NCBI GenBank assembly: GCA_003136215.1 | Contig: PLDO01000477.1 | Coordinates: forward strand, 1 to 33,952 | Origin: Bryobacterales bacterium | GTDB lineage: Bacteria > Acidobacteriota > Terriglobia > Bryobacterales > Bryobacteraceae | Direction of reading: 5' to 3' | Length of the DNA stretch: 33,952 nt | Part shown: piece by piece, positions 1 to 33,952 of the stretch | How the letters are laid out: the number at the start of each line of letters is the position of its first letter | How positions within the stretch are numbered: the first letter of the stretch is position 1 | Program-made: the position numbers and the translations under genes | Notes under the pieces: generated by a model | Told to the model about the DNA's origin: nothing | Databases searched by the model: none | The model's input: only the letters and a program-made list of their open reading frames with translations

Positions 1-292
1 CCTTGTACCACTCCATGCCGAAAATTTCCGTCAGCATGCGCTCGATCAGATGATGGCGGTTCAATAGGCGGTTGGCGATGTCGCGGCCGGCCGCGGTGAG
101 CGCGATCTGGCCTTCCTCGCCCACCTGGATCAAGGCGTCGCGGCGCAGGCGCCTGATCGCCATGGTGACCGCCGGGGCGGATACGCGCAGCCAGCGCACC
201 AGGGTCACGGCCTTGACGGTTTCGCCCTCACTCTCGGCCTCGGCAATGGCCTTCAGGTAATTCTCTTTGGAAATGGTGAGGCGGGGGGGCAA
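1..292 (-). CDS. DtxR/MntR-family metal-dependent transcriptional regulator (3' part cut by window edge)
   Basis: The frame reads ISKENYLKAIAEAE, then a winged helix-turn-helix (VTLVRWLRVSAPAVTMAIRR) and RHHLIERMLTEIFGMEW, the order found in iron- or manganese-responsive DtxR/MntR repressors. About 97 residues are visible: the DNA-binding domain and the beginning of the metal-binding/dimerisation domain. The rest lies beyond base 1. No ATG precedes the conserved segment. The frame is bounded upstream by the TAG stop of the preceding gene (302-304), so the likely start is TTG at 292 (LPPRLTISKENY), 9 bases after that stop, with GAGGAACTC inside the preceding gene as a possible ribosome site. 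Family members repress metal-uptake genes when loaded with Fe(II) or Mn(II); which metal applies here cannot be told. It is last in a four-gene minus-strand run. Confidence 0.8.
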   Translation of the reverse strand, partial: MPPRLTISKENYLKAIAEAESEGETVKAVTLVRWLRVSAPAVTMAIRRLRRDALIQVGEEGQIALTAAGRDIANRLLNRHHLIERMLTEIFGMEWYK

Positions 293-301
293 GCGATTGG
301 C

Positions 302-1444
302 CTAGAGTTCCTCGAAGGTCTTGCCATCGAACCAGTAATTGCGTTCGTCGATCTTCGCTGTCTGCCCGTCGCCACCCTCGCCCTCCAGGCGGACGCGGTA
401 GGCGCCCGGCGCCAGCAAGGGCAGTTTGGTGCGCGCGGTCAGCGGGCTCCCGGTTTGCGGCGCCGGTTTCGGGTTGGGCAGCGCCGATTGTCCCAACGCG
501 CGTTCGGTTGCGTATCTGCCGGTGGGCCGCACGTAGCCGGCGAGTTCGCTCCAACTGACGGTCACCTTGCGGTAACTCTTGTCCACCCGGAAGCGGATGG
601 CATACTGGCCGGTGGCCGCCGCCAGCCGTTTGACCATTTCCGGCTCCGCCCGGACCCGTCCTTCCAGGTACTTCTCGTCCATGTTCGGAATGGACAATGC
701 CTGCGGTGTGGTGACGCCGGCGGCGGCCGACCTCCCGTCTGCCAGGTCCCGGACCTCCTGGTCCAGCTCCACCGCCTCGGAGTAGGCGCCGCAGATGCCG
801 GGTCTGAAGACGCCCTGCGTCAGTCTGGCCAGGAGTTGTTTGGCCGCCACGGCGCTTTCCGTGGACACGGTGACGTGGTGGATGCCGCGCAGGCCCGCGG
901 GCGACAACACTACCGAGGTCAAGGGCGCCGCCGACACGATCACCCCGGCGTGCTCCCAGGTGGCGAGAAGCTTCATGGAAGTTCCTGTCCCCAGCGCCCG
1001 CGCCAGGTCGGCGGCCGATGCGTAGATGTCGCCGCTTGCCTGGTGCAGCGCCGGTTCTTCGTGGAACTCGAGCGGCATGGCGGCATCCAGGCGGCCGGCC
1101 AGGTCCACCATCCAACTCTTCACCAGGCCGGTGCCGACCCCATCGGCGGGGCGTTTGAGCGTGACCACGGTCCGCCCGCCGGCGGGCTCGAAAAACACCC
1201 ACATGTCGTGCCATACCTCGTAATGGCAGTGCGGCGCGATTTCCGGGAACGCCACGGGGAGAATCCGGCCCACTTGTTCCTGGTAGTAATTGCCCAGCCG
1301 CGTCAGGGCGGCTTCGTAAGTGAGCGCGGTAGGAAAGCGTGTGGACAGCACCGTGCCCGGCGCCTGTGGGCTGACCAGCGGCTGAGCCCGGCTCCAGCCC
1401 CCCAGCACCAACGCCAGCACCAACGCGCGCTTCGCCTGGCTCAT
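302..1444 (-). CDS. secreted protein of unknown function
   Basis: 380 residues. The first 20 (MSQAKRALVLALVLGGWSRA) look like a signal peptide, so the product is probably exported. I recognise no domain. The body is a mixed alpha/beta composition with few cysteines (CHY near residue 93, GICGAY near 218), and the C-terminal third (residues ~330-378) looks like a beta-rich domain (LLAPGAYRVRLEGEGG then NYWFDGKTFEEL). AAGGAG lies 6 bases before the ATG, so the start is well supported. It sits 15 bases after the methyltransferase gene and 9 bases before the DtxR-type regulator, so it is very likely co-transcribed with both. Similar unassigned exported proteins are common in Acidobacteria (general knowledge). 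No function is proposed. Confidence 0.75.
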   Translation of the reverse strand: MSQAKRALVLALVLGGWSRAQPLVSPQAPGTVLSTRFPTALTYEAALTRLGNYYQEQVGRILPVAFPEIAPHCHYEVWHDMWVFFEPAGGRTVVTLKRPADGVGTGLVKSWMVDLAGRLDAAMPLEFHEEPALHQASGDIYASAADLARALGTGTSMKLLATWEHAGVIVSAAPLTSVVLSPAGLRGIHHVTVSTESAVAAKQLLARLTQGVFRPGICGAYSEAVELDQEVRDLADGRSAAAGVTTPQALSIPNMDEKYLEGRVRAEPEMVKRLAAATGQYAIRFRVDKSYRKVTVSWSELAGYVRPTGRYATERALGQSALPNPKPAPQTGSPLTARTKLPLLAPGAYRVRLEGEGGDGQTAKIDERNYWFDGKTFEEL

Positions 1445-1459
1445 GCGGTTCTCCTTCGG

Positions 1460-2146
1460 CTACTTCCTCGCCACCAGCACGCGCGAGGGATAAAAGGTCT
1501 GCCGGATCATGCGGTCCTGCACGATCTCAAACCGTGCCGATTCGATCAGTTCCGGAACCCGCCGTTCCACCTGGCGTCCCCAGAATGCCGGAGCCAGCTT
1601 GCCCAGAACTTCATATACCGCGTTGAACGAAGGCTTGTTTTGCCCGATCAGCACCAGCGTCAGGTTGCCGCGATCGCGTAGAATCCGGCGGAATTCGCCA
1701 AGCGTGCCCACGATATCTTCCGTCGAAAGCAGTTCCAGCAGGTAGCAGCAGAAGATGGCGTCGAAAGCTTCGTTGCGGAAGGGCATGTGACGCGCATCCA
1801 CAGCCTGGCAGTGCGCCTTTGCCGCCGGGTATCTGTGGCGCGCGGTGCGCTGGGTGCGCGCCGCCATGTTCGGGGAAAGATCCACCCCCAGGGTGGTGCC
1901 CTTGCCGTTGGCGCGCACCAGTCGGCGGAACATCTCCCCGCTGCCAGTGGCCACTTCCAACACTTTCATCCCGTCGTGAAGCCCGCTCGCCCCGAGCGCG
2001 TAGCGATGCGCCCGCGAGTGGAAGAACATGGTCGATACCGGGTATACCGCCGCCAGCCGGTCGTACACGCGCCGGGTCCGATCCGCCAGCGTATGGGGCA
2101 TGCCGTTCACCGGCCAGGCGATCGTGGTTTCTTCCAGTCTGTTCAA
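1460..2146 (-). CDS. class I SAM-dependent methyltransferase (UbiE/methyltransferase-11 type)
   Basis: 228 residues with the Rossmann-fold SAM site: motif I VLEVATGSGEMFRRL (about 62-76), the acidic end of strand 2 in GVDLSPNM (about 87-94), motif DARHMPFRNEAFDAIFCC (post I/II), and LGEFRRILRDRGNLTLV (motif III). The methyl acceptor cannot be deduced. The start is a TTG (residues MNRLEE) with AAGGAG five bases upstream; no ATG fits better. It begins 9 bases after the stop of the sensor kinase, so translation is probably linked to it. The N-terminal WPVNGMPHTLADRTRRVYDRLAAVYP resembles UbiE-like enzymes, but the quinone-biosynthesis role should not be assumed because the neighbours are not quinone genes. 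Confidence 0.85.
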   Translation of the reverse strand: MNRLEETTIAWPVNGMPHTLADRTRRVYDRLAAVYPVSTMFFHSRAHRYALGASGLHDGMKVLEVATGSGEMFRRLVRANGKGTTLGVDLSPNMAARTQRTARHRYPAAKAHCQAVDARHMPFRNEAFDAIFCCYLLELLSTEDIVGTLGEFRRILRDRGNLTLVLIGQNKPSFNAVYEVLGKLAPAFWGRQVERRVPELIESARFEIVQDRMIRQTFYPSRVLVARK

Positions 2147-2155
2147 AATCGCTCC

Positions 2156-3457
2156 TTAGACAGTCTGCGCACTCTGCAACTCCGGCACTTCGATCTGGAT
2201 GCGCGCGCCCTTGCCCGGCTCGCTGTCGATCCACATGCGGTAATCCGTGCCGAACAGGACTTTCAGCCGTTCGTGCACATTATTCACGCCGATTCCCCGG
2301 TCCAGGAGCGTGGCCAGTTTTTCTTCCGGGATGCCCACTCCGTCGTCCTCCACCAGCAGATGCAACCGGCTCCCCGTGCGATAGGTCCGAATCCGGATGG
2401 TACCTCCCTCCACCTTACTCCTTAAACCGTGCTTGATGGAATTCTCCACCAGCGGTTGCAGGAGCATGCTGGGGACCAGCATATCCAAGGTATCCTCCGC
2501 CACGTCCCGTTCAAAGCGGAGTTTGTCGCCGAAACGCACTACCTCGATCGCCAGGTAGTCGTCAATGAAGCTCAGTTCGTCGCGCAGTGTGCTGAAATTC
2601 TCGTGTTTGCGAAGCAGGCGTCGCAGGACTTTGCTGAGCCGCACCACCATGACACGCGCCTGGCTGGGGTCCGTGCGGATCAACGAAGACACCGAGTTCA
2701 GCGTGTTGAACAGAAAATGGGGGTTGATCTGGCTGGTCAGCGCGGCCAACCGCGCTTCCGCCAGCAACCGCTCCTGCTCCTCAAGTTTTTTTTCGTTGCG
2801 GGTGTTATTCCAGATTTTCAGCGGGATGGCCACGGCGAACAGGGCGGATGCGTAGATCGCCGCCCAGGTTAAGGCGGGCAGATGGCTTCCGGGCGGGTTC
2901 AGGGAGAAGATTCTCCAGCCATCCATCAACTGCCGCAGGAACTCCGCCACCAGAATCCCGGCGGTGAATTCCAGGTGAAATGCCGTGCGCCGGTGATTGC
3001 GCTTCTCTTTGAAGAAACGGTAGACGTTGAGATCGAAGAACGGAGTGAATCGCCAGATCTCATCGGTATCCGGCGCCAGGTCGCGCAGCACCCCGCCGAG
3101 CACGCCTACCGCGGCGAGGAGGGGCATGGTCATCTGTTCGCCGCCGGAAGGGTTGAGCATGGCCGGCAGCGATATCAGGACACCCGACGTCAGTCCGGTG
3201 ACATATCCGCCGAGGATGCCGGCGATCAGGGAGCCTTCCAGGCCGAGGTCGGCCGCCGGGTAGCTTTTGCTGAAGACGCGGATGGCCACGCTCAATCCGA
3301 AGGCGCTGCCCAGCCACAGGGAAAGGACCACCCGCTGGCGCAGCGTCCGCGTCTCCCCCATGAGAAGATTCTTGAAGCTGTTGGACCGCGCCAGCACGCT
3401 CGCCAGGGAGGCCATGGCGGCGAGTTTGACCAGCAGGGGGAAGTAGCTTTCCAGCAT
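2156..3457 (-). CDS. LytS/YehU-type membrane sensor histidine kinase
   Basis: 433 residues. The N-terminal half has about five or six hydrophobic segments (roughly residues 5-22, 42-60, 75-100, 111-126, 160-172 and 194-214), a layout like the 5TM region of LytS sensors. A short coiled linker (NEKKLEEQERLLAEARLAAL) leads to the His_kinase domain with TSQINPHFLFNTLN; His247 is the expected phosphorylation site. The ATPase domain shows the N box ENSIKHG (about 339-345), DDGVGIP (371-377) and GVNNVHERL. Such kinases normally signal to a LytTR-type response regulator; none is encoded next door in this window, so the partner is elsewhere or beyond base 1. First gene of the minus-strand run kinase, methyltransferase, secreted protein, DtxR regulator. 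No clear ribosome site precedes the ATG; a TATAAT lies 15 bases upstream. Confidence 0.92.
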   Translation of the reverse strand: MLESYFPLLVKLAAMASLASVLARSNSFKNLLMGETRTLRQRVVLSLWLGSAFGLSVAIRVFSKSYPAADLGLEGSLIAGILGGYVTGLTSGVLISLPAMLNPSGGEQMTMPLLAAVGVLGGVLRDLAPDTDEIWRFTPFFDLNVYRFFKEKRNHRRTAFHLEFTAGILVAEFLRQLMDGWRIFSLNPPGSHLPALTWAAIYASALFAVAIPLKIWNNTRNEKKLEEQERLLAEARLAALTSQINPHFLFNTLNSVSSLIRTDPSQARVMVVRLSKVLRRLLRKHENFSTLRDELSFIDDYLAIEVVRFGDKLRFERDVAEDTLDMLVPSMLLQPLVENSIKHGLRSKVEGGTIRIRTYRTGSRLHLLVEDDGVGIPEEKLATLLDRGIGVNNVHERLKVLFGTDYRMWIDSEPGKGARIQIEVPELQSAQTV

Positions 3458-3472
3458 TCAGTGCCGGAAACT

Positions 3473-3480
3473 ATTATAAT
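3473..3480. promoter_or_regulatory. palindromic -10 box shared by divergent sensor kinase and ribA
   Basis: The 52-base gap between the kinase gene (minus) and ribA (plus) contains ATTATAAT, which is its own reverse complement and gives a perfect TATAAT on each strand. It lies in an AT-rich patch that is rare in this GC-rich window. On the plus strand it is about 29 bases before the ribA ATG; on the minus strand about 15 bases before the kinase ATG, leaving a leader of only about 9 bases. No convincing -35 was found for either direction. Confidence 0.5.
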
Positions 3481-3509
3481 AAAAGCAGTAAGGGTTCCTA
3501 ACAGTCAGC

Positions 3510-4139
3510 ATGAACAAATCCCCTTCGCCGAAGCTCACGAAAGTGGCTGAAGCGGACTTTCCCACTGAATTCGGCGTATTCCGGATCTTCGGTTTCGAAG
3601 CCCCAGCCGGCGACGGCACGGGCACCGAGGAAGCCGTGGTGCTCAAAATGGGCGACTTCACCGATGCGGCCCCCCCGCTGGTGCGTATCCACTCGCAGTG
3701 CCTCACCGGGGACGTGTTCCACAGCCTGCGCTGCGATTGCCGGGCGCAGCTCGAAATCGCCATTACCAGCATCGCCCGGGAAGGCGGCGGCCTGCTGATC
3801 TACGAACTCCAGGAAGGCCGCGGCATCGGCCTGCTCAACAAACTCCGCGCCTACGAACTGCAGGATCAGGGCGCCGACACCATCGAAGCCAACCAGCAAC
3901 TCGGCTTCGATAGCGACCTGCGCAATTACGAACTTCCGGGCGCCATCCTCCAGTTCTTCGGCCTGAAAGCGGTCCGCCTGATGTCGAACAACCCCGAAAA
4001 AGTGGAAGCCGTGGAGAAGGCCGGCGTGCAGGTGGTGGAACGCGTTCCCTGCCTGGCGGATGTGGTGGATACGCGCCTCGCCTATCTCCGCACCAAGCGG
4101 GAAAAGATGGGGCACCTGCTGGAATTCGACGATCTCTGA
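3510..4139 (+). CDS. ribA: GTP cyclohydrolase II (riboflavin biosynthesis)
   Basis: Opens the imidazole ring of GTP and releases formate and pyrophosphate, giving the diaminopyrimidine that starts riboflavin synthesis; cytosolic. The 209 residues cover the whole monofunctional enzyme (E. coli RibA is about 196). The zinc ligands are in HSQCLTGDVFHSLRCDC (Cys64, Cys75, Cys77). The loop QEGRGIGLLNKLRAYELQD and the C-terminal part NYELPGAILQFFGLKAVRLM and SNNPEKVEAVEKAG are all typical. There is no fused DHBP synthase (RibB) domain, unlike the RibBA fusions of many bacteria, and no other rib gene nearby. The start is ATG at 3510; the leader has no strong ribosome site and is too short to contain an FMN riboswitch. 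It diverges from the LytS-type kinase across a shared -10 box. Confidence 0.96.
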   Translation: MNKSPSPKLTKVAEADFPTEFGVFRIFGFEAPAGDGTGTEEAVVLKMGDFTDAAPPLVRIHSQCLTGDVFHSLRCDCRAQLEIAITSIAREGGGLLIYELQEGRGIGLLNKLRAYELQDQGADTIEANQQLGFDSDLRNYELPGAILQFFGLKAVRLMSNNPEKVEAVEKAGVQVVERVPCLADVVDTRLAYLRTKREKMGHLLEFDDL

Positions 4140-4217
4140 GAGGGGCGGGAAACGCCGGCACTGGGGACGCCTGGCTACAGCGGTTGCGGCCCTCAAAGTG
4201 CCTCGTTGCAGCGCCGG

Positions 4218-4226
4218 TGATATGCT
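4218..4226 (+). promoter_or_regulatory. extended -10 box immediately before the DUF433 gene
   Basis: TGATATGCT matches the extended -10 pattern TGnTAnnnT and ends 6 bases before the ATG at 4233. Transcription would then begin at or next to the start codon, giving a leaderless message. No Shine-Dalgarno sequence is present. Confidence 0.45.
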
Positions 4227-4232
4227 TGAGGC

Positions 4233-4442
4233 ATGCCGGCCCGCATCACGATCGAGCCAGGGAAACGCTCCGGCCAGCCGTGTGTCCGCGGGTTGCGCAT
4301 CACGGTATGGGATGTGTTGAGTTGGCTCGCCGCGGGCATGACGGAACGGCAGATCCTCGATGACTACCCGGAACTGGAAGCGGATGATTTTCGTGCGGTT
4401 TACGAGTTCGCCGCCAGGATGGGCCGGCGCGTGGCTCTGTGA
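4233..4442 (+). CDS. DUF433 family small protein (antitoxin-like)
   Basis: 69 residues. The sequence shows the compact helix-turn-helix fold of DUF433: GKRSGQPCVRGLRITVWDVL, then SWLAAGMTERQILDDYPELE and DDFRAVYEFAARM. DUF433 proteins are commonly paired with a DUF5615 protein, as here, and are thought to act as the antitoxin and DNA-binding part of a VapBC-like module (established for the family by association, not for this pair). Its TGA overlaps the GTG start of the next gene (GTGA), so the two are translationally coupled. It is 93 bases after ribA and has its own promoter-like box directly in front. Confidence 0.9.
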   Translation: MPARITIEPGKRSGQPCVRGLRITVWDVLSWLAAGMTERQILDDYPELEADDFRAVYEFAARMGRRVAL

Positions 4443-4777
4443 AACTGCTATTTGACGAGAATCTCTCGCGCAAACTGGTCGTAAGGCTCGCTGAGCTATA
4501 TCCGGCGTCGGCTCACGTTGCAGAGGCCGACTTGCTGGAAAGTCCGGATCGCGAGATATGGGAGTTTGCCAAGGCGGGGAACTTCGTCATCGTGAGCACC
4601 GACTCCGACTTCTACGAACTCGCCACAACAATCGGGCCCCCTCCCAAGGTGGTGTGGCTCCGGCGCTGGACGCACCCGACGAGGGATGCCGAGCGGGTCC
4701 TGCGGCGCGAGGCCGTCCGGATTACGGAATTCGTGGCCGATCCCGAACTCGGCGTCCTGGTCCTGGACCGCGACTGA
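4439..4777 (+). CDS. DUF5615 PIN-like protein (putative toxin of the DUF433/DUF5615 pair)
   Basis: 112 residues starting with GTG inside the stop of the DUF433 gene. The PIN-like signature is visible: KLLFDENLSRKL at the N terminus (acidic pair Asp6/Glu7), FVIVSTDSDFYEL in the middle (acidic residues of the second cluster) and PPKVVWLRRW after it. In PIN-like enzymes the acidic residues bind Mg2+ for RNA cleavage; activity of DUF5615 members is inferred from this resemblance. The gene is complete and in frame, so the module looks intact rather than decayed. Confidence 0.88.
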   Translation: MKLLFDENLSRKLVVRLAELYPASAHVAEADLLESPDREIWEFAKAGNFVIVSTDSDFYELATTIGPPPKVVWLRRWTHPTRDAERVLRREAVRITEFVADPELGVLVLDRD

Positions 4778-4975
4778 AGTCCGCGGCGCCGGCCGGTGGG
4801 CGGGCACAAGCCGGCTTGTATCGTTCCCGATCCGTTTCCGTGCGGCTTGGCCAACCACCAGGCTTCCGATGGTTGCCGACCCCACAGCCGCCTGTTTGGC
4901 ACTGCGAGGCGCACTTGCGGACCGCCTGCCACCCCGGAGGATAATGGCAAGAGGCTCGTTTTGGATCGCACTCGG
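4778..4975. other. non-coding gap before the TonB receptor
   Basis: About 200 bases with no gene that I can support. A weak promoter-like arrangement is present: TTGCGG at 4915-4920 and GATAAT at 4940-4945 (19-base spacing). AAGAGG at 4949-4954 stands 6 bases before a TTG at 4961, which is in frame with the receptor and could be its true start. Confidence 0.3.
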
Positions 4976-7957
4976 ATGCGGCGTCTGATCATCGCGTTTC
5001 TCGCCGCCGGCATGCTTACCGCCGGCGAGCATCGAGGTGTGGTCAAGCTCGGGACGCTGCCGGTGCCCGGAGCCGCCGTAACGGCGCGGCAGGGCGACAA
5101 GACGGTCGCGACGCTTACCGATCTGCAAGGCGCCTACGTATTTCCCGATCTCGCCGATGGCAAGTGGACCATCAAAGTGGAAATGCGCGGGTTCGCTTCC
5201 GCCGAGCGCGAGGTGCAATCGCCCGGCTCCGTGGAATGGAACCTGGCGATCTTGCCGCTGGCCAAGATCACCGATGCGGGCGCGAATGCGGAGGTGCGCG
5301 CGGCCGAGTCGCCGAAGGCCGCCATCAAGCATCCGCCGAAGGTCGCGCTGCCCCCCGCCACCAACACAACGTCGGGGTTTCAGCGTGCGGAAGTCAGCGC
5401 ATCGAACGCTCCGGTGGCCGAGACGGAAATCTCCGCGGACGTTTCCCGGCGCGCCGCCGACGGCTTCCTGGTCAACGGAAGCGCCAATAACGCGGCCAGT
5501 TCACCCTTCAGCCAGGTGCCGGCTTTCGGCAACAACCGCGCGCCCGGAAAGTGGCGCTACAACGGCAACTTCGGGTTCATTCTGGACAACTCGCGCACCG
5601 ATGCGCGCCCATATTCGCTCACCGGGCAGGACACTCCGCGCCTCGGGTATAACCGATTTACGGGACTGGCCACGCTGGGCGGCCCCATCCGCATCCCCGG
5701 CCTGCTGCGCAACGGGCCGCAGTTCACGCTGAACTACCAATGGACGCGCAACTCCAACGTAGCCACGCAATCCGCGCTCATGCCCACGGCCGCCGAACGC
5801 CAGGGCGATTTTTCGCAGACCCTCACTCCACAAGGTCAGCCCGTACCGGTGATCGACCCGGCGACGGGCATCCCGGTGCCGGGCAATCGAATCCCGCAGA
5901 GCAGCATCAGCCCGCAGGCGCAAGCGCTGCTCAACCTCTATCCCCTGCCGAACTTCCCCGGGCAGGCCCGCTACAACTTCCAGGTGCCCGTGGTCAGCCA
6001 TCTTCATCAGGACAGCCTGCAGTTCCGCGCCGTCCGGCAGTTGGGCCGGAAAGACAATCTCTCCGGCACGCTGCAATTGCAGAGCTCGCGCAGCGACAAT
6101 CCCAATCTCTTCGGATTCCTGGCAACCGGCAGCCAGCTGACCGACGCGGCCACGGTCAACTGGCGTCACATCTTCAGCTCGCAATTCTTCGTCAACCTGG
6201 GATACCAGTTCACCCGCAACTCCGCGCGCAACGTGCCGTTCTTCGCGCAGCGCTTCAATGTCTCCGGCGCCGCGGGCATCACCGGCAACTATCAGGACCC
6301 GCTCGATTGGGGTCCGCCTACCCTCAACTTCGCCAATGGCATCGCGGCGCTGGGCGAAGCCCAGTATTCCTCCACGCACAACCAGACGCAGGGGGTTTCG
6401 GCCGAAGTCTTCCGGTCCCGCCGCAGCCACAGCGTCACCACCGGGGTTGAATTCCGCCGCCAGCAATGGAACATACTCTCCCAGCAGGATCCAAGCGGCA
6501 CGTTCACGTTCACCGGAGCCGCGGCCGGCAGCGACCTCGCGGGATTCATGTTCGGCGTGCCGGACACCGCGTCGATTGCATTTGGCAACGCCGACAAGTA
6601 CTTCCGCGCGAACTCGTGGGATGCCTACATCTCCGACGACTGGCGCTTTCGCTCCGGTTTCTCGCTGACCCTCGGCGTGCGCTACGAGTACAACGCGCCG
6701 ATCGCGGAACTCTACGGACGGCTGGTGAATCTGGAGGTGGCGAACCACTTCGCTACGGCCGTTCCGTTGGTGGCGCAAACCGCGGGCCCGCTCATCCAGG
6801 CCGACCGGAACAACATTGCGCCGCGTCTTGGTTTCGCCTGGCGGCCGTTCGCCGCGTCAACCATGATCGTGCGCGGCGGTTATGGCGTCTACTACGACAA
6901 CCCGCTCTATCAGTCCATCGCGACGCAAATGGCCCAGCAGGCTCCGCTTTCCACCAGCCTGCGCGTGCAGAACAGCGCGGAAAATCCGCTGACGCTGGCG
7001 GACGGGTTCCACGGTTCGCCTAACATCCTGGCCACCACCTTCGCGATCGACCCGAGGTTCCGCGACGGTTACGCACAGAACTGGCAGGTCTCGGCGCAGC
7101 GCGATCTGAAATTCGGCCTGCAGATGGTGGCGACGTATTTCGGTATCAAAGGCACTCGTTCCGTGCAGCAGTTCCTGCCGAACACATACCCGGCCGGCGC
7201 GCTGAACCCCTGCGCCGCTTGCCCGAGCGGCTTTTCCTATATGACGTCGAACGGCGATTCCACCCGCCAGGCCGGAACATTCCAGTTGCGCCGCCGCCTG
7301 CGCCAGGGTCTCGCGGCCGAGGTGCAATACACCTGGGCGAAAAGCCTGGACGACGCCGCGTTGGGCGGCAGTGGCTACCTGATCGCGCAGAACTGGCTCG
7401 ACCTGCGCGCCGAAAGGGGACGCTCCAACTTCGACCAGCGCCAGGTGGCCACGTTTCAGGCGCAATACACCACCGGAGCCGGCGCCGGCGGATTCCTGAC
7501 CGGCCGCACAGGAGCTCTTCTCCGCGAATGGACGGTCGTCACCCAGGTTAATTTCGGCACCGGCCTGCCGCTTACTCCAACCTCCTTCTCATCCGTCGAA
7601 GGCACCGGAGTCACCGGCAGCATCCGCGCCAACTACACCGGCGCGGACCCCTATGACGCGCCTGACGGACTCCACCTGAACCCCGGGGCTTTTGCGGCGC
7701 CCGCATCGGGCCAGTGGGGCAATGCGGGGCGCAACTCCATCACCGGCCCCGCGCAGTTCAGCCTGAACGCCTCCGCCGGGCGCACGTTCCGCTGGGGCGA
7801 CCGTCTGACCGCCGATCTACGGGTGGACGCCAGCAACGCGCTCAATCATCCGGTGTTTCCCAGTTGGAACACCGTCATCGGCAGCGCGCAATTCGGCCTG
7901 CCGAATCCCGCCGGGGCGATGCGGACTCTGCAGACAAATCTGCGGGTGAGGTTCTAA
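4976..7957 (+). CDS. TonB-dependent receptor with N-terminal carboxypeptidase-regulatory domain (Oar-like, acidobacterial type)
   Basis: 993 residues from ATG 4976. MRRLIIAFLAAGMLTAG is a signal peptide; residues ~24-65 form a carboxypeptidase-regulatory-like fold (GAAVTARQGD then TDLQGAYVFPDLADG). A plug-like region (VNGSANNAASSPFSQVPAFG) and a long beta-barrel rich in aromatic/polar alternation follow, and the chain ends in LQTNLRVRF with the terminal Phe expected of a BAM substrate. Such outer-membrane receptors take up oligosaccharides, peptides or metal chelates; the ligand here is unknown. The frame opens earlier, to 4796, but the upstream residues lack a signal peptide, and TTG 4961 is a credible alternative start. 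Only two bases separate it from the vWFA-related gene, so the two are co-transcribed. Confidence 0.93.
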   Translation: MRRLIIAFLAAGMLTAGEHRGVVKLGTLPVPGAAVTARQGDKTVATLTDLQGAYVFPDLADGKWTIKVEMRGFASAEREVQSPGSVEWNLAILPLAKITDAGANAEVRAAESPKAAIKHPPKVALPPATNTTSGFQRAEVSASNAPVAETEISADVSRRAADGFLVNGSANNAASSPFSQVPAFGNNRAPGKWRYNGNFGFILDNSRTDARPYSLTGQDTPRLGYNRFTGLATLGGPIRIPGLLRNGPQFTLNYQWTRNSNVATQSALMPTAAERQGDFSQTLTPQGQPVPVIDPATGIPVPGNRIPQSSISPQAQALLNLYPLPNFPGQARYNFQVPVVSHLHQDSLQFRAVRQLGRKDNLSGTLQLQSSRSDNPNLFGFLATGSQLTDAATVNWRHIFSSQFFVNLGYQFTRNSARNVPFFAQRFNVSGAAGITGNYQDPLDWGPPTLNFANGIAALGEAQYSSTHNQTQGVSAEVFRSRRSHSVTTGVEFRRQQWNILSQQDPSGTFTFTGAAAGSDLAGFMFGVPDTASIAFGNADKYFRANSWDAYISDDWRFRSGFSLTLGVRYEYNAPIAELYGRLVNLEVANHFATAVPLVAQTAGPLIQADRNNIAPRLGFAWRPFAASTMIVRGGYGVYYDNPLYQSIATQMAQQAPLSTSLRVQNSAENPLTLADGFHGSPNILATTFAIDPRFRDGYAQNWQVSAQRDLKFGLQMVATYFGIKGTRSVQQFLPNTYPAGALNPCAACPSGFSYMTSNGDSTRQAGTFQLRRRLRQGLAAEVQYTWAKSLDDAALGGSGYLIAQNWLDLRAERGRSNFDQRQVATFQAQYTTGAGAGGFLTGRTGALLREWTVVTQVNFGTGLPLTPTSFSSVEGTGVTGSIRANYTGADPYDAPDGLHLNPGAFAAPASGQWGNAGRNSITGPAQFSLNASAGRTFRWGDRLTADLRVDASNALNHPVFPSWNTVIGSAQFGLPNPAGAMRTLQTNLRVRF

Positions 7958-7959
7958 CC

Positions 7960-10032
7960 ATGCGCCGACTCCTTCCGCTGTTGCTGTTCGCCGCCCTCCC
8001 CGCTGCCGCGCAGCAGGCCGCGGCGGCGCCTCAAGATCCGGTCGTCTTCCACTCCGAGACGCGGCTGGTAGTGGAACAGGTGACGGTGAAGGATAAGAGC
8101 GGCAAGCCGGTGGAGGGCCTGACCGCGAAGGATTTTACGGTTACGGAGAACGGCATACCCCAAACGGTTGCATTCCTGGAGTTTCAGAAGCTCGAGGAGA
8201 TCCGGCCCGCGCCCACTCTGGTAGACCGGGTGGCTGCCATCCCGCGCCTGGCGCACACGCAGATTGCGGCGGAGCGTCCGCTGGACCTCAAATATGCCGA
8301 CCGGCGCCTGCTGGCGCTGTACTTCGACATGACGGCCATGCCTCCGGCGGACCAGTCGCGCGCGATTGGCGCGGCGCAGAGCTTCATTCGCAAGAGCATG
8401 ACGCCCGCCGATCTGATGGCCATCATGGTGTATGCGGGAGGCGAGGTCATGATCCACCAGGACTTCACGGGTGATCGCGAACTCCTGCTGTCCACGCTGC
8501 AAACCATGATCGTCGGCGAAGACGAAAGCGTGCCCGAGCCGGTGATCGACGGCGCGTTCGGCCAGAGCGGGGGAGAGTTCGCCATCTTTCGCACGGACCG
8601 CCAGCTTTCCGCGCTACAGACAGCCGCCAAGATGCTGGGGACGCTCAACGAGAAGAAGTCGCTCATCTACTTCGCCAGCGGACTTCGTCTGCACGGCACG
8701 GACAATTCCGCGCAACTGCGCGCCACCATCAATGCGGCCACGCGGGCAGGAGTCTCGTTCTTTACGGTGGACGCGCGCGGTCTGGTGGCCTCGGCGCCGA
8801 TGGGTGACGCCACGCGCGCGTCGCCGGGCGGAATTGGCGCGTACACCGGCGCCACGGCGATGACCGCCATTTCCAACCTGCAGCACACGCAGGATACGCT
8901 CTGGACGCTGGCGGCGGACACCGGCGGCAAGGCGCTGCTCGATGCCAACGACCTGAGTCTGGGCATCGTGCAAGCGCAGAAAGCCATCGTCAGCTACTAC
9001 GTGTTGGGCTACTACACTTCCAACGCAGCCCTGGACGGCAGGGTGCGCAAGGTCAAGATCACGCTCAACGGTGAACTCTCCGCCGAACTCGACTACCGCG
9101 GCAGCTACTTCGCCGGCAAAGAGTTCAAGAAGTTCACCGCCACCGACAAAGAGCGGCAGCTGGAAGATGCATTCATGTTGGGCGACCCGATTACGGAACT
9201 TACCATGGCGATGGAAGTGAATTACTTTCAGTTGAATCGCGCCGAATATTTCCTGCCCATCGCCATCAAGATTCCGGGCAGCGAGCTGGTGCTTGCCAAG
9301 CACGGCGGCGCGGAGCATACGCTGATCGATTTCATGGGCGAGATTCGCAGCGGCGGGCCGGCCAACAACGTGCGCGACAAGATCGACATCAAGCTGAGCG
9401 ATGCCACTGCCGCTGAACTTGCCACGCGGCCGATTACCTACGATACGGGCTTCACCGTGATGCCAGGCAACTACCGGATCAAGTTCCTGGCGCGCGACGC
9501 CGAGACCGGACGCATCGGCACCTACGAAACGTCGGTGAATATTCCCAATCTGAACCCCAAGCCCGATGCCGCGGATTCGAAAATCGCCATCAGCTCCGTG
9601 GTTCTCAGCAGCCAGCGCGTCCAGCTGGACGACGCCCTCTTCAATGCAATCAGGGACAAAGAAAAAAGCCAGGTGCTGGACAGCGTCAATCCGCTGGTGC
9701 AGGAAGGCCAGAAGCTGATCCCGAGCGTCACCCGCGTGTTCCGCAAGACCAAACCGATGTTCGTATACCTGCAGGCCTATCAGCAGGGCGCCCAGCCTCC
9801 GCATCCGCTGGCTGCCTTCGTGACGTTCTACCGCGGAGACGCCAAGGCGTTTGAAACCGTGCCGGTAACCGTCGCCGAGCACGTGGCCAGCCGCTTGAAC
9901 ACGATGCCGGTCAAGCTCAGCATTCCGATCGATAAACTGGCCACCGGCGAGTATCGTCTGCAGGTGACCGTGCTCGATCCGAACGCGCAAGCGGCGGCCT
10001 TCTGGCAGACATCCGTGATGCTGGTGCCGTAA
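7960..10032 (+). CDS. vWFA-related Acidobacterial domain protein (TIGR03436 type), secreted
   Basis: 690 residues from ATG 7960. MRRLLPLLLFAALPAAAQQ is a signal peptide. Residues ~28-75 (VEQVTVKDKSGKPVEGLTAKDF, then FTVTENGIPQTV) are the conserved entry of this family. A vWA-like domain follows (about 115-365: LLALYFDMTAM in place of the classic DxSxS metal site, DLMAIMVYAGG, SLIYFASGLRL, GVSFFTVDARGL, IVSYYVLGYYT). The C-terminal half (~370-690) is beta-rich with no recognised domain. GAGG before the start lies inside the receptor gene. The usual role of these exported proteins is unknown; a protein-interaction or surface role is inferred from the vWA fold and the receptor next to it. It converges on the TIGR03435 gene. 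Confidence 0.9.
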   Translation: MRRLLPLLLFAALPAAAQQAAAAPQDPVVFHSETRLVVEQVTVKDKSGKPVEGLTAKDFTVTENGIPQTVAFLEFQKLEEIRPAPTLVDRVAAIPRLAHTQIAAERPLDLKYADRRLLALYFDMTAMPPADQSRAIGAAQSFIRKSMTPADLMAIMVYAGGEVMIHQDFTGDRELLLSTLQTMIVGEDESVPEPVIDGAFGQSGGEFAIFRTDRQLSALQTAAKMLGTLNEKKSLIYFASGLRLHGTDNSAQLRATINAATRAGVSFFTVDARGLVASAPMGDATRASPGGIGAYTGATAMTAISNLQHTQDTLWTLAADTGGKALLDANDLSLGIVQAQKAIVSYYVLGYYTSNAALDGRVRKVKITLNGELSAELDYRGSYFAGKEFKKFTATDKERQLEDAFMLGDPITELTMAMEVNYFQLNRAEYFLPIAIKIPGSELVLAKHGGAEHTLIDFMGEIRSGGPANNVRDKIDIKLSDATAAELATRPITYDTGFTVMPGNYRIKFLARDAETGRIGTYETSVNIPNLNPKPDAADSKIAISSVVLSSQRVQLDDALFNAIRDKEKSQVLDSVNPLVQEGQKLIPSVTRVFRKTKPMFVYLQAYQQGAQPPHPLAAFVTFYRGDAKAFETVPVTVAEHVASRLNTMPVKLSIPIDKLATGEYRLQVTVLDPNAQAAAFWQTSVMLVP

Positions 10033-10042
10033 CCCCAACGTA

Positions 10043-10064
10043 GGACAGGCCTCCCGGCCTGTCC
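10043..10064. terminator. hairpin between convergent genes
   Basis: GGACAGGC and GCCTGTCC form an exact 8-base stem around CTCCCG. It lies in the 35-base gap between the vWFA-related gene (plus) and the TIGR03435 gene (minus), where a bidirectional terminator is expected. There is no T-run, only CTCTTA, so it may instead be one of the palindromic repeats scattered through the window. Confidence 0.5.
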
Positions 10065-10067
10065 CTC

Positions 10068-11204
10068 TTAGTTTTCGCTCGGCTTGGCGACCTTATCGAT
10101 CACGAAGACCTCTGCCTGTGCCTTAGTGGATTCGAGCTTCAGACCCAGCTGCTCCTGGAACGCGGTGAACAAATCCGGAGGCGCGGCGGCATTGTTGGCG
10201 GGGGGCGGCGGCGGTTTGACCCCAATGCCGCCGAACTGAAACTCGTCCGGCGTCCAGAGCAGGGTGAAGTCCCACCTCCCTGTAATTCCCGTCTGGTCCA
10301 CTACCGGACGGTCGAGCACGGCGCTCTGCATCACGCCGGCGAAATCCGCCATGGTGGCGTTGATGGCAGGCAGGTTTCCGAGCCCACGGAAGAACAGACC
10401 GGGAAGGTTGCCCGTGCTTTCGCTCTTGGTGAGCTTGGGCCCGTTCTTGCCGACCACAATGGCGTACACCGAGAGTTCTTTCTTATCGCGATGGAAGGCG
10501 AGCTTGAAGCGGTCCGCCAGCAGCTTTTGAACCATGGCCTTCCACTGCTTGTCGTTGGGCTGACCCTCCCCGTTGGGCTGCGCCGCCAAATCGAACTTCT
10601 CCGTGTCGACCCAAGCCGGCGCGCCAATGATCTGCTTGGCATGAATGCCGTAGGCGAAGGTGATGAGATCGGCGAGGGATGTATTGACGGTGGAAAACTG
10701 GCGGCCCCTGACCATGAATCCCTTGCCCTGCCGGTCTGGCGTGGCGGGTTTGATGGTGGCGACTTCGAACTCCGGAGTGGCATCGGCGGCCATCGGTTTC
10801 GGCGGCGGCGGCGGTTCGGGAATCGCCCAGGCGGTGGTGGCTGTGGCACGCTTGAGGTTCAGGGGCAGGGGCGCGGGTCCCTGCTTAAAGCTCCCCGTGA
10901 TCGAGTCGGCGTCGGCTTCCAGCTTTCCCTCATAGGAGCCCCCGATGCCGGGTATCGACATTTTCACGGCCGAGCCTTGCAGCGTGACCGGGTTGACCGG
11001 GATGCTCTGGCCTCCCTGGTCGATACTATAGAAGACGCCGCGCATGGCGCTCCCCTCGCCCTTGGTGACCTTGATGACCAGCCGCACTTCTTTGCCGCCG
11101 GGTACGACCAATGTGCCCTGCCAGGTGCCGGTCAAGTCTTGAGCAGGCTGCGCGTGTCCCGACAACGCAGCCAGAGCTACCATCCAGGGGATGAGCTTCT
11201 TCAT
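10068..11204 (-). CDS. TIGR03435 family protein with extra N-terminal beta domain, secreted
   Basis: 378 residues. MKKLIPWMVALAALSGHAQ is a signal peptide and AGGAG precedes the ATG by 7 bases. Residues ~22-125 form a beta-rich lipocalin-like domain (DLTGTWQGTLVVPGGKEVRL and a GSYEGKLEADADSITGSFKQG segment). Residues ~145-378 are the TIGR03435 domain, recognisable by FEVATIKPA, VNTSLADLITFAYGIHAKQI, GAPAWVDTEKFDLAAQ and KLLADRFKLAFHRDKKEL. A proline-rich linker (PEPPPPPKP) joins the two. TIGR03435 is a soil-acidobacterium paralogous family of unknown role. Many members lack the first domain, so this is a fused form. Confidence 0.9.
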   Translation of the reverse strand: MKKLIPWMVALAALSGHAQPAQDLTGTWQGTLVVPGGKEVRLVIKVTKGEGSAMRGVFYSIDQGGQSIPVNPVTLQGSAVKMSIPGIGGSYEGKLEADADSITGSFKQGPAPLPLNLKRATATTAWAIPEPPPPPKPMAADATPEFEVATIKPATPDRQGKGFMVRGRQFSTVNTSLADLITFAYGIHAKQIIGAPAWVDTEKFDLAAQPNGEGQPNDKQWKAMVQKLLADRFKLAFHRDKKELSVYAIVVGKNGPKLTKSESTGNLPGLFFRGLGNLPAINATMADFAGVMQSAVLDRPVVDQTGITGRWDFTLLWTPDEFQFGGIGVKPPPPPANNAAAPPDLFTAFQEQLGLKLESTKAQAEVFVIDKVAKPSEN

Positions 11205-11336
11205 GACAATCTCCTAAGTACCCTGCCGGATCTGTGTGGCAGAGTCCGCAATGTTTCATTCCGTGAGAGTATTGGAGCCGGAGCCTCCTAACACTCTATC
11301 ACCGCCCGTCGAATTGGCTGAGCTGCGCGTCTTCCG

Positions 11337-13148
<1,812 letters not shown>

Positions 13149-13157
13149 CCTCTTAAC

Positions 13158-13163
13158 AGCATA
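13158..13163 (-). promoter_or_regulatory. -10-like box 9 bases before the GH3 start
   Basis: TATGCT on the minus strand ends 9 bases before the GH3 ATG, predicting a leader of only a few bases. With the matching box in front of the DUF1080 gene it would make this 124-base divergent gap a two-way promoter region. No clear -35 was found. Confidence 0.35.
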
Positions 13164-13260
13164 CTTGGATTGCGGCGGGCGTGCGCGCGGCTCGTATCGA
13201 CCCCGCCGTGGCGCTGCGCGGGGAGTAGTGCGCCACCGCCATTTCGGGTGCGCAGGGCGT

Positions 13261-13266
13261 TACTAT
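13261..13266 (+). promoter_or_regulatory. -10-like box 6 bases before the DUF1080 gene
   Basis: TACTAT ends exactly 6 bases before ATG 13273, consistent with transcription starting at the start codon. There is no Shine-Dalgarno sequence. Confidence 0.35.
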
Positions 13267-13272
13267 GGCGGC

Positions 13273-13896
13273 ATGCTGCTCGCACGCGTTCTATTACTCT
13301 GCTCTCTGGCGACTGCCCTGCTACCGGCCCAGTCCGTCGACCTCCTGCCCGACGAGTCCCTGAAAGGCTGGACCCGCATCGCCATTCCGGCGACGGACGG
13401 GTTGAAGCCCAAGCTGCAATGGCGCGTCGACTCCGCCCAAAAGGCCCTGATCTGCACGGGTGATGGCGGACACGAGTGGCTGCGCTACGACCAGGTGCTC
13501 GGCGATTATATCCTCGAAGTGGACTTCCGCTTCACCCCCAAGGGCGCCGACGTCAAGTACAACAGCGGCATCGGCATCCGGCTCTCGCCGTGGGGCGAGT
13601 TGTGGGTGCAGGCGCAGACCGGCCCCACCGGCGGATACCTGTTCGGCGTCAACTTTGCGGACGGCGCCTTGCAGCGCTTCAATCTCATGAAGGAGATGAA
13701 AGAGAACCGCATCAAGCCGGCGGGCGAATGGAACCACTACGAGATTCGCGTGCAGGGGGACAAGATCACGCTCTCGGTGAATGGCGCCGCGGTCAACGAA
13801 ATCGCCGGAATCGCCTTGCGCAAGGGGCATATCGGGCTCGAGGCCGAGGGCCACGAGATCACGTTCCGGAATATCAAGCTGACGGTGCTCAAGTAG
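13273..13896 (+). CDS. DUF1080 (3-keto-disaccharide hydrolase type) secreted protein
   Basis: 207 residues from ATG 13273; MLLARVLLLCSLATALLPAQS is a signal peptide. The rest is one concanavalin-like jelly-roll domain of the DUF1080 family: LLPDESLKGWTRIAIP, DYILEVDFRFTP, NSGIGIRLSPWGE, AGEWNHYEIRVQGDKITLSV, GHIGLEAEGHEITFRNIKL. Family members act on, or bind, sugars and are abundant in Acidobacteria and Planctomycetes; some are 3-keto-glycoside hydrolases. The frame stays open upstream to 13165 but that part has no signal peptide. It is divergent from the GH3 glucosidase, which supports a shared role in glycan use. Confidence 0.88.
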   Translation: MLLARVLLLCSLATALLPAQSVDLLPDESLKGWTRIAIPATDGLKPKLQWRVDSAQKALICTGDGGHEWLRYDQVLGDYILEVDFRFTPKGADVKYNSGIGIRLSPWGELWVQAQTGPTGGYLFGVNFADGALQRFNLMKEMKENRIKPAGEWNHYEIRVQGDKITLSVNGAAVNEIAGIALRKGHIGLEAEGHEITFRNIKLTVLK

Positions 13897-13898
13897 AC

Positions 13899-14028
13899 AG
13901 GTGGGACAGACCATCGCTTGCGTGGTCTGTCATGCTTCGCTCAAGCAGTGCCCCACCATTTTTCATCAGCTTTCGCGGGCCGCAGGCCCATCCCAACAGA
14001 CGACAGAAGGCGATCGTCTGTCCCACCT
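13899..14028. repeat. nested-hairpin palindromic element
   Basis: A 13-base exact inverted repeat (AGGTGGGACAGAC at 13899-13911, its complement at 14016-14028) encloses three smaller hairpins: 13905-13913 with 13923-13931 (9-base exact stem), 13977-13981 with 13985-13989 (5-base stem) and 13996-14003 with 14014-14021 (8-base exact stem). It fills the gap between the convergent DUF1080 and CxxC-protein genes. It looks like a dispersed genomic repeat that may also end transcription. Confidence 0.7.
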
Positions 14029-14036
14029 CCTACCGG

Positions 14037-14261
14037 CTATTCCACCGTCACGTGCGTGCCTTTGGACTCTTCACGCGCCAGGTGGGCGATGCGTTCGTCG
14101 AGCAGGCTGCGCAGTCCCTTGAGAAACTCCACGCGCGAATTGCGGAAGTGGTCGCGCGTGGCTTCGCTCACCATGTGTTCCAGCATCGGCATCGCGGTGT
14201 CGCAGAAGAAGCAGCCCTCGGCGTGAGAGTGAGTTCCACTAGCGGCGGTTTTTTCTTCCAT
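14037..14261 (-). CDS. small CxxC/His-containing protein next to the ArsA-type ATPase
   Basis: 74 residues, soluble, no signal peptide. The N-terminal part has a cluster that could bind metal or a redox cofactor: HSHAEGCFFCDTAMPM (two His, CxxC at about residues 17-20). The rest is a single long amphipathic helix region (SEATRDHFRNSRVEFLKGLR, then SLLDERIAHLAREES). The start codon lies one base after the stop of the ArsA-type gene, so they are surely co-translated. I know no characterised homologue. The arrangement suggests a partner or adaptor of the ATPase; this is inference only. Confidence 0.75.
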   Translation of the reverse strand: MEEKTAASGTHSHAEGCFFCDTAMPMLEHMVSEATRDHFRNSRVEFLKGLRSLLDERIAHLAREESKGTHVTVE

Positions 14262-14262
14262 C

Positions 14263-15453
14263 TTAGGTCTCCTTCATTTCCACGGTCAGTACCTTATTCT
14301 CTAACTTCGCGTGCCCGGGCGAAAGTCCCGCCATCGAGGCCGGCAGGCCGATGTGGCGGCGCAGGGTGCCAATCTCCACTACCAGTTCGTCGCCTTTCTT
14401 GAACAGGCCGATCTCGCCCTTGGCGGCAAAGGGAAGTTGCAACCGCACCTGGTAGTGGCCGTCGGCGGACTTGGTGAAGGCGAACGGCGCCTCGGTGCGG
14501 GTAACGGCGGCGGGGTCCTCCTTGCCGTCGTAGAGACTGCGCGCCAGTTCCTCCAGGCGTTCGCGGCCCAGCACTTCGTGGGTGAACAGGGGGACGCGCT
14601 TGACCGGCACCGGGGCGAAATACCGGTCGATCTCTTCCAGAATGCGGCCCTGCGAGACGCGCCATTCCTGAAAGTACTGGTCGGTGACTTCCGCCGGCAG
14701 GACGCGGTTGACAATCACGCCGTCCACCGCCAGGCCGTGCAGCGAGAAGTAAACAAACGCTCGCTGGGTCTCGCGCAGCACCATGCGCTCCGGATTGGTG
14801 ACCAGGCGCACGCTGGTGATCCGCGGATCTTCCAGCAGGTCGCCGATGCCGTCCAGCCGTCCGAACAGGTCTTTGACGTTGGCGAAATAGCTGTCGGTGG
14901 GAAGCTCCACGGGGGAGACGCGGTTGGCCAGCGGGCGCACCGCCTTCAACAAGCTGCGCTGGAAGGGGAAGATGTGCTTCATGTACCACTCCAGCGTGGT
15001 CGGCATGCTGACGAAGCGCATCGACTCGGCGGTGGGGGCGCAATCCAGCACGATCACGTCGTAGCGCTCCTCGCGGCGGAACTGGTTGACGTACATCAGG
15101 GCGCTGAGCTCTTCCATGCCGGGCAGGATGGCCAGTTCTTCGGCCTCCACGTCGTTGATCCCGGTGGTGCGCAGCACGCTGGTGACGTAAGCCGAAATTT
15201 CGCGCCAGTGGCGTTTGATTTCCTTTTGGATATTGACCTCGTGAATGGCCAGCTTTTCGTCGATGGAATATGGGTCGCCTGTTTTTTCGTGGAAGAGGTT
15301 GGTTTCGAGGTCGAATGCGTCGGCCAGGCTGTGCGCCGGATCGACGCTCATCACCAGGGTGCGATAGCCCAGGCGGGAAAGCTCCAGGCCGGTAGCCGCG
15401 GCAAGACTGGTTTTCCCGACGCCTCCTTTGCCGCTGAAGAGAAGGATGCGCAT
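14263..15453 (-). CDS. ArsA/Get3-type ATPase with C-terminal HSP20-like domain (Get3d-like)
   Basis: 396 residues. The deviant Walker A loop FSGKGGVGKTSLAAATG (residues 7-23) and switch MSVDPAHSLADAF identify the ArsA/Get3 branch of SIMIBI ATPases; the A-loop partner VLDCAPTAESMRF follows. Only one half is present (Get3 form, working as a dimer), not the double ArsA of arsenite pumps. The paired cysteines that bind arsenite in ArsA are absent, and no arsB is nearby. Residues ~325-396 form an ArsA_HSP20-like beta-sandwich (YQVRLQLPFAAKGEIGLFKK and LVVEIGTLRRHIGLP), as in the Get3d group of cyanobacteria and plastids. A client-binding/chaperone role is therefore more likely than arsenic export. 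A TAAGAT box lies 6 bases before the ATG. Confidence 0.9.
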   Translation of the reverse strand: MRILLFSGKGGVGKTSLAAATGLELSRLGYRTLVMSVDPAHSLADAFDLETNLFHEKTGDPYSIDEKLAIHEVNIQKEIKRHWREISAYVTSVLRTTGINDVEAEELAILPGMEELSALMYVNQFRREERYDVIVLDCAPTAESMRFVSMPTTLEWYMKHIFPFQRSLLKAVRPLANRVSPVELPTDSYFANVKDLFGRLDGIGDLLEDPRITSVRLVTNPERMVLRETQRAFVYFSLHGLAVDGVIVNRVLPAEVTDQYFQEWRVSQGRILEEIDRYFAPVPVKRVPLFTHEVLGRERLEELARSLYDGKEDPAAVTRTEAPFAFTKSADGHYQVRLQLPFAAKGEIGLFKKGDELVVEIGTLRRHIGLPASMAGLSPGHAKLENKVLTVEMKET

Positions 15454-15459
15454 GATTCG

Positions 15460-15465
15460 ATCTTA
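15460..15465 (-). promoter_or_regulatory. -10-like box 6 bases before the ArsA-type gene
   Basis: TAAGAT on the minus strand ends 6 bases before the ATG. No ribosome site is visible, so a leaderless message is plausible. No -35 was recognised. Confidence 0.35.
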
Positions 15466-15493
15466 CCGCGCGCTAAGCGGTGGGCGTGGAGCC

Positions 15494-15633
15494 AATCAAG
15501 TTGTGTACTTGACGCGGAGACGCGGAGACGCTGAGGAAAACGCGGAGAAAAGCAAAGGGCAAAACAAGTTCGATGGAAGCCGCCGGACTCGTTCCCTACC
15601 TCCGCGACTCCGCGTCAAGTACACGGCTTGATT
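15494..15633. repeat. 140-base inverted-repeat element (MITE/REP-like)
   Basis: The 32-base arms 15494-15525 and 15602-15633 are inverted copies with three mismatches (core GTGTACTTGACGCGGAG). Inside the left part the motif GCGGAG recurs (ACGCGGAGACGCGGAGACG, then ACGCTGAGG and ACGCGGAGA). The 76-base interior is non-coding. It lies between the divergent ArsA-type and ispG genes. Similar CGCGGAGA-rich palindromes recur in many soil-bacterium genomes (general impression). No transposase is present, so any mobility would need an outside enzyme. Confidence 0.7.
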
Positions 15634-15651
15634 AGTCGGCGTACCCCCGAA

Positions 15652-15660
15652 TGTTAAGAT
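15652..15660 (+). promoter_or_regulatory. extended -10 box for ispG
   Basis: TGTTAAGAT fits TGnTAnnnT and lies 26 bases before the ispG ATG, giving a leader of about 20 bases that contains the ribosome site GGAGGGG at 15674-15680. It stands just outside the inverted-repeat element. Confidence 0.45.
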
Positions 15661-15686
15661 AGAAGTTTCACAGCGGAGGGGATTTC

Positions 15687-16955
<1,269 letters not shown>

Positions 16956-16965
16956 TCGGCCCGAC

Positions 16966-17406
16966 ATGGCGAAACGCTTTACGCTGGCGGAGGCGCAGGG
17001 CCTGATCCCCACGGTGGACCGCCTGCTCCACGAGGCAGTGGACGCCAAAGGCGAATACCAGCATGCCGAACAGGTGATTCACGAGTTCACCGAGCACGTG
17101 ATGATGATGGGCGGGGTGATGGTGGACCGCGACCGCGCGCTCGATGCCCGGGCGCGGCGCGATGACGCGGCTTCCCGGCTGCGTGAGGGTATCGAGGCGG
17201 TGCTGGAGACGGGATGCCTGCTGAAGGACCTGGACATCGGCCTGGTCGATTTCCCGACCCTGTTCCGCGGCGTGGAGGTGTACCTGTGCTGGAAACTCGG
17301 CGAAAGCGGCATTACCTTCTGGCACGGCGTGGACGAAGGCTTCCGCGGCCGCAAGCCCATCGACCAGGACTTTCTCGATAACCATCAGGGTGACCGCCCG
17401 CAGTAA
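16966..17406 (+). CDS. DUF2203 family protein
   Basis: 146 residues from ATG 16966. It starts with FTLAEAQGLIPTVDRLLHEA, followed by a long helical region and the signature GCLLKDLDIGLVDFPTLFRG, VEVYLCWKLGESGITFWHG and DEGFRGRKPI, which is the DUF2203 pattern. The family is small, cytosolic and of unknown function; it is found in Acidobacteria, Firmicutes and others. The conserved CWKLGE..I.FWH suggests a small-molecule pocket (inference). It sits 8 bases before a CYTH-domain gene and is probably co-transcribed with it. Confidence 0.85.
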   Translation: MAKRFTLAEAQGLIPTVDRLLHEAVDAKGEYQHAEQVIHEFTEHVMMMGGVMVDRDRALDARARRDDAASRLREGIEAVLETGCLLKDLDIGLVDFPTLFRGVEVYLCWKLGESGITFWHGVDEGFRGRKPIDQDFLDNHQGDRPQ

Positions 17407-17414
17407 TCATACCC

Positions 17415-17975
17415 ATGTCACAAAGCACGCACGAAACGGAAATCAAGCTGGCGGTGAAGGACACGCGTTCCGCCCGCCGCCTGCTGCGCGAGGCCGGCTT
17501 CGTGGTCTCGCGGCCGCGCGTTTTCGAGGAAAATACGGTATTCGACACGCCGCAACAGATCCTGCGGAATTCTTCCAGCCTGCTGCGCATTCGGCAGGCC
17601 GGCAGGGTCACCACCATCACCTATAAGGGCGTTCCCGAACCCGGCAACTACAAGAGCCGGGAAGAACTCGAGCTCAAGATCGACAACGCAGCGGCCATGC
17701 TGGCGATTGTGGAGCGGCTGGGCTTCCGCGGCGTGTTCCGCTATGAAAAGTACCGCACCGAATTCCGCCAGCCGCGGCGCGCCGGTATAGCCATGCTGGA
17801 TGAGACCCCCCTCGGCGTCTACCTGGAATTGGAGGGCACGCCGCACTGGATCGACCGCACCGCCCGCCGGCTCGGGTTCCAGGCGGCCGACTACATCACC
17901 GCCAGTTATGCGCGCGTGTATCTGGATTGGTGTGCCGCCAACGGGCGCACGCCAGGGGATATGACGTTCACTTAG
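17415..17975 (+). CDS. CYTH-domain protein (class IV adenylate cyclase / triphosphatase-like)
   Basis: 186 residues. The CYTH signature ExExK is at the N terminus (HETEIKL: Glu7, Glu9, Lys11) and the tunnel-lining charged residues follow in SSLLRIRQAGRVTTITYKG, KSREELELKI, FRYEKYRTEFR, and VYLELEGTPHWID. CYTH enzymes hydrolyse inorganic or nucleoside triphosphates, thiamine triphosphate, or (CyaB) cyclise ATP. The HFD/fungal hallmarks needed to choose among these are not decisive here; a CyaB-like triphosphatase is the safest call. The enzyme is cytosolic. The start is ATG 17415, 8 bases after DUF2203, with no clear ribosome site. Confidence 0.88.
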   Translation: MSQSTHETEIKLAVKDTRSARRLLREAGFVVSRPRVFEENTVFDTPQQILRNSSSLLRIRQAGRVTTITYKGVPEPGNYKSREELELKIDNAAAMLAIVERLGFRGVFRYEKYRTEFRQPRRAGIAMLDETPLGVYLELEGTPHWIDRTARRLGFQAADYITASYARVYLDWCAANGRTPGDMTFT

Positions 17976-18009
17976 CATGCCGTTTCGCCCGCAGGGTTTC
18001 GTGTCCCGA

Positions 18010-18071
18010 GGCAACCGCTCCCTCATGGTCGCGGCTCTGATCGGAGCCGCGACCGTGAGGGAGCGGTTGCC
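18010..18071. repeat. 62-base near-perfect palindrome (terminator-like)
   Basis: Every position pairs with its mirror across a centre at 18040/18041, with only two G-U-type pairs (18026/18055, 18038/18043). The core is CCGCTCCCTCATGGTCGCGG. It lies 35 bases after the CYTH gene and 20 bases before the next start codon. Such a strong stem should stop or slow transcription, but there is no T-run, so it may be a dispersed repeat. Confidence 0.75.
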
Positions 18072-18091
18072 CGATACGTTGGTGAACCTTG

Positions 18092-19456
18092 GTGGATAAT
18101 CCGTACGATCAAGTCGCCTATCGCACCTTCCCGCGGCGGCAGACCCATCCCGACCGCCTGGCCGCGATCGCCCTTTTTTTCGGCATGAAGCCCGCGCCCC
18201 CCACCGCCTGCCGTGTGCTTGAAATCGGCTGCGGCGACGGCGCCAACCTGATTCCGCTGGCGTACTATTTGCCGGAAAGCCGCTTCACGGGTATCGATCT
18301 CGCCGCCGGACCCGTCGCCGCCGCCGGCGCCATGGCCGCGGAACTGGCCGTCCACAACATCGATCTGCGCGTGGCCGATCTGCGCCATCTTTCCGCCCGG
18401 GATGGCGAGTTCGACTATATCTTCGCCCACGGGCTCTACTCCTGGATCCCGGCGGATGTGCGCGATCGCCTGCTGGCCGTCTGCCGCCAGTGCCTGGCGC
18501 CGCAGGGTGTGGCGTTCGTCAGCTACAACGTGTATCCGGGACGGTACCCGCGCCAGATGATTCGCGAAATCCTGCTGTATCACACGCGAACCCTGGTTGA
18601 CCCGGCACAGCGCATCGCCGCGGCGCGCCGCCTGCTGGAGCAACTCGACCACCCGGAGGCCCGGTCCCTCATGGAGCAGGGCGACGATGTCCTGTTTCAC
18701 GACGATCTGGCGCCGGTCAACGACCCCGTATGGTTCCGCGAATTCGCGGCGCACGCGCAGCGCCACGGCCTGCAATATCTGGGCGAAGCCGACTCGCATA
18801 ACACCTTCGAGCAAGTGGCAGGGGAAGCCGTGAACGTGATCGAGCGCGAGCAATATGTGGATTTCCTGAACCTGCGCCGCTTCCGCCAGACGCTGCTGTG
18901 CCGCGCGGAGATCCCACTCGATCGCGTGACGGGTGCGGCCCGCATGGACGAATTCCTGTTTTCCGAAAATAAGCGGGCACGCCGCATCCGCGCGCACCAG
19001 CCAGAGCCCGTCTTCGCCGAAGAGCCGGTGGAAGCCATCGCCCAGGCCTTACACGACACCGCGCCATTGCCCGCCCGGTTCGAAGAGCTCATTCCGTACG
19101 CCGGAAACGCGGAGTTGCTGCGCGAGATCCTCTTTGCGCTGCTCTCCTCCGGCTGCGTCAACCTGCACGTCCACGATTTCCCCTGCCAGGAGACGGTGAC
19201 CGAAAGGCCGTGCGCCAGCCGTCTGGCGCGCTATCAGGCGGCGGGCGGAGGCAACGTGACGAACGCATGCCATATCCCGGTGGAACTCGACGCGGTCGCG
19301 CGCCGTCTGGTGGGCCTGCTGGATGGCACGCGCACGCACCAGCAAATCGCGCGCGAACTGTCGCGTACGGCGGGCATGCCGAGTCCGCGGGATGTCCGGC
19401 GGTACCTGCCCGCCAGTCTGGACTGGCTGGCGCGCATGGCGCTGCTGGAAGGCTGA
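18092..19456 (+). CDS. class I methyltransferase with PKMT/MethyTransf_Reg regulatory domain
   Basis: 454 residues from GTG 18092 (a TTG one codon earlier is the alternative; no ATG is available). N-terminal motif NPYDQVAYRTFPRRQTHPDR is the entry signature of the family of putative protein-lysine methyltransferases with a regulatory domain. The SAM site is VLEIGCGDGANLIPLAYYLP (about 42-61) and FTGIDLAAGPVA, with FDYIFAHGLYSWIP downstream. Residues ~215-320 are the regulatory domain (DDLAPVNDPVWFREFAAHAQ and AGEAVNVIEREQYVDFLNLR) and the C-terminal ~370-454 look like a small winged-helix-type domain. The acceptor is unknown; rickettsial relatives methylate outer-membrane proteins. The tail of a second, lost copy is found at 20372. 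Confidence 0.85.
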   Translation: MDNPYDQVAYRTFPRRQTHPDRLAAIALFFGMKPAPPTACRVLEIGCGDGANLIPLAYYLPESRFTGIDLAAGPVAAAGAMAAELAVHNIDLRVADLRHLSARDGEFDYIFAHGLYSWIPADVRDRLLAVCRQCLAPQGVAFVSYNVYPGRYPRQMIREILLYHTRTLVDPAQRIAAARRLLEQLDHPEARSLMEQGDDVLFHDDLAPVNDPVWFREFAAHAQRHGLQYLGEADSHNTFEQVAGEAVNVIEREQYVDFLNLRRFRQTLLCRAEIPLDRVTGAARMDEFLFSENKRARRIRAHQPEPVFAEEPVEAIAQALHDTAPLPARFEELIPYAGNAELLREILFALLSSGCVNLHVHDFPCQETVTERPCASRLARYQAAGGGNVTNACHIPVELDAVARRLVGLLDGTRTHQQIARELSRTAGMPSPRDVRRYLPASLDWLARMALLEG

Positions 19457-19469
19457 GGGAAGGCCCGAC
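19385..19469 (+). repeat. 85-base direct repeat, copy 1 (3' end of the methyltransferase gene)
   Basis: Matches 20372-20456 over 85 bases with four mismatches. It covers the last 24 codons of the regulatory-domain methyltransferase plus 13 bases after its stop. The two copies enclose a lower-GC methyltransferase gene. Confidence 0.9.
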
Positions 19470-19647
19470 ACGGTCAACCTAATGGCGGCGCGGTGAAGGT
19501 GGACCCGCCTGCGACTCCCGGACGAGTTTGGATGCCAAGATCGCGGCTGGCAGGTCGGTCACCTACGCATGAAAGACATATTCATCTGGGGCCGTTGTTG
19601 CCAATCAAGAGGCCCACTGCGTAGAATCTTTGGATGGGTGAACCGAT

Positions 19648-20295
19648 ATGACCGGCAGAAACTCACGCGTAAATCAATGCCAGAACCCGACTGGATGGCT
19701 GGGACGATGGGTTCTGCGGAATATGAATTCGCGCCACTCCAAGGTCACAGATTGGGGCTTATCGCGGGCTTCGATAGGGAAACATGACATCATCCTGGAT
19801 GTAGGCTGCGGCGGAGGCAGAACCGTGAGCAAGTTGGCTGCAATCGCCACTCAAGGCAAGGTCTATGGCATCGATCATTCGACGGAGAGCGTGGCTATGG
19901 CCATGCGAACGAACAAGCAATGGATCGATGTCGCACGCGTTGAGGTTCGGGAGGCGTCCGTCTCCCGGTTGCCATTTTCAGACGGCGCCTTTGATGTCAT
20001 CACGGCGGTCGAAACGCACTTCTGGTGGCCTGCTTTGCCAACGGATCTCCGCGAAGTTTTGAGAGTCCTGAAGCCCGGTGGTAGGCTGATCATCATCGCG
20101 GAAGTCTACAAGGGAGCAGAGGCCTTCACTTCAAAAGCTGCGGAGAGATACTCTGAAAAAACAGGTATGGCGCTCCTCAGCGTCGAGGAGCATCGCGAAC
20201 TGTTCACGGATGCCGGTTACTCAGACGTTCAGCTCATTACAGAACCACGCAAAGGGTGGATTTGCTGCATCGGGAGCAAGGCCCCAGTTTCGTAA
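19648..20295 (+). CDS. class I SAM-dependent methyltransferase, lower-GC island gene
   Basis: 215 residues. SAM motif I is ILDVGCGGGRTVSKLAAIA, then VYGIDHSTESVAMAMR, VSRLPFSDGAFDVITAVETH and LREVLRVLKPGGRLIIIAEV: a typical Methyltransf_11 enzyme. The N terminus GWLGRWVLRNMNSRHSKVTD and the end GWICCIGSKAP match a group of short stand-alone methyltransferases known from Firmicutes, archaea and soil bacteria (from memory). Its base composition is visibly more AT-rich and its codon use freer than in the genes on either side. ATG 19648 follows GGATGGGTGA at a usable distance. It lies between two copies of an 85-base repeat, which suggests acquisition by recombination. Confidence 0.85.
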   Translation: MTGRNSRVNQCQNPTGWLGRWVLRNMNSRHSKVTDWGLSRASIGKHDIILDVGCGGGRTVSKLAAIATQGKVYGIDHSTESVAMAMRTNKQWIDVARVEVREASVSRLPFSDGAFDVITAVETHFWWPALPTDLREVLRVLKPGGRLIIIAEVYKGAEAFTSKAAERYSEKTGMALLSVEEHRELFTDAGYSDVQLITEPRKGWICCIGSKAPVS

Positions 20296-20371
20296 AGCTC
20301 GGTCATAACTTAATAACGGCTCTTGAAGTACGGATAGGCACCGATTCGTAACCCGCCCATGCTTGCTCTGC

Positions 20372-20443
20372 CCGCGGGATGTCCGCCGCTACCTGCCCGG
20401 CAGTCTGGACCGGCTGGCGCGCATGGCGCTGCTGGAAGGCTGA
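20372..20443 (+). pseudogene. 3' remnant of a second regulatory-domain methyltransferase gene
   Basis: Reads RDVRRYLPGSLDRLARMALL and then EG-stop, the same tail as the gene ending at 19456 but with Ala to Gly and Trp to Arg changes. Nothing upstream in this frame is related. It is therefore the leftover end of a paralogue, not a gene. Confidence 0.8.
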
Positions 20444-20456
20444 GGGAAGGCCCGAC
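20372..20456 (+). repeat. 85-base direct repeat, copy 2
   Basis: Second copy of 19385-19469 (81 of 85 identical). The identity runs 13 bases past the stop codon and then ends sharply. Confidence 0.9.
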
Positions 20457-20495
20457 TTAACAAGGGAGGGGCGGGGTGTACACTGATTGCAGCCT

Positions 20496-21602
20496 ATGGC
20501 CAAAGGGAAGCTTCGCGCGTTCTGGCAACGCACCAGTGACGGCCTCAATGCCGAGCAGCTCTGGTCCCAATTCCGGCGGGAAACCCGCAGCAGCCTCAAC
20601 CTCTATTCAGCCGAAACCGGCCGCAACCTGAGTGAGGAGTGGTCTGCGCGAAAAGGCCGCCGGCGGGTTCTTTCCGCGGTGGCGGGCGCGATGTATAACC
20701 GCCTCACGCCGGTACGGCGCCTGTTACTCCTGCTCGCGGTCGTACTGTTGGTGCTCCCCTCGACTGAGAACTTACCCGGCGCCGGCTTGCGAATCTCATT
20801 CAATTCGACGCCCGCGGCCCTTATCCTCCTGGTGCTGCTGGTGCTGGAGTTGGCCGATCGCGTAGGCCTCAAGCGCGACCTGGAGATTGCGCGCGACATC
20901 CAGCGGATGCTCCTCCCCGAGAGGCCCCCGACGCTCCCCGGCCTCGATATCGCCTTCGCCACCAAAGCGGCCAACACCGTCGCCGGCGATTACTATGACG
21001 CGTTCCTGCGCTCCAACACAAACGATTCCCGGCTGCTGCTGATCGTCGCCGACGTCGCCGGCAAAGGCATCCCGGCAGGTCTGCTGATGGCCGCCGTGCA
21101 GACCGGATTCCATACCCTCGCAGTGGACCCCGTGCCCCTGGTTGAGCTGGCCGCCAGACTCAATCGTGCCATGTGTGAGCGCAGCGGCGGCGGAAGGCAC
21201 TTGATCACGGCGTTCATCGCGGAATTGGACACGTCGACGCGCTCGTTCATCTGGGTGAACGCCGGCCACAACCCTCCCATCCTGCTCCGAAGCGGCGGCG
21301 CCCTGGAGTACCTGAAAGAAGGCGGCCTCCCGCTGGGAGCTTTCACCGTGTCCCGGTACGAGAGTGGGCGCACCGAACTGGGTTCCGGAGATGCCCTGTA
21401 TATCTACACGGATGGCGTCATCGAAGCTCTCGACGAATCGGGTGCCGAGTACGGCGAGGAGCGCCTCGCCCGACAGGTGGCCGCGCTTGCGACGGCCGAT
21501 GCGGCGACCAGCCTGAGCCGCATCTTCGAATCCGTCGACCGGTTTGCCGGCGCCACCCCCCAATACGACGACATCACCTGCCTGGTTCTGCGCGTCGCCT
21601 GA
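20496..21602 (+). CDS. SpoIIE/RsbU-type PP2C serine phosphatase, membrane-anchored
   Basis: About 368 residues from ATG 20496; a TTG at 20487 is an alternative, but a TACACT box at 20477-20482 would put the transcript start near it. The N-terminal ~65 residues are basic and soluble; two hydrophobic segments follow (RRLLLLLAVVLLVLPST and PAALILLVLLVLELAD). The SpoIIE domain begins with LEIARDIQRMLLPERPPTLP and has the metal-binding aspartates in VAGDYYDAF and LLIVADVAGKGIPAGLLMA, then WVNAGHNPPILL, ALYIYTDGVIEA and YDDITCLVLR. Such enzymes dephosphorylate anti-sigma-factor antagonists or similar proteins. No sensor domain, kinase or antagonist gene is next to it, so its target is unknown. Confidence 0.9.
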   Translation: MAKGKLRAFWQRTSDGLNAEQLWSQFRRETRSSLNLYSAETGRNLSEEWSARKGRRRVLSAVAGAMYNRLTPVRRLLLLLAVVLLVLPSTENLPGAGLRISFNSTPAALILLVLLVLELADRVGLKRDLEIARDIQRMLLPERPPTLPGLDIAFATKAANTVAGDYYDAFLRSNTNDSRLLLIVADVAGKGIPAGLLMAAVQTGFHTLAVDPVPLVELAARLNRAMCERSGGGRHLITAFIAELDTSTRSFIWVNAGHNPPILLRSGGALEYLKEGGLPLGAFTVSRYESGRTELGSGDALYIYTDGVIEALDESGAEYGEERLARQVAALATADAATSLSRIFESVDRFAGATPQYDDITCLVLRVA

Positions 21603-21617
21603 GGCGGGCATTCGCGC

Positions 21618-22229
21618 CTATCCCCGCCGCACTAAGAACACCGCCACCTCCGCCATCAGATTGGGCAGAAATTCCCCCTTGTGATGGCCCGCCAGGAAGA
21701 AGCGCCGTTCCACCACCAGCGATTCCAACTCCGCCAGCGCCTCGAAATCGTGCACTGTCAGGAAGTGGATATTGGGCGATTCGTACCACTCATACGGAAA
21801 CAACGAAGTCCGCGGCGCGCGCCCGCTGAAGAGCATGGAGAGCCGCACCCGCCAGTGGCCGAAATTGGGAAACGCCACGATCGCCCGCCGCCCCACGCGC
21901 AGCATCTCGCGCAGCACCGTGCGCGGATGGCGCGTCTCCTGCAGCGTCTGGCTGAGGATCACGTAATCGAAGGCCTGATCCGGATAGTCCGCCAGCCCCT
22001 CGTCGATATCGCATTGGAACACCGACACGCCGCGCGCGATCGCCTTCTGCACTTTGGCGCCGCTGATTTCCACGCCGCGCGCGTCCACGCCCTTGTTGGA
22101 TGCCAGCCACTCCAGCAGCTCGCCTTCGCCGCAGCCCAGGTCGAGCACTTTGGTATCGGGCTCCACGATCTCGCCGATAATCGCGTAATCGCTGCGGCCC
22201 AGCAGCTCGCGGACGAATCCCGCTTTCAT
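21618..22229 (-). CDS. metW: methionine biosynthesis protein MetW (methyltransferase-fold)
   Basis: 203 residues from ATG at 22229. It shows the MetW pattern VLDLGCGEGELLEWLASNKG, VEISGAKVQKAIARGVSVFQ, CDIDEGLADYPDQAFDYVIL, SQTLQETRHPRTVLREMLRV, and VAFPNFGHWRVRLSMLFSGR. It starts inside the stop codon of metX (ATGA overlap), the usual metX-metW arrangement. MetW is needed together with MetX for homoserine acylation in several bacteria, though its own reaction is not firmly established. It ends 15 bases from the convergent SpoIIE phosphatase gene. Confidence 0.95.
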   Translation of the reverse strand: MKAGFVRELLGRSDYAIIGEIVEPDTKVLDLGCGEGELLEWLASNKGVDARGVEISGAKVQKAIARGVSVFQCDIDEGLADYPDQAFDYVILSQTLQETRHPRTVLREMLRVGRRAIVAFPNFGHWRVRLSMLFSGRAPRTSLFPYEWYESPNIHFLTVHDFEALAELESLVVERRFFLAGHHKGEFLPNLMAEVAVFLVRRG

Positions 22230-23332
22230 TGCGCCTTCTCGAACGTGCTGGCCAGAAAGCCGCGCACCAGGTCGGTCTGCTCCGCCACGTCCACCAGGAA
22301 GGAATCGTGCCCGTAGTTGGATTGCAGTTCCACGTACGCCACATCGCGATTGCGCGAGCGCAGCGCGCGCACCAGTTCCTGGGATTGATAGCTGGGGTAG
22401 AGCCAGTCCGAACTGAAGCTGATCACCAGGAAGCGGGCCTGCGTTTTTTCCAGGGCCGCCGCCAGCGTTCCGTGACCGTTGGTCAGGTCGAAGTAATCCA
22501 TGGCCTTGGTGATGTAGAGGTAAGAGTTGGCGTCGAAGCGGTAGACGAACTGGCTGCCGCGATAGCGCAGGTAGCTCTCCACTTCGAAATCCACGTCGAA
22601 GCCGAAGCTGAAGTTCTCCTTGCCGCGCAGGCGGCGGCCGAACTTCTCGCGCATCGAGTCGTCGCTCATGTAGGTGATGTGGCCCACCATGCGCGCCACC
22701 GCCAGCCCGCGCGCCGGGGGCTGCTTGTCGTAGTAGCTGCCCTCGTGGAAATCGGGGTCCGCCATAATCGCCTGACGGCCCACTTCGTTGAACGCGATCT
22801 GCTGCGCGCTGTGGCGCGTGGTGGCGGCGATCGGAATGGCGCTGACCACGCTTTCCGGGTAGGCGGCCGCCCACTCCAGCGCCTGCATGCCGCCCATCGA
22901 TCCGCCGGAAACCGACAGCAGCCGCCGGATCCCGAACGAATCGATCAGCATCTTCTGCAAACGCACCATGTCGCCGATGGTGATTACCGGAAACGACATG
23001 GCGTACGGGCAGCCGGTGGCGGGGTTGAGCGAGGAGGGTCCGGTGGTGCCGCGGCAGCCGCCCAGCACGTTGGAGCAAATCACGAAATACTGGTTTGTGT
23101 CGAACGCCTTGCCCGGTCCGATCATGTTGTCCCACCAGCCGGGTTTGCCGGTTTCGGCGCTGATGCCCGCCGCGTGGGCATCGCCCGAGAATGCGTGCAA
23201 CACCACGATGGCATTGGTTTTCGCGGCGTTCAATTCGCCATAGGTCTCGTATGCCACGTCGACCGGCCCGAGCGTTGTGCCGTTATCGAGAGCCAGGGAG
23301 TCGAACCGTGCGGTATTGGCCTCAACGATCAT
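22226..23332 (-). CDS. metX: homoserine O-acyltransferase MetX (annotated as O-acetyltransferase)
   Basis: Transfers an acyl group from acyl-CoA to homoserine, the first committed step to methionine. The 368 residues form an alpha/beta hydrolase with the nucleophile Ser145 in VSGGSMGGMQALEW, Asp309 in ISFSSDWLYP and His342 in NYGHDSFLVD; HAFSGDAHAAG and GGCRGTTGPSSLNP are conserved MetX segments. Sequence alone does not settle acetyl- versus succinyl-CoA use, since the MetX family contains both. The start is ATG 23332 without a clear ribosome site; a TGTTATCAT box lies 14 bases upstream on the minus strand. No SAM riboswitch is seen in the short leader. Confidence 0.96.
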   Translation of the reverse strand: MIVEANTARFDSLALDNGTTLGPVDVAYETYGELNAAKTNAIVVLHAFSGDAHAAGISAETGKPGWWDNMIGPGKAFDTNQYFVICSNVLGGCRGTTGPSSLNPATGCPYAMSFPVITIGDMVRLQKMLIDSFGIRRLLSVSGGSMGGMQALEWAAAYPESVVSAIPIAATTRHSAQQIAFNEVGRQAIMADPDFHEGSYYDKQPPARGLAVARMVGHITYMSDDSMREKFGRRLRGKENFSFGFDVDFEVESYLRYRGSQFVYRFDANSYLYITKAMDYFDLTNGHGTLAAALEKTQARFLVISFSSDWLYPSYQSQELVRALRSRNRDVAYVELQSNYGHDSFLVDVAEQTDLVRGFLASTFEKAQ

Positions 23333-23346
23333 TTTGGAGTGTATTC

Positions 23347-23355
23347 ATGATAACA
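23347..23355 (-). promoter_or_regulatory. extended -10 box upstream of metX
   Basis: TGTTATCAT on the minus strand fits TGnTAnnnT and ends 14 bases before the metX ATG, predicting a leader of about 7 bases. The 89-base gap also serves the divergent lipocalin gene. Confidence 0.4.
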
Positions 23356-23421
23356 AAGCCGGTCCGTATGCCAGAATGAATGCAGGTACGCGGCGCTTCC
23401 GTGTCCGCCCGAATCGCTCCC

Positions 23422-24462
23422 ATGAAGATCCTGCTGCTGTTCCTCCTGGCCGCGGCGCCGCAGTACCGGCAGGCGTTGCCCGGCTACGCGTACCAGTTTC
23501 CGCGCGACCACTTCGAACACCCCGATTTCCGCACCGAATGGTGGTATTACACGGGCAATGTCCACGCCCGGGACGGTCACCGTTACGGCTTCGAACTGGT
23601 CTTCTTCCGCCAGGGCGATCCCAAGGGTGACCCGGCCAACGCCTCCGTCTGGCGCATCGACGACCTATATCTGGCGCACCTCGCGCTGACCGATATCGAC
23701 GGGCAGCGCTTCCGCTACTACCGGCGCCTCAACCGTTCGGGTCCCGGCGTGGCCGGCGCGCGCGCCGCCCAATCGCGCGTCTGGAACGGCAATTGGGAGG
23801 CGAAGTGGGACCCGTCAACCGGCGCTCAGACGCTCACCGCCGTGGCCGAAGAAATTCGCTTCACGCTGCGCCTCATTCCGCGCACGCCGCCGGTGATTCA
23901 CGGAGAGAACGGTGTCAGCCAGAAGGCCGCCGGCGCGGGCAAGGCATCGTACTACGTCTCCTTCCCGCGCCTCGATGTATCCGGCTCCCTGAACGGCGTC
24001 GAGGTCGCGGGAGCGGCCTGGATGGACCACGAATGGTTCACCCACCAGTTGGAACCCGGCCAGCAGGGCTGGGATTGGTTCAGCGCCCAGTTGGATTCCG
24101 GCGCGGAGCTGATGCTGTTCCAACTGCGCCACGCCGACGGCACGCCCGACAGCTACTCGTCGGGGACCTACATCGCTCCCGATGGCCGCGCCACCCACCT
24201 CAAACACGCGGATTTCCAACTCCAGCCGCTCGACTACTGGACCAGTTCCCAAACCCGCGGACGCTACCCCATCCGCTGGCGCATCACCGTGCCCTCGCTG
24301 CACCTCGCGCTGGAGTGCGCCGCCGCCCTGGACAACCAGGAACTGGTGTCGCAAGACGCGTCGAGCCCCAGCTATTGGGAAGGCGCCGTGACCTACCGCG
24401 GGACTTCGCGCGGCGCGGGCTATCTGGAGATGACGGGCTACCACAAAGCCATGCGGCTGTAG
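23422..24462 (+). CDS. CrtC/AttH-like lipocalin-domain secreted protein (COG5621 type)
   Basis: 346 residues from ATG 23422. A short signal peptide (MKILLLFLLAAAPQY) is followed by two lipocalin-like halves. Signature segments: FPRDHFEHPDFRTEWWYYTG, GFELVFFRQGD, YLAHLALTDIDGQRFRYYRR, GAAWMDHEWFTHQLEPGQQG, WDWFSAQLDSGAELMLFQLR and GYLEMTGYHKAM. This is the fold of carotenoid 1,2-hydratase and AttH; no carotenoid genes are near, and COG5621 members are often encoded with lipoprotein-type ABC transporters, which are absent here. A hydrolase/hydratase or lipid-binding role at the envelope is possible; the substrate is unknown. Confidence 0.85.
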   Translation: MKILLLFLLAAAPQYRQALPGYAYQFPRDHFEHPDFRTEWWYYTGNVHARDGHRYGFELVFFRQGDPKGDPANASVWRIDDLYLAHLALTDIDGQRFRYYRRLNRSGPGVAGARAAQSRVWNGNWEAKWDPSTGAQTLTAVAEEIRFTLRLIPRTPPVIHGENGVSQKAAGAGKASYYVSFPRLDVSGSLNGVEVAGAAWMDHEWFTHQLEPGQQGWDWFSAQLDSGAELMLFQLRHADGTPDSYSSGTYIAPDGRATHLKHADFQLQPLDYWTSSQTRGRYPIRWRITVPSLHLALECAAALDNQELVSQDASSPSYWEGAVTYRGTSRGAGYLEMTGYHKAMRL

Positions 24463-24468
24463 CGCGCG

Positions 24469-24477
24469 TGCCATAAT
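24469..24477 (+). promoter_or_regulatory. extended -10 box 7 bases before the LacD-type gene
   Basis: TGCCATAAT ends 7 bases before GTG 24485. It fits a leaderless message and supports GTG as the true start. No ribosome site is visible. Confidence 0.4.
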
Positions 24478-24484
24478 ATTCCCA

Positions 24485-25495
24485 GTGCACCTGTCCGCCG
24501 GCAAGATGAAGCGCATGAAGGCGCTGGCCAACGATCGCGGCGTCATCGCCGCCACCGCCATGGATCAGCGCGGCAATCTCCAGAAGGCCCTGTCCACCTG
24601 GCGCGGCGTCGATGTGCACGAAATCACGCCGGCCATGATGAGCGAATTCAAAGTGGCGGTGAGCCGCATTCTCACGCCGTATGCCAGCGCCATTCTGCTG
24701 GACCCGGAGTTCGGCCTCGAAGCCGGACGCGCGCGCGCCCCCAACGCCGGACTGCTGCTGGCCTACGAACTCTCCGGTTACGACACTACCCACCCCGGCC
24801 GCCTCCCCGATCTGCTGCCGCATGTTTCGGTGAAGCGGCTGGTGGATTGGGGCGCCGACGCGGTCAAGATCCTGATCTATTACTCGCCGTTCGACGACGC
24901 CGCCGTCAACGATGTGAAGCATGCGTTCATGGAGCGCATCGGCGCCGAGTGCGAGACCTACGAGATCCCGTTCTTTTTGGAAATCGTGGGCTACGATCCG
25001 AAGGGCGGCGACGAAAAAGGCCTCGAGTACGCGCGCCAGAAGCCGGAGATCGTCAAGCAGTGCATGCAGGTGTTCTCGCGAGCCGAGTTCCGCGTGGACG
25101 TGCTGAAAGCGGAAGTGCCCATCAATGCGGAATTCGTCGAGGGCTGCGCGGTTTACCGGGGGCAGAAGGCCTACACGCGGGAGGAAGCGCGCCGGCACTT
25201 CCGCGAAGCCGCGGCGATGGCCGCCAAACCGTTCATTTATCTGTCGGCGGGCGTGAGCAATGCCCAGTTCATCGAATCGCTGGCCATCGCCGGCGAGGCG
25301 GGTACGGACTACTCCGGCGTGCTCTGCGGGCGCGCCACCTGGAAAGACGGCATTCCGGTGTACGCCAAGCAGGGGCTAAAGGCCCTGGAAGAATGGTTGC
25401 AGCGCGACGGTGTGCGTAATATCACCGCGGTCAATGCGGCCATACAATCCGCCCACCCGTGGTACGAAAAGCTGGGAATCACGATGACAGGCTGA
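24485..25495 (+). CDS. LacD-type class I aldolase (tagatose 1,6-bisphosphate aldolase family)
   Basis: 336 residues from GTG 24485 (MHLSAGKMKRMKALANDRG aligns with the normal LacD start). LacD enzymes split tagatose or fructose 1,6-bisphosphate into DHAP and glyceraldehyde 3-phosphate through a Schiff base. Visible motifs: VIAATAMDQRG, ILLDPEFGLEAG, LVDWGADAVKILIYYSP (Lys128), FFLEIVGYDPKG, FRVDVLKAEVP (Lys208, the candidate Schiff-base lysine), FIYLSAGVSNAQFIE and GVLCGRATWKDG. No lac or tagatose-pathway genes are nearby, so the substrate may be another ketose bisphosphate. It is tail to tail with a GRP-type sugar transporter, 10 bases apart. Confidence 0.9.
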   Translation: MHLSAGKMKRMKALANDRGVIAATAMDQRGNLQKALSTWRGVDVHEITPAMMSEFKVAVSRILTPYASAILLDPEFGLEAGRARAPNAGLLLAYELSGYDTTHPGRLPDLLPHVSVKRLVDWGADAVKILIYYSPFDDAAVNDVKHAFMERIGAECETYEIPFFLEIVGYDPKGGDEKGLEYARQKPEIVKQCMQVFSRAEFRVDVLKAEVPINAEFVEGCAVYRGQKAYTREEARRHFREAAAMAAKPFIYLSAGVSNAQFIESLAIAGEAGTDYSGVLCGRATWKDGIPVYAKQGLKALEEWLQRDGVRNITAVNAAIQSAHPWYEKLGITMTG

Positions 25496-25505
25496 CCCGT
25501 GTAGT

Positions 25506-26555
25506 CTAGCCCTTGCGCAGAAACATCGGCGCCGCGCCGATCATGGCTATGCCGCAAAGCAACAGCACCAGCATGAATGTTCCCAGCACCTTCACGCGCA
25601 TGTCGCTGTTCTTGAATTCGCGAAACACCACTATGCCCCACAGCGCCGCCACGACCGGCGATCCCTGAGCCAGCCCGAAGCGCAGCACCGGTTCGCCCTG
25701 AATCGTCTCCGGAACGCTGGCGCACAGCCACGCCGATAGGATGCCGGCGTACCAGATGACGCCGGATACGAGTCCCATCAGGTGCTGCTTCAGACTGACG
25801 TTGAGATATCCGCCGAATTCCACTGGCGTGCCTTCCACCGGCAGATTCATGAAGAAAATATCGTACACGAAGCTTGAAAAAAACACGCCGAACGCAAAAA
25901 TAGCGCCCAACGCGTAGGGTCCCAGCCCCAGGTCGCCCTGCCGCGCCTTGTCCACCAGCGGAGTGAATACGCCAAGGAACATGCCGGCCGCCACGGCAAG
26001 AACGATCCCCTTCAGCGGACTCGGACGCCGTGTGCTCTTGGCAAGCCCGGCACGCGCCTGCGCTTCATGCCGCGCAACCCCCATGATCCGGTAGGATACG
26101 GCGTTGATGATAATCGACGTTAGAATCAACAGGCAACCCAAACCGAGCAGCATCCCATTACCCGCCGGCTGGCCGGCGATGCCAAGGCCACTCCCCAGCA
26201 GCATCGCCATCCCCATTCCCATGGGAAACGCCACCGCCAGGCCGCATACCGAGACCGCCGCTATAAGCAGCATGTTCCCGAGGTTGAAAATCAGGCCGGC
26301 GATAAAGATGTACAGCCACTGCCGCTTTCCGGCGTGCTGCAAGTCGTCGATGAAATTGAAACCGTCGTATCCGATATTGCCCACGGTGAACGCGAAGATC
26401 ACCGAAGCCAACATCAGCCCAAGGGCAAAATCGAGGTAATACAGCTCGAATCGCCACTTTCCAGCGAACTTGAAAAAGCTCGCCCATGATCCCAGGCAGA
26501 ACAAGCTCAGGACCATCAAGAACAAGACCGCGGGATAACTTTGTGGCAGAATCAT
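25506..26555 (-). CDS. GRP-family sugar transporter-like membrane protein (DMT superfamily)
   Basis: 349 residues with about ten hydrophobic helices and short loops, e.g. AVLFLMVLSLFCLGSWASFF, LYIFIAGLIFNLGNMLLIAA and VLGTFMLVLLLCGIAMIGAA. The pattern resembles the glucose/ribose porter (GRP) and ureide-permease branches of the drug/metabolite transporter superfamily: SWASFFKFAGKWRFELYYLD at the N terminus and GIVLAVAAGMFLGVFTPLVD in the middle, with GSPVVAALWGIVVFREFK near the end. A sugar or ureide substrate is likely, but the sequence does not say which. The start is ATG 26555 with only GGAA upstream; a promoter candidate lies at 26576-26605. Confidence 0.85.
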   Translation of the reverse strand: MILPQSYPAVLFLMVLSLFCLGSWASFFKFAGKWRFELYYLDFALGLMLASVIFAFTVGNIGYDGFNFIDDLQHAGKRQWLYIFIAGLIFNLGNMLLIAAVSVCGLAVAFPMGMGMAMLLGSGLGIAGQPAGNGMLLGLGCLLILTSIIINAVSYRIMGVARHEAQARAGLAKSTRRPSPLKGIVLAVAAGMFLGVFTPLVDKARQGDLGLGPYALGAIFAFGVFFSSFVYDIFFMNLPVEGTPVEFGGYLNVSLKQHLMGLVSGVIWYAGILSAWLCASVPETIQGEPVLRFGLAQGSPVVAALWGIVVFREFKNSDMRVKVLGTFMLVLLLCGIAMIGAAPMFLRKG

Positions 26556-26575
26556 GAATCAGTTCCGGAAGTGTG

Positions 26576-26605
26576 AGAGTACACCGTCCGGACAGTGCGG
26601 GTCAA
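26576..26605 (-). promoter_or_regulatory. promoter candidate for the GRP-type transporter
   Basis: On the minus strand TTGACC (26605-26600) and TACTCT (26581-26576) are spaced by 18 bases, 20 bases before the ATG. The spacer contains GTCCGGAC, an exact palindrome that could bind a regulator. It lies in the 76-base gap after the glycosyltransferase gene. Confidence 0.4.
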
Positions 26606-26631
26606 CCCTACCCACATTAGGACGCCCCGCA

Positions 26632-28086
26632 CTACGGAACGGATTCCAAATGGGCGCCCCCACCTGGCGAGGGCAGCACCTGGAGCGCCTTCGGCTGTTT
26701 CTCGCAATCCGGAAGCGGGGTGACGGAGTAATAATTCAGCCCGTATCTCCAATCGCGCTTGACACTCCCAATACAAATCTCGCCCGCCCGCCCGCCGATC
26801 TCCCCCCACAAACCGCGGGCGGAGACATGGCGGTCCAGTTCCGGCGTGGCAACGGTCTTCAAATAGGCCATCCCCAGCGCTGCCCCCGCGGCCACCGCCA
26901 GCACGGCAGCCACCCGCTTGCCGCGCGCTTCCAGCAGCCACGCCGCCAGCGCCAACGCCACCGCGGCCAGCCACACTGGCTGAAACGCCGGATATGAGGC
27001 GCGCGAGAGCCCGTTCAGGACCGCGGCCGGCAGCACTTGCGCCGTAATCGGAAAGGCCACCAGCAGCAGGGCGCAGGCGGCTAGCCATGCGCGGGCGTCG
27101 GCCGCTTCGTCCAGCGCCAGCGCCATCAATGCCGCCGCTGCCGGCAGCAGCGGCAGAATATACCCCGGCATCTTATTAATGGAGATGGAAAAGAGTACCA
27201 GCACCGCCAGCACCCACACGGCGAGGAATACGCGCCGCGAGTCCCGGAAGACCCGTCGCCCTGCCGCCAGCCCCAGCAGTGGCGTCCAGGGCAGCAGCCC
27301 CACCACCAGGACCGGCAGGTAGAACCACACCGGCCGTCCATGCATCAGTGCGGGGGAAGTGACCCGCGAGAAATGTTGTACCACGAAGAACTCGTGGATA
27401 AACGTCCACCCGTTCCGCCAGTAGCACAGCGCGTACCACGGGAGCGCCACCAGCAGGAACGGCGCTACCACGCGCCAGTGCAGCCAGTCCCGCACGTGAC
27501 GCCCCATCAGCAGAGGCGCAGCCAGCGCCAGCGGGACCAACCCCTTGGCCAGCACCGCGAACCCGAACATCGCCGCCGCCGCCGGCAGTTGCCGGGTATC
27601 GCGCCGCGCCACCCATGGCAGCGCCAGCAGCATCGCCGCCGAAAAGGTAGCAGTCAGCGGCAGGTCCGTTACGCCATTCTGGCTATACGCCACCCACATG
27701 CCGCTAGAGCCCAGAATCAGGCTGGCCAGCCACGCCGCGCGGCAGCCGAATTCACGCCGCAGCGTCCACCAATAGAAAGCCAGGAACCCCACCGCCGCCA
27801 GCGCGCCCGGCAACCGCGGCGCCAGTTCCGTGCCGAGCCCCAGGCGAAACCCCAGACCGCTCAGCCAGTACAGCAGCGCCGGTTTCTCGAACCACGGCGC
27901 GCCCCAAAGCCGCGGCGTAATCCAATCGCCGGAGCGCGCCATCTCGCGCGCAATCGACGCATACCTTGGTTCGTCCGGCCCGAGCAAACCCGTCGCGCTC
28001 AAGTCGTAGAAGTAGACCAGGTATGCCAGCGGGAGGACCACCCAAAGCAAGCGCGGGATTTTCCGGGGCACCCTCTCAGTATGCAC
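26632..28086 (-). CDS. GT39/ArnT-like membrane glycosyltransferase (PMT family)
   Basis: 484 residues from GTG 28086 (a GTG five codons later is an alternative). The first segment (LLWVVLPLAYLVYFYDL) and the loop GLLGPDEPRYASIAREMARS, holding the conserved Asp (about 38), are the hallmarks of PMT_2/ArnT-like enzymes, which use a polyprenyl-phosphate sugar on the outer face of the inner membrane. WGAPWFEKPALLYWLSGL and WIT fit as well. About 11-12 hydrophobic helices follow, ending in a soluble periplasmic tail (~410-484). The acceptor (lipid A, protein or glycan) cannot be told. The start codon touches a palindromic repeat at 28092. Confidence 0.9.
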   Translation of the reverse strand: MHTERVPRKIPRLLWVVLPLAYLVYFYDLSATGLLGPDEPRYASIAREMARSGDWITPRLWGAPWFEKPALLYWLSGLGFRLGLGTELAPRLPGALAAVGFLAFYWWTLRREFGCRAAWLASLILGSSGMWVAYSQNGVTDLPLTATFSAAMLLALPWVARRDTRQLPAAAAMFGFAVLAKGLVPLALAAPLLMGRHVRDWLHWRVVAPFLLVALPWYALCYWRNGWTFIHEFFVVQHFSRVTSPALMHGRPVWFYLPVLVVGLLPWTPLLGLAAGRRVFRDSRRVFLAVWVLAVLVLFSISINKMPGYILPLLPAAAALMALALDEAADARAWLAACALLLVAFPITAQVLPAAVLNGLSRASYPAFQPVWLAAVALALAAWLLEARGKRVAAVLAVAAGAALGMAYLKTVATPELDRHVSARGLWGEIGGRAGEICIGSVKRDWRYGLNYYSVTPLPDCEKQPKALQVLPSPGGGAHLESVP

Positions 28087-28091
28087 GGTTC

Positions 28092-28109
28092 GCAGGCGAA
28101 ACCGCCTGC
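28092..28109. repeat. 18-base palindrome, copy 1 of 3
   Basis: GCAGGCGAAACCGCCTGC, a hairpin with a 7-base stem. The identical sequence is at 33376-33393 and its reverse complement at 33535-33552. It stands 6 bases upstream of the glycosyltransferase start codon. Confidence 0.9.
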
Positions 28110-28144
28110 GCCACCAACAACAAGTTTCTTGCCTGCAATGGTGG

Positions 28145-28180
28145 GGCAGGCTTCAGCCTGCCAACGCCCGCCTGCGGGCG
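28145..28180. repeat. two further hairpins in the glycosyltransferase/kinase gap
   Basis: GGCAGGCTTCAGCCTGCC (28145-28162) and CGCCCGCCTGCGGGCG (28165-28180) are exact stem-loops. Together with the 18-base palindrome they fill most of the 177-base divergent gap between 28086 and 28264. Confidence 0.75.
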
Positions 28181-28263
28181 CATTGTTTCACAGCTCCTGA
28201 CGGTGCGGCTCGGATTGGGGCGTGAGCGCAGCGCCGCCTCCTTGCGCTAAATTGAAGCTTCCG

Positions 28264-29339
28264 ATGCCAACTCCCGGGAAACCGCTGGACTGCCTGCTGC
28301 TCGCCGACGACCTGACGGGAGCTTGCGACGCCGCCGTGCATTTCGCGGCCACCGTCCTGCTTGTGCCCGGCGCCAACGCCCCCGGCGCGCGCGTGCTCGC
28401 CCTCAGCACGGAGAGCCGCGATCTCCCTCCAGAAGAGATCCGCCGCGCCCTGCTCGCTCTGGCGGCGGAGTTCCCTGCCGGTTCCGCGAATCGCGTCTTC
28501 AAGAAGATCGATTCCACCATGCGGGGCAATACGGGCCTCGAAATCGCCGCCGCCCTCGCGGCGTTCCACTGCGATGCCGCCGTTGTCTGCCCCGCGTTCC
28601 CCTTCATGCATCGCCTCGTCGAAGGTGGAGTTTTGCGCGTCGCCACCGCGCCCGAATTCGCTCCCATCGATGTGGCCGCCCGTCTGCGGACGCAGTCCGG
28701 GCAGGCGTGCGCGCACACTCGTCCGGATGGCATTGCGGCGCTTCTCTCCGCGGGCGCTTCAATCGTGTCCGTGGATGCCGTCTGCGACGCCGATCTGGAT
28801 TCCATTGCCTCCGCTATCCTGCCCATGGGACGCCGCATTCTGTGGGTAGGCTCAGCCGGCCTGGCCTCGGCGATGGCACGCGTGCTCCGCCGGGAGTGCG
28901 CTCCGCCGCCGGCGCCGCCGTGCTCCGGCGCCGCGCTTTTCTGCATCGGGTCCACTCACCCCGTGACCCTCGCCCAGCAGACCGCGCTGCTGGCCGAAAG
29001 ACCTTGCGTGCTGGCCGCCACGCGGGAATCGATCTCCGCCGCGCTCGCTTCCGGCAAACACGTGGTCCTGCCAATTCCACGCGGCCAGGTCCCGGTGGAG
29101 CGGTTGCGCGAATGCATCGCCGGCGTACCGGCCGCGGCTTTGGTGCTCTCCGGCGGCGATACCGCGTCTCTGGTCTGCCGCGCCGCCGGCGCGCAGCGCA
29201 TCGAACTATGCGATGAAATCGTGCCCGGGGTGCCGCGCGGCTTTCTCCACGGCGGAGAATTCGACGGCGTCTGCGTCGTCACCAAGTCCGGCGGGTTCGG
29301 CGATCGCGATACCCTGGTTCAAGTAGCGGATTATCTTAC

Positions 29340-29358
<19 letters not shown>
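28264..29358 (+). CDS. DUF1537 four-carbon acid sugar kinase (OtnK/DtnK-like)
   Basis: 364 residues from ATG 28264. It has the two domains of the family: N-terminal sugar-acid binding (CLLLADDLTGACDAAVHFA, FKKIDSTMRGNTGLEIAAAL, AAVVCPAFPFMHRLVEGGVL) and C-terminal nucleotide binding (RILWVGSAGLASAMARVL, FCIGSTHPVTLAQQ, LVLSGGDTASLVCRAAG, FGDRDTLVQVADYL). Characterised members phosphorylate D-threonate, D-erythronate or 3-oxo-tetronates at O4. It is shorter than most (about 400-470). It overlaps the pdxA2-like gene by 19 bases, the pairing found for D-threonate kinase. The frame extends upstream, but ATG 28264 begins right at the conserved segment, with GAAG just before it and TAAATT (28248-28253) as a possible -10. 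Confidence 0.9.
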
Positions 29359-30293
<935 letters not shown>

Positions 30294-30296
<3 letters not shown>

Positions 30297-30302
30297 TACC
30301 AT
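30294..30302 (+). promoter_or_regulatory. extended -10 box at the end of the pdxA2-like gene
   Basis: TGATACCAT fits TGnTAnnnT, contains the TGA stop of the dehydrogenase gene and ends 9 bases before the NIPSNAP ATG (30312). It suggests a separate, nearly leaderless message for the NIPSNAP gene. Confidence 0.4.
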
Positions 30303-30311
30303 GCTGGTTCT

Positions 30312-31091
30312 ATGACCAGACGGACATTCCTTCCCACCGCCGCGTCAGTGATGGCGGCGGGTAATGCGGCGGCCGCCGATGCCGCCAAAAGCGTGATTCT
30401 CGAACTCCGCCGCATCCAGTTGCGCAACAGCCCGGACAACCAGCGCCAGCGGAACAACGATTTTCTGAAGCAGCAGGTGGCCGCCTTCGACCGTGCCGGC
30501 GCCGGGCCCACCGGCGTGTTCTCCAGCAATATCGCCTCCGACGGCCCCTTCCTTCTGGTGCTATCGAGCTACCCCTCCCTCTCCGGCATGGAGCAGGTGC
30601 AGGCCAAGCTGGCCGTCGACGCCGAATATCAAAAGGCGCTCGATGCCTACAACGCGCTGCCCGGCCTCAACTACGAGCGCATGGAGAGCAGCCTGCTGCG
30701 CGCCTTCGATGGCTACCCCAAAATCGTGCCGCCACCCAACGATGGCAAGCGGCCGGCGCGCCTGTTTGAATTCCGCCAGTACGAATCGCACAATACCGCC
30801 ACGCTGAAACGTAAGGTCAAGATGTTCAACGATGGCGAAATCGCCGTCTTCGTGCGCGCCGGCGGCCAGCCGGTATTCTTCGGCGAGACCATCGTCGGCC
30901 CTCGCCAACCCAACCTGACTTATATGCTTTCCTACGATGATCTCCCCGGCCACGATAAGGTCTGGAAGGCTTTCGGCGCCGATCCCGAGTGGCAGAAACT
31001 GCGCGCCACCCCGGGACTTTCGGATGTCGAAACAGTATCCAACATCACCAACTATCTGGTGAGCCCGCTCGCGTTTTCGCAGATCCGCTGA
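30312..31091 (+). CDS. NIPSNAP-family protein, probably exported
   Basis: 259 residues. The start MTRRTFLPTAASVMAAGNAA resembles a Tat-type signal (twin Arg, then a weakly hydrophobic stretch). Two ferredoxin-like NIPSNAP repeats follow: residues ~27-130 (SVILELRRIQLRNSPDNQRQ, FLLVLSSYPSL) and ~145-255 (RLFEFRQYESHNTATLKRKV, MFNDGEIAVFVRAG, PVFFGETIVGPRQPNLTYML). Two-repeat NIPSNAP proteins of this type are frequent in Acidobacteria and Planctomycetes; their function is unknown, though the fold is that of dimeric alpha/beta-barrel enzymes. It lies 15 bases after the pdxA2-like gene and may share its transcript in part. Confidence 0.88.
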   Translation: MTRRTFLPTAASVMAAGNAAAADAAKSVILELRRIQLRNSPDNQRQRNNDFLKQQVAAFDRAGAGPTGVFSSNIASDGPFLLVLSSYPSLSGMEQVQAKLAVDAEYQKALDAYNALPGLNYERMESSLLRAFDGYPKIVPPPNDGKRPARLFEFRQYESHNTATLKRKVKMFNDGEIAVFVRAGGQPVFFGETIVGPRQPNLTYMLSYDDLPGHDKVWKAFGADPEWQKLRATPGLSDVETVSNITNYLVSPLAFSQIR

Positions 31092-31100
31092 GAGTGCCGG

Positions 31101-31176
31101 GCAGCCTATCCAGGCTGCGGACCCGCTTTCCAGCGGGTCCAGCCGGCTGAAAAACCGGCTGCAAGGCAAGATTGCC
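31101..31176. repeat. run of four consecutive hairpins
   Basis: Stem-loops at 31101-31118 (GCAGCCT/AGGCTGC), 31119-31140 (GGACCCGCT/AGCGGGTCC), 31142-31162 (GCCGGCT/ACCGGCTGC) and 31165-31176 (GGCAA/TTGCC) follow one another with almost no spacers. They fill the 98-base gap between the convergent NIPSNAP gene and the large secreted-protein gene and probably terminate both. Confidence 0.7.
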
Positions 31177-31189
31177 TGCCCACAGGACA

Positions 31190-33337
31190 CTACCGTGAAA
31201 TGATCGTCAGGCCGTGGGCGTCGGCAAACCTCCGAATTTCGGCGGCGGCTTCTTCGGCACCGGTGGCGGTTGTCAGCATGAACTGCGTCCCTTTCGGAAA
31301 CTGGCCCAGCTTCTCTTCGATATCCGCCAGCGATTCGAATTCGTAGCACTGCGCGACGGTCGCGTTCGCCGGGCCGCGCAGTTCCAGTCGCAGCGGCCTC
31401 TGCCACGCGCTCAGATCCTGCCGGGTTTCCTGCACGCAACGCTCCGAAACACACAGCGATTCGATGGTACGCAGGTCCGTCTCGGTGGCCAGCCAGTGCC
31501 GGCCTCGCGCGATCGCTTTGCGCAACTCCATTTCCAGTCCGACGCCCTCGCCGTTCCGCTCCAACTCCGCCGCCTTGCCTTTCCAGTAGTCATGGAAGTA
31601 GCGGAAGGTGTCCCACAGCGGAGGGAGCGCCGCCGGCGATCCGAACCTGCCCAGCGACTGCGCCGCCGTCTTCTTGATACTTACCGTGCGGTGCATGAGG
31701 TACGCCGTCATGTACCTTTCCAGCACCGGCCCCATGGCGATGCGCGGCGTGCGGTCGAAATACATCGCCGTGCAGCGCGGCGGTTCCGCCTGCATGTCCC
31801 AGGGGTGGCTGTGGAAGACGCGGTCGGCATATTCCGGGTCCACGCGCACGAAATACGCCATGAGTTCCGGCTGGCACGAATCCTGCTCCCGTTCGTAGAT
31901 TGCCTTGACGCGCGGCAAGGCTTCGGGAGTGGCGTATTTCGCCAGCGCCGTCATGCTGAGTTGCCTGTTCCAGCCGCCCGGCCGCTGCGCACCGGCCAGC
32001 GCCGCGATCAATTCGTCGTCCGTAATGTGGGCGGCGTCCGGCGGCAGCAGGGCAAGCTGCGGCGCATCCAGCCACGTGCGATCCTTCTTGAGTTCCGCTG
32101 TAATGCGCGCCTGCGCCCGTGCGGGGTCGATCTCATAGAGACCTGCCAGCGCCGCGTGCGGCGCTTCGTAATAGTCTCCGGGCTTCCAGCCATCCAGCAC
32201 CGATTCGAGCAGCGGGATCAGGTCGCGCGATCGCAGGGCGCTCGCGTAGAAGGAGAGCAACTGCCGTTGCCACCGCGCTTCCAGGGTCGGGTAGGACTTG
32301 ATGAACTCACTCTGGAGCGCCGGAACCCATTCGGGACGCGGTTGCGCCTGTTGCACCCGTTCCATCAGGGTTTGGAACGCGACCGCCTTCGCCTCACCCA
32401 CCTTCACTGGCACGCTGGCCGCCAGGGCCGTGCTCGCTTTGTCCATGACGGATTCACGGTAGTCTCCCCATTGCCTCCAGTATTGCGTCTGCTCGGCGCC
32501 CGGCGCGGGCAGGTGCGCGGTGGCGCAGATACGGCCCAGCTGATCGAGGTAGTAGGAGGACACCGCCTGGCCCGGCGCCGCGATGCCCGATTGCATCAGT
32601 TCGCAAACCCGCGCCGGCTGGCGGCTGGCGAGCAATCCTTGCAGCAGGGTGCCCTCTTCCACAGGCAGCAGTTCGAGAGCAGCGCGCCACGCCGCCGGAG
32701 TGTCCAGAAAGCGCAATTGCGCGGCGGCGGCCCTGCGCGCTTCGTACCCCTCATTACGCGTCGGCTCGGGGCCTTTCAGTGTCGCGACGCTGGCGGCGAT
32801 CGTCTGCGCGACCCACGCGGGGGATGCGGCCACGATTTCCAGTTCGACGGTGTTGGAGACGGCGTACTGCGCCGGGTCCGCGTACCCATAGGGCCCTCCG
32901 GCGGAGCGCACCTGCTTGCGCGCCAGCGCCGCCACCCGGTAACGCCCCGGCCGCATCGCAGGCAGCCAGGCGTTCAGCGAAATCACCGGCGAGCGCGGCA
33001 AGAGGCCGCCGAAATCGCCATTCATCATCATGCCGCCGCCCATCGGCGCGGACGGAAAACAGGGGGAGGCCAGGGTTCCGCAAGTCCCCGCCGGGTCGAA
33101 CAGGAAGCCATAAGATGACCAAATCTCCGGGGGCAGGGGCTGGGGCGGCGGAACGCCCGGACCCGGGTCGGTCACTTCGGCGCGGATCAGTTCACTCTGT
33201 CGATAGCTCCCCTCCCGGAGGAGGCGCAGCAGAACCTCAATACCGGGCGGGTTTTTGGCGCGCAGCGCGCTCCACGGATCGGGGCTTTGCTGCGCCAGTG
33301 CAACGGGGAGGTACAAGAGCCAGATCAAGCGGCGCAT
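31190..33337 (-). CDS. large secreted protein of unknown function with alpha-helical repeats
   Basis: 715 residues; MRRLIWLLYLPVALAQQ is a signal peptide and AAGGTGG precedes the ATG by 8 bases. Residues ~40-170 form a beta-rich domain (LREGSYRQSELIRAEVTDPG, PGRYRVAALARKQ, SNTVELEIVAAS) with an unusual Met/Gly patch (PMGGGMMMNGDFGG, about residues 97-110). Residues ~180-620 are mostly helical with HEAT-like spacing (ALAGLYEIDPARAQARITAE, STALAKYATPEALPRVK-type units, KKTAAQSLGRFGSPAALPPL). The last ~70 residues may form a small alpha/beta domain (ADIEEKLGQFPKGTQFMLTT). Similar long exported proteins are typical of Solibacter-type Acidobacteria. No function is assigned. Confidence 0.8.
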   Translation of the reverse strand: MRRLIWLLYLPVALAQQSPDPWSALRAKNPPGIEVLLRLLREGSYRQSELIRAEVTDPGPGVPPPQPLPPEIWSSYGFLFDPAGTCGTLASPCFPSAPMGGGMMMNGDFGGLLPRSPVISLNAWLPAMRPGRYRVAALARKQVRSAGGPYGYADPAQYAVSNTVELEIVAASPAWVAQTIAASVATLKGPEPTRNEGYEARRAAAAQLRFLDTPAAWRAALELLPVEEGTLLQGLLASRQPARVCELMQSGIAAPGQAVSSYYLDQLGRICATAHLPAPGAEQTQYWRQWGDYRESVMDKASTALAASVPVKVGEAKAVAFQTLMERVQQAQPRPEWVPALQSEFIKSYPTLEARWQRQLLSFYASALRSRDLIPLLESVLDGWKPGDYYEAPHAALAGLYEIDPARAQARITAELKKDRTWLDAPQLALLPPDAAHITDDELIAALAGAQRPGGWNRQLSMTALAKYATPEALPRVKAIYEREQDSCQPELMAYFVRVDPEYADRVFHSHPWDMQAEPPRCTAMYFDRTPRIAMGPVLERYMTAYLMHRTVSIKKTAAQSLGRFGSPAALPPLWDTFRYFHDYWKGKAAELERNGEGVGLEMELRKAIARGRHWLATETDLRTIESLCVSERCVQETRQDLSAWQRPLRLELRGPANATVAQCYEFESLADIEEKLGQFPKGTQFMLTTATGAEEAAAEIRRFADAHGLTIISR

Positions 33338-33375
33338 AAGGGACCACCTTCACCTTAGCGCACGGTTCCGGCGCG

Positions 33376-33393
33376 GCAGGCGAAACCGCCTGC
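33376..33393. repeat. 18-base palindrome, copy 2 of 3
   Basis: Exact copy of 28092-28109. It marks the left end of the tandem-repeat cluster. Confidence 0.9.
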
Positions 33394-33540
33394 CCCACCA
33401 CTGCAAACACGGGTTGTGCACCTTGGTGGCGCAGACGCCTGCCCCACCCACTGCAAAGACACGGGTTGTGCACCTTGGTGGCGCAGGCGCCTGCCCCACC
33501 CACTGCAAAGACACGGGTTGTGCTCCTTGGTGGCGCAGGC
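33388..33540. repeat. tandem repeat, three units of about 52 bases
   Basis: Units begin at 33388, 33437 and 33489 with GCCTGCCCCACC and contain CTGCAAA, ACACGGGTTGTGC and CCTTGGTGGCGCAG. The first unit is 49 bases (short by three in two places), the others 52; the last differs by one base (GTGCTCC for GTGCACC). The unit is not coding in a meaningful way. The array is closed on both sides by the 18-base palindrome in opposite orientation. Confidence 0.9.
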
Positions 33541-33552
33541 GGTTTCGCCTGC
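33535..33552. repeat. 18-base palindrome, copy 3 of 3 (inverted)
   Basis: GCAGGCGGTTTCGCCTGC, the exact reverse complement of copies 1 and 2. It closes the tandem array 18 bases before the stop codon of the next minus-strand gene. Confidence 0.9.
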
Positions 33553-33569
33553 GTGTCGCGATTTGGTAT

Positions 33570-33952
33570 TCAGCGAACTCGTACCAGCAGATTCAGCGCG
33601 GCCTCCAGTTCCGGCTGCCGTTTGACCACGGGGCCGTTGAAGAACACTGCCGGCGGCAGGGCGTCTTTCCATTCGACTCCCGGCGGATAGAGCGCGGCCA
33701 GATCCCACAGGATGTTGTCGTGCAGGCAGCACGCCTGCTTGGGTTGGGGATCGCGCGCGTCGGCGGCCAGGCGCTGGGCCAGCAGATGCCGCGGGTCCCA
33801 ATACTGGCGGGCGCGGGCGTCCTTGAGGCGGGCCAGCACGCCGGCGCTTGGGCTCTGCCAATCGGTGGCAAGCATCGGCTCCCAGACGGCGAAGACCTGA
33901 ATCCGCGCTGCCGGATCTTGCTCTAGAATCTGTTGCACCGCGGAAGACCCCC
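33570..33952 (-). CDS. C-terminal part of a protein of unknown function, possibly thioredoxin-like (5' end cut)
   Basis: About 126 residues are visible and the frame stays open to the window edge, so the true start is outside. Readable segments are VQQILEQDPAARIQVFAVWE, EPMLATDWQSPSAGVLARL, DARARQYWDPRHLLAQRLA, ACCLHDNILWDLAALYPPG, and a C-terminal VFFNGPVVKRQPELEAALNL. The order of a VFAVWEPML strand, then ARQYWDP and a closing FFNGPVV strand, recalls the thioredoxin-like proteins of Acidobacteria in which a CxxC lies upstream; that part is not in the window. An internal GTG at 33938 should not be taken as the start. Confidence 0.55.
   Translation of the reverse strand, partial: GSSAVQQILEQDPAARIQVFAVWEPMLATDWQSPSAGVLARLKDARARQYWDPRHLLAQRLAADARDPQPKQACCLHDNILWDLAALYPPGVEWKDALPPAVFFNGPVVKRQPELEAALNLLVRVR

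Follow-up and report, generated by a model that had tools for sequence, protein, structure and literature searches.

An alpha-crystallin-bearing Get3-type ATPase and a conserved small protein form a two-gene module in Acidobacteria

The window, the whole stretch of 33,952 nucleotides analyzed here, encodes a Get3/ArsA-type ATPase that ends in an alpha-crystallin domain (aCD) and is a bacterial relative of the factor by which human cells deliver membrane proteins. After a single intervening base (TAA G ATG) follows the gene for a small protein. The two genes form an obligate module. The architecture of the ATPase is already known; for the small partner, and for the way we presume it to be attached, no description was found in PubMed Central open-licence papers or curated family libraries. 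The pair may represent an undescribed two-component Get3d-type chaperone or targeting system that is widespread among bacteria other than phototrophs; the partner would be clipped to the aCD by a tail like that of small heat-shock proteins. We regard this broader proposal as possible rather than probable. The features of the locus are collected in Table 1; a preliminary description of it had given the open reading frames, their coordinates and strand and the one-base gap as we find them.

Table 1. Features of the ATPase gene and the small partner gene, in positions of the window
Feature	Position	Strand	Evidence
Get3/ArsA-type ATPase, 396 aa, single half plus C-terminal aCD	14263..15453	(-)	PF02374, PF17886, TIGR00345
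Deviant Walker A GKGGVGKT, residues 8-15 of the ATPase, both lysines kept	15409..15432	(-)	≥99% conserved per position, 81 homologues
ArsA_HSP20 alpha-crystallin domain, residues 331-393 of the ATPase	14275..14463	(-)	PF17886, E 1.6e-19
Shine-Dalgarno sequence AAGGAG of the small gene, within ATPase codons K-E, 7 nt ahead of the ATG	14269..14274	(-)	Sequence
Small partner protein, 74 aa	14037..14261	(-)	Adjacency in relatives, dN/dS
CFFC, residues 17-20 of the small protein, Cys pair common but dispensable	14202..14213	(-)	C-x(1,2)-C in 72/78
Conserved part of the long helix, HFRNSRVEFLKGLRSLLDERIAHL, residues 38-61 of the small protein	14079..14150	(-)	Conservation in 78; helix in AlphaFold2 models of relative L039
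C-terminal tail VTVE, residues 71-74 of the small protein, IXI/V-like	14040..14051	(-)	[VI]x[VI][DE] conservation

Conservation of the pair was examined in 80 relatives of the ATPase, Acidobacteria without exception. The small gene lay beside the ATPase gene in 78 of them, directly following it in 77 as detected by tblastn and in one more (L082) by eye. At L012 the small gene begins and then the contig ends, and L010 is the sole relative among the 80 without a small gene. At most loci the small gene starts 1 to 3 bases past the ATPase stop codon or overlaps it as ATGA; at L058 and L070 the gap is about 460 bp. A Shine-Dalgarno-like motif of some kind occurs within 18 nt upstream of it at 75 of 78 loci. 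No other gene recurred beside the ATPase at the 80 loci checked. Adjacency in 78 of 80 relatives, together with the lack of any other recurring neighbor, marks the two genes as an obligate module.

The pairing was also followed across the phylum, in 297 acidobacterial genomes sampled evenly, using a broader profile of the small protein (A8). Matches at E ≤1e-4 occurred in 20 genomes, and all 20 adjoined an aCD-ATPase. Three matches were non-adjacent; all had E ≥8e-4, approximately what chance would give over 297 genomes. Among the 30 genomes of this sample with a full-length aCD-ATPase (E ≤6e-126), 25 encode a partner, diverged partners such as L106 to L110 having been read by eye. Gene order is reversed in three genomes (G095, G020, and G256), with adjacency of ATPase and partner retained. 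The dN/dS ratio was 0.08 to 0.35 for the small gene and 0.01 to 0.25 for the ATPase, and the small open reading frame is a real gene under purifying selection. A spurious reading frame, or two genes that are neighbors by chance, might be suspected for so short a protein with no match to a family model, but the dN/dS values and the 20 of 20 adjacent matches rule this out, and we give it essentially no credence.

The claim of the preliminary description that the small protein is an obligate partner, to be checked by its retention beside the ATPase in relatives, is borne out by these counts (78/80, 20/20, and 25/30). So is the absence of a known family for it, as searches of Pfam, NCBIfam and PHROGs found none. 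Against solved structures the small protein had no match (best E, 0.85), and a Foldseek search with its model likewise gave no match. A phage origin was considered and rejected, there being no relevant relatives.

PF02374 covers residues 1 to 309 of the ATPase (Pfam; E 4.4e-89), and the model of the TRC40/Get3/ArsA subfamily, TIGR00345, scored 230.5 bits against a cut-off of 135 (NCBIfam). The deviant Walker A motif conforms to the pattern GKGGxGK[ST] of Get3/TRC40/ArsA ATPases. Switch I (DPAHSL), switch II (DCAPT), the Asn of VNRVLP and the stretch PLFxxEVLG, which aligned here with the A-loop, are all present and almost invariant among 81 homologues. The motif names follow PMC10248533 and general usage. 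Read from the sequence, the ATP-site motifs of the window ATPase are complete. The protein has only one cysteine, C138, and hence no CXXC, which is also missing from all 81 homologues. It is, as first described, a single Get3/ArsA half that lacks the paired arsenite-binding cysteines. Assignment to the ArsA arsenite pump was rejected, given one half, one Cys and a TIGR04291 score of 80.7 bits versus 650. The closest solved structure by sequence is archaeal Get3 of Methanocaldococcus jannaschii (M. jannaschii; 3ug7; E 1e-41), which shares a complete ATP site; the alignment stops at residue 312 of the query, and the matched chain has no aCD. Nostoc Get3d (3igf; E 1e-24) ranked behind others in the same search. 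We know of no small partner of archaeal Get3.

The C-terminal domain was modeled with AlphaFold2 from the aCD and partner of a relative, L039, which are homologous to the window pair. The modeled aCD is a seven-stranded sandwich with pLDDT mostly >90. Its best match in the PDB (VIA) was the aCD of Arabidopsis Get3d (Z 12.0; rmsd 1.7 over 72 residues), and the Nostoc Get3d aCDs scored Z 11.7 and 11.3. Small heat-shock proteins scored clearly lower (Z ≤9.4), and the window-type aCD resembles Get3d, and differs from small heat-shock proteins, in having no beta6 loop. By this model, and by its match to PF17886, the aCD of the ATPase is real, HSP20-like in fold and closest to the Get3d family, so that the HSP20-like tail of the preliminary description also passed the check proposed for it.

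Get3d itself (Arabidopsis At1g26090, Nostoc All4481; NF050088, NosAFP) shares with the window ATPase the single Get3 half, the C-terminal aCD and its fold, and the lack of CXXC. Unlike the crystallized Arabidopsis and Nostoc proteins, the window ATPase has a complete P-loop, switch I, beta7 Asn and A-loop; of these, the A-loop and the base-selecting Asn have been lost in those two. Green-bacterial and Sll0086 Get3d retain switch I and the A-loop (PMC10248533). The window ATPase does not reach the NosAFP equivalog threshold (NCBIfam, Get3d-type; 144.7 versus 325 bits). Hosts of window-type ATPases are mostly not phototrophs, and they encode a small partner, whereas none is known for Get3d. The name Get3d-like, used in the preliminary description, thus fits the architecture and sits less well with the missed cut-off, the complete ATP-site motifs and a host that is no known phototroph.

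In the small protein, conservation is concentrated in the long helix and at the C terminus. H38, E45, K48, R51, and G68 are invariant in 78 close members, and R43, L47, D55, I58, V73, and E74 are nearly so. The protein is charged, looks soluble and contains no transmembrane segment (hydrophobicity window means ≤0.29). Its AlphaFold2 model (L039) is helical, and the helix is partly amphipathic (muH up to 0.46). The terminal motif [VI]x[VI][DE] ends 75 of 77 close members but only 1 of 495 other open reading frames of the same loci. Nineteen of 24 diverged members carry [VIL]x[VIL] at exactly -4/-2; in L129, L130, and L134, also diverged, it lies a few residues inward of the C terminus. Diverged and close members aligned in a profile comparison at 98.9% (E 2e-17) over 47 columns that include the tail.

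The N terminus of the small protein behaves differently. HSHAEGCFFC belongs to a variable region, and its His-rich stretch is not conserved. Spacing of the Cys pair drifts (CxxC in 38 and CxC in 41 close members, CC elsewhere), and L052, L058, L067, L070, L081, and L084 have no pair. The pair is also missing in diverged members (L120 to L123, L127 to L129, L131, and L134), where helix, tail and adjacency persist. The preliminary description had placed the CxxC/His motif at the heart of the protein; the comparison does not support that view.

Because the tail matches the [IV]x[IV] motif of small heat-shock proteins and the ATPase bears an aCD, docking of the tail on the aCD is suggested. In small heat-shock proteins, which share the aCD fold and carry such a tail near or at the C terminus, docking of IXI into the beta4-beta8 groove of a neighbor's aCD is established (PMC4823740). 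Here, in contrast, tail and aCD reside on two proteins, and docking is presumed from the motif. According to the model that we favor, the ATPase would form a dimer of the Get3 fold, have a complete ATP site and, like its family members Get3 and Get3d, probably bind a hydrophobic client; the small protein would be its dedicated partner. The V-x-V-E tail would lie in the beta4-beta8 groove of the ATPase aCD, as sHSP IXI/V does, and would fasten the small protein to the ATPase. The charged long helix could then act as an adaptor or regulator, like Get4 in role but not in descent, and partners that have the N-terminal Cys pair may gain from it a sensitivity to metal or redox state. For the model taken whole (obligate module, docked tail, helix as adaptor or regulator, and Cys pair optional), we judge the chances to be slightly short of even.

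Several observations bear on docking. In AlphaFold2 models of L039, given as confidence blocks only, the last two pLDDT blocks of the tail rose from 62/71 for the partner alone to 72/78 when it was joined to the aCD; no tail strand formed, alone or joined, and the overall pTM was 0.54, so that the models neither show docking nor exclude it. In genome G287 (locus L111), no separate partner gene was found, and the ATPase has an extension after the aCD (L111, 1101-1220) that ends RMTRIEVQE. This ATPase branches beside those of the partner-bearing loci L129 and L130, with support of 98/91 for the three. L111 suggests loss of the partner with the tail retained in cis; coming from one fragmentary genome, it is a clue and not proof. 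On the other side, the tail could bind elsewhere, and aCD-ATPases without a partner exist whose aCDs, compared by eye with those of partner-bearing ATPases, have no obvious sequence differences. The one study to treat aCD-bearing Get3 in detail calls the role of this domain unclear and states that partners, as yet unknown, would be needed (PMC10248533). If the docking model is true, a docking site for an adaptor would be the first function for the aCD of Get3-type ATPases.

The partner might instead bind the ATPase core, its amphipathic helix occupying or capping the client groove as a plug or regulatory subunit, with the tail just adding a strand at some place on the ATPase. The helix is indeed the most conserved stretch (H38, E45, K48, and R51 being invariant) and partly amphipathic, and the hydrophobic chamber of Get3d is able to hold a helix (PMC10248533). 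However, the invariant helix positions are charged and not hydrophobic, and such an arrangement leaves both the near-invariant IXI-like tail and the cis tail of L111 unexplained. We consider it rather unlikely. In the model that we favor, a dedicated adaptor or regulator of the ATPase would have a counterpart in the Get4/Get5 adaptors of eukaryotic Get3. That likeness is one of proposed role only; the small protein had no match by sequence or fold, and the place where Get4 binds Get3 is taken up, in Get3d, by the aCD (PMC10248533).

The preliminary description had suggested that the small protein is perhaps a redox switch or metal-sensing adaptor; a reading of this kind, which could extend to a metallochaperone like ArsD in role, would make the Cys pair and His its functional center. 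The pair is present in 72 of 78 close members, Cys motifs occur in many diverged partners, including CRACPVC of Nonomuraea, and the ATPase itself lacks the CXXC of Get3. Set against this are the varying spacing, the unconserved His-rich stretch and the loss of the pair in single loci and whole lineages while adjacency persists. ArsD has a thioredoxin fold, and the model of the small protein is helical. A Cys-centered function seems improbable to us, and a redox or metal role would be at most an optional add-on. That the small protein is a dedicated client of the ATPase and not a subunit would fit the strict adjacency and translational coupling, but the protein's charge, soluble look and lack of a transmembrane segment speak against it, and a client would have no need of a conserved IXI-like tail; we think this very doubtful. 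Docking of the tail on the aCD remains the reading we prefer.

The study of Get3d ties the aCD-bearing Get3 architecture to photosynthesis (PMC10248533). It is now seen outside the phototrophs, in members of the Acidobacteria, in one actinomycete and in one fusobacterium, and most acidobacterial aCD-ATPases have a single small gene as their sole constant companion. For bacterial Get3-like ATPases, the pairing provides a genetically defined partner, a hypothesis of tail-into-aCD docking and small, expressible proteins. In a tree of 49 ATPases, built without cyanobacterial, Chlorobi and plant sequences, aCD forms split from non-aCD Get3/ArsA forms with full support. Partner presence required 5 label changes on this tree versus 15.3 for shuffles. 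In the window's own family, the ATPase was found in 27 of 61 close relatives at E 1e-60; the module is therefore patchy there and not essential.

Partner-less aCD-ATPases were found in three near-identical acidobacterial genomes, in G267 and in Fusobacterium vincentii. The three near-identical genomes (L115 to L117, L137, L138, and L147 to L149), probably of the phototroph Chloracidobacterium, carry at least three divergent partner-less copies. Fusobacterium vincentii (L140, 3995-6348, in a 2.1-Mb record filed as a plasmid but looking like a chromosome) has two tandem, overlapping aCD-ATPases, perhaps a heterodimer, and no small partner. In the diverged acidobacteria L106 (592-1707), L110 (593-1768), and L113 (3298-4599), a second P-loop ATPase, encoded on the same strand, precedes the aCD-ATPase by 1 to 23 bp, giving a three-gene unit that resembles two-ATPase ArsA-like arrangements.

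Outside Acidobacteriota, the sample consisted of two chromosomes in the plasmid set, those of Nonomuraea and Fusobacterium. In the actinomycete Nonomuraea, 48 bp separate an aCD-ATPase gene from a downstream one, whose product contains CRACPVC and a helix of similar kind, has the tail EHIDLN and scores above the threshold of DUF5304 (PF17230), an actinobacterial family. Its Cys motif, helix, I-x-L-N tail and place behind an aCD-ATPase recall the acidobacterial partner, but it is larger (145 versus 74 aa). DUF5304 was rejected as the formal family of the window small protein, which had no Pfam match to it. The diverged acidobacterial member L130 matched DUF5304 at E 0.025, below the cut-off; the link from the acidobacterial partner is weak (hhalign E 0.0047, probability 7.5), and a DUF5304 search through the Acidobacteria gave noise only. 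Common descent of the Nonomuraea protein and the acidobacterial partner is plausible but, with so weak a sequence link, no more than that.

The other genes around the pair in the window (11337-13148, 13261-13896, and 15687-17975) encode a GH3 glycosidase, a 3-keto-disaccharide hydrolase domain protein, ispG/GcpE, a DUF2203 protein and a CYTH protein; relatives do not keep any of these genes next to the pair. Between the ATPase gene and ispG, positions 15494-15633 hold a repeat with 34-nt inverted arms containing CGCGGAGACGCGGAG; the genome has 26 matches to this repeat. The ATPase promoter may lie in it or be disturbed by it; a sigma-70-like promoter was looked for there without success. Downstream of the pair, positions 13897-14036 form an intergenic element with 19-nt inverted ends, AGGTGGGACAGACCATCGC ... 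GCGATCGTCTGTCCCACCT. The element or its parts have 68 matches in the same genome, which identifies it as a member of a REP/MITE-like repeat family.

Follow-up and report, generated by a model that had tools for sequence, protein, structure and literature searches.

Structure of the Array

The repeat at positions 33376-33552 of the window (the whole stretch of DNA analysed, 33,952 nucleotides from a Bryobacterales bacterium) raises the question of what kind of element it is and how it came to be tandem. A sequence-only reading had described three 52-base units framed by an inverted 18-base palindrome, likened them to REP/BIME repeats that may have grown by slippage on the hairpin, and pointed to a genome-wide count of palindrome and unit and to a REP-associated tyrosine transposase gene as informative. 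The array, a known kind of bacterial repeat, consists of a short hairpin-ended element copied head to tail three times between two genes; the element has hundreds of related copies in its genome and was probably spread by the genome's own REP-type transposases. We consider it very probable that the element is BIME/REPIN-like, that is, an inverted GTGG-tagged REP dimer tandemly duplicated to three units, whose dispersal by RAYT would have been followed by template switching and slippage.

Tandem repeat analysis (TRF) places the repeat at 33387-33541, where a 52-bp unit is present in 3.0 copies that match at 95%. Setting the unit boundaries at GCCTGCCCCACC (starts 33388, 33437 and 33489) confirms three units, but with lengths of 49, 52, and 52 bp rather than 52 bp throughout, unit 1 being 3 bases shorter than unit 2 and carrying one substitution relative to it (Table 1). 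The palindrome GCAGGCGAAACCGCCTGC lies, as first described, exactly at both array ends in opposite orientation (33376-33393, + strand; 33535-33552, - strand) and again at 28092-28109 (+ strand); at up to three mismatches, four matches were found against 0.07 expected from shuffled sequences. The terminal copies both form complete hairpins whose loop is 4 nt long, and both internal unit junctions are loopless palindromes between GTGG and CCAC. As DNA, the array folds better than all 200 of 200 shuffles (z -5.8).

Because the locus is close to the contig end (33552 of 33952), an unrelated minisatellite or an assembly artefact might be suspected. This is hardly credible, since single-copy dimers from across the genome match the array ends exactly, and substitutions and indels set the units apart from one another.

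Table 1. Coordinates of the array, its neighbors in the window, and other REP tandem arrays of the genome.
Feature	Position	Strand	Remarks
Whole array	33376..33552		Three REP-dimer units in tandem, enclosed by two terminal REP hairpins
Left terminal REP	33376..33398	-	- strand reads GTGG-G-GCAGGCGGTTTCGCCTGC; tag points into array
Unit 1	33388..33436		49 bp; ends in GCAGAC
Internal junction 1	33426..33447		Loopless two-sided hairpin GTGGCGCAGACGCCTGCCCCAC; one mismatch to search pattern
Unit 2	33437..33488		52 bp
Internal junction 2	33478..33499		Loopless two-sided hairpin GTGGCGCAGGCGCCTGCCCCAC; exact to search pattern
Unit 3	33489..33540		52 bp; one base apart from unit 2
Right terminal REP	33530..33552	+	GTGG-C-GCAGGCGGTTTCGCCTGC; tag points into array
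Separate single-copy REP dimer	28092..28161		Tags inside; second hairpin GCAGGCTTCAGCCTGC
Flanking gene, 715 aa	31190..33337	-	Weak HEAT-repeat match; start codon 38 bp from array
Flanking gene, incomplete	33570..33952	-	Cut off by contig end; stop codon 17 bp from array
REP tandem array, contig C267	L064 2873-3180		5.3 x 58 bp
REP tandem array, contig C532	L088 1925-2071		4.9 x 30 bp
REP tandem array, contig C3	L107 15244-15340		3.9 x 25 bp
REP tandem array, contig C102			2 x 69 bp

The REP Family and Its Single-Copy Dimers

In the genome (G000; 7.1 Mb in 729 contigs) there are 221 copies of the stem GCAGGCGNNNNCGCCTGC, well over the copy number of 100 that marks REPs, and 0 matches to the reversed-pattern control; tagged hairpins number 226. 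Among 59 stems in the 0.99 Mb read directly, 54 carry GTGG or GTAG at exactly one foot and none at both. This sample comprised 100 contigs, some of them picked for carrying REPs or transposases, and so informs on the tag and not on density. A one-sided tetranucleotide tag is a hallmark of REPs (PMC6006769; PMC8266576), and palindromes tagged GTAG/GTGG at one foot only are the usual form among the stems read, the internal joints of the array being two-sided exceptions to the rule. Published definitions of REP, BIME, and RAYT (PMC2817692; PMC6006769; PMC8266576) fit the element, and at this locus the array sits between the two likely genes. The REP/BIME-like reading is well supported by the 221 stems, the one-sided tag, and the REP-flanked Y1_Tnp genes described below.

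A REP dimer whose GTGG tags lie on the inner side forms the basic unit. Such inward-facing dimer cores number 51 in the genome (control 0), so that two inverted REPs with a spacer form the repeated unit, as in BIMEs and REPINs. A single-copy dimer on contig C211, GCAGGCGAAACCGCCTGCCCCACCACTGCAAACACACGGCCTGCCTTGGTGGCGCAGGCGGTTTCGCCTGC, has ends identical to both array ends and a spacer that matches the array's in part; therefore, the array represents one such dimer multiplied internally. Other single dimers are 81-91% identical to that of C211. Compared with these dimers, the array unit has a slightly longer spacer and loopless joints, which counts against the BIME/REPIN-like reading. Elsewhere in the genome the single-copy parent form recurs, but the exact loopless 52-bp unit does not.

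RAYT-Like Transposase Genes

Nine Y1_Tnp genes were identified in the genome, and at least four are flanked by inverted GTGG/GTAG hairpins (contigs C293, C717, C645, and C473), which provides candidates for the transposase that the sequence-only reading had pointed to. On C293 and C717, hairpins of the GTGGGGCAGGC type (GTGGGGCAGGCG..CGCCTGCC) stand on either side of the gene; they are the array's own GTGG-GCAGGC REP, so that a cognate RAYT-like gene lies between inverted copies of it. The RAYT-like genes on C645 (L071 1157-1801) and C473 (L072 4223-4832) are accompanied by GTAGGACAGGCC-type and GTGGGGCAGGTTG-type REPs, respectively; several RAYT/REP pairs coexist in one genome.

The RAYT-like proteins of C293 and C717 carry the motifs MPNHVH and Y(I/V)E.NPVSAGL. 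Against the NCBIfam model REP_Tyr_transpos (NF047646), the four hairpin-flanked genes score 75.2-79.7 bits, which is slightly short of the curated cut-off (80 bits) and far above their IS200 model scores, and the C645 protein matches the TnpArep structure (PDB 4er8) with an E value of 5.9e-7. No RAYT gene is present on the array's own contig, and a RAYT contig could be mis-binned because the assembly is fragmented (729 contigs) with an estimated contamination of 5.5%. Across 37 genomes of the family, the counts of REPs (tagged hairpins) and of Y1_Tnp genes correlate with a Spearman rho of 0.58 (p 1.4e-4), and inside the genus with 0.90, both values being uncorrected for kinship. All nine of the nine family genomes that lack Y1_Tnp have 0 REPs of this type.

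Loopless Junctions and Growth of the Array

Where two units meet inside the array, at either joint, the right REP of the first unit and the left REP of the second are fused into the loopless palindrome GTGGCGCAG(A/G)CGCCTGCCCCAC. Two abutted whole REPs would be expected to form a near-perfect palindrome of approximately 48 bases, whereas approximately 24 central bases are absent here. The loopless two-sided form GTGGCGCAGRCGCCTGCCCCAC has no other site in the genome at up to two mismatches. Two-sided hairpins that have kept their loop are found on C299 (alone) and on C702 (inside another REP cluster). The latter is a mixed REP cluster (L208 8370-8545) in which one hairpin is tagged on both sides with its loop retained, and may show the step that precedes loop loss. 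A scan of GTDB genomes for the loopless junction returned one other record only, a Desulfobacterales contig, in which the same loopless palindrome, GTGGGGCAGGCGCCTGCCCCAC, occurs singly and without an array (L084 943-964).

In the same read of approximately 1 Mb, tandem arrays of REPs are also present on C267, C532, C102, C61, and C3; tandem REP growth is therefore a habit of this genome, as it is in other bacteria with REPs according to published work (PMC3116915; PMC3733652). The C267 array differs from that of the window in that the tagged REP of every unit is whole.

The dimer could have been multiplied by RAYT-driven rolling-circle amplification, a mechanism that Nunvar et al. (PMC2817692) put forward for BIMEs, and the genome does contain RAYT-like genes and several REP arrays. 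However, RAYTs cut mainly beside hairpins (PMC8266576), so that units made in this way should be joined by whole REPs, as in C267, and in the present array the palindrome itself contains both joints, from which the central bases are missing; we regard rolling-circle amplification as rather unlikely. Because of this cutting preference, template switching or palindrome deletion accounts better for a joint at such a position, and the loopless form suggests palindrome-mediated slippage rather than RAYT cutting. The earlier proposal that slippage on the hairpin gave rise to the array is plausible, given that the duplication joints fall within the palindrome.

The dimer from which the array is proposed to derive consists of two inverted REP hairpins, tags inward (tail-to-tail), enclosing a short spacer; a RAYT working in trans on hairpins of single-stranded DNA would have dispersed it. 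Template switching across a REP hairpin during replication may then have produced a duplication whose joint lacks the loop and inner arms, and a further copy of the resulting 52-bp unit could have come from ordinary slippage or from unequal exchange. It is conceivable, albeit highly improbable, that loopless two-sided hairpins constitute a distinct functional state, in which GTGG on both strands of one hairpin might turn it into a symmetric target for RAYT or into a dead end that holds the array in place.

Flanking Genes and Local Setting

The array occupies most of the gap between two - strand genes (Table 1). In a protein search, homologues of the flanking gene were found in 4 of 40 relatives, with identities of at most 57%. 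No REP of the array type occurs near the homologues in genomes G005 (57%) and G021 (55%), and both homologues are so diverged that neither can stand in for an empty site. Weak miRNA and CRISPR matches around the array were far under thresholds and were dismissed as hairpin noise.

The array might instead act chiefly in cis as RNA, with a - strand transcript folding upstream of the 715-aa gene into a long hairpin that tunes termination, mRNA stability, or translation. Its position 38 bp upstream of the start codon and the fold of the intergenic strand as RNA (z -6.5) would be in line with such a role, but inverted repeats must fold, as DNA and as RNA, and this fold is expected of any REP array. 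Moreover, no promoter or terminator, or site resembling either, was found in the intergenic gap, no Rfam family reached the gathering score in the window, and the same dimer adjoins many unrelated sequences, which together make a chiefly cis-acting RNA improbable. An effect of the BIME/REPIN-like array on the neighbor genes through mRNA folding or attenuation is possible but unproven, and would be secondary.

Comparison With Known REP Systems

Alternating inverted REPs and spacers, in tandem and intergenic, are common to the array and the BIMEs of Escherichia coli, especially BIME-2. BIME-2, however, consists of several tandem dimer units with two whole REPs each, whereas in the three units here neighbors share one collapsed loopless hairpin, the internal REPs having merged. 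The tag also differs (GTAG in E. coli, GTGG here), as does the stem sequence. BIME-2 is further characterized by binding of gyrase and by unit numbers that differ between strains. Similar to the REPINs of Pseudomonas fluorescens SBW25, the element is an inverted REP doublet with a spacer that is dispersed, RAYT-associated, and sometimes clustered in tandem (PMC3116915). The GTGG variant of the GTAG superfamily (for example, GTAG-20 of O. terrae; PMC3733652) likewise combines a 6-9 bp stem, tagged by a tetranucleotide at one foot, with dimers, clusters, and a high copy number; the stem here is GCAGGCG, in a comparison that covered part of the published REP families.

These results add a further bacterial family to those with a documented REP/RAYT system, and a single genome here combines dimers tagged inward and outward with several kinds of array. 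The array joints record how a tandem BIME can begin inside a palindrome, which bears on the question of whether RAYT activity or replication slippage makes such arrays grow.

Head-to-head dimers, with the tags outside, are reported to predominate across GTAG families (PMC3733652), in contrast to the array unit with its tags inside. The genome has both, and the outward-tagged type is found, for example, on C668 (L211 8136-8206). On C668, C295, C506, and C710 there are dimers almost identical to one another that carry GTGG on the outside and share the conserved spacer AACTCTTGATCTGGCC; they match the REP that flanks the C717 RAYT and are possibly the most recently active type.
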